Shown here: positions 1-41,441 of the stretch, piece after piece | Layout: each line of letters opens with the position of its first letter | Position numbering within the stretch: position 1 is the stretch's first letter | DNA from: a virus | IMG/VR virus record: IMGVR_UViG_3300044800_000256 | Location: 1 to 41,441 of that record | Strand: one strand, 5' to 3' | DNA length: 41,441 bases | Notes under the pieces: generated by a model | What the model was told of the DNA's origin: nothing | The model's input: only the letters and a program-made list of their open reading frames with translations | The model's database searches: none | Position numbers and translations under genes: made by a program

Positions 1-168
1 TGCCAGCATCAAATCAATTTTTTCCGACAACTGAGGAAAAAACTGGTTGAGGTTTTTTACGATGGGTTGCCCGAGTTTCAACTTCTCCAGATTCGCAGGC
101 TCCAGAATCAGCAGCAGTAGTTCTTTGCCGTTTTTGGTTGACGCCTTATTGATCTTCGTTACAATCAT
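1..168 (-). CDS. hypothetical protein, C-terminus cut by window edge
   Basis: An open frame starts at ATG 168 and runs to the left edge without a stop, giving at least 56 residues. The start overlaps the stop of the upstream gene as ATGA, and a GGGGGG-type Shine-Dalgarno lies about 9 nt upstream, so the start is well supported. The visible N-terminal part (begins MIVTKINKAS) has a leucine-rich stretch around residues 18-32 and no recognisable motif. It is the most distal visible gene of the leftward operon. Function unknown. Confidence 0.6.
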   Translation of the reverse strand, partial: MIVTKINKASTKNGKELLLLILEPANLEKLKLGQPIVKNLNQFFPQLSEKIDLMLA

Positions 169-368
169 GGTTGATTCCCCCCTCGTGTCCAGTAATTTTT
201 TCCGCATACGCTGCATTTATGTGTGATGATCGGCCCGCTGGTGCGCTTGATGGATCTGCGGCAAAGATTCCCGAGGTCTATTCCAAAAAGATACAGAACA
301 AAGTCAGCTACAAGGCCACCAATAGCGCCGATAACAATGCTGATTGTGCAAGCGGTCCAGTTCATCAT
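165..368 (-). CDS. small membrane protein with CxxC motif
   Basis: This 67-aa protein starts ATGATG after a GGGAAGAAT ribosome site. Residues about 8-30 form one hydrophobic segment. A cytoplasmic-looking tail carries KCSVCGK, a possible half zinc site or redox CxxC. It directly follows the 166-aa multi-spanning membrane protein gene (its start abuts that gene's stop) and overlaps the next gene by 4 nt, so the three are translationally coupled. A membrane-associated lysis or superinfection role is possible but is inference only. No family was recognised. Confidence 0.6.
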   Translation of the reverse strand: MMNWTACTISIVIGAIGGLVADFVLYLFGIDLGNLCRRSIKRTSGPIITHKCSVCGKNYWTRGGNQP

Positions 369-868
369 TATTCTTCCCTCGGTATTTGCAGTGTGATGGT
401 GATGGCCGTCGTAATGCCATCCAAAACCATCAAAATTGACAGACCGGTGAGACTGAGCCAGGCAATTTTGCTGGCCGTCATGCTACCTTCTAGCAGTACA
501 ACCCATCCTAACGGCATCCACCAGTTTCCAAACAGTCTCTGCATCCAGCTGAACATGTTGAGAGCACTATATACCAGACCACCGGCTACCAGTACCCACA
601 ATGTGGGACGGCTGCTTACCTCCAGGTGAATCAGCGTATAGCAGGCGAGGGGAACGAATCCACCCATTATCAACCCAACCAAGGCGGAAAGCCGGTTGCC
701 GGAACGGAAGACGGCGCGCGCCTGATCCACTGGATTGGTGATTAGCGCAGTTTGCTGCTGGGCGGCAAGTCGTTGCCGTTCGGCGATGACCTCGGGAGAC
801 GTGCGCGGACGACCGCGGCCCCGCTTTGGCTCTTCTCTGGGTAGTGTCAATTGCAAAATTCCGGGCAT
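368..868 (-). CDS. multi-spanning membrane protein with basic N-terminus
   Basis: This 166-aa protein starts at ATG 868, chosen because GAGGAAAAAG precedes it; the longer frame from ATG 922 has no ribosome site and would begin almost on the -10 box of the promoter described here. Residues about 15-25 are basic and AT-hook-like (RGRGRPR), followed by roughly four hydrophobic segments (for example GLIMGGFVPLACYTLI). It is the first gene after that promoter and is followed immediately by another small membrane protein. Its role is not recognised; a membrane-anchored DNA or host-interaction protein is conceivable. Confidence 0.6.
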   Translation of the reverse strand: MPGILQLTLPREEPKRGRGRPRTSPEVIAERQRLAAQQQTALITNPVDQARAVFRSGNRLSALVGLIMGGFVPLACYTLIHLEVSSRPTLWVLVAGGLVYSALNMFSWMQRLFGNWWMPLGWVVLLEGSMTASKIAWLSLTGLSILMVLDGITTAITITLQIPREE

Positions 869-922
869 CTTTTTCCTCGATTTCTCGCTGCTTTTGCGCA
901 GCAGGGGTTTATTTATTTTCAT

Positions 923-949
923 ATTATATAAACTTGTTTATTTTGTCGA
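923..949 (-). promoter_or_regulatory. sigma70-like promoter, leftward
   Basis: On the minus strand TCGACA (-35-like, one mismatch from consensus) is followed after 15 nt by a perfect TATAAT. It lies about 55 nt before the preferred start of the gene ending at 368. The spacer is shorter than the ideal 17 nt, so strength is uncertain. Confidence 0.45.
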
Positions 950-988
950 GGAATAAAATTGTTTTCTGTTTGCATAGCAATAAAAAAC

Positions 989-1132
989 TTATCGCATTGT
1001 CTTTTTGCGAAAGATCATTTTCAGAGCGCTGCACACTGAGACGCCAGCGAGTGCACAAAACCCGGCCACCAACAGAACCAGGCACCATACAAACACGCCC
1101 AACACATTTATCAAAATCACTCGCAGGTCCAT
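989..1132 (-). CDS. 47-aa small membrane protein
   Basis: This short frame has a good ribosome site (GAGGAG, 7-8 nt before ATG 1132). The product starts MDLRVILINVLGV, has a hydrophobic core covering roughly residues 5-33 with three cysteines, and ends in a basic tail (MIFRKKTMR). It fits a single-pass or hairpin membrane miniprotein. It lies between a zinc-ribbon gene and the membrane-protein promoter at 923-949. Function unknown; an overlapping longer frame in another register has no supporting start signal. Confidence 0.5.
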   Translation of the reverse strand: MDLRVILINVLGVFVWCLVLLVAGFCALAGVSVCSALKMIFRKKTMR

Positions 1133-1156
1133 GAAGACGCTCCTCGCTCAGATGGC

Positions 1157-1333
1157 TTACCAATTACCGTCTGCTGTGTCTGCTTCTCCCCAGGTGCAAG
1201 GCCCACAAAGGCCGGTTGCCGGAACGATTGGCGATGCGCCACAGACTGCGCATTTACCTGTCCAGTCGGGTTCCGTGTCGGGATCAGAATCGCGGCGCGG
1301 GCTAAGTTTTTGGGATGGTTTTTTCATGCTCAT
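1157..1333 (-). CDS. 58-aa zinc-ribbon protein
   Basis: The product has a basic, Ser/Pro-rich N-terminus followed by WTGKCAVCG and GLCGPCTWGEADTA, a compact C-x2-C...C-x2-C zinc-ribbon arrangement (about residues 28-50). Start may be ATG 1333 or the in-frame ATG 1327; neither has a strong ribosome site. It belongs to a run of zinc-binding miniproteins in this arm. Function unknown; nucleic-acid or protein binding is typical of such ribbons. Confidence 0.6.
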   Translation of the reverse strand: MSMKKPSQKLSPRRDSDPDTEPDWTGKCAVCGASPIVPATGLCGPCTWGEADTADGNW

Positions 1334-1410
1334 ATTCTATGGCCAAAAGCATGAAAGAACTATAAAGCGCATTTGAGGCGCATCTTAAATGTTTTTCGGA
1401 TCTCAGGTTC

Positions 1411-1617
1411 TTACTCGCATGCAGAGTGCCGCACTTTACGCGGCTTCGGCAGTTCAATGACCAGCTTCGGCGCGTGTGTTTTTTTGCCATTCCATTCGCG
1501 TGAGTGGCAGCCGTGATTGGCGCAGGCTTCAGGTGGTTCTTTGGCAATGGAATCCCACCGGTATCCGCAAATGTTACAGACACAGTGCCAACCGGGAATG
1601 CGGCCACGGCGAATCAT
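1411..1617 (-). CDS. 68-aa zinc-ribbon protein
   Basis: ATG 1617 is preferred because GAGGAG lies 8 nt upstream; this ribosome site is inside the end of the previous gene, so the two are coupled. The protein has HCVCNICGYRW and a second pair ACANHGCHSREW (about residues 12-42), a rubredoxin/zinc-ribbon-like fold seen in many small phage proteins. The C-terminus is basic and proline-rich. No specific function is recognised. Confidence 0.65.
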   Translation of the reverse strand: MIRRGRIPGWHCVCNICGYRWDSIAKEPPEACANHGCHSREWNGKKTHAPKLVIELPKPRKVRHSACE

Positions 1618-1622
1618 TGCTG

Positions 1623-1922
1623 TCACTCCTCGTTTGAAATCTGATAAAGATGAAAGCAGAACTCATGAATGTTTATATATTCTGCAGTTGGCGGCAGAAT
1701 AAGAGCCATGGTTACATCGTGTGGCAGCAGATCATAACGCGCCTGCTTGATCTCTTCCCACGTGGGATTGCGGGTAGGGGTACTGATGCTGAGGTGCCAG
1801 CCAACCTGCTCCAGACCTACAAAAACATTGCAATTGCCCCACGTGTACCACTTGCATCCTGGCACATACGGAGCTGCGCCCCGATATTTCCACTCAGCAC
1901 GCGGTGAAAAAATTTGTGTCAT
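1623..1922 (-). CDS. conserved phage hypothetical (DUF7694-like)
   Basis: This 99-aa protein begins MTQIFSPRAEW and is rich in Trp, Tyr and Cys, with the run GWHLSISTPTRNPTWEEI in the middle and NIHEFCFHLYQI near the C-terminus. The pattern resembles the DUF7694 family of phage and plasmid hypotheticals, from memory. A GGGGG ribosome site precedes ATG 1922. It lies 18 nt after the double zinc-ribbon gene and just upstream of another zinc-ribbon gene. Function unknown. Confidence 0.6.
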   Translation of the reverse strand: MTQIFSPRAEWKYRGAAPYVPGCKWYTWGNCNVFVGLEQVGWHLSISTPTRNPTWEEIKQARYDLLPHDVTMALILPPTAEYINIHEFCFHLYQISNEE

Positions 1923-1940
1923 CTGAAGGGTACCCCCTTT

Positions 1941-2255
1941 TTATTTGCGGATCTTTGCTGGCGTTTTCTTTTTTTCCCTGGTGGATGTTTTATCGGCGGC
2001 GCAATGAGCGCAAACCGATTTTCCCTGCTCATCTGTAATCCATTCGGTACCGTGGCAGACTGTGCATTGTTTTAAACGTATCCAATTATGCTCCTTCGTA
2101 TTGGCCAGAGATTCATGTCGCCGGTCTGGTCGGTTCCACGTATGTCTTTTGCATCCAGCGCATCGTTTTGGTATTTCCCAAGCATCCCATTCATGTCGGC
2201 AGTCGGCATGATCGCATGTGCAGTGATAAACCTTTCTAACAATTTCTTTGATCAC
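1941..2255 (-). CDS. double zinc-ribbon protein
   Basis: This 104-aa protein probably starts with GTG at 2255, preceded by GGGAG at about 7 nt; the start overlaps the stop of a 27-aa upstream frame. Two metal-binding clusters are visible: CTCDHADCRHEW...CAGCKRHTW (about residues 12-39) and CTVCHGTEW...CAHC (about 64-85). The C-terminal 20 residues are Lys-rich. Two ribbons plus a basic tail suggest nucleic-acid binding, but the family is not recognised. Confidence 0.6.
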   Translation of the reverse strand: MIKEIVRKVYHCTCDHADCRHEWDAWEIPKRCAGCKRHTWNRPDRRHESLANTKEHNWIRLKQCTVCHGTEWITDEQGKSVCAHCAADKTSTREKKKTPAKIRK

Positions 2256-2335
2256 GCACGACTCCCTTCAATCGAAAACATCAAAAAACAAAGCCCAGCA
2301 AAAACTTCATCGAGAAAAGCCGAACAGCACTGCAT
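2252..2335 (-). CDS. possible 27-aa leader peptide
   Basis: A short frame (MQCCSAFLDEVF...) begins at ATG 2335 just after a CTTTGATAG element whose GGGGATTA can act as ribosome site. Its TGA stop overlaps the GTG start of the double zinc-ribbon gene, so it could drive coupled translation. The peptide is hydrophobic and Cys-rich. It may be only a leader rather than a functional protein. Confidence 0.3.
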   Translation of the reverse strand: MQCCSAFLDEVFAGLCFLMFSIEGSRA

Positions 2336-2346
2336 TTTTTAATCCC

Positions 2347-2355
2347 CTATCAAAG
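2347..2355 (-). repeat. CTTTGATAG element, copy 1 (start-associated form)
   Basis: On the minus strand CTTTGATAGGGGATTA is followed by an ATG 11 nt after the element core. The TGA inside it is the stop codon of the upstream 68-aa gene, and GGGG may be the ribosome site of the following 27-aa frame. Confidence 0.65.
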
Positions 2356-2556
2356 AAGGATTGTAGCTGATGATGGATGTGCAAGTTCCCAGCTGCGCAA
2401 TCGACTGCGGCAATACAATGAGCAGGTGCGGCGCACAAAAAACATGGCCTGTGTGGTACAGACCGGTTTCCATACAAAAAGCTGTTTGCACCATTCACAA
2501 CGCAACATTAGCGTCGGAAGTGGCCTGTACAGGAATTTTGTGCGTTCTTTGGCCAT
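2350..2556 (-). CDS. 68-aa zinc-finger-like protein
   Basis: GAGGAATCAGG precedes ATG 2556, giving a strong start. The protein has CEWCKQLF near residue 20 and TCSLYCRSRLRSWE near residue 45, matching the general look of small treble-clef or MYM-like zinc fingers (C-x2-C...C-S-x2-C-R-S-R). Its last codons CTT-TGA are part of a CTTTGATAG element. A 17-bp palindrome lies about 53 bp upstream of the start, inside the end of the previous gene. DNA or RNA binding is likely but unproven. Confidence 0.6.
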   Translation of the reverse strand: MAKERTKFLYRPLPTLMLRCEWCKQLFVWKPVCTTQAMFFVRRTCSLYCRSRLRSWELAHPSSATILL

Positions 2557-2567
2557 CCTGATTCCTC

Positions 2568-2909
2568 TTATGCCAGCACTGAATCATCCGGTTCAAGATC
2601 GTGATCGCAGTCCGGATTCTGGACTTTTAGCGTTTCGACGGCGCGTTGAACCTCGTAGATAAAGCGGTGATAGTTGCAGACGTAAAGTCTGCCGTGCTGA
2701 GTTGCCCAGATAGCTTGTTCTCCGCACGTGCCAATGTGGTCGCAATCAATGCGGTGCCGGTCGCGCGAATCGATGGCGCGCCAGATCGCATTTTCGGCCA
2801 TCGGCGGCAAATCAATCAGGAGCTGTGGCCGGTATGTCTGTGCTGCGTTCATGGGTGCCTCGGTCTCCCGGAACGCCGGGCCGGTTTTCCGAAATGGCTT
2901 GCAATCCAT
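2568..2909 (-). CDS. 113-aa conserved hypothetical with Cys/His pattern
   Basis: ATG 2909 directly follows CTTTGATAGAGGATTA, whose GAGG fits as ribosome site; an internal ATG at 2852 with GAGG upstream is an alternative (94 aa). The core has HRIDCDHIGTCGEQAIW and LYVCNYHRFIYEV, a loose C/H set that could bind zinc (about residues 52-84). The C-terminus is acidic (DHDLEPDDS). Family not recognised. Confidence 0.6.
   Translation of the reverse strand: MDCKPFRKTGPAFRETEAPMNAAQTYRPQLLIDLPPMAENAIWRAIDSRDRHRIDCDHIGTCGEQAIWATQHGRLYVCNYHRFIYEVQRAVETLKVQNPDCDHDLEPDDSVLA
2609..2625. promoter_or_regulatory. 17-bp palindrome, copy 1
   Basis: AGTCCGGATTCTGGACT matches the inverted repeat AGTCCRGAWTCYGGACT. 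This copy lies inside the 3' end of the 113-aa gene and 53 bp upstream of the start at 2556. It is likely an operator or other protein-binding site. Confidence 0.5.
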
Positions 2910-2916
2910 TAATCCT

Positions 2917-2925
2917 CTATCAAAG
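2917..2925 (-). repeat. CTTTGATAG element, copy 2 (start-associated form)
   Basis: Minus strand CTTTGATAGAGGATTA abuts ATG 2909, so the element supplies the GAGG ribosome site. Confidence 0.65.
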
Positions 2926-2948
2926 AGGGCTGTTAATAGACTGTGCTT

Positions 2949-2966
2949 TTTACACTCAGGTGTAAA
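2949..2966. promoter_or_regulatory. inverted repeat TTTACAC-TCAG-GTGTAAA
   Basis: A perfect 7-bp inverted repeat with a 4-nt spacer lies in the gap upstream (in the leftward sense) of the gene starting at 2909. A related TTACACCTCAGTG sequence occurs on the minus strand near 12670-12682, also upstream of a leftward gene. It could be a small hairpin or an operator. Confidence 0.35.
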
Positions 2967-2996
2967 TAATAAAATGCACCAAAGTGAAGCTGCTTG

Positions 2997-3230
2997 TCAA
3001 TCATCGGCCAGTCGTGGATCACCGATTCCGCCGCTTAGTGTGGCGTTGTAATAGGCTTGGCATACCATCGGCTCAATGCCAGCCGCCTCGCACTGTTTAA
3101 GGTACGGCCAAAAAGTGTTTTTCAGCCAGCCGTGAGCGGGCCAGAACCCGGAGTCTGTCGACATAATGACCGGTTGCCGGGTTCCTTTGCGGTGGGTGCG
3201 TTGCCACTTCATCGCCTTCGCGTAGCTCAT
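2997..3230 (-). CDS. 77-aa hypothetical protein
   Basis: The start ATG 3230 lies just after the TAA of the upstream gene, with a weak AGAG ribosome site, so it is probably coupled. The protein (MSYAKAMKWQRTHRK...) is basic at the N-terminus and rich in Trp and aromatic residues (GFWPAHGWLKNTFWPYLK). It has no metal-binding or membrane signature and no family was recognised. Confidence 0.55.
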   Translation of the reverse strand: MSYAKAMKWQRTHRKGTRQPVIMSTDSGFWPAHGWLKNTFWPYLKQCEAAGIEPMVCQAYYNATLSGGIGDPRLADD

Positions 3231-3234
3231 AAGT

Positions 3235-3765
3235 TTATCTCTTTTGATCTGAATCGATTTCGTTGATGACTGTACGAAAGCGTGCCTGCCCTACACCAAT
3301 GACAAGCGAATGAATTTCACTCTCTGCCTGCCGTGTGTACTCTTGTGCTTGTTGCTGTGCTCGGGAAGCAAAACCACGGGGCGCTCTTCCTGCCCCTTTG
3401 TATTTGCCCAGGATCCCAGCGCCCCCGATGTTTTGGCCCTTGTACTGGATCATGTAACCTTGGGCATCGGCACGAAAGGAAAAGTCCTCGCGCTTCAAAG
3501 TTGGTGGAAGCGAGATAGTCGCAGTGGCTTGCGATGTGGTTGCAGACTTGCGAGCGCGCCACGAGAAACCCTCTTGATAGAGTTCCCAGTCTTCGGGGCA
3601 CGCCGCCTTGCACTCTTCGCGGCTGGGACTCGGGAAAATAGCGCTGTGCGGGGGCTCAACATCGGAGGCCACAAAAGATAGGTTACCGTCTCCAGGTGCG
3701 TAAGAGTGAATAACGGCGATGCGGTCACCGTCTGCATTGCGGCGGGATACTTCAGGCTTACTCAT
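3235..3765 (-). CDS. 176-aa hypothetical protein
   Basis: AGGAG precedes ATG 3765 at about 8 nt, and a CTTTTGATAGGCGACC element sits about 50 nt upstream. The N-terminal half is polar and contains PSPSREECKAACPEDWELYQ. The C-terminal half has a Gly-rich stretch (GGAGILGKYKGAGRAPRGF) followed by a Gln-rich segment and a helix-like tail. No catalytic motif is seen. It is expressed downstream of the DNA methyltransferase and coupled to the 77-aa gene. Confidence 0.6.
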   Translation of the reverse strand: MSKPEVSRRNADGDRIAVIHSYAPGDGNLSFVASDVEPPHSAIFPSPSREECKAACPEDWELYQEGFSWRARKSATTSQATATISLPPTLKREDFSFRADAQGYMIQYKGQNIGGAGILGKYKGAGRAPRGFASRAQQQAQEYTRQAESEIHSLVIGVGQARFRTVINEIDSDQKR

Positions 3766-3814
3766 GGTGTTAGCTCCTTGCCGGACTCATCCAGCACTTG
3801 AAAATTTTGGTCGC

Positions 3815-3824
3815 CTATCAAAAG
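3815..3824 (-). repeat. CTTTTGATAG element, copy 3 (GACCAAA form)
   Basis: Minus strand CTTTTGATAGGCGACC continues as AAAATTTTCAAG, between the methyltransferase stop and the 176-aa gene. This is the longer element form shared with copies 4, 5, 7 and 8. Confidence 0.65.
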
Positions 3825-3830
3825 ACGCGT

Positions 3831-4832
3831 TTAGTAGCGCTCGATCACGAGTAGCCGCGTACTGACGCCGGTACCGCTGGCTTTGAAAGCGCCGTCTGGC
3901 AGGTTTTCCCACGTGGCGTTTACTTCGTCCAGCCAGGCGCGAAACTCCGTACTCTTGCGGTCACTGCGGAATTCAAAACTCGGACTTAGAACAGAGACAA
4001 GTGCACCACATGGGGCGAGGAGTTTGTAGGCGTGGCGGATGTGGTCAAGATCCTGCTGCCGTTCAAAGGGCGGATTCATGATGATTCGGTTATAGGTTCC
4101 GAGGTCGGCAGTGGAAACCTGGAGAAAATCGTCTCCGACCAACTTGTAACCCTTGATTTGCAGGATCTCGCGCAACCGCAAAACCGGCTCGATAACTTCC
4201 AATTCCAACTCAGGGTAAGCGGCGTGAATTGCATCGGCAATATGTCCGCTGCCTGCTTCCGGTTCCAGAATGCGCATTCCCTTGCTGAGTCGGCTCAACC
4301 GCGCGCGGCGCAGCATGATTTCAACCACGGGCGCGGGCGTGGGGAAGTATCCGGGGATATTGGAGAGCTTGATTTCCGCCTCTAGCGCATCGATCTTGCG
4401 CAGCCGCTCACGCTTGGCGCGTTCCGCTGTATTGCCTTCAATCATGGACTGCAGGAGCCGTGCCGATTCAGACGTATCGTAGTAGTCGTCCGATTCACTC
4501 ACAGAATAATAACCACCTTTGCCGCAGTCGATTCCTTTATGAACCATCTGCGCAATTTCATTTTTCTTTGTGCAGGCCGCCAACTCGGAAAGAATGGTTC
4601 CGTTTTCGTGTGCATCGGCAAGGGCGAACAATGCCCGCTGTGTGCGTTCAAGGTTGCGGCAATCGTGCATCCGGATCTGGTGTTCCTTATTCCGCTTGGG
4701 TGTGGGGTTCTGCGTCAGCGGTCGGCCTGCGTGATCGATTTTCGGCTGAAGAGCGTCGGCCCAGTTGCGGAACCGCGCAGCAAGTTTGTTGTTTCCGGTA
4801 ATCTCTGTTGCAAAAACTGTTGCAGTTGCCAT
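3831..4832 (-). CDS. SAM-dependent DNA N6-adenine methyltransferase
   Basis: This 333-aa protein has motif I ILEPEAGSGHIADAI (about residues 196-210) for S-adenosylmethionine binding and motif IV NPPFE (about residue 256), the signature of amino-methyltransferases acting on adenine. FPTPAPVVEIML just before motif I matches the usual target-site-adjacent segment. The N-terminal 150 residues look helical and are typical of phage-encoded orphan enzymes. ATG 4832 is preferred (AGGAGA upstream) over a TTG start at 4880. No restriction partner is nearby, so protection against host restriction or regulation is the likely role. Confidence 0.8.
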   Translation of the reverse strand: MATATVFATEITGNNKLAARFRNWADALQPKIDHAGRPLTQNPTPKRNKEHQIRMHDCRNLERTQRALFALADAHENGTILSELAACTKKNEIAQMVHKGIDCGKGGYYSVSESDDYYDTSESARLLQSMIEGNTAERAKRERLRKIDALEAEIKLSNIPGYFPTPAPVVEIMLRRARLSRLSKGMRILEPEAGSGHIADAIHAAYPELELEVIEPVLRLREILQIKGYKLVGDDFLQVSTADLGTYNRIIMNPPFERQQDLDHIRHAYKLLAPCGALVSVLSPSFEFRSDRKSTEFRAWLDEVNATWENLPDGAFKASGTGVSTRLLVIERY

Positions 4833-4904
4833 GCCTGTATTCTCCTGGTGCGGTGTGGGGGCCGCTGGTTGAGTTTTCAAAATCAGTGTTGAAAATTTGG
4901 TCCT

Positions 4905-4913
4905 CTATCAAAG
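4905..4913 (-). repeat. CTTTGATAG element, copy 4 (GACCAAA form)
   Basis: Minus strand CTTTGATAGAGGACC continues as AAATTTTCAACAC. The TGA inside is the stop codon of the 181-aa gene upstream; the methyltransferase start follows about 73 nt later. Confidence 0.65.
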
Positions 4914-5453
4914 AGCCGATTTAATCGGCAGGGTTTCGATGTAGATATTTCCCTTCCGCTTCTTTTTGATCAAGCGGCCCTCTGCAAAGGCTTGATAGAT
5001 GCGAGTTTCTGCGCACTTTTGCATGCTGGTTCCATACTTCATAATGCTGTGACACATATCCCAGAGCTGCGGAGGCAAAAGACCAACTGCAATCACGCTC
5101 CATAAATCTGTTGTATAGGCGGGGAAGATGATTCCTTGTGTTCCGCCGCCGTGTGTTTCAAGGATCACGGGGCGCATTTCTTCCGGATTTTCTTCGGAAA
5201 GATACACGCCATAACGATAGGCAGCACCAGACCATTTTGTTTTTGAAACAAAACTACAAAGACGACCATCGCCAAAGATCCCGGCGTTAACAAAACGCAA
5301 TGAAGCAATAGAAATTTGGCACGGTCCAGAGTTGCTATCAAAGTCAAAAACTTCAATGGTCTCTGGCTTTTCTGGTGCGGAAGTATTGAGCGAAATATCG
5401 GCTGGGTCATTGCTATGCCAATAGCTGCCGGGGCTGGACTGAACTGGATTCAT
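4908..5453 (-). CDS. 181-aa hypothetical protein
   Basis: GGAGGG precedes ATG 5453. The N-terminal third is acidic and Ser/Pro-rich; the middle has GPCQISIASLRFVNAG and SKTKWSGAAYRYGVYL, and the C-terminus is basic (GRLIKKKRKG). It ends with Leu-TGA formed by a CTTTGATAG element. No recognised domain. It sits between the transposase unit and the DNA methyltransferase, each boundary marked by a CTTTGATAG element. Confidence 0.6.
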   Translation of the reverse strand: MNPVQSSPGSYWHSNDPADISLNTSAPEKPETIEVFDFDSNSGPCQISIASLRFVNAGIFGDGRLCSFVSKTKWSGAAYRYGVYLSEENPEEMRPVILETHGGGTQGIIFPAYTTDLWSVIAVGLLPPQLWDMCHSIMKYGTSMQKCAETRIYQAFAEGRLIKKKRKGNIYIETLPIKSAL

Positions 5454-5506
5454 TGAAATGGCCCTCCATGGGCTGTATGCACGTTGGGTTCTAAAAATTT
5501 GGTCAC

Positions 5507-5515
5507 CTATCAAAG
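5507..5515 (-). repeat. CTTTGATAG element, copy 5 (GACCAAA form)
   Basis: Minus strand CTTTGATAGGTGACC continues as AAATTTTTAGAACC, right after the stop of the 48-aa gene that follows the transposase. It marks the downstream border of the transposase unit. Confidence 0.65.
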
Positions 5516-5520
5516 GGGAT

Positions 5521-5667
5521 TTACGTAGTTGACTCCCGTTTCTTTGATTCCGCATCACTTAGCCTCTTTGTGGATTTCTTTCGTTCCTTCGGTGGTTTGA
5601 CCTTTGATTCAGGCCGGTAAGCGAGTACCACATCAACCATTTTGTCTAGGACTTTAGGTGGCTTCAT
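5521..5667 (-). CDS. 48-aa basic protein coupled to transposase
   Basis: This short frame begins at ATG 5667, overlapping the transposase stop as ATGA, and ends in TAA at 5521. The ribosome site (GAGG) lies inside the transposase end. The product (MKPPKVLDKMVDVVLAYRPE...) has a helical N-terminus and a Lys/Arg-rich, presumably disordered C-terminus. It is the third gene of a tightly coupled three-gene unit with the transposase. It may be a nucleic-acid-binding accessory factor, but no family is recognised. Confidence 0.5.
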   Translation of the reverse strand: MKPPKVLDKMVDVVLAYRPESKVKPPKERKKSTKRLSDAESKKRESTT

Positions 5668-6581
5668 TGGATCAACCTCGCGTAGGTGAGACGCTTGCCG
5701 TCTACGGCTTTAATGAAGCTGTCGAGACGGTCCAGCGTGTGAATCTTCACATCCCCTTCGTTCAAGCGAAAGGTGAATTCGTCAACGTAACGGTGCAGGT
5801 GCTTCGGACTTGCGTGGTGGTAGACGCCATATACCCCACGCTTCATGACCGCCCAAACACTTTCAATGGAGTTGGTGTTCACATCACCCCGGCCGTACTC
5901 CCCGGCGCTATGGTTCACCGTTTCATGGCCGAAAAAGAGACCGCCAATTCCAGCGTAGCCGGTCGATTCATCCGTCATAAGCTGTGTGCCGACTTCGACG
6001 TTATCCAGTACGGCACCTTGCAGGCACTCTTTGTCAGTGTTCGGGACGGGATAGGCAATGGTACGACCGCCGCGTTCCCTGAGTCCTACTACAGCCGTCT
6101 TGCCGACACTGCCACGGCCAGCCCTGAGTTTCTTGGACTCATGTTTATTAGCTTCTTTGCCGCCGAAAAAAGCTTCATCAGCTTCGACGATTCCTTGCAG
6201 TTTGGCGAGTTCCCCACCGCAAGCCTCACGGAGGCGGTGAAGCATGAACCACGCGCTTTTCTGCTGTATACCAATCTCTTTAGCGATTTGCATGGAAGAA
6301 ATTCCCTTACGGGCCGTGACCAGCAGGTACATGGCATAGAGCCACTTATGCAGCGGGATGTGGCTGCGCTCGAAAATGGTTCCGGTGCGGATCGTGAAGT
6401 CAAGCTGGCACTTGTTGCAGCGATGAAAGCCAGCCTTGCGGGGTGTGATGCGGTCCTGTCCGGCACAGGTTGGGCAGGTGACACCTTTAGGCCAGAGACG
6501 GCTCTCAAGGTAGACCCGCGCCGTCTCCTCATCGGGGAACATCTGGAAGAGTTGGAAGATGCTGATAGTCGAGCGGCTCAT
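5664..6581 (-). CDS. IS1595-family (ISXO2-like) DDE transposase
   Basis: This 305-aa protein has the complete family layout: an N-terminal zinc ribbon (TCPTC...HRCNKCQLDF, about residues 35-60), then IVEADEAFFGGKE with the first acidic residues, MTDESTGYAGI with the second, and TNSIESVWAVMKRGVYG with the Asn/Glu block, followed by the usual YVDEFTFRLN. It is full length and intact. The start ATG 6581 lies 3 nt after the stop of an 87-aa gene, and its ribosome site is in that gene, so translation is coupled. No terminal inverted repeats could be found around it; the unit is bordered by the same CTTTGATAG elements as other phage cassettes. Confidence 0.88.
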   Translation of the reverse strand: MSRSTISIFQLFQMFPDEETARVYLESRLWPKGVTCPTCAGQDRITPRKAGFHRCNKCQLDFTIRTGTIFERSHIPLHKWLYAMYLLVTARKGISSMQIAKEIGIQQKSAWFMLHRLREACGGELAKLQGIVEADEAFFGGKEANKHESKKLRAGRGSVGKTAVVGLRERGGRTIAYPVPNTDKECLQGAVLDNVEVGTQLMTDESTGYAGIGGLFFGHETVNHSAGEYGRGDVNTNSIESVWAVMKRGVYGVYHHASPKHLHRYVDEFTFRLNEGDVKIHTLDRLDSFIKAVDGKRLTYARLIQ

Positions 6582-6584
6582 GAC

Positions 6585-6848
6585 TTACTCCCCTTCCTGA
6601 GCGGCGGGAAGAGACCAGTCAAGCAATTCAGCTACGAGGCGAGCGCACTGGTAGCGGTAGTACCGCGAAGCGTCCGAGCATCCGCGAGCGATGATGGCGA
6701 GCGTTTCACGCTTCCCGTCCAGCCAGGGGTTGTAATCGCCGTGGCGAGAGACCGGCTCTTCATTGCGGCCAACGAAGCTACCGGGCCTCACAGCGTCACG
6801 ACTGGTGCAGGTTTCAGACTTCACATATGCGTAGACTTTGCGGCTCAT
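6585..6848 (-). CDS. 87-aa protein upstream of and coupled to transposase
   Basis: ATG 6848 is supported by AAGGAGATCAAA directly upstream. The frame stays open to ATG 6956, so a 123-aa form beginning at the CTTTGATAG element is possible. The protein (MSRKVYAYVKSETC...) has GDYNPWLDGKRETLAI and CSDASRYYRYQCARLV, is mixed-charge and has no membrane segment. The stop is 3 nt from the transposase start. It may be an accessory or antidote-like partner; no family recognised. Confidence 0.6.
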   Translation of the reverse strand: MSRKVYAYVKSETCTSRDAVRPGSFVGRNEEPVSRHGDYNPWLDGKRETLAIIARGCSDASRYYRYQCARLVAELLDWSLPAAQEGE

Positions 6849-6860
6849 TTTGATCTCCTT

Positions 6861-6874
6861 GAGGCGTTCGCCTC
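6861..6874 (-). promoter_or_regulatory. hairpin in 5' leader of transposase unit
   Basis: GAGGCG-TT/AA-CGCCTC is a perfect palindrome lying between the promoter at 6885-6913 and the AAGGAG ribosome site, adjacent to the latter. Such a position could control translation initiation or mRNA stability. Confidence 0.4.
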
Positions 6875-6884
6875 TCATGTATTT

Positions 6885-6913
6885 AAGGTAGTTGATTCCC
6901 GCACAAATGTCAA
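6885..6913 (-). promoter_or_regulatory. sigma70-like promoter for the transposase unit
   Basis: Minus strand TTGACA, a 17-nt spacer, and TACCTT as -10. The perfect -35 and ideal spacing make this one of the better promoters in the left arm. It reads into the 87-aa gene, transposase and 48-aa gene. Confidence 0.5.
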
Positions 6914-6936
6914 GAAGAAAATGAGGAATTTCTGTG

Positions 6937-6967
6937 GATAAGGGAATTAAATACATAATTCCCTATC
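6937..6967. repeat. inverted repeat GGGAATTA...TAATTCCC
   Basis: An 8-bp perfect inverted repeat with a 6-nt loop, extendable with GATA/TATC and one bulge. It overlaps the CTTTGATAG copy at the upstream border of the transposase unit. It could be a transposon end remnant, a hairpin or an operator. Confidence 0.4.
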
Positions 6968-6971
6968 AAAG
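6963..6971 (-). repeat. CTTTGATAG element, copy 6 (start-associated form)
   Basis: Minus strand CTTTGATAGGGAATT is followed directly by ATG 6956, an in-frame upstream start of the 87-aa gene. Confidence 0.6.
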
Positions 6972-6993
6972 AGAGTTGGACTAAGCAGGCTGT

Positions 6994-7305
6994 TTACTTT
7001 TTCCGCTTGTCAGCATAGAAAGCGCGAGCTTCAGCCTTCAGCGCGGCAATTGCTTCAGGAGTGAAAACGCTGAAATGTTGTTCGTCCAGATTTTTTTGAG
7101 TGGCGCTGGCACGCTTGCGCGAAAGGACTTTGTGGAAGTCGCCGAAAACTTCAAAGGTGATCGAGCCATCTTTTACAAAGTGAATGTGAGCGGAGGAAAC
7201 AAGCTGGTTTTTATTGCATTTTCTTGTGCTGATTTCAATCTCTGCAGCGCCTGCTTCGCTGTTCAGCTCCGAAATGGGGATAATCTGTTTTGGTTCCTGT
7301 GCCAT
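6994..7305 (-). CDS. 103-aa hypothetical protein
   Basis: The product begins MAQEPKQIIPISEL at ATG 7305; the ribosome site is weak, and the frame is open further upstream to 7467. It contains a beta-like segment (SSAHIHFVKDGSITFEVFG) and a C-terminal helix rich in Ala, Lys and Arg (EAIAALKAEARAFYADKRKK). It lies between the CTTTGATAG element preceding the transposase unit and the 108-aa gene. No domain recognised. Confidence 0.55.
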   Translation of the reverse strand: MAQEPKQIIPISELNSEAGAAEIEISTRKCNKNQLVSSAHIHFVKDGSITFEVFGDFHKVLSRKRASATQKNLDEQHFSVFTPEAIAALKAEARAFYADKRKK

Positions 7306-7387
7306 GGTCAAGACTCGATTCTGCCGATAATCGGCGGTTGTGTGTTGTGGTTGAATTGGTAAGGAATTCTTACAAATTGAAATGAAA

Positions 7388-7714
7388 CTATTCCGCGTGA
7401 TTCGCTTCCGGATCATACTTCCACATGCCGCAAACAGAGCAGAATCCAATGAAGTCTTTATCCTCAAACGAATGCGGTGTTTGAGCCGGATTCATAGGAA
7501 CCACGGCAGGCGTGGGCTGTACGGATGCGTCTTCAGACACTTTCCAGCCGCCCACGGTGTTTCCGTTGAAGTCGCGCAGTATTCCATTCTCGCCGTCTGC
7601 GAGGTCGCGGCTGTTGTCTTGCAGTGCCATTACCGCACTCGAAAGCGCGCCAGCTACGTCCCACGGGGTTCTCATGGCATCATTGCCCAACTCAATTTCA
7701 AGCGTGAATTTCAT
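7388..7714 (-). CDS. 108-aa phage hypothetical with C-terminal CxxC
   Basis: GAGGACTCC precedes ATG 7714. The N-terminal half (MKFTLEIELGNDAMRTPWDV, then SSAVMALQDNSRDLADG) has the look of a family common in phages, with IRD-like GILRDFNGNTVGGW following. The C-terminal tail carries FCSVCGMWKYD, a single CxxC. It is the first gene downstream of one of the two duplicated intergenic cassettes (palindrome plus CTTTGATAG). Function unknown. Confidence 0.65.
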   Translation of the reverse strand: MKFTLEIELGNDAMRTPWDVAGALSSAVMALQDNSRDLADGENGILRDFNGNTVGGWKVSEDASVQPTPAVVPMNPAQTPHSFEDKDFIGFCSVCGMWKYDPEANHAE

Positions 7715-7765
7715 GGAGTCCTCAATTTCGCCGGTTCGCCGGTCCGGTTGAAAAAACCTGGTCAC

Positions 7766-7774
7766 CTATCAAAG
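7766..7774 (-). repeat. CTTTGATAG element, copy 7 (GACCA form)
   Basis: Minus strand CTTTGATAGGTGACCAGG then TTTTTTCAACCGG. It overlaps the edge of the 17-bp palindrome (shared ACTTT), inside duplicated cassette A. Confidence 0.65.
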
Positions 7775-7789
7775 TCCGGATTCTGGACT
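7773..7789. promoter_or_regulatory. 17-bp palindrome, copy 2
   Basis: AGTCCGGATTCTGGACT, 59 bp upstream of the start at 7714, adjacent to a CTTTGATAG element. Confidence 0.55.
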
Positions 7790-7795
7790 TTGCGC

Positions 7796-7870
7796 CTATT
7801 CTTCGTCGCCTTGTGTCATCTGCTTGAAGTCGTGCTCCCATTCGGGTATGCGTACACGCCATGTTGTCAT
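7796..7870 (-). pseudogene. 24-aa frame, probable remnant of a duplicated gene end
   Basis: The frame starts ATG 7870, overlapping the stop of the upstream 93-aa gene as ATGA, and ends ...DFKQMTQGDEE. The last residues resemble the end of the 153-aa protein at 8557-9018 (DFELVTQGDEE), and the DNA beyond the stop is the duplicated cassette. The simplest reading is a tail left after recombination between two copies of the cassette. It could still be translated as a microprotein. Confidence 0.4.
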
Positions 7871-8148
7871 TGATCCACTCTCCCTTTCGCTGTATACTGC
7901 ATCCGTTTACGAATCTTGAGATTGTATCCAATTGTTTCAAGCTCCGTTCGAAGTTCCTCATATTCTGGTTCGCTTGCAGGAATAGTGCGGCGAATAACAG
8001 ATATACCGTCAGCCGCTCCATGCTGCCCAATATGTTCGTAACTATCGCAAAATCCATTCCCTACATAATCGGTAGGAAACAGAGCGATAATTCCAGTCCC
8101 ATTATTGCCAGACCACTTGCGGAAAATAACTACGGTCTCGTCTCCCAT
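7867..8148 (-). CDS. 93-aa hypothetical protein
   Basis: GGAGGATTAATC before ATG 8148 is a textbook ribosome site. The product (MGDETVVIFRKWSGN...) has the segments IALFPTDYVGNGFCDSYEHI and EPEYEELRTELETIGYNLKI; the sequence resembles small phage proteins that follow a conserved DYxGN-C-SYxHxGQHG pattern, but no named family is claimed. Upstream lies a GAGAGAG/CTCTCTC hairpin region without a gene. Confidence 0.65.
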   Translation of the reverse strand: MGDETVVIFRKWSGNNGTGIIALFPTDYVGNGFCDSYEHIGQHGAADGISVIRRTIPASEPEYEELRTELETIGYNLKIRKRMQYTAKGRVDQ

Positions 8149-8247
8149 GATTAATCCTCCTCTGAAAATTGGTGAGAGAGCTTGCCTACTCTCTCTGCCG
8201 GGTACCGTCCGGACGCTACCGCTTGCCCGCGGTGGGCGCGGCGGAGG

Positions 8248-8439
8248 CTAGTGAACATCTGCATTCTTGGCGAGCCGCTCTCCTTCGTGCTTGGTCCCGT
8301 AGCAGTCGCACGGCTTGCCATGATTACAAGCTATGTACCGGCTATCCACTACCCATGCTTGGTGGTAATAGTCGTATCCGGTAACAGCATCATCCGCCGT
8401 GGCGTTTTCGCGAGAACTTCTCAATGCTGCATAGGTCAT
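8248..8439 (-). CDS. 63-aa Cys/His protein, family with 12348-12551
   Basis: CAGGAGCAGAAA precedes ATG 8439. The core HQAWVVDSRYIACNH-GKPCDCYGTKHEGE is clearly paralogous to NQAWTVDGRYVVCEHPGKCNCYGTRHAGE in the product of 12348-12551. The conserved C-x-H-x3-C-x-C-Y-G-T-x-H spacing (about residues 42-54) suggests one metal site. It is the first gene after duplicated cassette B. No database family recognised. Confidence 0.65.
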   Translation of the reverse strand: MTYAALRSSRENATADDAVTGYDYYHQAWVVDSRYIACNHGKPCDCYGTKHEGERLAKNADVH

Positions 8440-8526
8440 TTTCTGCTCCTGTGCGGATTGGTGATCCGCTGATTTCATATCTCAAATTTCGCCGGTTCGC
8501 CGGTCCGGTTGAAAAAATTTGGTCAC

Positions 8527-8535
8527 CTATCAAAG
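8527..8535 (-). repeat. CTTTGATAG element, copy 8 (GACCAAA form)
   Basis: Minus strand CTTTGATAGGTGACC then AAATTTTTTCAACCGG, inside cassette B and abutting a 17-bp palindrome. Confidence 0.65.
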
Positions 8536-8550
8536 TCCGGAATCTGGACT
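8534..8550. promoter_or_regulatory. 17-bp palindrome, copy 3
   Basis: AGTCCGGAATCTGGACT, about 95 bp upstream of the start at 8439, inside duplicated cassette B. Confidence 0.55.
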
Positions 8551-8556
8551 CTGCGC

Positions 8557-9018
8557 CTATTCTTCGTCGCCCTGCGTTACAAGTTCGAAGTCGAAGCCAT
8601 CCGGACAGCTCGGGCCGCTCGCATCGCAGACGGACCATTGCGCGCCACTGGGCAGATGCTCTACCCACCATTGGCCATGCTCGAAAAAGGTGCGGAATTC
8701 CACGTACCGGCGGGCGGGATTGACTAACGCTTTCTTGGCTGCTTTCAAGATTCGCGTTTCCATGGTGGGAGTGTTGGTTTCAGTGTCCAGCTTCAGCGTA
8801 AAAGACGATAAACAACTGAATCCCTGCCCTATTCCGGGACCAGTAGAGTGATAGGCCGCAGGCCAATTGCGAACAGACTTGACCAGATAAGCAGCACAGT
8901 CAATTTCCGTTTTTCCGGTAAAGACGGGTTGACCGTCCAAAGATACGGAATGCTTGCCGGGAGTGCTGCACACCTGGATTAGTTTTGGCGTTAGTTGCTG
9001 GATCTTTGCGAGTGTCAT
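8557..9018 (-). CDS. 153-aa hypothetical protein
   Basis: ATG 9018 (MTLAKIQQLTPKLIQ) is preferred because a GC-rich intergenic hairpin lies just upstream, although its ribosome site is weak; the frame is open to 9297. The protein has SLDGQPVFTGKTEIDC in the N-terminal half and FFEHGQWWVEHLPSGAQWSV near the C-terminus, then an acidic end (ELVTQGDEE). The tail is shared with the remnant at 7796-7870. No known domain seen. Confidence 0.55.
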   Translation of the reverse strand: MTLAKIQQLTPKLIQVCSTPGKHSVSLDGQPVFTGKTEIDCAAYLVKSVRNWPAAYHSTGPGIGQGFSCLSSFTLKLDTETNTPTMETRILKAAKKALVNPARRYVEFRTFFEHGQWWVEHLPSGAQWSVCDASGPSCPDGFDFELVTQGDEE

Positions 9019-9033
9019 CGGTGGTCTTTCTAT

Positions 9034-9068
9034 CCTTGCCCGCGTACAGCCCACGGGCGGGCGTAAGG
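9034..9068 (-). other. GC-rich intergenic hairpin 1
   Basis: GCCCGC (9038-9043) pairs with GCGGGC (9057-9062), flanked by CCTT/AAGG. The same TTGCCCGCGTAC...CACGGGCGGGC sequence recurs at 10711-10740. No U-tract follows on the minus strand, so it is more likely a processing, pausing or stability hairpin than a complete intrinsic terminator. Confidence 0.5.
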
Positions 9069-9100
9069 TTACAAACCTGTTTTGTTCATTTTGCGGAAAA

Positions 9101-9313
9101 TCAGGTGGTCCGGGATACGCGCCACGGCACAAAGGTACGGGGCTTTGAATCCGGATACTCATCTGTTTTCCATCCGTTTTCGTGCATCCATGGGTAAAGG
9201 CCGGATAGATCATTGAAAACTGGCGATAGCGCATTATGGTTGGTATCTGCGATGAAACAGCCCGTTCGTCCGCTGATACGGTCTCGGCATTGAACATTCA
9301 TTCTGTATTTCAT
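9101..9313 (-). CDS. 70-aa hypothetical protein
   Basis: The start ATG 9313 abuts the TAA of the upstream gene (TAA-ATG), with an AGGGGGC ribosome site inside that gene, so the pair is coupled. The product (MKYRMNVQCRDRISG...) is rich in aromatic residues, with LYPWMHENGWKTDEYPD in the second half. No motif or family recognised. Confidence 0.55.
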   Translation of the reverse strand: MKYRMNVQCRDRISGRTGCFIADTNHNALSPVFNDLSGLYPWMHENGWKTDEYPDSKPRTFVPWRVSRTT

Positions 9314-9550
9314 TTACAGCCCCCTTCCCGCAAGAATGGCCTTGCGTGCCTTGTCTTTGAATCCTTTGGTGAACCACTCCGGATTATCCCAGTTCACTTG
9401 CCCGGTACCGTAGTCAACCGGGTAATCAGTGCGGAATCCGTCTTTTGTTGCGGCAACGTATGCCCGCTTGCCGTTGATCGTTGCCGTTACCAGCGCTTCG
9501 CCGTTTACGTGGACATAAACCGCGCGTTCATCTTCGAAAGTCGTGTACAT
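9314..9550 (-). CDS. 78-aa hypothetical protein
   Basis: AAAGGCGG precedes ATG 9550. The N-terminal 35 residues look beta-rich (RAVYVHVNGEALVTATINGKR... pattern), followed by a Trp-containing segment NWDNPEWFTKGFKDKARKAI that is probably helical. It is coupled to the 70-aa gene downstream. The function is unknown. Confidence 0.55.
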   Translation of the reverse strand: MYTTFEDERAVYVHVNGEALVTATINGKRAYVAATKDGFRTDYPVDYGTGQVNWDNPEWFTKGFKDKARKAILAGRGL

Positions 9551-9560
9551 TTTTCCGCCT

Positions 9561-9692
9561 TTACAGAACCGCTGTTAGTTCGTCCAGAATTGCGCGGATT
9601 AAGCGCATAGGAATTCCGGTTTCCGCTGCAATGTCTTGTGAGGTTCGACCTTTGCGCCATAACGCAACAATGATTTTTTCTGTTTCAGACAT
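9561..9692 (-). CDS. 43-aa minimal helix-turn-helix protein
   Basis: The start ATG 9692 follows an AAGAGAACG-type ribosome site. The whole product is one HTH: EKIIVALWRKGRTSQDIAAE, then TGIPMRLIRAILDEL, with the glycine of the turn and the second helix reading TSQDIAAETGIP, similar to sigma region 4, GcrA or resolvase-type HTH. At 43 aa it could act only as a small DNA-binding regulator or accessory protein. The frame continues upstream to 10031 as a shadow of the next gene. Confidence 0.55.
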   Translation of the reverse strand: MSETEKIIVALWRKGRTSQDIAAETGIPMRLIRAILDELTAVL

Positions 9693-9765
9693 AAAATCGT
9701 TCTCTTTTCCGTTGTTGATAGTCTGCGCTTTAATAATATCGGAGACTGTTACCGATATCACAAAG

Positions 9766-10224
9766 CTATTCAATTGACCACTTTGCAGCCTCATAGCCAG
9801 GCAATGCGGTAATGAGATTCCCGCGCAGTTTTTCGCAAACACGCTTCGCCTGCGAGGTTTTCCAACCGTCATGCTCACAAGACTGGTATTCATAGCAATC
9901 AATGAGTTTGAGCGCTTCAACCACGGTAGGGATGCGCGCGGGACTGTGGAAGACATACGGAACAAGCCAGTAAGGCTCACACGGGCCGGGCAGGCGTTCA
10001 GGCGTGCCGACTGTATCCGGATAGCGCGCATTAATGCTCAAAATATTTTCATGAATGAGCACGTTTCCGAGCTCGCCCAGTGGGTCCTCAGTGCGGGGCA
10101 GAATATCAGCCCATTTCATGGAATCTTCCCACCGTCGCGCGTCTTTTTCAGAGTGTGACGGACCGCATGCGACTACTGCAATGATTGCGTCGATCTGGTT
10201 TTTGCTTACCATGAATGCAGACAT
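9766..10224 (-). CDS. 152-aa conserved phage hypothetical
   Basis: The protein has dense conserved-looking segments: CGPSHSEKDARRWEDSMKWA near the N-terminus, PYWLVPYVFHSPARIPTVVE in the middle, and CEHDGWKTSQAKRVCEKL near the C-terminus. ATG 10224 is used; ATG 10248 or 10212 are alternatives and none has a strong ribosome site. The start lies about 55 bp downstream of a 17-bp palindrome and a degenerate GGTAACCAAAATTCAACCGG element. No enzymatic motif recognised. Confidence 0.6.
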   Translation of the reverse strand: MSAFMVSKNQIDAIIAVVACGPSHSEKDARRWEDSMKWADILPRTEDPLGELGNVLIHENILSINARYPDTVGTPERLPGPCEPYWLVPYVFHSPARIPTVVEALKLIDCYEYQSCEHDGWKTSQAKRVCEKLRGNLITALPGYEAAKWSIE

Positions 10225-10278
10225 TGATTTTTTCCATTTCTGGCGCATTGCGCCGGTTGAATTTTGGTTACCTGGTGC

Positions 10279-10295
10279 AGTCCAGAATTCGGACT
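10279..10295. promoter_or_regulatory. 17-bp palindrome, copy 4 (variant)
   Basis: AGTCCAGAATTCGGACT keeps both 5-bp arms. On the minus strand it is followed by GGTAACCAAAATTCAACCGG, a degenerate form of the GGTGACCAAATTTTTTCAACCGG that follows palindromes 2 and 3, although CTTTGATAG itself is missing. Confidence 0.5.
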
Positions 10296-10298
10296 CGA

Positions 10299-10697
10299 TT
10301 ACGCCAAACGAAAAACGCGAAAATCTGCCTGCAGGTGAATGCCGTTATGAGCACAGACATAGTTTTCGCTGAAAAACCAAACTGTCGCCGGGCGCGTTTC
10401 ACCCGTAGGAAGGATCTGGTCTATCAAAATAGGGGAATCAAGGCCGCCGCTATACGATGCACTGCCCACAGACAGATAAAATCCGTTGTGGTCACCCGCG
10501 TAAGACGAGAGCTGTACTCTATCGCCCCAATGGTGAGCAATGCGGAATTGGCCTTTCGGAGTGTCTACCCAATCGCCTACGCGCGGCCCTTGAATCGCGT
10601 TATAGACGCGCATCCGTTCAGAGAGAATCGCTTCATTGATTGGGCGCGCGCGGCGTTTGGCTTCCCGTAAAATTCCTTCAGTGCTGTAATCGGTCAT
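10299..10697 (-). CDS. 132-aa hypothetical protein
   Basis: GGGGAAAACGCA precedes ATG 10697. The product (MTDYSTEGILREAKRRARP...) has a basic helical N-terminus, then GPRVGDWVDTPKGQFRIAHHWGDRVQLS, which reads like a small beta-barrel domain, and SENYVCAHNGIHL near the C-terminus. It follows a GC-rich hairpin at 10711-10740. No family recognised. Confidence 0.6.
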   Translation of the reverse strand: MTDYSTEGILREAKRRARPINEAILSERMRVYNAIQGPRVGDWVDTPKGQFRIAHHWGDRVQLSSYAGDHNGFYLSVGSASYSGGLDSPILIDQILPTGETRPATVWFFSENYVCAHNGIHLQADFRVFRLA

Positions 10698-10710
10698 TGC
10701 GTTTTCCCCT

Positions 10711-10740
10711 TTGCCCGCGTACCAGCCCACGGGCGGGCAA
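10711..10740 (-). other. GC-rich intergenic hairpin 2
   Basis: TTGCCCGC (10711-10718) pairs perfectly with GCGGGCAA (10733-10740). It lies between the 156-aa gene and the 132-aa gene and shares its sequence with hairpin 1. Confidence 0.5.
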
Positions 10741-10744
10741 ATGT

Positions 10745-11215
10745 CTAATTCCAGCGTGCCGCAGCGAGAAAACGGCCCGTTTGTTTGGCCAGCTCATAAG
10801 CGCTATCGGGATTCCAAGTCTTTGCAATGCCGAATTGCATATAACGCCCATCGGGCAACAAAGCGCCGATATGAACGTAATAACCTTCTGATCCACCTTC
10901 GACGGCATAGGCTATCAATTCGTGAAAGTCTTGAGGGATGAGAGACGGGGAAACGCCGGGTTTCGCTTTAAGGCCAGATTCGCCCACCAGGTCAAAGTCC
11001 AGGGAAAAGCTGTACTCTTCTGCCAGCTTGCCAAACTGCGCGTTTATCGCCTTGAGCAAGGAATGAACCGTCGACATTGTGACAACGTGGTACCGGTCCA
11101 GGTTTTGATCAGGGTACGCAGCGCGCGCCTTGCTGTGATCCGTAAAGGTTCCCAATGGGGTTACATATGAATCCTTGCGGAGAATGAAGTCAGTAATCAT
11201 ATCGCTGGTTCGCAT
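10745..11215 (-). CDS. 156-aa hypothetical protein
   Basis: GGAGAAAACACGAAA precedes ATG 11215. The product starts MRTSDMITDFILRKDSYVTP, has an N-terminal alpha/beta-looking half, and an internal acidic region with SFSLDFDLVGES, then GYYVHIGALLPDGRYMQFGI. It is upstream of the 132-aa gene and separated from the DUF932-like gene by a strong GC hairpin. No recognisable domain. Confidence 0.6.
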   Translation of the reverse strand: MRTSDMITDFILRKDSYVTPLGTFTDHSKARAAYPDQNLDRYHVVTMSTVHSLLKAINAQFGKLAEEYSFSLDFDLVGESGLKAKPGVSPSLIPQDFHELIAYAVEGGSEGYYVHIGALLPDGRYMQFGIAKTWNPDSAYELAKQTGRFLAAARWN

Positions 11216-11261
11216 TTTCGTGTTTTCTCCAAATTTGTAGTGGTTGAAATGCGGGCGGAAT

Positions 11262-11282
11262 GGGCGGGCATTGCGCCCGCCC
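11262..11282 (-). other. GC-rich intergenic hairpin 3
   Basis: GGGCGGGC, a 5-nt loop, and GCCCGCCC form a perfect 8-bp stem between the DUF932-like gene and the 156-aa gene. There is no U-tract on the minus strand, so termination is uncertain. Confidence 0.5.
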
Positions 11283-11295
11283 GCAGGCGTGAGAG

Positions 11296-12237
11296 CTAGG
11301 CAGCTACAGCCACGCCCTTTAGTTCCGCCATACGCTCGGCCAGCATCCAGAGAGCGCGATTCAATTTCACGTCCTGGTCAATGCCTTTCACTTCGCGCGT
11401 GGTCACGCGGCGAAAGGTGCGCTGTTTTGTGTTTGGATCAATGCCGCGCGCAGTACCATGCAAACCGCCGCGAATCACGTTTTCCTGAACCACGTTCAGG
11501 GTGTGCCACAGATCCGGTTTTGGTGCGGCGGGTTTGCGATAGTCGATAAGCCCTTCTGCATCGGCTTCACGGCGCGGACGCAAGAGCTGTTCTGCAGTGA
11601 TAGGCGATTTAATCACACCTTCCACATCGGCAAAGCGTAGCTGGCGGGCTGCATCGGCAAAGGCTACCTGCTCGCCCGCCGACAGCTGGATCTGGTTCCA
11701 CTCATCCGCGCGCGCTAGCGCTTTTTCAGACTGACCGACAATCTGAAAGGATCCTTCGATAACCTGGTCGACGATGTTTCCTTTGTGCATGATTGAAAGC
11801 ATCTGAACCGTGGAATCTGCAACCATGAGCCCGTTTGAGCAAACCAGCCGGAACAAACCGGCAGAAAGTTTGTATGCGCTGGTGCCATCATGGCTATTTA
11901 CTAAAATCACTTCCGGCACGGAATCGCCTACACGCTGAATTGCGCTGAATGAATCGGGATGGCGGAAACGAATCAGATGTTTAGTGAAGTCTTCTTTGCC
12001 CGCCAACCTGCAGCGGCTCTGAGTGGCCTTGAAAGGCTGAAAGCCCTCGCGCATGAGACCGGCGATAATATCGGAAGTTGGGATATAGGTATAGCGCAGA
12101 GAGCGCGATTCGTGGGCAGCCGTGGCGAAAGCGGACGGCGCATAGTGGCGGAGTGCATCCAGGGTAAGCGGGGTTTGCTGGCGGAGAGCTACTCCGGGAT
12201 TGATTGCGGCGCCGATAGAAAAATTGTGTGCGTTCAT
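11296..12237 (-). CDS. DUF932-like phage/plasmid protein
   Basis: This 313-aa protein (start ATG 12237, AGAGG upstream; the frame is open to 12318) has the layout of the DUF932 family found in phages and plasmids: an N-terminal segment with LRYTYIPTSDIIAGLMREGF, then KHLIRFRHP, PEVILVNSHDGTSAYKLSAG, FRLVCSNGLMVAD in the centre, and a helical C-terminus with ALWMLAERMAEL. Family members are abundant in phages and plasmids, but their function is not established. It is near the promoter-proximal end of the leftward operon, which suggests a high-level early role. Confidence 0.8.
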   Translation of the reverse strand: MNAHNFSIGAAINPGVALRQQTPLTLDALRHYAPSAFATAAHESRSLRYTYIPTSDIIAGLMREGFQPFKATQSRCRLAGKEDFTKHLIRFRHPDSFSAIQRVGDSVPEVILVNSHDGTSAYKLSAGLFRLVCSNGLMVADSTVQMLSIMHKGNIVDQVIEGSFQIVGQSEKALARADEWNQIQLSAGEQVAFADAARQLRFADVEGVIKSPITAEQLLRPRREADAEGLIDYRKPAAPKPDLWHTLNVVQENVIRGGLHGTARGIDPNTKQRTFRRVTTREVKGIDQDVKLNRALWMLAERMAELKGVAVAA

Positions 12238-12347
12238 TCTGAATCCTCTGATTCTCGGAACTATGGTTCCCGTTTCGCGCTTAGACTTCGCTGAGTCGCG
12301 CTTTTTCAGCACCAGCACCGTTTAGCTGGTGGACGGGAAAACCCCGT

Positions 12348-12551
12348 CTAGTCGTTAGCCGTGGGCAGATTTTCAATCGGTGCGAGTTCGCCCGCGTGCC
12401 GCGTGCCGTAGCAGTTGCATTTTCCGGGATGCTCACAGACGACATACCGCCCGTCCACCGTCCAGGCCTGATTTACATAATCAAAATGCGGACCGGTGGG
12501 CCGTCTGACTGGCTCAACAGGCAAAGACTGTGCAAAGAGGAAAATTTCCAT
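12348..12551 (-). CDS. 67-aa Cys/His protein, first gene of left arm
   Basis: AAGGATCAAA precedes ATG 12551. The C-terminal half NQAWTVDGRYVVCEHPGKCN-CYGTRHAGE is paralogous to the product of 8248-8439, with the same Cys/His spacing. Both proteins have dissimilar N-termini. It is the most upstream leftward gene, facing the divergent regulator at 12780. An in-frame extension with CKCGMDEC upstream (from ATG about 12648) is open but lacks a ribosome site. Function unknown. Confidence 0.6.
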   Translation of the reverse strand: MEIFLFAQSLPVEPVRRPTGPHFDYVNQAWTVDGRYVVCEHPGKCNCYGTRHAGELAPIENLPTAND

Positions 12552-12779
12552 TTTGATCCTTTCCGGGCTGTGAGCGGTGAAGCACTCATCCATGCCGCAT
12601 TTACAGACTGCGCCTTTCTTCACTAAAGTGTCAATACAAAAACGCATAAGAGTGAAAATAAATAACAGCACTGAGGTGTAATCTTTAAAAACAGTCCGGA
12701 ATCTGGACTCTGTAGCCCGTCCGGATCCGGCGGCCCGTTTTTTTGTGCCGAAAACCGCGCCCCGTAATAGAGTGGCCTT
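12552..12779. promoter_or_regulatory. divergent control region
   Basis: No convincing gene in 228 bp. On the minus strand it holds a TTGACA near 12631, a TTACACCTCAGTG sequence, and AT-rich DNA. The 17-bp palindrome (12693-12709) lies roughly midway between the two divergent starts. A CGGCCCGTTTTTTT run near 12731-12744 recurs inverted at about 13580. The plus-strand -10 for the regulator gene may be TAATAG near 12765. Exact promoters cannot be fixed by eye. Confidence 0.4.
12693..12709. promoter_or_regulatory. 17-bp palindrome, copy 5
   Basis: AGTCCGGAATCTGGACT in the divergent gap, 71 bp before the RHH-like gene start and 142 bp before the leftward gene start. Confidence 0.6.
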
Positions 12780-13013
12780 ATGTCTAAAATGCTTTCTATC
12801 CGCCTGCCCGATACGCTGTATGCAGCGCTGGAAGCGTACGCCAAAAAGCGCGACCAGACAAAGCAGCAAACCATAATCACTTTGATCGAAAGCGGGATCC
12901 TGCCACACCCCAACCACCAGCCCGCACCGCGTGCGCCGGAGACTGCGAACTATGCGCGCCCCGTCCATGCGACAGGCTGTAAGTGCTATATGTGCAAACC
13001 GCCGAAAGACTAG
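12780..13013 (+). CDS. ribbon-helix-helix (CopG-like) regulator with Cys tail
   Basis: The first 40 of 77 residues read MLSIRLPDTLYAALEAYAKK...QTIITLIESGI, the strand-helix-helix pattern of CopG/Arc-type repressors: the beta-strand LSIRLP contacts DNA, and the two helices dimerise. The C-terminal part is Pro-rich and ends in GCKCYMCKP, an unusual Cys-rich appendix that could bind metal. It is divergent from the left arm and flanked by two copies of the 17-bp palindrome, 71 bp before its start and 4 bp after its stop. That makes it a good candidate for the protein that binds those sites, by inference only. Confidence 0.65.
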   Translation: MSKMLSIRLPDTLYAALEAYAKKRDQTKQQTIITLIESGILPHPNHQPAPRAPETANYARPVHATGCKCYMCKPPKD

Positions 13014-13016
13014 CAG

Positions 13017-13033
13017 AGTCCAGATTCCGGACT
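13017..13033. promoter_or_regulatory. 17-bp palindrome, copy 6
   Basis: AGTCCAGATTCCGGACT begins 4 bp after the stop of the RHH-like gene. Confidence 0.6.
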
Positions 13034-13288
13034 GCCGGCAGTCGCCGAAAACCGTCAGCCTAATACAATCCCTCTATATACTCACTCTCTCTGCATTTCA
13101 CCTCTGCACAAAAAACCTTCTTTTACACCTTTCATCTGAATATCACCAAAACCTGATAATTACTCAATAACTGCATCCCAATCGTGCACCCAAACCAACA
13201 CAACACACCCCAATCGTGCGCACCATGCTCTGCATAACACCCGCAAACAATGAAACCTTTTCGACGCTCAAAGGAAATTCATGGGCGC

Positions 13289-13298
13289 CTATCAAAAG
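13289..13298 (-). repeat. CTTTTGATAG element, copy 9
   Basis: Minus strand CTTTTGATAGGCGCCC, closest to copy 3, but located in the noncoding control region with no clear gene after it. Confidence 0.5.
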
Positions 13299-13375
13299 AG
13301 AGCGCAGAACAATGCGTAAACCGGCCCTGCAGACGCGTGAGAGCTGCGCGGTGCGCACGAAGATGCGCAGAGCAG

Positions 13376-13409
13376 GCGCATGTATACAGCAAAAAGCGCA
13401 TGTATACAG
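13376..13409. repeat. tandem GCGCATGTATACAG repeat
   Basis: Two exact 14-nt copies (13376-13389 and 13396-13409) with a 20-bp period, each containing the palindrome TGTATACA. A period of about two helical turns puts them on the same DNA face, as expected for cooperative protein binding. Confidence 0.65.
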
Positions 13410-13876
13410 TGTCTGTCTGTAGCGTGCTGGGGAGTAGTGACAATGTATTCCGTATATGTTTGTGGGTATTCCCGTGTGTTTGTCTTGTATCTCTATATAT
13501 ATGATGCGGGTTTGAATCCCTTGATAGCATCCCTACGGCACGGTGGGCGCGGTGTGTGTGCCGGCTTGTCTCTGATCGATAAAAAAACGGGCCGGATTGT
13601 CGCGTTTTGGTTGTCAGGTCCCAGGGGGGGGTGGCGATGCCTATGACGCCTTTGGGTTGTAGAAAATATTTTGTGTGGGAGGCCATGGGGCGCAGTTTAG
13701 GCGCAGACTATTATGCTGAAAAAATTTGGTAAGGAAAACGAAGAAGCGCAGACTTAGCGCAGAGTTATCAAGGTGCAGAGTCAGGAAGGATTGTAGGAGG
13801 AGAGGAGCGGATTTCGCGGGGCGCAGAGGTTCCATGTGGAACTTTGGAGTTAGTTGGTGGTAGAGAAAAAATGGTC

Positions 13877-13903
13877 TTGACAGGGCGCAGAATTAGATAG
13901 AAG
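13877..13903 (+). promoter_or_regulatory. putative promoter of XRE gene with GCGCAGA box
   Basis: TTGACA at 13877-13882, a 15-nt spacer containing GCGCAGA, and TAGAAG as a weak -10. It lies 22 bp before the HTH gene. A repeat between -35 and -10 fits a repressor operator. Confidence 0.4.
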
Positions 13904-13924
13904 TTAGGAAGCAGTGAGGGCGGT

Positions 13925-14158
13925 ATGCCGAGACCGAAGCCGAGCGAAGAAGATTTGAAGGAGCGTGTGCAGCGGCGCCACGAGTGGGTGGAGTTTCGCA
14001 AAAAAAATCTGTTCACGCAGGTGAGGCTGGCTCAGGTGCTGGAGTTGAGTCGCAGGACGGTACAGCAGATTGAGGCAGGGAAGGTAAGTCCGTGGCCGGA
14101 GACGTTGAGGAAGTTTCAGGCGTTGAAGGCGAAGTATGACCGGGAGAGGGCAGCATAA
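13925..14158 (+). CDS. XRE-type helix-turn-helix regulator
   Basis: This 77-aa protein has a basic N-terminus (MPRPKPSEEDLKERVQRR), then WVEFRKKNLFTQVRLAQVLE-LSRRTVQQIEAGKVSPWPETL, the five-helix XRE/Cro pattern (helix 2 TQVRLAQVLEL, helix 3 SRRTVQQIEAG, about residues 31-52). It is the first rightward gene after the repeat-rich region and may read the GCGCAGA boxes, one of which is in its own putative promoter. A Cro/CI-like switch role is inferred. Confidence 0.75.
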   Translation: MPRPKPSEEDLKERVQRRHEWVEFRKKNLFTQVRLAQVLELSRRTVQQIEAGKVSPWPETLRKFQALKAKYDRERAA

Positions 14159-14178
14159 ATCAGGAAAGGTGGTATGGG

Positions 14179-14619
14179 GTGGAAGACGATTACGTAGAAG
14201 GTTTGACGGGAGAAGAGATTATCAACGATGTGCTGGACCAGACGGATAGCAAGCTTCGTGGGGATTGCAATTTGCGGGGATCGGATGCATATCCTGGTGG
14301 CTACGATGGCTGGGTTGAAGTACATCTGAATTTGCGCGGACTGGATCTGGTGCAGGTGAAGACGAAGATCATTGTGGGTGCGCCTGCAGGAGTTGATTTT
14401 TCTGCGCTGGACAAAGATGCGGTGAAGGAAACCGTGGTGGATGCGCGTGTTGATATTCCTCTGGAGACGCGGCTGAATGCAGTTCGAGAGCGCAGCGGAC
14501 AGGATGTGCCAACACTGACCAAGGATGATGAAGGGAAGATCGTCGTCAAGAAGCGGCACTACGCCAGACGAACGGTCGTGTCTGAATCCGGAAAGCCTGA
14601 CGAATTGGAAACAGCCTGA
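14179..14619 (+). CDS. 146-aa hypothetical protein
   Basis: The start is GTG at 14179, with AGGAAAGGTGG 6 nt upstream; a nearby ATG is out of frame. The product (begins MEDDYVEGLTGEEI) has a compact beta-rich centre (GWVEVHLNLRGLDLVQVKTKII) and a basic C-terminus (KIVVKKRHYARRTVVSESGK). No recognised domain. It follows the HTH gene by 20 bp, probably in one transcript. The following 173 bp (14620-14792) hold only short interrupted frames. Confidence 0.55.
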   Translation: MEDDYVEGLTGEEIINDVLDQTDSKLRGDCNLRGSDAYPGGYDGWVEVHLNLRGLDLVQVKTKIIVGAPAGVDFSALDKDAVKETVVDARVDIPLETRLNAVRERSGQDVPTLTKDDEGKIVVKKRHYARRTVVSESGKPDELETA

Positions 14620-14792
14620 CGAATTCTCCGGATTGCCTCCGGAGGAAGTTGCGCGGCGGCGTGGAAAGCAGACACGCAGGGTTGGGGTATACCCGATGAC
14701 AGGCCCCCTGAAATAGCATGAGATTCTCGCCGGAGTAGCGCCCGGCCCGCGCGTCAAACTTCTGATGTTGAAAAGTAAGCGGCAGGTACCGA

Positions 14793-15152
14793 ATGAAACA
14801 GAAAAAGCTGACATGGCTGAAGCGTTTCGCGAGCATCTTCAATCCGACCCGCGATCAGCATCGTATCTGCCGCCTGTGTCACAAACGCATTCTCAGATCG
14901 CATAAATGGCACAGCGTTAAGGTGGGCTGGTTTGCTCCATGGTATTGTTGCGAACACAGAGACTGCAGCAATCCGATGAATGCAGCGTCCGAGAAGTCAA
15001 ACCTGACTCTTGAACTGCCTTTTGAAACGGAAATCCGTACATTCACATCAGGTGGAACATCAGGCGAATTGAAAATTGTGGATGGTGCCATTACCGAAGT
15101 GATCCTGCTCCAATCAGCAAAGAGCAGCGGATTCGCCGAGAGAGCGCAATGA
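14793..15152 (+). CDS. 119-aa zinc-ribbon protein
   Basis: AGG lies about 8 nt before ATG 14793. The N-terminal half carries CRLCHKRIL and WYCCEHRDCSNPMN (about residues 26-62), a four-Cys zinc site. The C-terminal half is a beta-looking segment (GGTSGELKIVDGAITEVILL). It overlaps the next gene by 4 nt (ATGA). A second open frame through the first 110 bp (…VPNETEKADMAEAFREH…) exists but lacks start signals. Function unknown. Confidence 0.5.
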   Translation: MKQKKLTWLKRFASIFNPTRDQHRICRLCHKRILRSHKWHSVKVGWFAPWYCCEHRDCSNPMNAASEKSNLTLELPFETEIRTFTSGGTSGELKIVDGAITEVILLQSAKSSGFAERAQ

Positions 15153-15475
15153 ATAAACTGCACTGGTTGAGAACGCAATGGATGGATCCGGTTCCTTCTG
15201 TGCGAGTCGACGAATCCGGGACTGAAGAACATTTTGAAGTGCAGTTTCTGCGTGCGCTCAGAAGCGATGGCCAGATGTTCGAAGTTCATGCCGATGTTGG
15301 ACCGATAGCAACGCCAAAGAATTTTCGCGAACGGCTTGGCGGCATGTTGAATGACCCTGCACTTCCATATGTCGCAAATGCAGACGATGAAACCAGAAAA
15401 CAATATGTCCAAATGTTCAAAGGAAGCGCTGGATGGATTGAGGAACCGGGCATTGAACAGGAGAATCTGCCATGA
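15149..15475 (+). CDS. 108-aa hypothetical protein
   Basis: Translationally coupled to both neighbours by 4-nt overlaps (15149-15152 and 15472-15475). The sequence begins MNKLHWLRTQWMDPVPSVRV and contains VQFLRALRSDGQMFEVHADV and KGSAGWIEEPGI. It is acidic overall. No family recognised. Tight coupling with adjacent genes suggests a shared complex. Confidence 0.55.
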   Translation: MNKLHWLRTQWMDPVPSVRVDESGTEEHFEVQFLRALRSDGQMFEVHADVGPIATPKNFRERLGGMLNDPALPYVANADDETRKQYVQMFKGSAGWIEEPGIEQENLP

Positions 15476-15789
15476 TGACAGAGCTGGAAGAACGATTTGT
15501 GGCAGCATTTGAACAGATTGCAGAAGCACTGGCAGGTATAGATGACACGCAAAAAAGACAATTCGCCAAACAATGGCCAGAACCAGGGAAAAAACGGGAA
15601 GCGGTTATCACTCGTGTCCCAACCGAAGAAGACCTCATCCGCGAAGAACAGGGAGCAAGCGACGAACCGATTGAAGAATGGATCGGACTCAGGGAAAGAG
15701 AATTCATTGAACGTCAGGCAGGTTCCGCGACTACTGAAGAAAGAGAATCGGGTGGCGGAAGCTTTGAAACGCCTGAAGGTAAATCCTGA
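15472..15789 (+). CDS. 105-aa acidic protein overlapping next gene
   Basis: The ATG-ATG start overlaps the preceding stop, so initiation is well supported. The protein begins MTELEERFVAAFEQIAEALA, a helix typical of short coiled-coil modules, then becomes Glu/Arg-rich (IREEQGASDEPIEEWIGLRE) and ends in a Gly/Ser tail. Its last 248 nt overlap the 267-aa frame in the +1 register. One of the two overlapping parts is probably not translated as written, or the region is truly dual-coding. Confidence 0.5.
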   Translation: MMTELEERFVAAFEQIAEALAGIDDTQKRQFAKQWPEPGKKREAVITRVPTEEDLIREEQGASDEPIEEWIGLREREFIERQAGSATTEERESGGGSFETPEGKS

Positions 15790-16345
15790 AAAGGTTGCGG
15801 CAGCTCCGCAGATTACGCCTCTCTTCAAAAATGCTGAAGGTGGTTTGAAAGGCGTTCTCAATGCAATGCGCTTTTCGGCACAGGATGAAGTGATTGCAGC
15901 GTTTCTTAAAAAGTACGATTCAATCCCCGAAGGAGACCGGCAAAGAGTTCCCTGGGAAGCCGTAGCGATTGCCGCGAGGTTGGACATTCGGCAGTTGACG
16001 GGATCAATTCTGTTTGCAATGCAAGCCGCCTCCGCCAGCATGGTCAAAGTGATTGCGCTCTCTTCTCATCCATTGATCACCAAAGCCCGCATTACGTATG
16101 GCCAATTGCCTGGTGGTGACAAGGACAGAAATGCGATTGATACAGCGCTCGGTTTTCTGCCATCACCCAAGGGACCAACATTTATCGGCAAGGCAGTCTT
16201 TGGATCAACTGGCACCAGGGAGAAAGAAGAATCGGAACCGAACGCTGTCTTTGGTGAGGACGATGATTTGGATGATCTTTTTCCGTTAGCAAGTTCCATG
16301 CAGGAAAAGTTGGTACCGATACGGCAGAGACTGCTGGAGAAATAA
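15542..16345 (+). CDS. 267-aa (or shorter) basic-to-acidic hypothetical
   Basis: From ATG 15542 (AGGT 5-6 nt upstream) the frame codes 267 aa; an in-frame GTG at 15752 would give about 197 aa and avoid most of the overlap with the preceding gene. The part after residue 71 is convincingly protein-like: VAEALKRLKVNPEKVAAAPQ, helical DEVIAAFLKKYDSIPEGD, IAARLDIRQLTGSILFAMQA, and an acidic tail near EDDDLDDLF. The N-terminal 70 residues are low-complexity basic. Family not recognised. Confidence 0.55.
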   Translation: MTRKKDNSPNNGQNQGKNGKRLSLVSQPKKTSSAKNREQATNRLKNGSDSGKENSLNVRQVPRLLKKENRVAEALKRLKVNPEKVAAAPQITPLFKNAEGGLKGVLNAMRFSAQDEVIAAFLKKYDSIPEGDRQRVPWEAVAIAARLDIRQLTGSILFAMQAASASMVKVIALSSHPLITKARITYGQLPGGDKDRNAIDTALGFLPSPKGPTFIGKAVFGSTGTREKEESEPNAVFGEDDDLDDLFPLASSMQEKLVPIRQRLLEK

Positions 16346-16350
16346 TCTGA

Positions 16351-17187
16351 ATGAAACACATTGTCTGTTTCAGCGGAGGTAAAGATTCAACGGCTCTGAT
16401 TCTCTGGGCAAGAGAAAATCTGTCGGAATTTACGACTGTGTTTTGCGATACTGGCTGGGAACATCCAATTACCTATGCCTACGTTGAAGAGATCAATCAA
16501 ACGGTTTTGAATGGCGCTCTTGTCACACTTAAGAGCGAAAAGTATTCCGATGGCTTTGTACAACTAATCACTGACCGAAAAATGATTCCCGGTGTGCATT
16601 CGCGGTTTTGCACTCAGGAATTGAAAATTTTTCCGCTGCATCGCTATTTTGAATCTCTGGATGACGAGGTGACCAGTTATCAGGGTATTCGTGCCGATGA
16701 ATCCTATTCCAGATCCAGGTTGAGCGAGACGGAATGGCTTAATGATGCAGGTGGCTACTGGATCAAACGGCCTCTGTTGCACTGGTCTGCAAAACAATGT
16801 TTCGCTATGATGGCGAAGTACAATATCCATCCAAATCCACTTTATCTTATGGGAGCAACGAGAGTTGGCTGTTGGCCTTGCATCATGACCGGTTTGGGAG
16901 AATTGAAACGTGCACTCGGCTTCTTTCCCGAGCTGAAAACCCGTTTGATTGAACTGGAGAACCATGCCAACGAAGCTGCGAACGATCCAGAAAATTATCG
17001 CACATGGTTTCGGTCCGACAAGATTCCATCGCGCTTCTGTTCAAAATCCGTTATCACCAAAGACGGTCGTACGGTTCCCATTCCAACTTGCGCAGATGTT
17101 TTTCGCTATATAGAAAGTGTTGACGAGGATCAGATTCCACTGTTTCCGGCCCGTTCCTGTATGTCGGTCTACAATCTCTGCGAATGA
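16351..17187 (+). CDS. PAPS reductase-like PP-loop protein
   Basis: This 278-aa protein has a PP-loop ATP-binding motif SGGKDSTALILWA at residues 7-19, then VFCDTGWEHP, the second core strand of adenine-nucleotide alpha-hydrolases of the PAPS reductase family. A later GCWPCIMTG (CxxC) and RFCTQELK provide cysteines seen in the phage/DndC-like branch, which may hold an iron-sulfur cluster. Phage members of this superfamily are common and of uncertain function; sulfur chemistry for DNA or RNA modification is a possibility. GGAG lies upstream of ATG 16351. Confidence 0.75.
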   Translation: MKHIVCFSGGKDSTALILWARENLSEFTTVFCDTGWEHPITYAYVEEINQTVLNGALVTLKSEKYSDGFVQLITDRKMIPGVHSRFCTQELKIFPLHRYFESLDDEVTSYQGIRADESYSRSRLSETEWLNDAGGYWIKRPLLHWSAKQCFAMMAKYNIHPNPLYLMGATRVGCWPCIMTGLGELKRALGFFPELKTRLIELENHANEAANDPENYRTWFRSDKIPSRFCSKSVITKDGRTVPIPTCADVFRYIESVDEDQIPLFPARSCMSVYNLCE

Positions 17188-17209
17188 TTCATCGCACCAC
17201 AACTAAGGC

Positions 17210-17322
17210 TTGACGCCAAAAAAAATTCGGTATAAATGTAAAGCAACAGTCGAGACACATGCCCTCCCCCAGGGAATCAGCAATGGCTCAAGTCAGAAAT
17301 GGCTTGGGCCATTTCTGTTTTG
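17210..17322 (+). promoter_or_regulatory. structured late leader element, copy E1
   Basis: TTGACG (17210) and TATAAA (17231) give a promoter with 15-nt spacing. The conserved leader runs TCGAGACACATG, a C-rich hairpin CCCT-CCCCC-AGGG (17262-17274), GGGAATCAGC, then a perfect 11-bp stem AATGGCTCAAG/CTTGGGCCATT (17282-17292 with 17303-17313) followed by TTCTGTTTTG. An ATGGCTCAA start codon sits in the stem and opens a 23-codon frame overlapping the next gene. Confidence 0.7.
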
Positions 17323-17346
17323 TAGTCGGTTCCAGGGAGGAAAGCC

Positions 17347-17469
17347 ATGGCTAGAACCAAAAAGGGCAAGCAGATCTACTCGACCAAGCTCGTTCAACTG
17401 AAGAAGATGACGCCACGAATCAAAACGCTCGGCAAGCGGGCCGCAAAGACTTCTGCCGTGAAGGCATAG
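17347..17469 (+). CDS. 40-aa basic protein
   Basis: GGGAGG lies about 7 nt before ATG 17347. The product is MARTKKGKQIYSTKLVQLKK, then MTPRIKTLGKR and an AAKTSAVKA end, with no acidic residue. It resembles the 36-aa protein at 24099-24209 in size, charge, MAR- start and the ending SA(V/I)KA, and both lie immediately after a copy of the structured leader. Probably a nucleic-acid-binding or DNA-packaging protein, by inference. Confidence 0.6.
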   Translation: MARTKKGKQIYSTKLVQLKKMTPRIKTLGKRAAKTSAVKA

Positions 17470-17497
17470 ATTCTGACGTTCTTCAAACCGGAGATCA

Positions 17498-20400
17498 ATG
17501 TATAGCGAACGGATTGTATTACGCAATCTGGACGAATTCGCAGCCCGCGAAGGCTGGATGCCCGTTTACCATTCTCTGGAACAGGTGCAGGAATTCAAGC
17601 AGTACATTGATTCTCTGGTTAAGATCGAGAGCAACTCCCGGTCTTCTTATGTCACGTTGCAACGTCCCATCACGCAGAAACGTCAAAAGGAAATCTGGCG
17701 CTGGATCGAGAACGAGCAGGCACTTTGTGGCTTGGACTCCGGTTATTTTGAAAGTCGCTATGCCTGGGTCTGCGACGAAAAAGGCCAGATCTTTAAATTC
17801 CAAAATCGATTGTCCCAGAAAATCTTTGATGGAGTTATTGCTGGCTTTGACGAAAAGCAGGTCTCCATCGAACTGCTGATTATCAAGGCGCGACAGGTTG
17901 GCGTCACAACAAAAACTGCGCTTAAATTTCTTCATCGTCTGCTCTTCGTTCCGCATACTCAGGCCGTGATGGCTTCCGTGCAATCAGATAAGTCGGAATT
18001 GATCGGACGCATTCTGGACACAGCCTATAATCGCTGCCCCTGGTGGCTGGTGCCGCGTCGTCTGCCAAAAGGTGCCTATGACAACGGTTCGGTTCTCTCT
18101 ATTCAATCTGGTATGCAGGCAACCGGCATTGCACAGGGATGGACGCCAACGTGCCTGGTACCGGGTACACCTGTACGCGTTGCTAATGGTGGTGTAAAAG
18201 CCATTGAAGATCTTGTGCTTGGCGACCGGGTTCTGACCCATGATGGTCGATTGGCAGCAGTAAAGTGTTCCTTTGAAACCTCGCGTCATGGTGAACCAAC
18301 ACGAATACTTAAACTGTGGGGATGCTATCTGCCGCTTGAAACAACTCTCGACCATCGTGTTTGGACTCCTGACGGTTGGTGCGAAGCAGAAGATTTAGGC
18401 GTAGGCGATTTTGTGCGTTATCCAGTCCGTGAAATCCGCGCTGAAAACGATGGGGAACCATTACAAAAAATGCTGCGCGGAAAGATTGATGCAGCGCATG
18501 CGATTGAATTTGAACTAACGTATTCGCCAGCAGTTGCCTATCTTGCCGGGCTTTATCTTGCTGAAGGATCATGCCATGAAAGCGGAATAGGAAAACTCAA
18601 CAAAAAGCCATATTTGTCGGAAGTAACTTTCACCGTGCATCGTCGTGAAGCTGCACGTACTGAAACAGCAATCAGAGCAGTGTTAGGCGAAGACCAGCAT
18701 GTACACACAAAAAACCACGGTGAAAACGGTTCACAGGTGTGCGTTTCCTGCGCATGGTTGGCACGCTGGTTAGCAGGAAACTTTGGTCGTAAATACGACA
18801 AGCATGTACCGGATTGGATTTGGACAGTGGGCCGCGACTTTTGCCTTTATCTTTTGAAAGGCTATCTCGATGGCGATGGCCATTGCGAAAAAAACTCAAA
18901 TCACGTCATTGCTCCATGTATCTGCGAGGCTATCACACTTCAGATGCGCGATCTGGTAGCTTCATTGGGCTTTGGCTGGGCTTCTATCTACCACCAGGCA
19001 GCTATGCAATCACCATGGGGTGGTAAAAAGCGCGAAACCTGGAAACTTGTAATGGTGGGGATGTGTGGCTATCGCTATCGAATGGCATTCAATCTTGAAC
19101 ATATTCCATCCCAAGAAAAAGCTCGTCACTGGCATTACAGCGAAGATGGATCAGCTATTGATGTAAAGATTGAAAAAGTTGATGAAGGATTTAGCGAATC
19201 GTTCTATGACGTGGAAGTGGATGATGTAGCGCATTCTTTCACAACATTGCAGTGCTCTGTCCATAACTGTATTCATGTATCGGAGCTGGCGGATATTCCC
19301 AAGCCGGAAAAGGTAATTGAAGAAGGTCTGTTGCGCGCCACGCACTCATCGCGCAATCTGTTCATGGTCTTTGAGGGAACGGGAGGCGGCAATACCGGTT
19401 GGCTCGCAAATACCTGGCGGTCGGCAAAGGCTGATTGGCCGAAAGGACAATCCCGGCTGTGTCCGGTCTTTATTCCCTGGGCAATGGTCCCGGATCTGTA
19501 TCCGGAACCAGACTGGGTGCGTAAATTTCCTGTGCCTGCTGAATTTATGAGGAAGCGGCAGGAAGTAACACGGAAGCATGTACAGCGTTGCGAACTCTAC
19601 ATCCGCAATACTACCTATCTGGCCAACGTAGTGGGAGCAGATTGGCGGATGCCGATTGAACAGCAATGGTTCTGGGAATTCAACTATCTTCAGGCTTGCA
19701 AAAATCACACACAAAAAATCTGGTTAGCACAGATGGCTGCCGACGACTTTGAAGCTCTGACGGGAGTTCACGACAGCGTTTTTGACCTTGAAACAATTCA
19801 GGAAATTGAGAACCATGTTTATGAAGTGGAAAGCGATAATAAAGAAAGAAAGAAACCGGTTCAGGCGTATGCGATTACCGGCGATTCCATTGATGACGGC
19901 TTTGAGCCGGATGATTCAATTATCGACTATGACAAAGACCGCATTCGGATTCTTTGGAATTCAGATCGCGGTCAGCAATACAAATGGGTGCTGATTCCAC
20001 TTTTGCCGGTCAACGAAGAAATCGAGACGGAGACCTTTGACAAGTTTCTGGTGTACGAAGAACCCAAAGCCGGTTATAGCTACAGTTGCGGGATCGACAC
20101 GGCTGATGGACTTGGCAAGGAAGATGAAGACAGAACCTGTGTATCAATGACACGGAATCGATTTGGCGATGAATTTGATTATCAAGTTGCCGAGTTGACA
20201 TCAAACCGAATCAACTCTGCGCAGATTGTAGGATTTGCGGCTTGCATGGCAGCCTGGTATGGAGAAAATACACAGGATTCGCGCGGCGTGAAATTTTGCG
20301 TGGAACAAATTGGTCGGCCCGGTGATACCTGCCAGCATCAACTGAAGTTGATGGGATTCCATTGGCATCATGTTCCACGGCGTTATGACAGCAAAAAAAT

Positions 20401-20764
20401 CAAAGACGATTCAGGAAAAAAACAAGGCTGGTATTCCAATGTGTGGAGCGTGCCCATTTTGATGACGCGCTTTACGGAAGCAGTTAATGGTGGCTGGTAT
20501 CGACCGTCATCGAAATGGTTGATTGAGGAATTGAAGACGCTGGAACGTCATGCGGCGGCTGGCAGAATATCCAAAATGGAACATCGCAGTGGACAGCATG
20601 ATGATCGCGTACGTGCTGCAGCACAATCGTTTTTTACTGCACATGATTTTGATATTCTTGCGGACAGGGCACAAAAGCGGTACGCTTTGCCACAAGAAAA
20701 AAATCCGCCGCTGATTATGAAATCATGTTCCGTGAATGAGGTTTCTGTTGGAGGAATGAATTGA
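17498..20764 (+). CDS. terL: terminase large subunit with in-frame intein
   Basis: The 1088-aa precursor has the terminase ATPase: Walker A-like KARQVGVTTKT (residues 130-140) and, after the intein, IHVSELADI (Walker B-like) and MVFEGTGGG (coupling motif). The nuclease domain includes YSCGIDTADGLGKEDEDRTC and SGQHDDRVRAAAQSF, which supply conserved Asp residues. Residues 219-590 are an intein, so the mature protein is about 716 aa. The start ATG 17498 follows GGAGATCA. It drives DNA packaging through the portal encoded downstream. Confidence 0.9.
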   Translation: MYSERIVLRNLDEFAAREGWMPVYHSLEQVQEFKQYIDSLVKIESNSRSSYVTLQRPITQKRQKEIWRWIENEQALCGLDSGYFESRYAWVCDEKGQIFKFQNRLSQKIFDGVIAGFDEKQVSIELLIIKARQVGVTTKTALKFLHRLLFVPHTQAVMASVQSDKSELIGRILDTAYNRCPWWLVPRRLPKGAYDNGSVLSIQSGMQATGIAQGWTPTCLVPGTPVRVANGGVKAIEDLVLGDRVLTHDGRLAAVKCSFETSRHGEPTRILKLWGCYLPLETTLDHRVWTPDGWCEAEDLGVGDFVRYPVREIRAENDGEPLQKMLRGKIDAAHAIEFELTYSPAVAYLAGLYLAEGSCHESGIGKLNKKPYLSEVTFTVHRREAARTETAIRAVLGEDQHVHTKNHGENGSQVCVSCAWLARWLAGNFGRKYDKHVPDWIWTVGRDFCLYLLKGYLDGDGHCEKNSNHVIAPCICEAITLQMRDLVASLGFGWASIYHQAAMQSPWGGKKRETWKLVMVGMCGYRYRMAFNLEHIPSQEKARHWHYSEDGSAIDVKIEKVDEGFSESFYDVEVDDVAHSFTTLQCSVHNCIHVSELADIPKPEKVIEEGLLRATHSSRNLFMVFEGTGGGNTGWLANTWRSAKADWPKGQSRLCPVFIPWAMVPDLYPEPDWVRKFPVPAEFMRKRQEVTRKHVQRCELYIRNTTYLANVVGADWRMPIEQQWFWEFNYLQACKNHTQKIWLAQMAADDFEALTGVHDSVFDLETIQEIENHVYEVESDNKERKKPVQAYAITGDSIDDGFEPDDSIIDYDKDRIRILWNSDRGQQYKWVLIPLLPVNEEIETETFDKFLVYEEPKAGYSYSCGIDTADGLGKEDEDRTCVSMTRNRFGDEFDYQVAELTSNRINSAQIVGFAACMAAWYGENTQDSRGVKFCVEQIGRPGDTCQHQLKLMGFHWHHVPRRYDSKKIKDDSGKKQGWYSNVWSVPILMTRFTEAVNGGWYRPSSKWLIEELKTLERHAAAGRISKMEHRSGQHDDRVRAAAQSFFTAHDFDILADRAQKRYALPQEKNPPLIMKSCSVNEVSVGGMN
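18152..19267 (+). mobile_element. LAGLIDADG intein inside terminase
   Basis: The 372-aa insert begins with Cys (CLVPGTPVRVANGGVKAIED, block A), has a T-x2-H type block B (ETTLDHRVWTPDG), two LAGLIDADG-type helices (LAGLYLAEGS and LLKGYLDGDGH), block F FYDVEVDDVAHSFTT, and ends in SVHN, followed by Cys as the +1 extein residue. All residues needed for class 1 splicing are visible (C1, block B T/H, terminal H-N, C+1). The insertion point is just before the Walker B-like segment, a conserved site typical of inteins. Both homing motifs keep the acidic residues, so the endonuclease may be active. Confidence 0.92.
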
Positions 20765-21150
20765 ATGCGCAGATGACAAAAAAGATTGTTTATTGGTACG
20801 ACGGAACAACGGGGGAGATCCGTATGGGACTTCCCGAACGCTATCCGGCTCCCTATGGATTTGAAAAGATTGTTTGTAACTCTGCGCACGAGGCGGAAGT
20901 ATGGTCAGAACGCATGCGTAAGCAGGAAACAGTCAAGATTCAGATGGAAGATGAGCAGCGGGAAATGATTGAAGGTCCGATCCGCGCCAATCTGCGTAGC
21001 CATATTCTTCATCAGATGACGAATGCCAGAAACAATTTGAATCGGGAATTTCTGCGTCGTCATCTGGAGTCGTACGACAAACGACCGGACAGAACGAAGA
21101 TGAACAGAACCAGCTATCTTCACAATGAAGGATATGAACAAGGACATTGA
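20761..21150 (+). CDS. 129-aa hypothetical protein after terminase
   Basis: The frame starts with TTG 20761, 5 nt after GGAGG and overlapping the terL stop; an ATG at 20773 is an alternative. The product begins with KKIVYWYDGTTGEIRMGLPE, a strand-rich segment with PERYPAPYGFEKIVC, then a long basic helix (SHILHQMTNARNNLNREFLR). The pattern is seen in phage proteins near terminase and portal, but no function is known. It overlaps the next frame's upstream region by 4 nt. Confidence 0.6.
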   Translation: MNAQMTKKIVYWYDGTTGEIRMGLPERYPAPYGFEKIVCNSAHEAEVWSERMRKQETVKIQMEDEQREMIEGPIRANLRSHILHQMTNARNNLNREFLRRHLESYDKRPDRTKMNRTSYLHNEGYEQGH

Positions 21151-21161
21151 ACGGGGAAACG

Positions 21162-21488
21162 ATGAATAGACGTGGATTTTTAAAAATATTCGGTGTTGGT
21201 ACTGCATCGCTTGCTGTACCAGCTACTGCATATGCAGCGTCGACAATCTCTAAAAACAAGACTATCGATCCCGTTTTGTTGGAACGTGTTTGTGATGGTG
21301 GAAGATCGCATATGACTGCGGAAGAATGGCAACGTTATGATGAAGATTTTCCATCGCATTACCGTGGATGTGGAACACGGTTTCGCTGGTATCTTGGCAC
21401 AAAGTGCATGTGCCCAACATGCATGCGCGAGTATCTATATACTTTCGAACAATTAAAAAATAAGGAGTTTTTTGTCAGTATTGAATAA
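21162..21488 (+). CDS. Tat-signal small zinc protein
   Basis: GGGG lies 7-8 nt before ATG 21162. The 108-aa product starts MNRRGFLKIFGVGTASLAVP, a near-perfect twin-arginine signal (R-R-x-F-L-K plus a weakly hydrophobic stretch and ATAYA-type cleavage site). The mature part carries CGTRFRWYLGTKCMCPTCMREY, a C...C-x-C-x2-C metal site. A Tat-exported protein between terminase and portal is unusual. The Tat pathway exports folded, often cofactor-loaded proteins. Function unknown. Confidence 0.6.
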   Translation: MNRRGFLKIFGVGTASLAVPATAYAASTISKNKTIDPVLLERVCDGGRSHMTAEEWQRYDEDFPSHYRGCGTRFRWYLGTKCMCPTCMREYLYTFEQLKNKEFFVSIE

Positions 21489-21618
21489 TTGTTCAAATTG
21501 GATATTTTGTGTAGTTATTTGACTTAATTGGAGATTTATATAAACTCTGTATTAACCAAGGTCTGCGCTAACAAAAATTGGTGTAGACGGATAACTTATA
21601 TTTGCCTACTATGCGCGC
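21489..21618 (+). promoter_or_regulatory. AT-rich gap before portal gene
   Basis: 130 bp without a gene. TTGACT near 21521 followed by AT-rich TTTATATAAAC could be a promoter, although spacing to the best -10 is short (about 14 nt). No strong ribosome site is visible before the portal ATG 21619. Confidence 0.35.
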
Positions 21619-23700
21619 ATGGACCCTGAAACAACCCAATGGCAAGTACCAAAATTTGAAAGTTCTGGCAGCACACGTGTCGGTTGGGTTGAAGAGCAAA
21701 TTCAGGAAGGTGAAGGGTTCCTTGAAGGACAGCTTTGCTACAAAGAGTTGGGTCAGAATATGCGTATCTTTGATGCTGTTTTCAGGGATAAGTCTCGCTC
21801 CACACTGATTACCAACGAACTGAAATACGACATTCGAAAATTCTGCGAGACACTGGCAGAAGTTCGGGAAATTGCTGGCTATGGATCCGATATACCAGCT
21901 TATAAACAATTTGCGGAAATGCTAACCAAGGTTTCAAAGTGCGTTTATTTGGAATCGGATTTTCCTTTTCAGATCCTCAAAGTTTTGCAGTATGCCAGCG
22001 TGATGGGCATTGGCTATCTGTGGCCAAAAGTGAGAGCTGATGAATACGGCTACGGCGAACGCAAAATGGTTTTTGAAGCTTTGGGACTTTTAGATGTGGT
22101 TCCTGTTCAGATTCCCAGAAGCAACGATGTGCAGGATGCTTATGCCGTCACGATTTACGACTATATGCCGATTGCCGAAGCGCATGGACGCTTTCCGCTT
22201 TTTCAGAGCGAATTGCAGACCGTTGGACCGCGTAGCTACAAGACACAAGTGCAAGCCAAACGGATAGATTATGCCGAACGGTATCGGTATGGAGATCAGG
22301 GCCGCAGCTTTGGAAATCTTTATACGGAAATTCGCTACACATTTGTCAGAGATCTGCGCATCAACAATACCGGTTATGAATTGCCGATGGGAGATGTGGG
22401 AACTACGTGGTTTTATAAAGTCCCATCCATTGGCCAACCAATTTTTGGCGGGATGCGTAATGGTATGTCTTTTATGCGTCCGGCGACAGTAGAAGATTGC
22501 CGCGTCTATCCCAATCTTCGGCTGATGATTACTTCACCAGGAATTGACCGGCCTATGTACGATGGTCCGGCTTTTGATTGGGACGGAAAGATACCGATCA
22601 TTCAATATGTTGTGGATGATTGGGCATGGGAGCCTTTAGGTCGGTCTTTGGTGGGCGATGTAGGTTCTATTGAGTCTACAACACGCAAGATTGAACGGAA
22701 GATGGATCAGGTTATCACTGCAACGCTCAATCCGCCGATGGGATATAACCACACGGAAACCGGTGGACCAAAGATTGAACACTTTGACATTTTTGAGGAG
22801 GATGTTCGGATTGGATTGGATGGCAAACCAAGAGACGTTTTGCAATCCGTGTTGCCGGAAGAAGTCCGCGTAAGTAACGAACACTTTACTTTTTTGAAGT
22901 ATTTGAAGGAGTGTAAGCAGTCTCAACTGGGCCTTACGGATTTGGGCAATCTGCAAAATATGAAGGCCAACATCGCCAATGATACGGCTGACAAAATGTT
23001 GGAGTCAATCGGTCCAATTGCAAAGGGGATTGCAGCGCGCATCGAAAAAGCAAACAAAGCAATTGGTTACCGCATGAAATTCCTGATTCTGCAATGGTTT
23101 AATGTGAGCCGAATCATGGAATATGTTGGACCAGACAATATTGCGCGGGAAGTTTTTGATTTTAACCCTGACGAATTAGTTCCCAGTCATTTACCGGATG
23201 AGATGACAAACGGAATGTTTCCGAATACGCCATCGCAATACGACCAACTTACGCGCGCGCGCTGGTTCGCGCGGCAGATTCGATTGGTTTCTGTACCCAG
23301 TACCTTACTGCGTATTACGCAAATGCAGGAACAAATGAAATATCTGCAGTTGAAGCGTGGTAACGCCCCAATTTCGTGGTCCACAGTTATGAAGAAACTG
23401 GATGTACAGAACTATGGAGAAGTGCCTGGCAACACCGAACACGAAAAATGGTTCAATGAGGAAATTGAAACGCAGAAGTTGAAAATTATTGCTGCTGCAC
23501 AGGCCGCACAGTTGATGAAACAACTGGGAATGGAACCGCCTCAAGGTGGTGAAGGCGGTAAAGGTGGCAAAGGTGGTGGTGGCGGTGGCGGCGGCAAAGG
23601 CGGTGGCGGTGGTCGACCACCAAGTGGCAGCAAAAGCCCGAAGCTCAGGCAAAAGGGTGCTCAGGGCGGAAATCCGCGGACGGTAGTTTCGGAATCGTAA
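21619..23700 (+). CDS. portal protein
   Basis: This 693-aa protein lies directly downstream of the terminase block and upstream of scaffold and capsid, the standard portal position. Its size and composition fit podovirus-type portals: an N-terminal alpha region, a core with SVMGIGYLWPKVRADEYG and IPIIQYVVDDWAWEPLGRSL, then stem-like helices (ADKMLESIGPIAKGIAARIE) and MQEQMKYLQLKRGNAPISW. The last 60 residues are an extraordinary Gly/Lys-rich run followed by a basic tail. It forms the DNA-entry ring at one capsid vertex. Start ATG 21619 lacks a clear ribosome site. Confidence 0.75.
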   Translation: MDPETTQWQVPKFESSGSTRVGWVEEQIQEGEGFLEGQLCYKELGQNMRIFDAVFRDKSRSTLITNELKYDIRKFCETLAEVREIAGYGSDIPAYKQFAEMLTKVSKCVYLESDFPFQILKVLQYASVMGIGYLWPKVRADEYGYGERKMVFEALGLLDVVPVQIPRSNDVQDAYAVTIYDYMPIAEAHGRFPLFQSELQTVGPRSYKTQVQAKRIDYAERYRYGDQGRSFGNLYTEIRYTFVRDLRINNTGYELPMGDVGTTWFYKVPSIGQPIFGGMRNGMSFMRPATVEDCRVYPNLRLMITSPGIDRPMYDGPAFDWDGKIPIIQYVVDDWAWEPLGRSLVGDVGSIESTTRKIERKMDQVITATLNPPMGYNHTETGGPKIEHFDIFEEDVRIGLDGKPRDVLQSVLPEEVRVSNEHFTFLKYLKECKQSQLGLTDLGNLQNMKANIANDTADKMLESIGPIAKGIAARIEKANKAIGYRMKFLILQWFNVSRIMEYVGPDNIAREVFDFNPDELVPSHLPDEMTNGMFPNTPSQYDQLTRARWFARQIRLVSVPSTLLRITQMQEQMKYLQLKRGNAPISWSTVMKKLDVQNYGEVPGNTEHEKWFNEEIETQKLKIIAAAQAAQLMKQLGMEPPQGGEGGKGGKGGGGGGGGKGGGGGRPPSGSKSPKLRQKGAQGGNPRTVVSES

Positions 23701-23710
23701 GGAGAGATCG

Positions 23711-23950
23711 ATGGCCGTTGAAATCAAAGTGCAAAAAGACTACTACCTGACCGAAGTCAGCATTGAATTGCCAACTAACGTGTCGCAGGTGGATGAAGTG
23801 CTGAAAGCTACCAGGACAAACGGAAAAATGGTTATTCAATATAACCAGGGCAACGTGCAGGGCGTAAACGTCGAACAGCGAACAAAGATCTCCGAATCCC
23901 AGGCAAACGAAATTCGCGCTTTGCTGGGTATTGGTGAAAAAATTTTGTAA
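23711..23950 (+). CDS. 79-aa hypothetical protein
   Basis: GGAGAGATCG precedes ATG 23711, 10 bp after the portal stop. The product (MAVEIKVQKDYYLTEVSIEL...) begins with beta-strands, then a helix VSQVDEVLKATRT and SESQANEIRALLGIGEKIL. It is small and soluble, probably co-translated with portal. Family not recognised; a head-assembly accessory role is plausible from position. Confidence 0.6.
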   Translation: MAVEIKVQKDYYLTEVSIELPTNVSQVDEVLKATRTNGKMVIQYNQGNVQGVNVEQRTKISESQANEIRALLGIGEKIL

Positions 23951-23958
23951 TTTTGGTC

Positions 23959-24075
23959 TTGACACAAAAAACGTTTCGGAATATTGGTGTAACAGAATCA
24001 ATCGAGCGACATGCCCCCCCTCCTTGGGGAATCAGCAATGGCTCAAGACCAGAAATGGCTCTTGAGCCATTTCTA
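23959..24075 (+). promoter_or_regulatory. structured late leader element, copy E2
   Basis: TTGACA (23959) with TATTGG at 17 nt (23982) as weak -10. The leader has ATCGAGCGACATG, hairpin CCCC-TCCTT-GGGG (24017-24029), GGGGAATCAGC, then a perfect 12-bp stem AATGGCTCAAGA/TCTTGAGCCATT (24037-24048 with 24060-24071) followed by TTCTATTTC. The 12th pair differs from E1, E2 being longer, while pairing is kept. Confidence 0.7.
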
Positions 24076-24098
24076 TTTCAGCCCAAGGAGAAAACATC

Positions 24099-24209
24099 AT
24101 GGCAAGACGCAAGCATGTCAGCGCAATGAAAGCCAGCCATCTGAAAAAGGGCCGCGGCCGCAAAGGCGGACGCAAGGGCCGTGGCAAGAGGAGCGCCATC
24201 AAGGCGTAG
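24099..24209 (+). CDS. 36-aa highly basic protein
   Basis: AAGGAG precedes ATG 24099. The product reads MARRKHVSAMKASHLKKGRG followed by a Lys/Arg/Gly run and ends RSAIKA. About half of the residues are Lys, Arg or His and none is acidic. It parallels the 40-aa protein at 17347-17469 and lies at the same distance after a structured leader. A DNA- or RNA-condensing protein is likely, by inference. Confidence 0.55.
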   Translation: MARRKHVSAMKASHLKKGRGRKGGRKGRGKRSAIKA

Positions 24210-24215
24210 TTTGTA

Positions 24216-24247
24216 GCCCCCGCAGACAGATCTCTGTTTGCGGGGGC
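24216..24247 (+). terminator. strong hairpin after 36-aa basic gene
   Basis: GCCCCCGCA pairs with TGCGGGGGC and the stem continues with ACAGA/TCTGT after one G-T pair. There is no U-run (ATTGCATATT follows), so this may slow or partially stop polymerase or act as an mRNA processing/stability element rather than a full terminator. Confidence 0.5.
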
Positions 24248-24266
24248 ATTGCATATTGGAGATTCA

Positions 24267-24575
24267 ATGGCAACGATGCCTCAAGCAATGCCCGATCAGC
24301 AAGGTCAGGGTGCCGCTCCTCCGCAGGGTGCTGGTGCCCCGCCGCAGGGTGCGCCAGATCAGGGTGCGCCTCCGCAGACTCCGCCTTCGCAGGCTCCCGC
24401 TAATCCGCTGCAAATGCTGCTTGCACGCTGGTATCAGACTGCAAAGCAAATGGCATCTGCCGATCCACGTCTTGCGGCAGGAGCTGAAAAGGTTTCACAG
24501 GGAATTCAGGAAATGCAGACGGCTTTGGTTAGTCCTTCACAACCGACACCAGTTGGTCAGCAACCGCAATATTAA
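24267..24575 (+). CDS. 102-aa Gln/Pro/Ala-rich protein
   Basis: GGAG precedes ATG 24267. The N-terminal 45 residues are a low-complexity run of Gln, Pro, Gly and Ala (QGAGAPPQGAPDQGAPPQTP pattern), followed by a helix NPLQMLLARWYQTAKQMASA and LAAGAEKVSQGIQEM. Such a disordered arm plus helix is common in virion accessory or scaffold-associated proteins. It lies directly upstream of the scaffold. Function unknown. Confidence 0.6.
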   Translation: MATMPQAMPDQQGQGAAPPQGAGAPPQGAPDQGAPPQTPPSQAPANPLQMLLARWYQTAKQMASADPRLAAGAEKVSQGIQEMQTALVSPSQPTPVGQQPQY

Positions 24576-24599
24576 CAATGTTCCGGGAGAACACGAGAA

Positions 24600-25625
24600 A
24601 TGCCGACAGTCCAGGAAATATTGAAACAATCCGGTTTGAATGATGAGCAGATTGCGGCGCTGGACGCAAAAGCAATCACTGCCTTTACCGGAGTTTTGAG
24701 TGCAGCTGAACAGGAACGGCAGACCGCGTCGCAGGCTGCACAAAAAGCCGAACAAGAACGGCAGGCAGCAACAGAAGCGACAGCAAAGGCTGAACAGGAA
24801 CGCCAGGCAGCAGCACAAGCTCAGGAAGCGGCAGAAGTTGCACAGCGATCAAATCGACAATTTTATGACGAAAGCATTGCGCCGGCACTCAATAACTGGG
24901 GCAACGAAAAGGCCAATCTGGAAGCACAGTTGGCATTTTTGAAAGCACAGAATGAGGCAGGCCGCGCAGCAGGATTTATTCCGGCAGAAGCACCAGCTTA
25001 TCAGGCGCAGAATTATCCCAATTCAACAGACCAATCGCAGGGAACACAACAGCGCGATGCGCAGGGACGCTATGTTGCCAATGCTCCTGGTGGCACACCA
25101 GGCAGTCCGACTTTCACAATGGAAGCCATCGATCAGCGGTTGGGAAATGGGATCAGTAATATTGGTTGGGCAATGCAGGAATATCAGAGATTGAGCGGTG
25201 GTCAGTTTTTGCCAGATTCCTTTGACAAGCTTTCAGAAGAAGCAGGTAATGCTCGTTTGCCTTTCCGTGATTATGTAGCCCGGAAATACGATTTTGCTGG
25301 CAAGGAAGCAGCTGTGCGCCAGAAGGTACAGCAGGAACATGATGCCAAAGTTGCGGCTGAAGCAGCTGCACCTTACGAAGCAAAGTTGGCTGAAGCCGAA
25401 AAAGCAAAGCAAAAAGCGATTGAAGAAACTGATCGCAAATGGGCAGAGAAGATTGGCAGCAATCCCGACGTGAAAATTGCGCAGCCTTCTCGTTTCACAG
25501 AAGTTTCTCGCGCAGTGAAGTCCGGTGATCGGCCTGATCCGCTGGGTTTGAATGAACAACAGCGCCGTCAGGCAACTTCTCAAGCGATTAAGCATGAAAT
25601 TGCAGAGCAGCAGGTAGCTGCGTAG
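24600..25625 (+). CDS. capsid scaffolding protein
   Basis: This 341-aa protein sits just before the major capsid gene. It starts MPTVQEILKQSGLNDEQIAA, then carries a long Ala/Gln/Glu coiled-coil made of three near-repeats of AEQERQ(A/T)A (about residues 36-75), and a second charged helical region near residues 245-290 (AKVAAEAAAPYEAKLAEAEK). The high Ala/Glu/Gln content and order portal-scaffold-capsid are the standard marks of scaffolds, which organise procapsid assembly and then leave. The sequence itself is not a strong family match. Confidence 0.7.
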   Translation: MPTVQEILKQSGLNDEQIAALDAKAITAFTGVLSAAEQERQTASQAAQKAEQERQAATEATAKAEQERQAAAQAQEAAEVAQRSNRQFYDESIAPALNNWGNEKANLEAQLAFLKAQNEAGRAAGFIPAEAPAYQAQNYPNSTDQSQGTQQRDAQGRYVANAPGGTPGSPTFTMEAIDQRLGNGISNIGWAMQEYQRLSGGQFLPDSFDKLSEEAGNARLPFRDYVARKYDFAGKEAAVRQKVQQEHDAKVAAEAAAPYEAKLAEAEKAKQKAIEETDRKWAEKIGSNPDVKIAQPSRFTEVSRAVKSGDRPDPLGLNEQQRRQATSQAIKHEIAEQQVAA

Positions 25626-25653
25626 TTTTGCAGCTGTGGATTTAACAGAATTG

Positions 25654-25725
25654 TCGAGACACATGCCCCCCTTCAGGGAATCAGCAATGGCTCAAGACCA
25701 GAAATGGCCTGAGCCATTTCTATTT
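25654..25725 (+). promoter_or_regulatory. structured late leader element, copy E3
   Basis: Leader TCGAGACACATG, a C-rich CCC...GGG hairpin (25666-25678), GGGAATCAGC, then AATGGCTCA/TGAGCCATT (25686-25694 with 25710-25718), followed by TTCTATTTC. Unlike E1, E2 and E4 no TTGACA box is seen upstream, though TTTAACAGAAT matches the sequence before E2 (TGTAACAGAAT). It lies 21 bp before the capsid start. Confidence 0.65.
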
Positions 25726-25745
25726 CACTCCCAAGAAGGTGACCA

Positions 25746-26978
25746 GTGCCTACCGATCCGCTTTATAACGAAATTGACGCGAGTAACCTGGAAAGCGTCC
25801 GCAAGAACGTAGTATTCAACAACCTGTTTGTGGATACTCCGTTTCAGGCCAAGCTGCGCAGGGCCGGCGTGTGGGATGAATTCCTCGGCGGCGCTGGCAT
25901 GATGGAAGGCATTCTGTACGGACGTACGCAGGGTGCCGCAGTGAATCCCGGTCAGACCGTGACCGTGACTCGTCAACAGATCAATACCGGCATCAAGTTC
26001 CTGCCGAAGGCGTATGCCACCTGGTATCCGCTGGACGATTGGGAAATGGATGATGGTTCCGGTACTGGCGGTGTGATCAACTCCGGTCCGTCGCGGATTG
26101 TGGATGAGTATCAGCTCTACATGGAAGCCATGGTGATGACCATGAATACCATGCAGGAGATGGATTCATTCCGTCATGGCCAGCCTTCTTCAGCGACGGT
26201 ACAGGACAACCGCATCAAGACCATCAACGGTCTGGATGAAGCGTTGAACAACGGTATCGACCCCTCTGTTTTTGGCAATATCTACACCAACTATGGTGGT
26301 CAGGCGCGTAACGGCAATATCGGCACAGCACTGAATACGACACCACTTTATCTGGGCACTGCGACTGGCGCTACCGGCCAGATCGATTTTGCTGCTTTGA
26401 TGCAGTTGTGGAGTCAGTGCAAGGTTGCTGGTGGCAATCCGACGCTGGGTATTACCAACGTATTCGGGTTCAAAGCCATTGCCATTGCTCTTGATGCGCA
26501 ACGCCGCGATGTCAGCAATACAAAGCACGACATCAAGTGGGATGGATTTAACTTCAACGGCGTGGATATCTATGCCGACCCGCTGGCACCTTCGGCTCAG
26601 GCTCAGAACTACATCGAACTGGCCCCGGCGAACGGTGCTGCTGGTAACACCAATCTGGCAGACGGTGTTGGATCGAGTACGACTACGGTGGCCTTTACGA
26701 CTCCGCAGTTCACGAAAAACGGTGCGAACGTTACGGTTTCGCCTACTGGTTCCGGATTGCCTTCGAGTACCACGATTCAGCCTTCGGAAGTTCTTTACTT
26801 TCTGGAACCGGAAAGCTTCAAGATTCGGCCAACAAACAAGAAGGGTTGGAACTTTGGTCTGCGCCGGGCACCGATGCCGAACAACGTCTCGATCGATGCT
26901 TTGTTCATGCGGTTGGGCACGAATCTATACAACACCCAACCCAGGCACAATGATTATGCGTTTGGATTTACTGCATAA
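25746..26978 (+). CDS. major capsid protein
   Basis: This 410-aa protein starts with GTG 25746 (AAGGTGA upstream) and reads MPTDPLYNEIDASNLESVRK. It follows scaffold, matching gene order, and has the size and alternating beta-rich composition of HK97-fold major capsid proteins, with a middle insertion (QARNGNIGTALNTTPLYLG) and PNNVSIDALFMRLGTNLYNT near the C-terminus. No cleavage protease gene is visible. It would form the icosahedral head. Its mRNA begins with leader E3, only 21 bp upstream. Confidence 0.75.
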   Translation: MPTDPLYNEIDASNLESVRKNVVFNNLFVDTPFQAKLRRAGVWDEFLGGAGMMEGILYGRTQGAAVNPGQTVTVTRQQINTGIKFLPKAYATWYPLDDWEMDDGSGTGGVINSGPSRIVDEYQLYMEAMVMTMNTMQEMDSFRHGQPSSATVQDNRIKTINGLDEALNNGIDPSVFGNIYTNYGGQARNGNIGTALNTTPLYLGTATGATGQIDFAALMQLWSQCKVAGGNPTLGITNVFGFKAIAIALDAQRRDVSNTKHDIKWDGFNFNGVDIYADPLAPSAQAQNYIELAPANGAAGNTNLADGVGSSTTTVAFTTPQFTKNGANVTVSPTGSGLPSSTTIQPSEVLYFLEPESFKIRPTNKKGWNFGLRRAPMPNNVSIDALFMRLGTNLYNTQPRHNDYAFGFTA

Positions 26979-27004
26979 CATTGATGAAAAAGGAGTTATT
27001 GGTG

Positions 27005-27550
27005 ATGAAGGGGACGCACAAATCGGGTGCAAATCTAGCGCTTCAAGGTCAAGCTGCAGTGTGGCAAGTGGCATCGCAGCTTGCTTTGCGCGGACACGTT
27101 CCCTTTTTCCCTGGCATTGATCAAGGCTCCGATTTGTGGCTTGAAAACGGACTTCGGCTACAGATCAAATGCGCAACTCTTCGAGTGATCAAAGGACAGA
27201 ACTATCCAGAAGGTGCATATGGTTTTCAGTTGCGCAGAAACGTTTGGATGAGCAACGAGAAAAAGACAAGAAGGTCATCCTTACGACCCTATTCCGAAGT
27301 GGCGGATTTTTTTGTTCTTTGGGGAATTGATGAAAACAGATTTTTCATATTACCAACGATTCATGCAGGTCAGGCTATTTGGTTTGCTCCGAAGTTTTAT
27401 CACAGCAAGTCAAACAACCGCAAAGTATTTGGTTTAATCACAGAGCAACGTCTTGCAGATATGGAAGACCGGTGGGACTTGCTTGACGTAAGCACAACGA
27501 GCAATGCGCTAATTGAGAGCGCGGACGCAGCAGTTAAGGAGACAGTCTAA
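27005..27550 (+). CDS. PD-(D/E)XK nuclease-like protein
   Basis: AGGAG lies upstream; ATG 27005 is preferred over TTG 26981. The product has VPFFPGIDQGSDLWLENGLR followed by LQIKCATLRV, giving a D...x-Q-x-K core like that of PD-(D/E)XK nucleases, similar to the group I intron-associated and restriction-like families. Conserved-looking segments GFQLRRNVW and SEVADFFVLWGIDENRFFIL follow. An isolated nuclease inserted between capsid and decoration-like genes fits a free-standing homing endonuclease or a defence/exclusion nuclease. The next gene overlaps its stop by 1 nt. Confidence 0.55.
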   Translation: MKGTHKSGANLALQGQAAVWQVASQLALRGHVPFFPGIDQGSDLWLENGLRLQIKCATLRVIKGQNYPEGAYGFQLRRNVWMSNEKKTRRSSLRPYSEVADFFVLWGIDENRFFILPTIHAGQAIWFAPKFYHSKSNNRKVFGLITEQRLADMEDRWDLLDVSTTSNALIESADAAVKETV

Positions 27551-28356
27551 TGCCATTTCAACCAATTGTACCTACATGGTTAGCGTGGAATAACGGAAAC
27601 TTCACTTCTCCGACTGCGCTTACGGATCTCCGCACCGGACAGCCTTTTGCGGCTGGTGGCCTGAATCTTGGCGATTTTTTTGATGCCACCAACCAGGAAG
27701 CATTTCAGGGATCTTACACGACCAACGGCACTCTGTTTGCTGGCCGGTATCGCTTTGTGCATGTCGACTCCGGCGCAACAGCAGCCTATGTGAAAACAGG
27801 AACGATTGGCTATCTGCGTTCTGGAAGCACTGTGCAATCGGTTGTCATTACCAGTGCCGGTTCTGGTCAGACTGCCGGGACTTATCAGGTTGCTTCCTCT
27901 GGTGGCGGCGGTAACGGTGCGTTGATTCAGGTGGTAGTTGGTTCCGGTGGCACGGTAACTTCAGCGACCGTATTGCAGGGCGGCTATGGCTTCACTTCCT
28001 TGCCTACGTTCACTTTGGTGACCGGAGGCTCTGTCGGAACCGTGGCTGCACAGTTGAACACTTCGCCAAACGAAGTGACCAGCTATGACCAGGCTCCTGT
28101 TCAAACCGGTCGTGCAGTTGTCTATCTGAATTCCATCACTCCGGGTAATTACGGATTCATTCAGGAACTCGGAACGGCAACATGCCTGGCGAATGGAACC
28201 ATTACGGCTGGAAATTTTGTCAATTCCGCCAGCACTGGTCTCGTCACAAGTGGATCGACAACGTATGCTTTGGCGACCATTGGAACAGCCATTGATGCAG
28301 GCAGTGCCAACGATCTGTTTAAGGTGCAGTTGAATTTGCCAGTAGTCCAGGATTAA
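27550..28356 (+). CDS. 268-aa beta-rich head decoration-like protein
   Basis: The start overlaps the preceding stop (TAATG). The protein begins MPFQPIVPTWLAWNNGNFTS and is dominated by Gly, Ser and Thr with short strands, as in capsid-stabilising or decoration proteins; a Gly-rich repeat with SAGSGQTAGTYQVASSGGGG lies in the middle. Position after the capsid suggests an outer capsid or connector component. Sequence family not recognised, so function is from context. Confidence 0.5.
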   Translation: MPFQPIVPTWLAWNNGNFTSPTALTDLRTGQPFAAGGLNLGDFFDATNQEAFQGSYTTNGTLFAGRYRFVHVDSGATAAYVKTGTIGYLRSGSTVQSVVITSAGSGQTAGTYQVASSGGGGNGALIQVVVGSGGTVTSATVLQGGYGFTSLPTFTLVTGGSVGTVAAQLNTSPNEVTSYDQAPVQTGRAVVYLNSITPGNYGFIQELGTATCLANGTITAGNFVNSASTGLVTSGSTTYALATIGTAIDAGSANDLFKVQLNLPVVQD

Positions 28357-28381
28357 CGAGCAATTGCGATAAGGAGCAGCG

Positions 28382-28720
28382 ATGATTCTCACTGCATTGG
28401 GAAAAGGTGCCAACGCTGGCGCACTATATCCGGAATTTGTCGGACGGCGCGGACTGTTTGTTGGAATTGGCACTGGTCCTACTTCGTATACCAGTGGTGC
28501 AGCTGATCCGATTTCACTTGCGCTACCCAATTATTACATCGATGCAGTTTGCGGCGGTGTGATGTCAACGGACGGAACAATATTTGCGATTGCTGGACCT
28601 TCGGGATCAGGTACTCGGCAGACATGGAATTTGTATTACTACCTGGCGGCAGGAGGCCAGGCAAGCGGCAATCTTTCGACCAAAACGTTTCAGATTGCAG
28701 CGCTCGTCGGTCAGTTTTAA
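28382..28720 (+). CDS. 112-aa virion protein candidate
   Basis: AAGGAGCAGCG precedes ATG 28382. The product (MILTALGKGANAGALYPEFV...) is hydrophobic, Gly/Ala/Tyr-rich and beta-looking (TWNLYYYLAAGGQASGNL). It is located between decoration-like and connector-like genes and followed by a terminator-like hairpin. Probably a structural component; no family recognised. Confidence 0.5.
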   Translation: MILTALGKGANAGALYPEFVGRRGLFVGIGTGPTSYTSGAADPISLALPNYYIDAVCGGVMSTDGTIFAIAGPSGSGTRQTWNLYYYLAAGGQASGNLSTKTFQIAALVGQF

Positions 28721-28745
28721 CAACGTCTTCTCCCGGAGACACATC

Positions 28746-28782
28746 AGCGGCTCTTGCGGAGCGATCTGCAGAGCCGCTTTTG
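28746..28782 (+). terminator. intrinsic terminator candidate
   Basis: AGCGGCTC pairs with GAGCCGCT, extended inside by TGC/GCA, and is followed by TTTTGG. A strong GC stem with a short U-tract, lying after the 28382-28720 gene and just before the next start. It could end the capsid transcript or reduce downstream expression. Confidence 0.6.
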
Positions 28783-28794
28783 GTCAGGAGCAAA

Positions 28795-29808
28795 ATGGCT
28801 TTTTCCAACATGGTTCAGGAGTTGCTCGGTATTCCCGGATGCAACCTTGGTTTGGTTAAAACCAAGCTTAATGAATCATTGGCCACAATTCAAAACGAGA
28901 ACGTCTGGAGTTTTCAATTACAGGATGGTGGTTGGTTAACGCCTGGATTATTGGGCGGTCCATCAATTGAATTTCTTAGTCCGGGAAAAATTACCGTTAC
29001 TCCATTCACGGATACAATTACTGGCGATGCGACAGCTTCAGCCGCATGGTTGGCGACGATCACGAATCCGCCATTAATTACTCAGTATCAAATTCGTGTT
29101 CCATATTATTCGCTTTACAGCGTCATTGCGCTAGATGCGACAAATACTTCTGCTGTAGTGTTGACGATTGATCGTCCATGGATGGAACCCGCTCAACTCA
29201 ATGCGGGTTATATGGCGTACCAGGCATACTTTCCGGCACCAGCTGGCTTCAAACGCTGGTACAACATTCGCGATACCACTAATAACAATTCAATGGATTG
29301 GTGGAGCAAGACAGAAATTGATCTTTCGAATGAAGATGCGGAACGAACAGATTTTGATGAACCGCTCTACGTGGTGCCTTACCAGGTGGATACACGGACC
29401 GGAAGTACGACCTCTGGACAAATGCTTTTTGAACTGTGGCCGCATCCGATTACGCAACTTCCTTATACCTTCAATAGCCAGGTAAATTGGCCAACGCTGG
29501 TCAATTCTTCTGATACTTTGCCATTCCCGTTGACAGAAGAATTAGTTAAATTGCGGGCCTACGAAATGCTCTATCTGTGGAAGGAATCACAGAAGGGTGA
29601 TGAGATGGAACGCGGCGCGGGAGCAAACTGGCTATTTCTTATGCAGGCAGCGCGCGCTGAGTATGACAACCGCCTGAAGCTGATTCGCAACATGGACAGA
29701 AATCTAGTGGATTTGTACTTTACCAAAATGCAGAGATTCCCTTCGGCGTTTGGCGAACCTTACGCCACTGTGGAAGGCCAACTCAATGTTGGCGGATGGG
29801 GAGCATAA
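28795..29808 (+). CDS. putative head-tail connector/adaptor protein
   Basis: AGGAGCAAA precedes ATG 28795; the longer frame from 28549 overlaps the terminator-like hairpin and is not used. The 337-aa product begins MAFSNMVQELLGIPGCNLGL and has LNESLATIQNENVWSFQLQD near the N-terminus, and helices near the C-terminus (WLFLMQAARAEYDNRLKLIR). Proteins with this look are common in podovirus-like genomes between capsid and fibres. Neck role inferred from order. Confidence 0.5.
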   Translation: MAFSNMVQELLGIPGCNLGLVKTKLNESLATIQNENVWSFQLQDGGWLTPGLLGGPSIEFLSPGKITVTPFTDTITGDATASAAWLATITNPPLITQYQIRVPYYSLYSVIALDATNTSAVVLTIDRPWMEPAQLNAGYMAYQAYFPAPAGFKRWYNIRDTTNNNSMDWWSKTEIDLSNEDAERTDFDEPLYVVPYQVDTRTGSTTSGQMLFELWPHPITQLPYTFNSQVNWPTLVNSSDTLPFPLTEELVKLRAYEMLYLWKESQKGDEMERGAGANWLFLMQAARAEYDNRLKLIRNMDRNLVDLYFTKMQRFPSAFGEPYATVEGQLNVGGWGA

Positions 29809-29809
29809 C

Positions 29810-30187
29810 ATGCCGGGCTATCCAGGATCATCGCAGGCGCAACTACTTTACGAAAATCGCCAGGCGTTTCTTTTTCAAAACGAAATTGTGGCGGCTGGGA
29901 CTGCGAGCATTGCTTACCAGCTTCATCGGGAACGCGGGAATTTTTATCCTTGGGGCATTTCTTTGGAATTGTTTTTTGGCGGCAATCCAGGAACTTTTGA
30001 AGTGGACATCGAAACCGCAGATGTAGACACAGATGCGCATTACGTGACGATCAACACAATGACCAGTGGACTGAATTCTTCTTACGTTGGACGGCTGGAA
30101 TTGCCTTCGTTTTGGGCAAGGTATGTTCGTGCGCAGATCGTTACGCTAACGAATCCGGTAGCAATCACTGTTTTGTTGACGAGGTAA
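29810..30187 (+). CDS. 125-aa structural protein candidate
   Basis: ATG 29810 follows the previous stop by 1 nt, with GGGGAG as ribosome site. The product begins MPGYPGSSQAQLLYENRQAF and has a beta-rich centre (WGISLELFFGGNPGTFEVDI) and RYVRAQIVTLTNPVAITVLL at the end. It looks like a small beta-sandwich virion component. No family recognised; position between connector-like and fibre-like genes supports a structural role. Confidence 0.5.
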   Translation: MPGYPGSSQAQLLYENRQAFLFQNEIVAAGTASIAYQLHRERGNFYPWGISLELFFGGNPGTFEVDIETADVDTDAHYVTINTMTSGLNSSYVGRLELPSFWARYVRAQIVTLTNPVAITVLLTR

Positions 30188-30191
30188 AAGT

Positions 30192-31433
30192 ATGAGCGGA
30201 CAAGTTCAGGTTGGAAATTATGGATCTGCCGCAGTAGCGACAAGTTTAGCTGGCGGTACAACTGGGGCTGAACCTTATCAGTCTGCAGCTGGTACAACAT
30301 CATTTGCGTATCCCAACAGCTCGGCATCGTTGTTTTATTTAGATGGAACCAGCACGGACAGTTATACCCCAAATGGAACCGCATTGTTGCCATATCAAAC
30401 ATTGGCTCAATTGACTTCTGGTGTGGCAAGCGTAACGGGTCCATACGTTATCTTTGTTGTGCCCACACCTTCGGCATATACCTATACCGGCAATGTGAAT
30501 TTTCCTGCTTATCCTTTGACCATTATTGGGAATGGAGCGAGTTGGGCATTTACTGGAAACCTGACGGCAAATTCCAATTTTATTATTCAAAATCTGTATA
30601 CCTCCACTACGGGAAGTCTGACTTATACATCGACTTCATCTGCAGAATCAATACGTCTTGGCGGATCACTGACTTGTACGGGTGGAATTTTTACCAGCGG
30701 CTATGAACATTTCTTTGACATGAGCATTTTGTCAAATACGCTTATTACGCTGAATGTCGGCGCGACGCCGGTATTCACCAATGTGGTCGGAACGCCCCGC
30801 TGGAAAAGTGCAACAAGTTCTACTGCATCTACGGTGCTCACAATCATTGACAGTGAAGCATTGGCTACCGGAGCTTACACCAATATAGATATGAGCAATG
30901 GCGGACTTGTTATTATCCGCGGTCTTATCGCGACAAACAATAACTCCGTGGTTAATATCAACCTGTCTGGTAGCAGCGCAGTAAGCGCAACAGTATTTAA
31001 CGCCTTGACAGGTATTGAAGCCGGACAGGTAACCTGCGGATCGTCGTACACAAATGTTGCTCCCGATGGGTACATGCCACTGCTCAGTGGCACTGCGCTG
31101 CATTTCAGCGGAGCACTTGAACTTGTGCAATATAGTCTCACTGCTCAGTCGTCCAGCATTTCTGCCACTACGCTCTACACAACGTTGGCTGCTGGGGTCT
31201 ATCGCGTAACAGCATCTGTACAGACTACTACGGCGGGTTCAGCAGGCACTGTGCTGGTTACGGTAAAGGGAACTGCGTCGGGCACAACGGATTTAACAAC
31301 TTTGGGTTCAACACAAAGCGTTTCGACAACTTTCTATGTAGCCGCATCAACTGTATTGCAATACACAACAACGGTTGTAAGTGATACAGCAGGCATTTAT
31401 CGCGTCGATGCGTTTGTGGAAAGACTTGGGTGA
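30192..31433 (+). CDS. 413-aa fibre/spike-like protein
   Basis: The product begins MSGQVQVGNYGSAAVATSLA and is dominated by Ser, Thr, Gly and Val in regularly spaced short strands (TIIGNGASWAFTGNLTANSN), the look of a parallel beta-helix or fibre shaft. The C-terminal region has a globular beta part (ALELVQYSLTAQSSSISATT). It starts 5 nt after the preceding gene. Likely tail spike or appendage involved in host contact, inferred from composition and position. Confidence 0.55.
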   Translation: MSGQVQVGNYGSAAVATSLAGGTTGAEPYQSAAGTTSFAYPNSSASLFYLDGTSTDSYTPNGTALLPYQTLAQLTSGVASVTGPYVIFVVPTPSAYTYTGNVNFPAYPLTIIGNGASWAFTGNLTANSNFIIQNLYTSTTGSLTYTSTSSAESIRLGGSLTCTGGIFTSGYEHFFDMSILSNTLITLNVGATPVFTNVVGTPRWKSATSSTASTVLTIIDSEALATGAYTNIDMSNGGLVIIRGLIATNNNSVVNINLSGSSAVSATVFNALTGIEAGQVTCGSSYTNVAPDGYMPLLSGTALHFSGALELVQYSLTAQSSSISATTLYTTLAAGVYRVTASVQTTTAGSAGTVLVTVKGTASGTTDLTTLGSTQSVSTTFYVAASTVLQYTTTVVSDTAGIYRVDAFVERLG

Positions 31434-31441
31434 GGTGCAAA

Positions 31442-33382
31442 ATGAAAAAGATTGCATGGCTCCTGTTCTTATCTGCAGCGCCGATTTTATTCTCTATTGC
31501 GGCAGTCGCACAGATCGGAGCGATTACGAACTATTGCAATCTTGGCGCAGCCCAAGCAAAAACTTCTGGATTGCAATCAAGCAATTATCAGCAAGGCATT
31601 ATTCCAAGCTGCAAAGTAACTGTTTATCTAACTCAAACAGCAACGCTTGCTACAATTTATGCCGATTCTTCCGAAACACCATTGACAAATCCATTTACTG
31701 CAACAACGGTAGGTCAATGGCTTTTTTTTGCTGCGGTTAATCAGGGCTACGATGTTGTACTTAGTGGAGGAGTATCTCCAAATATTTATCCCGCGTCAGT
31801 TACTTTGACAGATTTGTATCCTTCAACGCAAGTTATTGTTGGAACTGTTTTGTGGGGGGAAATTGGTGGGACTCTAAACAACCAGACAGATTTGCAAGCA
31901 GCGCTTAATGCCAAATTAAGTCTGACTGGTGGCACAATGACTGGAAATTTAATTTTACCTGGAATTACAATTACAGGTTTGACCGGTTATTTATATGCTA
32001 ATGGTAGTAGCGCTGTAACAGCCAGTTCGATCATTCCTGTTGCTGCACTTTCTTACGACTATACGACAGTGAATGGCCAGATATGTGCGCTTGGTTCGAC
32101 GTGCACAATACCGTCTTCAGCAGCAAATATTACGGTAGGTACGACTACCGTGACCAATGGAACATCGAATTATATACTCTACGATAATTCCGGGGTATTG
32201 GGGAATCTTGCTATTATTCCAAATTCAGCAGGTGGAACGGGTGTCAACACGGCGGCTAGTACGGGCGTTCCTGTAATTGCATCAGGATCGTGGGGCATCT
32301 ATAATACCGCCTGTTCTGGAGCAGGATACGCACTCAATTACAGTACGGGAGCGCTAAGTTGCAACTCGGCAATTAATGCTGCGACGTTGGAAACCTATAC
32401 CTGGGAAACGCCAAAAGCGATTGGCAGCACAACACCAAATACGGGTGCTTTTACACAGGTATCCGTTGGCGGATTGATTAGTGGCAACTATGTACTTGCT
32501 GGTCCGCAAAGCACTGTGACTACCGGATGGATATTTGACTGGACATCTCCAACAACTACAGCAACCAGCATCCTAAGCCAATACAGCGGATGTCTGGAGG
32601 TCACCAGTGGAGTAATCAGCGGCACCGGATCAGCTTGCGGAAGTGGATCGGGAGGAGTAACCAGTTTTTCCGCTCCGTCAGCATCATGGCCGAGTTGGCT
32701 GGTACCCACTGTAACGAACAGCACAACGACGCCCAGTCTTGCTGTGACAGCGAGTGTAATCCCCAACTCGGCTTTGGCTAACTCAGCCACAACGGTTAAC
32801 GGTCAGACTTGCACACTGGGTTCGAGTTGCACTGTAACAACGGTAGCCAGTCTTACTGTCGGTACTACGACCGTGACCAGCGGCACGAGTGGTTATATTT
32901 TGTATGACAATGCTGGTGTACTCGGGAACCTTGCTACTACGGGAAACGGTTATGTGGTTTTGAGTTCATCTCCTTCAATTAGTAGCCCGACTGTAACTTC
33001 TTCATTTACGGCGACGGGACTGGTGACGAATGCCGATTTGGTAAATTCATCCACTACCGTAAACAGCGTTACCTGCACGCTGGGTGGAACCTGTACCGTA
33101 ACCGCAGCCAGCCTGAAGTATCAATATGTTTTTCCTTCAAGCCAAGCGCTCGGAGGGGTCACTTCTGGAACTAATTGCCAAACTATCGATACTTCAACAA
33201 CTACCTCGATCACATCTCCAGTTGTGGTAGCTTCCTGGGGAAACCTGGCCGGCATATCTCTCGATGTAATTATAACTGCGGGTGTAGATAATTCTGGCAC
33301 TGTGGTACTGGATTTTTGTAACGTTTTATCTGGTTCCACGACAATCCCTTCCAGTGTACCGGTTAACTACGCCATTTTTTAA
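31442..33382 (+). CDS. 646-aa fibre-like protein with signal peptide
   Basis: GAGGTG precedes ATG 31442. The N-terminus MKKIAWLLFLSAAPILFSIA followed by AVAQ is a clear Sec signal peptide with an AxA-type cleavage site. The rest is Thr/Ser/Gly-rich with repeated modules of the form TVGTTTVTSGTSGYILYDNA and CTLGSSCTV, plus SFSAPSASWPSWLVPTVTNS. It shares these modules with the 750-aa protein downstream. A fibre-like protein with a secretion signal is unusual, because virion fibres normally assemble in the cytoplasm. Confidence 0.6.
   Translation: MKKIAWLLFLSAAPILFSIAAVAQIGAITNYCNLGAAQAKTSGLQSSNYQQGIIPSCKVTVYLTQTATLATIYADSSETPLTNPFTATTVGQWLFFAAVNQGYDVVLSGGVSPNIYPASVTLTDLYPSTQVIVGTVLWGEIGGTLNNQTDLQAALNAKLSLTGGTMTGNLILPGITITGLTGYLYANGSSAVTASSIIPVAALSYDYTTVNGQICALGSTCTIPSSAANITVGTTTVTNGTSNYILYDNSGVLGNLAIIPNSAGGTGVNTAASTGVPVIASGSWGIYNTACSGAGYALNYSTGALSCNSAINAATLETYTWETPKAIGSTTPNTGAFTQVSVGGLISGNYVLAGPQSTVTTGWIFDWTSPTTTATSILSQYSGCLEVTSGVISGTGSACGSGSGGVTSFSAPSASWPSWLVPTVTNSTTTPSLAVTASVIPNSALANSATTVNGQTCTLGSSCTVTTVASLTVGTTTVTSGTSGYILYDNAGVLGNLATTGNGYVVLSSSPSISSPTVTSSFTATGLVTNADLVNSSTTVNSVTCTLGGTCTVTAASLKYQYVFPSSQALGGVTSGTNCQTIDTSTTTSITSPVVVASWGNLAGISLDVIITAGVDNSGTVVLDFCNVLSGSTTIPSSVPVNYAIF
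32861..32945 (+). repeat. fibre DNA repeat, copy 1
   Basis: About 85 bp coding the GTTTVTSGTSGYILYDNAGV module, nearly identical to 34553-34637 and 35024-35107 in the neighbouring gene. Long exact blocks favour recombination between the two fibre genes. Confidence 0.7.
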
Positions 33383-33484
33383 GGATCTAAACACGGGAAA
33401 ACTGTCAACAAAACATTTGAGTAATTAACTGAGGAAATCATGATTGGGACTGATAACCGTTGAGATGAGTTACTAAGGAGAAAC

Positions 33485-35737
33485 ATGCGAATCACCAAAA
33501 TTGTCTTGTTCTTTTTGTTTGGTGCTGCAGTGGCAAGCTCCCAAGTCCAAATCACCGGCAGCAAGATTATTATGGGCACGACAACGAGCAATGCCTGCCC
33601 AATCAGTCCATGCTCGATTGCTACGGGTGGAACCGGAGCTACCACTGCAGCTGGAGCGTTGGCGAATCTGGGGGCAGTTCCAGCAGCTGGCGGAACGATA
33701 TCAGGACAACTCGGTTTTGGTTCCAAATCTTATGTTCAAGAGGTAAATGGAGATCTTTGGATCACAGCCAATGCTTACTATGATGGGACAAATTGGCAAA
33801 GAGTGGACATAACCAAAGCATCTTTTGGTTTGCAACTTCAGGGTACGAATAATTTTCCATATGAATCGAATCAGGGTGGTACGCTCTGGGTGGCGAGTGC
33901 TCATGCCAACCCAATTGACAGCACATACGGGTCAACGTATGGATGGAGGATTGGTTGGACTATTCAAAGTACACTTACTATGGTCTTAGGTGGTGCTGGC
34001 GTAGAAATTGATGGTGATGGATCTGTACCCTACGGAAGGTTTTTTCATAACACTATTAGCAGTGTTATTTACACCGGGATTTTGACAAATGAATTTGTTG
34101 ACTTTTCCGGAGTGGACGACGCGACAAAGCCCAGTTGGCTTTCTGGAATTGCGGGAGATAGTTTCCAGACATCCAGAGCTGCCGCTGGTGCTGGCGCTAC
34201 ATGGAATAACTTTTTTAAGATTGACTCCTCTGGAAATCCTTATTTCCCGACAATTGCTCCTTCATCCACTTCTTGTATGCAAATGGACAGCACAGGTAAA
34301 ATTAGTCCCACTGCATCTGCTTGTGGAAGCGGAGGCGGAAGCGGCACAGTTACAAGTTTTGCAGCTCCGTCTGCATCGTGGCCTTCGTGGTTAGTGCCTA
34401 CTGTAACGAACAGCACGACCACTCCCAGTTTGGCAGTTGCGGCATCATCAATACCCAATTCTGCGTTGGCTAATTCGTCAACCACAGTCAATGGGGCGAC
34501 CTGCACACTGGGATCGAGTTGCACGGTAACGGCTTCAGCCAGTCTTACCGTAGGTACTACGACCGTGACCAGTGGCACGAGTGGTTATATTTTGTATGAC
34601 AATGCTGGTGTACTCGGGAATTTTGCCACTACAGGATCGGTAAACGTAGTGATGTCTAATACTCCATTAATAACAACCCCCAATGTGTACGGACTCATGG
34701 ATCTTCTAACACTGCAGGATGCTACTTCCTCTGCCAATTCTAACTCATCAGAGTTGTATATATCGGGTGCTTACTATAATGGCGGATCGCAAGATGATAG
34801 TTGGTCACTGCAAGATGTAGTACACAACACTGGTTCGTCCCCTGCAACTTATCTTACAATTACGCACACTGGTTCCTCGGGCACGGCAATGGTACAGTTG
34901 CCTTTGCTGAGAATAAACGGGATAGCTCCATCGTCCACATCCTGCTTGCAGATAAATACTAGCGGTGATGTAAGTGCCACAGGTACGGCGTGCGGATCTG
35001 GCGGTGGCACGGGCATTACTGTAGGTACTACATCCGTGACCAGTGGCACGAGTGGTTATATTTTGTATGACAATGCTGGTGTACTCGGGAACCTTGCCAC
35101 TACGGGAACGGGAAATGCAGTTCTGGCAAGTGCACCTGTTTTATCAAATGCGTATTTAGGATCCTCCGGGACGGCTACTTCCTCCACCAATTACAGCTCA
35201 ACTGCAGCTTTCTTTGACGGAAGCTATTACAACTCCAGTGCATTGGTTGATCAGTGGGCTATCCAAAACGTGATGGGCACAGGAACGGCACCAACATCCT
35301 CGTTGACATTTTTCCATACTGGCAGCGCTGGGGCGGCCACTGTGGCTTTTCCTTCCATTGCTCTGAATGGCGTGGCCATGAGCAGCGTTCCAAAAATGGT
35401 TTGGTCTGCCAGTATTCCAGTGCTTACGGCAGCAGCAAACGTTCTATCTGCTGACTGGGCACCGTCATCTGCCATCACAATTACTCAGTTTGCAATTTTT
35501 CTAGACACTTCTTCCGTTGGGTGCTCAACAGGACAAACATATGGTATTTATGATGCCACCACCAGCGCATGGCTCGGCACCGTTACGCTTTATAACAGTC
35601 AGGCATCAACCACTCTCGGGCTTACTGCCGCTGTTACGGCAGGAGATGTTCTTTCATTTGGAATTCAAAGTGCAGCAACTGGATGCTCAACACCCCCGGC
35701 AAATGCCAGTGTCTTGGCAGAGTATCGAATGCAGTAG
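33485..35737 (+). CDS. 750-aa fibre-like protein with signal peptide
   Basis: AGGAGAAAC precedes ATG 33485. The N-terminus MRITKIVLFFLFGAAVASSQ is a Sec-type signal peptide. It is followed by IATGGTGATTAAGALANLGA, a phage tail-fibre repeat, and several copies of the TVTSGTSGYILYDNAGVLGN module shared with the previous protein. A beta-sandwich-like C-terminal domain starts near MVWSASIPVLTAAANVLSAD. The 102-bp gap upstream holds no gene. Host-binding or exported role is inferred. Confidence 0.6.
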   Translation: MRITKIVLFFLFGAAVASSQVQITGSKIIMGTTTSNACPISPCSIATGGTGATTAAGALANLGAVPAAGGTISGQLGFGSKSYVQEVNGDLWITANAYYDGTNWQRVDITKASFGLQLQGTNNFPYESNQGGTLWVASAHANPIDSTYGSTYGWRIGWTIQSTLTMVLGGAGVEIDGDGSVPYGRFFHNTISSVIYTGILTNEFVDFSGVDDATKPSWLSGIAGDSFQTSRAAAGAGATWNNFFKIDSSGNPYFPTIAPSSTSCMQMDSTGKISPTASACGSGGGSGTVTSFAAPSASWPSWLVPTVTNSTTTPSLAVAASSIPNSALANSSTTVNGATCTLGSSCTVTASASLTVGTTTVTSGTSGYILYDNAGVLGNFATTGSVNVVMSNTPLITTPNVYGLMDLLTLQDATSSANSNSSELYISGAYYNGGSQDDSWSLQDVVHNTGSSPATYLTITHTGSSGTAMVQLPLLRINGIAPSSTSCLQINTSGDVSATGTACGSGGGTGITVGTTSVTSGTSGYILYDNAGVLGNLATTGTGNAVLASAPVLSNAYLGSSGTATSSTNYSSTAAFFDGSYYNSSALVDQWAIQNVMGTGTAPTSSLTFFHTGSAGAATVAFPSIALNGVAMSSVPKMVWSASIPVLTAAANVLSADWAPSSAITITQFAIFLDTSSVGCSTGQTYGIYDATTSAWLGTVTLYNSQASTTLGLTAAVTAGDVLSFGIQSAATGCSTPPANASVLAEYRMQ
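34553..34637 (+). repeat. fibre DNA repeat, copy 2
   Basis: Same module as at 32861-32945 with a few changes near its end (GGGAATTTTGCC instead of GGGAACCTTGC). Confidence 0.7.
35024..35107 (+). repeat. fibre DNA repeat, copy 3
   Basis: Same module again, differing mainly at its start (ACTACATCCGTG for ACTACGACCGTG). Copies 2 and 3 lie within one gene, so unequal recombination could change fibre length. Confidence 0.7.
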
Positions 35738-35766
35738 TGCAAAAGACCAAAAGAGCAGAGGATAGC

Positions 35767-36045
35767 ATGGGCGAAGAGGAAAAATGGCGAGAGGAGGTAA
35801 TGGTTTTTATGGCGACCATCAGTAATCAAATGGAGAGGATCAACAACGATTTGTATGACGGCACTGGAAGAGCCGGATTGGTTGAGGAATTTCGTGCATA
35901 CATTGCGGAGCAAAGAGGAATGGATGCCGAACGCAAAATGCAGGAAAAGCGATCTGACCAACGTTGGTACATCGTTGTATCATTGGCTGTCATTTTTACC
36001 GCCCTTCTGTCCTTGTTGACTTATTATCATATGGTTGGCAGATAG
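35767..36045 (+). CDS. 92-aa tail-anchored membrane protein
   Basis: AGAGGA precedes ATG 35767. The first 65 residues are charged and probably coiled-coil (EEEKWREEVMVFMATISNQM then RAGLVEEFRAYIAEQRGMDA), followed by one membrane segment WYIVVSLAVIFTALLSLLTYYHM at the C-terminus. This resembles phage lysis-cassette or hemolysin XhlA-like proteins. It is directly followed by another membrane protein gene, so a lysis module is likely. Confidence 0.55.
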   Translation: MGEEEKWREEVMVFMATISNQMERINNDLYDGTGRAGLVEEFRAYIAEQRGMDAERKMQEKRSDQRWYIVVSLAVIFTALLSLLTYYHMVGR

Positions 36046-36055
36046 GAGGAAAATG

Positions 36056-36199
36056 ATGATGCATTGGTTTCGCAGATTGCGCATTCGTCTTTTTGGATGT
36101 CCTGAATGCAAGGGTGCTGGTTATTTCAAGACATCTGCTGGAGACAATTATCCATGCATCTACTGCAAATCTGCAGCAAAGAAAGTGAGTTATCGATGA
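36056..36199 (+). CDS. 47-aa zinc-ribbon miniprotein
   Basis: AGGAGG lies just before three consecutive ATG codons; ATG 36056 gives the best spacing (5 nt). The product starts MMHWFRRLRIRLF, basic and aromatic, then FGCPECKGAGYF and YPCIYCKSAAK, a four-Cys site like a DnaJ-type zinc ribbon. It overlaps the next gene start by 4 nt. Function unknown; its position in the lysis-like cluster may be incidental. Confidence 0.55.
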   Translation: MMHWFRRLRIRLFGCPECKGAGYFKTSAGDNYPCIYCKSAAKKVSYR

Positions 36200-36426
36200 A
36201 CAACACTACGAAAGTCTGGATTCATTCTTTGGCTGTCGCCGCTATTGGCGGAGCGGCTGGCGCTCTGGGTTTGGTCATTGTGTCACCTTCCAGTGTGACA
36301 TGGACTTTAGCCGGAGCAAGATCTTTAGGGGAAGTTGCTTTGATCGGAGCAGTCATTCCGGTTTTGGCTTTGTTGCAGAAATCTCCGTTGCCAGGGAATA
36401 CAACGGACAGCACAAAGCAAACCTAA
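36196..36426 (+). CDS. 76-aa holin-like membrane protein
   Basis: The start ATGA overlaps the preceding stop. The product (MNNTTKVWIHSLAVAAIGGA...) has two hydrophobic segments, about residues 9-30 and 43-61, separated by a short polar turn, and a hydrophilic C-terminus (PGNTTDSTKQT). Size and topology fit a small phage holin that would form lethal membrane pores, but no endolysin gene is seen nearby. It is inferred from topology only. Confidence 0.5.
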   Translation: MNNTTKVWIHSLAVAAIGGAAGALGLVIVSPSSVTWTLAGARSLGEVALIGAVIPVLALLQKSPLPGNTTDSTKQT

Positions 36427-36444
36427 ACAAAGCGAGGAGAAAAG

Positions 36445-36642
36445 ATGCCAGCCAGAGAAATCATGAAAAAATTCAGAGCGCATCAATTGCATTCTGGCAA
36501 AGGCGGAAAAATTGTGCGTAGCAAGCGGCAGGCGAAGGCGATTTTGCTTTCCTATTTGCGCAAGGAAGGCCGCATCAAACCACGACCAAACACAAAAAGG
36601 AAAAGTCGGTCGAGAAAACGAATCGCGACAAAGCGTAGCTAA
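36445..36642 (+). CDS. DUF6496-like basic small protein
   Basis: GAGGAG precedes ATG 36445. The 65-aa product begins MPAREIMKKFRAHQLHSGKG and reads SKRQAKAILLSYLRKEGR before a strongly basic tail. The pattern of K-F-x3-L-H-S-G-x-G-G plus R-K/R-Q-A-x-A-I-x-L-S is that of the DUF6496 family, recalled from phage and bacterial genomes. Function is unknown; the charge suggests nucleic-acid binding. The structured leader E4 follows directly. Confidence 0.65.
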   Translation: MPAREIMKKFRAHQLHSGKGGKIVRSKRQAKAILLSYLRKEGRIKPRPNTKRKSRSRKRIATKRS

Positions 36643-36650
36643 TTCTGTCC

Positions 36651-36763
36651 TTGACAGAAAACACGATTCGGTTTGATTGTAGAAGTATCGTCGAGCAACA
36701 TGCCCTCCCCCAGGGAATCAGCAATGGCTCAAGTCAGAAATGGCTTGGGCCATTGTCTTTTTT
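36651..36763 (+). promoter_or_regulatory. structured late leader element, copy E4
   Basis: TTGACA (36651), a possible weak -10 near 36674-36683, then TCGAGCAACATG, CCCT-CCCCC-AGGG (36703-36715), GGGAATCAGC, and a perfect 11-bp stem AATGGCTCAAG/CTTGGGCCATT (36723-36733 with 36744-36754). A U-rich tail (TTGTCTTTTTT) makes this copy a textbook intrinsic terminator. The ATGGCTCAA start inside the stem opens a 21-codon frame whose stop overlaps the next gene start. Confidence 0.75.
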
Positions 36764-36785
36764 ACGTTAGGAGCAATGATCTGCG

Positions 36786-37337
36786 ATGAAGTGCACCATT
36801 GACGGTTGTCCAAATGAAGCGGGAGTATCGGGATCGGCGCGAGGATGGTGCCGTGCTCACTATCGCAGATGGCAGCGTTACGGAACTGTCGATGAACCAT
36901 TGCGCCGTATACCCAGTTGGAAAGATACTCAATGCGCAGTGGCCGGATGCAACAACGAAGCCAAATCAAATGGATTGTGTGGTAATCATTATGCAACGCA
37001 AAGGAGACGAAATAACCCAGAGGCACAACGAATTCGGAATCTCGCATTTAAGAAAAAAATGCGCGCAGAACAAGAACTCAAAATGGGAAGACCTCGCCCA
37101 TCGCATTGCGAACTCTGTGGTAGTGCTTCGTATGGACGTGGAAACAAAAAAGAAGCAGGAATCTGCTTTGATCACGATCACAAAACCGGAAAAGCGCGCG
37201 GGTGGCTCTGCGACCGATGCAACAAAATGTTGGGTCTGGCACATGATGACATTGGGCTTCTGAAGGCGATGGTTTCTTATCTGGAGGAACATGTCGATGA
37301 GCAAACTAACGTACAAACGACGGAAAAAGCTGCCTAG
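36786..37337 (+). CDS. recombination endonuclease VII-like HNH protein
   Basis: This 183-aa protein has two N-terminal zinc clusters (CTIDGCPNEAGVSGSARGWCRAHY-type and CAVAGCNNEAKSNGLCGNHY) and a C-terminal domain with CELCGSASYGR, CFDHDHKTGKARGWLCDRCN and KMLGLAHDD, the His-Asp-His and Cys pattern of T4 endonuclease VII-type (HNH/His-Me) nucleases. Such enzymes resolve branched DNA before packaging. The start overlaps the leader-frame stop of element E4. In the late region it likely trims recombination intermediates. Confidence 0.85.
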   Translation: MKCTIDGCPNEAGVSGSARGWCRAHYRRWQRYGTVDEPLRRIPSWKDTQCAVAGCNNEAKSNGLCGNHYATQRRRNNPEAQRIRNLAFKKKMRAEQELKMGRPRPSHCELCGSASYGRGNKKEAGICFDHDHKTGKARGWLCDRCNKMLGLAHDDIGLLKAMVSYLEEHVDEQTNVQTTEKAA

Positions 37338-37551
37338 TTCCGTATTTGCGGAACCCAGCAAAAGAAAATACCCACTCGACACGAGGAACAGAGCCAGAAA
37401 TGCGTTGGCGCGCGTTTCGCAGCATGGAACTTCTGCAGAAAAAGCTGAGGTTCGGCGCAAGGTACACGGAAAATATCCAGGCATTGGCGTAAGTGGGATA
37501 AAAACTGCGAAGAAAAGTTCCATCCGCAAACGGGCTATGACAAAGAGGTGA
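37297..37551 (+). CDS. 84-aa basic phage hypothetical
   Basis: GGAGG lies upstream of ATG 37291 and ATG 37297; the latter has better spacing (9 nt). The gene overlaps the nuclease gene by 41 nt. The product reads LTYKRRKKLPSSVFAEPSKR, then DTRNRARNALARVSQHGTSA and VRRKVHGKYPGIGVSG, a pattern I recall from many phages (a conserved small protein of unknown function). Strongly basic; probably nucleic-acid-binding. Confidence 0.65.
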   Translation: MSKLTYKRRKKLPSSVFAEPSKRKYPLDTRNRARNALARVSQHGTSAEKAEVRRKVHGKYPGIGVSGIKTAKKSSIRKRAMTKR

Positions 37552-37554
37552 GCA

Positions 37555-37824
37555 ATGGCAAAGAAAAGAACACGAGCAATTTCACAAAATGAACCGCAAA
37601 GATCTGGCAGAGTGAACGCTTCCATCGATAGCGTGGAGAATGGTTACATTGTTCACACCAGCAGCGATGGAGGTGGCCCAAATGGATCCTATGTCAGCAA
37701 AACCTTTGTTGCTCCAAATCACAATGCTGCATTGCGAATTGCTTCCGCACACATTGAATGTTGCGGATTGAAAGCAAAAGGCAAAAAAGCAAAGGCAGGA
37801 AAAACCCGGACGACGAAGCGGTAA
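37555..37824 (+). CDS. 89-aa basic hypothetical protein
   Basis: The start follows the preceding stop by 3 nt, with GAGG (AAAGAGGTGAGCAATG) as ribosome site. The product has a beta-like centre (ASIDSVENGYIVHTSSDGGG) with two Cys at ECC, and a Lys/Arg-rich tail (KAKGKKAKAGKTRTTKR). It is the third basic protein in this block. No family recognised. Confidence 0.55.
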   Translation: MAKKRTRAISQNEPQRSGRVNASIDSVENGYIVHTSSDGGGPNGSYVSKTFVAPNHNAALRIASAHIECCGLKAKGKKAKAGKTRTTKR

Positions 37825-37828
37825 ACAG

Positions 37829-39142
37829 ATGGCATCCTACAGTTGGCTCACTTACGTGACAGCACGGCAACAGCTTGCCTCGCGGCTGGCTGATTCAGGA
37901 AATGTCTTTTGGACGGATGCTGAAAACGGCCTTTACATTCAAAAAGCGCTGCGCATGTTCAATGCAATGACCTTTACATGGAAAACGGATTTTACGTATA
38001 ACTCAACCAGTCTTTGGAACTCGCTGGGATCGCTTGCTTCTTCACCGCGGTTGCGGACTCTGACCGACACTAATTCTTACACCATGATGGAATATATGCT
38101 GTTGGAGCCACCAACGGGAGGAACCTGGACAGGAACGAGTCAATTTACAATCAGTGATCTTTCTCAGGCTTTGCAGCGGCGTCGGGACGAGATATTGCAG
38201 ATATCCAACTGCAATCAGTTGCTCTTGCAGAATATTACATTAATACCAAGCACCAGGCGCACGACTCTGCCGGACACGGTGATTGACGTAGAACGCGTGC
38301 GCTATATTCCTGTGACCGGATCGCCCAATACGTTATATCGGGATGACACAGTTGCTCAGGAATTTTATGAGGCTGGATTTTTGCAGATGCCGAGCGGAAC
38401 TCCGCAGACTTTTATGCTTTCTTCGGAACCGCCATTAACCTGGGATGTAGACATTCCTCCGAATCTGCCGGGCAAGTATGAAGCTATAGTTTTGGAATCA
38501 GGAACGGCGTTTAGTCCACCTACCGCAACTCTGCTGGGAATTCCCAATGATTTTGCATGGGCATTGGAATGGGGTGCGCTGGCAGATCTGCTGGGCCGCG
38601 AAAGTGAAGCTACAGACCAGCAGCGGGCCTCTTACTGTTTACGCCGTTATCAGGACGGCTTAAACCTGCTGCTGAAGACTCCCTGGACGATGCTGGCACG
38701 TGTGAATGGCGTAGCTTGTGACATGCCGTCGATTGTGGAGATGGATCGCTACATGCCGGAATGGGACTCTACGCCGACCAGCTTCGGTCCTTGTGTGGTT
38801 CTGGGAGGAATCGACTTTTTGGCTGCGCCCACAGAATCCGGGATTGGTGTAACGGTTTTAGCTAATGCTCCGGTTCCGTCTGCTGACTCAGATTACGTAC
38901 AGGTTTCCCGTAGCAATTGGGATGTTGTGCTTGATTTGGCACAGAGTCTGGCCTGCTTCAAAATGGGGGGTGCCGAATTTCAGCAGGGACTGGAACTGGA
39001 AAGTCGGGCAATCCAGGCTTGCGCAGTGGAGAATACACGTTTGAAAAGTACAGGATCATTTGCAGATATTCTGGTGCAGCGTGGACAGGCGCAGGATCGC
39101 AACCAAGCACGATTCAACGATGCAAACCAAAAGTCAAAGTAG
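37829..39142 (+). CDS. 437-aa neck/connector-like structural protein
   Basis: The product starts MASYSWLTYVTARQQLASRL and has WTDAENGLYIQKALRMFNAM near residue 30, a pattern seen in podovirus-like connector or adaptor proteins. The middle is beta-rich, with LEWGALADLLGRESEATDQQ as a helical segment and FKMGGAEFQQGLELESRAIQ near the C-terminus. The ribosome site is weak. It precedes the last fibre gene. Structural role inferred. Confidence 0.5.
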   Translation: MASYSWLTYVTARQQLASRLADSGNVFWTDAENGLYIQKALRMFNAMTFTWKTDFTYNSTSLWNSLGSLASSPRLRTLTDTNSYTMMEYMLLEPPTGGTWTGTSQFTISDLSQALQRRRDEILQISNCNQLLLQNITLIPSTRRTTLPDTVIDVERVRYIPVTGSPNTLYRDDTVAQEFYEAGFLQMPSGTPQTFMLSSEPPLTWDVDIPPNLPGKYEAIVLESGTAFSPPTATLLGIPNDFAWALEWGALADLLGRESEATDQQRASYCLRRYQDGLNLLLKTPWTMLARVNGVACDMPSIVEMDRYMPEWDSTPTSFGPCVVLGGIDFLAAPTESGIGVTVLANAPVPSADSDYVQVSRSNWDVVLDLAQSLACFKMGGAEFQQGLELESRAIQACAVENTRLKSTGSFADILVQRGQAQDRNQARFNDANQKSK

Positions 39143-39171
39143 GAAGTGGTACAATGGCGGCAATATACCTG

Positions 39172-39254
39172 AGCAGTATGCCCTCCCCAGAGGAATAAGC
39201 CATAGCTCAAGTCTCGTTTCAGGAGACGATTGTGGCGAATCCTCAGAGCTATAG
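39172..39254 (+). promoter_or_regulatory. structured late leader element, copy E5 (divergent)
   Basis: GAGCAGTATGCCCTCCCC matches TCGAGxRACATGCCC of the other copies. Hairpin 1 is CCTC-CCCA-GAGG (39182-39193). Hairpin 2 has changed bases but keeps pairing: ATAGCTC (39202-39208) with GAGCTAT (39246-39252), and inside it GTCTC/GAGAC (39211-39227) masks the AGGAG ribosome site of the fibre gene. A TACAAT box lies near 39150. Confidence 0.55.
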
Positions 39255-41441
39255 CCGGATAAAAGATGGTCTTCGCTTTCGGCCTGGCGGCATTGATACC
39301 GTCAGAGCGGTGGATCAACTTGTCCAGCCGGGCGAATATGCCTATCTCCAAAATGTTCGTGGGTACCTTCAGGATCGCCTGATCGGACGAACAACGGAAT
39401 CAAGCGCACTGCTTACGCTCGGCGCAGTTCCTCATACAATGCGTCGACTTAATGATTCAACTCCGCAGGGTCCTTCTTCCGGATATGTCAGAATCATCGG
39501 CGCAGCAGGATTAATGTATGTAAACGAAACGGAAGTTGCTTCAGGACTCAGCGGTAATTCCGTTGCTATGATCCCGTTTCGACCCAACACTTCTGTTGAG
39601 CCATGGATGTATATCGGCGACTCTTCGACGAATGTCACGATCACCAGTTCTTTGTTTAACTGCGCGGGGATGCTGAAGATCCGGTCTGACGGCTTGACCT
39701 ACAAAACAGGAATTAAAGAACCCCAGGATGCACCTATTGTAAGCACGGGTAGCTACACGACAACCGGTACAGATGTTCTGTCCGCGACAGCGATGCCCTG
39801 GACCAATCGCGGCGGAATTAATGCAAACTGGAATTATGGAGGAACGGAAACCGCAGCTGTCACAAATCCAGTTGTAATCAATACGCCCGTGGAAAACTCT
39901 AACGTAACTCTGTCGATCACGGGTACAGCAACAACGATTAATGGATTAAGCAATGTTAGTCCAGGCACTTCCAGCTCAAGTTGGGTGGGTTCGACCTATC
40001 CAGGCCATTTTTTAAAAACGCCTGCCTCTTCGTGCTCAGTCGTGGTTGCAGCATTCACGGATGCAAACGGGAATGTTATCGGAGAAACTTCGTCGACAAC
40101 AACGGGATATATCTATGACGTTGGGGCAGGTACTGTTTTAACTGTTCCGGTAAATGCCGTGCAATTGCACGTGGGAATTAACTCGTCAGGTGGAAGTTTT
40201 TCGGCAAATAGTGGAAGTTTTACTTTGAACTGGACAGTTATAACGCCAGCTACTGCAACCGTTGTTTCGCTTTATAGCACCATTACGGCATATTACTGGG
40301 GCGATTCACCGCATTCCGGACCAGTAGCAACTTACATCTGGAAGAATCCAGAAGATTCCGGTTCGGGAACGGCGCGCACCAGCAGCACGGCAGTCGGTTC
40401 TTCTACAAACAATTCGCTGATTTTCGATCCGAATCCAAGCAGTACAGAAGGAAATCCAAGCTATCCGGTCTATTGGACCACGCTAAATACAGATTCAACG
40501 ATTGAAGGAACTATTGATCTTTTTGCTACGGTGCTAGAATCTCAAGGCTATCAGGATTTTAACGTTTGCATCGTAGGAAGCATGTATATTCCACAGGCTG
40601 GAACGTATGCGTTTCGGATGGTCAATAAAGATCAGGCGATATTTGGCATTGGAGGAGGTGCTACAACTTCGCTGGGAACTGTTAAAGGATATTACGCACA
40701 AACCGAGACTGTTGTTGACGCATTACCACTGATGGCGGTAGGCGGAATTAATGGTGAAGGATCCGCTGTAACAACCAACTTTAATGTCACATTCAGCGAG
40801 TCCGGGACATATAGTTTTGAAGTTGATTGGGATTATTGGTATCACAGTGGACGCTCATTGGTCATCAAGTGTGCACCGACGCCAGGTGCTGCAGTTACAA
40901 CTATTCCGCCACTTTCCACAAACGTACGCACAAGCGTTACGTACGAATATGTTTACCGGTCTTCAAAAACAGGTGCAATGTCGAACCCTTCTCCGGCATC
41001 CACCTCACAAAGTGTTCCTGTATTGGCAAACACGGTAACGTCAGTCTATTCTACCGACCCACAGGTAGATAAGGTTGATTATTATCGGCAGGATGCTAGT
41101 TTATCGAGTTACACGTATATTGCCACCGGACCCAATGATAATGCGAACAGCGGGTATAACACACCGATTCAGGATACGGTCAGCGATTCAGCGGCATCAG
41201 CGAACACCACAATCAGCACAAACAATTTTGAACCATTTCCATCAATCGACACGCCTAAATCCGGAGTGGTCAATATTTCTGGTGGCACTATTACCTGGAT
41301 TAGTGGAGATACCTTCAATATGCGTTGGTTACCCGGTACGGTCATTCTGATTGGATCGCCAACACAATTGGCGTATTCGTTTTATACGCGTCCAACATCA
41401 ACTACAACGATGTATCTTCCGGATGCGCCGGATGGAACGAG
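39232..41441 (+). CDS. large fibre-like protein, C-terminus beyond window
   Basis: From GTG 39232 (AGGAG 6 nt upstream) the frame stays open to the right edge, giving at least 736 residues. The product begins MANPQSYSRIKDGLRFRPGG (first residue encoded GTG) and contains AVDQLVQPGEYAYLQNVRGY. It is then Ser/Thr/Gly-rich and beta-heavy. Two segments, VGSMYIPQAGTYAFRMVNKD and NVTFSESGTYSFEVDWDYWY, look like PA14/carbohydrate-binding-type beta domains. A receptor-binding tail protein is likely. Confidence 0.65.
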   Translation, partial: MANPQSYSRIKDGLRFRPGGIDTVRAVDQLVQPGEYAYLQNVRGYLQDRLIGRTTESSALLTLGAVPHTMRRLNDSTPQGPSSGYVRIIGAAGLMYVNETEVASGLSGNSVAMIPFRPNTSVEPWMYIGDSSTNVTITSSLFNCAGMLKIRSDGLTYKTGIKEPQDAPIVSTGSYTTTGTDVLSATAMPWTNRGGINANWNYGGTETAAVTNPVVINTPVENSNVTLSITGTATTINGLSNVSPGTSSSSWVGSTYPGHFLKTPASSCSVVVAAFTDANGNVIGETSSTTTGYIYDVGAGTVLTVPVNAVQLHVGINSSGGSFSANSGSFTLNWTVITPATATVVSLYSTITAYYWGDSPHSGPVATYIWKNPEDSGSGTARTSSTAVGSSTNNSLIFDPNPSSTEGNPSYPVYWTTLNTDSTIEGTIDLFATVLESQGYQDFNVCIVGSMYIPQAGTYAFRMVNKDQAIFGIGGGATTSLGTVKGYYAQTETVVDALPLMAVGGINGEGSAVTTNFNVTFSESGTYSFEVDWDYWYHSGRSLVIKCAPTPGAAVTTIPPLSTNVRTSVTYEYVYRSSKTGAMSNPSPASTSQSVPVLANTVTSVYSTDPQVDKVDYYRQDASLSSYTYIATGPNDNANSGYNTPIQDTVSDSAASANTTISTNNFEPFPSIDTPKSGVVNISGGTITWISGDTFNMRWLPGTVILIGSPTQLAYSFYTRPTSTTTMYLPDAPDGT

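Follow-up and report, generated by a model that had tools for sequence, protein, structure and literature searches.

A class 1 intein, very probably mobile and with a LAGLIDADG homing endonuclease, at the Walker B site of a divergent large terminase from a phage

The window that we analyzed is an entire virus record of 41,441 bases from IMG/VR (IMGVR_UViG_3300044800_000256). On its plus strand, an open reading frame at 17498–20764 encodes 1,088 amino acids and stays open, in frame, through an insert of 372 codons (codons 219–590; 18152–19267, + strand). Ahead of the insert, the N-extein (17498–18151, +; amino acids 1–218) covers the ATPase domain of a large terminase subunit as far as the Walker B strand (match to phrog_5989, terminase large subunit, 1e-10). 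It includes the segment ARQVGVTT (17888–17911, +; amino acids 131–138), which we take to be Walker A-like; some relatives have inteins in or near this segment. The C-extein (19268–20764, +; 498 amino acids and a stop) holds the remainder of the ATPase domain and the nuclease domain. It starts with CIHVSE (19268–19285, +), presumably the Walker B strand, whose first residue is the Cys+1 of the insert and whose serine and glutamate are invariant in 17 intein-free terminases.

No Pfam terminase model reached its cut-off (none matched the window protein or the intein-free relative L004, and Terminase_6N achieved 0.079 at best, in one of 17 relatives), so the name of the host protein required a separate test. 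All 17 intein-free relatives are hit by PHROG terminase models, and the predicted structure of the L004 terminase matches T4 gp17 (E = 1.2e-18), the G20c nuclease (TMt = 0.72), and the P74-26 terminase. This model, whose confidence is moderate (pLDDT 73.8 and pTM 0.50, with about 60–67 around the insertion site), places a strand at 219–223, where the CIHVSE segment falls. The predicted fold joins an ATPase to an RNase H-like nuclease, as in TerL, which identifies the host protein, as modeled, as a phage large terminase subunit. This terminase is a divergent one. Among phage records, just those of the Tunturiibacter phages Tunturi_1 and Tunturi_2 come near the C-extein (29% identity). Tunturiibacter is an acidobacterium, and the likeness hints at an acidobacterial host. 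When bacterial genomes were scanned for a host, with the intein-free terminase as the query, 0 of 33 candidates were confirmed; with the intein as the query, there were three partial matches in MAGs, all of them weak (26%–28%).

Directly upstream of the terminase lies a PAPS-reductase-like gene (16351–17187; PF01507, 5.3e-27). Near the terminases of some relatives there are terminase-like paralogues (L027:6472–7731, L029:147–1448, L006:3–770, L026:6503–7225, and L044:5512–6456); some are ATPase-only and have a Walker B that is altered, such as YVTGVD, and others are nuclease-only, behind a TAT-like leader. Two open reading frames in the window resemble parts of these paralogues: the one at 21147–21488 has a TAT-like leader (MNRRGFLKIFGVG...) of the nuclease-only kind, without the nuclease part, and the one at 15542–16345 has a C-terminal tail, DDLDDLFPLASSMQEKL, that resembles the tail of the ATPase-only kind.

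The insert runs from Cys1 (codon 219) to a final asparagine (codon 590), and residues, alignment, model fold, and profiles all point to a class 1 intein of 372 amino acids with a LAGLIDADG homing endonuclease. (We name its blocks A, B, F, and G by what we take to be the standard intein nomenclature.) Block A comprises Cys1 and CLVPGTPVRVANG (18152–18190, +). Block B is TLDH (18344–18355, +; T65 and H68), block F is FYDVEVDDVAHSFTT (19202–19246, +; D353 and H361), and block G ends in His371-Asn372 (19262–19267, +). The first LAGLIDADG motif is LAGLYLAEG (18542–18568, +; residues 131–139), with E138 as its acidic residue, and the second is LLKGYLDGDG (18851–18880, +; residues 234–243; PF14528 match), with D242. 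Across nine aligned inteins with 24%–96% identity, C1, H68, E138, D242, D353, H361, and N372 are invariant (9/9), and T65 is invariant across a smaller alignment of six. To judge from these residues (Cys1, TxxH, His-Asn, and Cys+1), the insert should splice as a class 1 intein. The intein sits directly after T218 and before the residue that opens the Walker B strand (T/CIHVSE). The original prediction, which had an intein with all of these splicing residues just before a Walker B-like segment, was exact to the base in its coordinates; more exactly, the insertion falls right where the Walker B strand begins.

Profiles and structure prediction agree with this assignment. At E ≤ 0.1, Hint_2 matches all nine of the aligned inteins and LAGLIDADG_3 matches eight of them. 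The window insert alone scores just below the cut-off for Hint_2 (6.7e-6; 27.0 bits versus 28.4) and just above it for LAGLIDADG_3 (9.7e-5; 23.0 bits versus 22.5). An AlphaFold model of the intein, built from nine natural inteins, has a pLDDT of 86.7 and a pTM of 0.87. Its best matches in the PDB are endonuclease-bearing inteins, namely PI-SceI, TliVMA, 2cw7 (PI-PkoII, in the naming of the profile match), and PI-PfuI (best E = 1.5e-15); next in rank is I-DmoI, which matches the endonuclease part. The model thus indicates a HINT fold. It also has helices at 126–138 and 228–242, so that both of the LAGLIDADG helices that had been predicted are present, and the modeled endonuclease has two motifs, both acidic residues, and the paired-helix fold.

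We identified related loci (L002–L151, of which L074 is a phage record) by scanning with the C-extein, with the intein, and with two kinds of alignment, one of terminases that lack an intein and one of inteins. Together with the window's own locus, these gave 76 distinct terminase open reading frames. In a set of 74 terminases, 59 are empty and 15 have inteins, a split that is not a prevalence, as some of the loci were sought via their inteins. Relatives at 36%–82% identity lack the insert and have a junction gap of 0 nt, and since these terminases cross the predicted junction without a gap, the boundary of the intein is proved, as the proposed comparison with intein-free homologues was meant to establish. 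At the empty junction of L023, 35 of 40 bases are identical to the window's flanks, and at those of L018 and L006 the counts are 33 and 32 of 40. The +1 residue in the 59 empty rows is Cys in 29, Leu in 11, Ala in 8, Asn in 4, Ser in 2, Ile in 2, Arg in 2, and a gap in 1. The empty alleles by themselves already refute the idea that the insert is a domain of the terminase or an assembly artefact instead of an intein; the fold of the model also speaks against it, as do nine further viral contigs that have an intein at this very junction. We found no support for this idea, and homologues with the segment in a non-intein form were looked for and not found. We give it virtually no credence.

Of the nine other contigs with an intein at the window's site (hereafter, site W), seven have the full type (L002, L003, L014, L021, L031, L206, and L207) and two have a mini-intein (L013 and L056). 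L206 and L207 were found with a junction pattern, which also retrieved seven intein-bearing contigs that we already had. Identity to the window's intein is 96% for L002, 95% for L003, 82% for L014, and 77% for L021, which is partial; the diverged full inteins are at 50% (L206 and L207) and 43% (L031). The mini-inteins have 134 amino acids and the same splicing residues as the full inteins, without the endonuclease, and that of L013 is 41% identical to the window's intein over 88 residues.

The inteins and the terminases at site W have different histories. The inteins of the window, L002, L003, and L014 form a clade (support 96/99). In the 41-row extein tree, the exteins reject that clade (lnL lower by 167.5; p-AU = 2e-91), and they also reject a clade of all ten terminases with a W intein (p-AU = 5.3e-6); the presence of a W intein requires at least five changes on this tree. 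The terminases nearest to that of L014 are those of L013 and L056, which both have the mini-intein. L014 and L013 have 705 of 713 extein residues in common, so that nearly identical exteins hold unlike inteins, a full one (82% identical to the window's) and a mini. Grouping L014 with the mini-inteins is rejected only marginally by the intein data (p-AU = 0.0455). Because the clade seen among the inteins is rejected by their terminases, the intein appears to have moved between phages, as had been suggested, and the disagreement has the look of a footprint of homing. The synonymous divergence between the window and L014 gave a candidate for a recent transfer, which we rejected: four-fold degenerate sites differ at 75 of 145 positions in the intein and 143 of 238 in the exteins, and as this difference is not significant (p = 0.11; p = 0.013 for the endonuclease part alone), DNA divergence by itself is no proof of recent transfer.

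The intein might instead be able to splice and no longer be mobile, that is, a passenger that is inherited vertically and whose endonuclease is decayed or idle. The window, L002, and L003 all carry the intein, and within this group the nucleotide identity to the window is alike for the intein (0.926–0.935) and for the exteins (0.908–0.938), so intein and exteins look co-inherited there; also, the mini-intein of L013 and L056 shows that an endonuclease-free end-state exists. This reading conflicts with the incongruent histories of inteins and exteins and with the retention of both catalytic acids in 9 of 9 inteins. Furthermore, dN/dS between the window and L002, L003, and L014 is 0.075, 0.085, and 0.086 for the whole intein and 0.059, 0.067, and 0.080 for the endonuclease part (residues 131–320), which is as low as in the splicing part; by this measure, the endonuclease appears to be under purifying selection. 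We therefore consider a non-mobile passenger to be unlikely. In another pair of loci, L005 (empty) and L015 (with an intein four codons downstream of W), the first 929 bases beyond the junction differ at just four positions, three of which make up the +1 serine codon (AGC versus TCG). This would fit an exchange at the junction, with the left flank of L015 off the contig and faulty assembly possible.

On the whole, the Walker B site of this terminase very probably holds a class 1 intein that is mobile and carries a LAGLIDADG homing endonuclease. The precursor would be translated as a single chain. From its residues and fold, the intein would then excise itself by way of a thioester at Cys1, a branch to Cys+1, and cyclization of Asn372, and joining T218 to the next extein cysteine would restore the ATPase strand. 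In intein-free terminase alleles, the endonuclease would cut the DNA that encodes the conserved Walker B, after which the intein would be copied into the cut allele during repair. We infer that the unspliced terminase could not hydrolyze ATP, and, from the position of the insertion, packaging should need splicing.

Inteins in the ATPase domains of terminases, including in Walker B, are already known, with splicing and cleavage assayed: excerpts of Kelley et al. 2016 (PMC5050341) describe the mycobacteriophage terminase inteins TerL1-a to -e and TerL6-f, of which five of the five assayed spliced quickly and two cut the intein-free partner alleles. Like the window's intein, these interrupt the ATPase domain of a large terminase, and TerL1-e lies in the Walker B motif; unlike it, they are in another terminase family, and the site of TerL1-e is known to us only as "Walker B." The same excerpts propose regulatory inteins in general, and the original prediction had suggested that splicing could set the timing of packaging. 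An intein in a catalytic motif whose splicing responds to some cue could do so. This was not borne out, as near relatives do without the intein (59 of 74 relatives have none), and it is thus dispensable to them; no residue in the blocks by which the window's intein would splice is unusual, and the quick splicing of the mycobacteriophage inteins also argues against regulation. We consider a regulatory role to be very improbable.

In a tblastn search with the window's intein, no mycobacteriophage terminase intein was among the 10 phage records that matched. Eight of these are mycobacteriophage records that matched over residues 1–109 only, at about 28% (the matched protein is annotated as a portal protein in seven and as hypothetical in one). 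The only full-length match among the 10 was an intein in crAss-like phage cr131_1 (NC_055902; 24%, E = 3e-9), which is also in a terminase but in its C-terminal part, outside the ATPase part (GLYIGG/CDP). PI-SceI, TliVMA, and PI-PkoII similarly combine a Hint splicing domain with an inserted LAGLIDADG endonuclease, but they are in other host genes and are just 11%–17% identical in the fold matches. L150, from another terminase family, has a Walker B intein that is 28% identical to the window's over 372 residues. In contrast to the window's, it lies, in terms of the motif, four codons downstream, directly before Ser-Glu (FAMAHL/C...IKN/SEVG), with serine at +1 and lysine as the penultimate residue. 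Inteins of the window's terminase family were not recognized in our literature search, which covered few subscription papers. Overall, the intein in the window genuinely adds a new member to a kind of mobile element that is already known.

We also noticed a single intein family (CNPPEAPIWM...GYASKN/C, about 260 amino acids) in L152–L174. Its hosts are terminases, portal proteins, DNA polymerase, helicase, and glycosyltransferase, mostly with insertion after Tyr or Phe, and among 96 phage records it has kin at about 34% in phages of Gordonia and in mycobacteriophages. Its moves from gene to gene seem to be unusually frequent.

Including near relatives (L155 and L162, whose terminases are 58% and 37% identical to that of L004), the terminase family has inteins at seven sites, which we number by the residue of the L004 terminase after which the intein sits. 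Besides W (after 218), these are N1 (after 76; L036, L101, and L155), N3 (after 88; L162), N2 (after 91; L031 and L106), WA5 (after 127; L033 and L207), WA (after 136, within the Walker A segment; L147 with its copies), and W+4 (after 222; L017, L015, and L147). L031, L147, and L207 have two inteins at once. All seven sites are within the first 223 of 719 residues, in the ATPase part; the random expectation for this is 0.0002 if the sites are taken as independent, which they may not be. Compared with random positions in the whole protein, the sites are more conserved (p = 0.015), and compared with random positions of residues 60–300 they are not (p = 0.18). In an excerpt of PMC2814812, inteins at conserved sites are given as the general pattern.

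In each of three clusters of neighboring sites, the inteins are close relatives. W and W+4 are four codons apart, and the window's intein is 36%–37% identical to the full W+4 inteins of L017 and L147; the two sets are sister groups (99/98). W+4 inteins have Lys-Asn before Ser at their end (L017:3003–3011, L147:6141–6149) in place of His-Asn before Cys, and so depart at the penultimate residue. The WA5 and WA inteins, nine codons apart, are 57% identical. N1, N3, and N2 fall within 15 codons, and the N1 intein of L036 is 63% identical to the N2 intein of L106 versus 49% to the N1 intein of L101. The tree of whole inteins rejects a clade of the three N1 inteins (p-AU = 0.003); the splicing part by itself does not (p = 0.39), and the endonuclease part nearly does (p = 0.061). 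The mixing of N1 and N2 thus stems from the endonuclease part and not from the splicing part, and we rejected a move from N1 to N2 as proved; exchange of the endonuclease explains the data equally well. Besides homing to their own site, these inteins may move over by a few codons to a neighboring site of the ATPase core, or may exchange endonucleases with inteins there, an interpretation that we hold tentatively and with more doubt than confidence. It is possible that W and W+4 were instead invaded independently by related inteins.

If true, a shift of site or a trade of endonucleases would conflict with the view that inteins at the same site are nearest kin and that moves to new sites are very rare. 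One paper describes movement to a new site as apparently very difficult and likely very rare, with allelic inteins usually the nearest relatives (PMC1635734), and in another, Prp8 inteins group by site (PMC6805012). As an intein, that of the window is unremarkable. Its terminase family, however, forms a natural series of unusual completeness, with empty, full, endonuclease-free, double, and neighboring-site alleles of one gene, some of them in nearly identical phages. Because the family offers this series, both the homing cycle and the change of site are testable with natural pairs of alleles.

Follow-up and report, generated by a model that had tools for sequence, protein, structure and literature searches.

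Tailed phages are regarded as particles assembled in the cytoplasm, and fibre-like genes that encode a signal peptide are usually discounted as virion components; the fact that phage DGR proteins lack signal peptides was taken as support for a phage origin (PMC6199706). Consecutive distal fibre genes with Sec leaders, as in the locus described here, are found in the Cellulophaga phages phi19:1, phi10:1, phi18:3, Ingeline and Nekkels. In the first three, all eleven fibre genes (phi19:1 gp101-104, phi10:1 gp91-94 and phi18:3 gp85-87) encode leaders and their products are annotated by the depositors as virion proteins by 'experimental MS/MS proteomics'; none of the ten further phi19:1 structural proteins with an MS/MS note or a virion listing has a leader (0/10). 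Ingeline and Nekkels possess the same gene order and leaders as the phi19:1 cluster, and the 'signaling peptides' of their lyases are mentioned in one sentence (PMC8776804). Besides that remark on lyases, no description of the general pattern was found in the open-access literature. Tail fibres, as well as signal peptides on phage (flavophage) lyases, are known already, and the building of Sec-precursor fibre clusters into virions looks like the new element.

Leaders are also present on fibres of Tunturi 1, 2 and 4, isolated phages of Acidobacteriota, of which Tunturi 1 is a podovirus (PMC11924767); in a term search, that publication mentioned neither signal peptides nor virion proteomics. The products gp12-gp14 of Tunturi_1/2 and gp111, gp113 and gp114 of Tunturi_4 have leaders like those of the present locus but different distal modules, and Tunturi_1/2 gp12 has both its leader and N-terminal domain in common with ORF A, described below. 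Among bacterial proteins, WceF from Pantoea is an exported trimeric beta-helix with a tailspike-like fold, resembling leader-bearing fibres; it differs in being encoded by a bacterial chromosome, in carrying a Tat signal and in modifying exopolysaccharide, with no virion role (PMC7949094).

The window analysed here is the whole of IMG/VR record IMGVR_UViG_3300044800_000256 (41,441 bases), which carries the genes of a tailed phage, with three fibre-like ORFs, U, A and B in that order, located 3' of the terminase, capsid and connector genes (Table 1). The capsid protein is 94-99% identical to its counterparts in three further viral contigs and 31% identical to that of the cultured Acidobacteriota podophage Tunturi_1, and related terminases, down to 29-31% identity, occur in 14 of the 16 family records tested, including Tunturi_1. 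Both phages belong to the same broad lineage (~31% identity in major capsid protein and terminase), and the host of the window phage is probably an acidobacterium because of this relationship of the capsid protein and terminases with Tunturi_1. The sole bacterial-genome match to the A family comes also from an Acidobacteria MAG.

Table 1. Features of the fibre locus and its surroundings in the window.
Feature	Position	Strand	Basis
Terminase with intein-like insert	17498-20764		
Major capsid protein	25746-26978		
Connector-like protein	27550-28356		
ORF U, upstream fibre-like protein without leader, begins MSGQVQVGNY	30192..31433	+	
Likely ribosome-binding site of ORF A, GAGGTG, before ATG 31442	31432..31437	+	sequence
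ORF A, 646-aa fibre/tailspike-like protein with Sec signal peptide	31442..33382	+	sequence, 46 viral loci, Tunturi_1/2 gp12
Signal peptide of A, 23 residues, predicted cleavage AVA/Q	31442..31510	+	
Mature N-terminal domain of A, homologous to leaderless tailspikes; conserved C32/C57	31511..31816	+	
300-nt module of A, 78% identical to B copy	32637..32936	+	
Shine-Dalgarno of ORF B, AAGGAG, before ATG 33485	33475..33480	+	sequence
ORF B, 750-aa fibre-like protein with Sec signal peptide	33485..35737	+	sequence
Signal peptide of B, 19 residues if cut ASS/Q (17 if AVA/SS)	33485..33541	+	
300-nt module of B, 78% identical to A copy	34329..34628	+	

The sequence-only reading had described a Lys/Arg start, a hydrophobic core and an AxA or ASS-Q cleavage region in A and B, followed by repetitive Gly/Thr/Ser fibre modules, and this description holds, as both proteins carry canonical Sec leaders behind good ribosome-binding sites, with such modules downstream. 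The mechanical ORF of A opens at GTG 31430, and the likely start is ATG 31442, from which the N-terminus reads MKKIAWLLFLSAAPILFSIAAVA, followed by the predicted cut and QIGAITNYC; that of B reads MRITKIVLFFLFGAAVASS, followed by the predicted cut and QVQIT, cleavage as AVA/SS at residue 17 being also possible. Both leaders have a basic n-region, an uncharged hydrophobic h-region and small residues at -3/-1, as in substrates of Sec and signal peptidase I. Regarding the remaining sequence, Pfam and PHROGs returned no family for A or B; the middle module of B is common to A, and other phage proteins are matched only by the later parts of B, whose N-terminus received no domain assignment.

Leaders were called by a rule-based scorer of the n-, h- and c-regions. 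For calibration, it was run on 30 kb of E. coli MG1655, where it found the exported proteins (5/5, scores 8.2-9.5) with the TolA membrane anchor (8.5) as one false positive, the cytosolic proteins scoring 4.9 or less. The values for A and B are 9.5 and 10.0, respectively, and when internal Met codons of the phage proteins are scored instead, only 7 of 1726 lie at or above the cut-off of 7.4. Across the contigs and the Tunturi phages, leaders are concentrated on fibre-like ORFs (57/95, compared to 4/177 other ORFs of at least 250 aa; Fisher 5e-28, for sequences that are related and hence not independent).

When the viral collection was scanned with the N-terminal alignment of A, 46 loci were obtained, some of them near-duplicates, and a leader is encoded at all of them when the reading frame is extended upstream, the weakest being L043 with a score of 7.35. 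Nearly all of these leaders end right before Gln, mostly as AxA/Q. In 13 sampled family members, the mean pairwise identity is 39% for the leaders versus 59% for the mature domain, the leader being the less conserved part in 71 of 78 pairs, and the charge, hydrophobic core and cleavage motif are all kept in the diverged leaders. Such fast divergence with a preserved form is as expected of working signal peptides. Since the Sec-type leaders are real and under selection, export of A and B via Sec is very likely. The residue at +1 of the signal peptidase I site is Gln in A, in B only if cut as ASS/Q, in 34/57 leader-bearing fibres at the best site of the scorer, and in 11/30 of a rough count over Acidobacteriota genome pieces; the leaders of the Cellulophaga fibre/pectate-lyase cluster end mostly before Gln as well. 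Sharing this residue does not by itself make A and B members of the Q-rule (Gln at +1 of signal peptidase I substrates), because the published rule covers Bacteroidetes (PMC5837995).

Behind the predicted cut, mature A opens with a domain homologous to that at the N-terminus of leaderless tailspikes from proteobacterial phages, namely those of Klebsiella, Serratia, Erwinia and Escherichia. In the alignment, Klebsiella KA2-1 gp15, the Serratia MTx tailspike, the Erwinia Cronus EPS depolymerase and Escherichia Alux-21 are 28-39% identical to the A domain and, unlike A, open directly at it without a leader; they have Ala at the position of Cys57 and no counterpart of Cys32. The AlphaFold model of the domain has a pLDDT of 84, and, in Foldseek, the cyanopodophage Pan3 and Pam1 tail complexes ranked first against the PDB, with modest E-values of ~1e-3, and phage tailspikes and EPS depolymerases were matched in the viral library; a PDB sequence search with mature A gave no match. 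By this homology, the domain is the virion-side domain of tailspikes, and cleavage would restore a normal tailspike N-terminus in A, since the leaderless tailspikes begin at that domain.

The reading that best accounts for these features, with a probability of about 0.6, is that A and B are receptor-binding fibres of the virion which pass through the periplasm and are attached at lysis. The sequence shows conserved leaders, a tailspike domain that follows the predicted cut in A, and cysteines arranged in pairs; from these we infer the following course, including the time and place of attachment. The leader would take each fibre across the inner membrane via Sec, and signal peptidase I would cleave the precursor at xxA/Q. 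Folding of the mature fibre would follow in the periplasm, a compartment that allows oxidation of the paired cysteines, and upon or after lysis the N-terminal domain of the cut form would attach it to a tailed particle that is complete in all other respects. Both P22 tailspikes and T4 fibres are able to join otherwise complete particles in vitro, which makes such late docking plausible.

Another explanation is that the exported fibres act mainly off the virion, on the surface or released, for example by blocking receptors against superinfection or by keeping progeny off debris, their presence in virions being secondary or a contamination. The leaders do imply an extracytoplasmic stage, WceF with its Tat signal exemplifies an exported tailspike-like protein that is not part of a virion (PMC7949094), and preparations of Cellulophaga virions might, in principle, carry over exported fibres bound to membrane vesicles. 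However, the tailspike domain is retained at the mature N-terminus of A, and the Cellulophaga clusters suggest, by analogy, that leader-bearing fibres can be virion parts, because they were annotated as such by MS/MS, these being deposited annotations that are silent on whether the leader is gone. Moreover, the plaque-forming Tunturi_1 possesses three consecutive large fibre/spike genes, gp12-gp14, all with leaders (3/3), so that little else could be its receptor-binding protein; a role mainly off the virion is thus considered unlikely. The Cellulophaga cluster differs from the window in its host phylum (Bacteroidota), its mostly Cys-poor fibres and its distribution over several tailed-phage families, and no homology was detected between its fibres and the N-terminal domain of A. 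In PDB sequence searches, the C-terminal part of phi19:1 gp101 matches tailspike chains, and phi19:1 gp102 and Tunturi gp14 gave no match.

The leader could also stay on, as a hydrophobic tail of the virion, an inner-membrane anchor at the maturation site or a penetration aid. Hydrophobic N-termini can indeed anchor, the scorer itself mistaking that of TolA, and cleavage is not provable from sequence alone; however, the small residues of the cleavage motif (-3/-1) and the Gln that follows it (+1) persist across diverged leaders whose helix sequence is not conserved, and the leaderless tailspikes open with the same domain as mature A. The slot of ORF U points in the same direction. A hidden leader on ORF U itself was ruled out, its start being clean. 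In the leaderless forms of this slot (the window, L031, L035 and L038), MSGQ is followed by a VG-containing motif, whereas in leader-bearing relatives (L037, L036, L004 and L069) the leader ends in HG/Q or NG/Q and the same motif comes next; thus, MSG-QVQVGNY aligns where leader-bearing forms read VHG, cut, QIIVGNY. The leaderless homologues therefore start where the leader would be removed, as would be the case if cleavage yielded the functional form, and retention of the leader is quite improbable.

Taking virion fibres to be cytosolic, the sequence-only reading had favoured surface or lysogenic-conversion proteins, a contrast that is not supported. In lysogenic conversion, a prophage would display such a protein on its lysogen as an adhesin or for exclusion. 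There is precedent for phage-encoded outer-membrane proteins in lambda Lom (PMC12309495), but the A family is nearly absent from bacterial chromosomes: the genome collection contains a single locus, on a 3.7-kb contig from the Acidobacteria MAG, and 1/297 genomes of the phylum has a member. This scarcity argues against lysogenic conversion. Furthermore, the A and B genes lie inside a structural gene run, and no integrase was seen among the window proteins searched, a subset of the ORFs. Considering also the tailspike domain of A and the Cellulophaga MS/MS annotations, cell-surface display or lysogenic conversion is a less likely role of A and B, and the conversion of lysogens in particular is very doubtful. 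The membrane-containing virion proposed as another use of the leader is not indicated, as the genes of the window are those of a tailed phage and the related Tunturi 1 is a podovirus (PMC11924767). Lastly, chance hydrophobic N-termini or wrong start codons have a negligible probability: although the calls depend on a purpose-written rule-based scorer, leaders are present at 46/46 family loci and start behind ribosome-binding sites, with the false-positive count and E. coli calibration given above.

Extended beyond this locus, the preferred reading of A and B as exported virion fibres leads to the tentative proposal, with slightly less than even odds, that tailed phages whose hosts belong to two or more diderm phyla divide virion assembly between two compartments, with capsid and tail made in the cytoplasm and the receptor-binding fibres, via Sec, in the periplasm, the parts meeting only once lysis mixes the two. 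If so, two-compartment assembly would let fibres use the folding and oxidation machinery of the envelope and could keep receptor-binding parts off immature particles. In addition, if the fibres of widespread soil and marine phages are exported first, annotation, the prediction of receptor-binding proteins and models of how particles are assembled at lysis would need revision; the hypothesis is testable now in cultured phage-host pairs. The pattern is not general to Bacteroidota phages, as leaders are absent from the crAss001 structural-region proteins checked (0/14).

Regarding the cysteines, A has 14 and B has 10, in regular close-spaced pairs that, by spacing only, are 32-57, 215-221, 291-307, 384-399, 457-463, 545-551 and 579-626 in A, and 38-43, 264-280, 340-346, 487-503 and 680-734 in B; the leaderless ORF U has two. 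Leader-bearing fibres contain 1.86 Cys per 100 aa versus 1.14 in leaderless ones (p = 1.3e-7), and an even number is found in 48/57 and 21/38, respectively. This pairing fits disulfides made outside the cytoplasm in the A/B lineage. As a general reason for export, disulfides were rejected, since the leader-bearing Cellulophaga fibres are mostly Cys-poor, and oxidation would thus be a consequence or an extra benefit of export rather than its universal cause. Periplasmic O-glycosylation was rejected as well, because the Bacteroidota-type motif D[ST][AILVMT] is not enriched in the fibres, being mostly at or below shuffles. Disulfides of virions can also arise after lysis; PhicrAss001 has them in its tail (PMC10172136), yet leaders are lacking in its structural-region proteins checked, as given above. 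Across the alignment rows, C32 and C57 are both kept in 29, both lost in 2 and reduced to a single one in 1, with 1 row cut; L049 and L053, where both are lost, possess two new cysteines elsewhere in the domain.

Among related phages, the slot of ORF U, the fibre-like gene upstream of ORF A, occurs both with a leader, as in L037, L036, L004 and L069, and without one, as in the window, and the two forms part at the predicted cleavage site. In L049 and L053, two of the compared viral loci, both cysteines of the conserved pair (C32/C57) are absent together from the N-terminal domain, where two other cysteines are present (ATIC, SSCF).

Regarding the deposited annotation, the start of Tunturi_4 gp111 may be wrong, lying too far downstream, as may that of Tunturi_1 gp14, placed upstream of the leader; if so, these signal peptides would be hidden from routine annotation.

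Coordinates of the features in the window and in compared viral loci (L0xx:position)
Feature	Window	Compared loci
ORF U slot	30192	L037:4558, L036:4209, L004:4388, L069:4065
Tunturi_4 gp111		L023:31077
Tunturi_1 gp14		L017:15931
ORF with Tat-like signal	21147-21488	
Reductase-like gene	16351-17187	
Large terminase	17498-20764	

A further ORF begins with a twin-arginine (Tat)-like signal, MNRRGFLKIFGVGTASLAVPATAYAAS (Pfam TAT_signal, E 9e-4), beside which the N-terminus of Tunturi_3 gp49, MNRRQLFKGAAALVAATVLPLPALAEA, can be set. The window also carries a phosphoadenosine phosphosulfate reductase-like gene, and its large terminase contains an intein-like insert (Hint, LAGLIDADG; approximately residues 220-590), absent from most related terminases.
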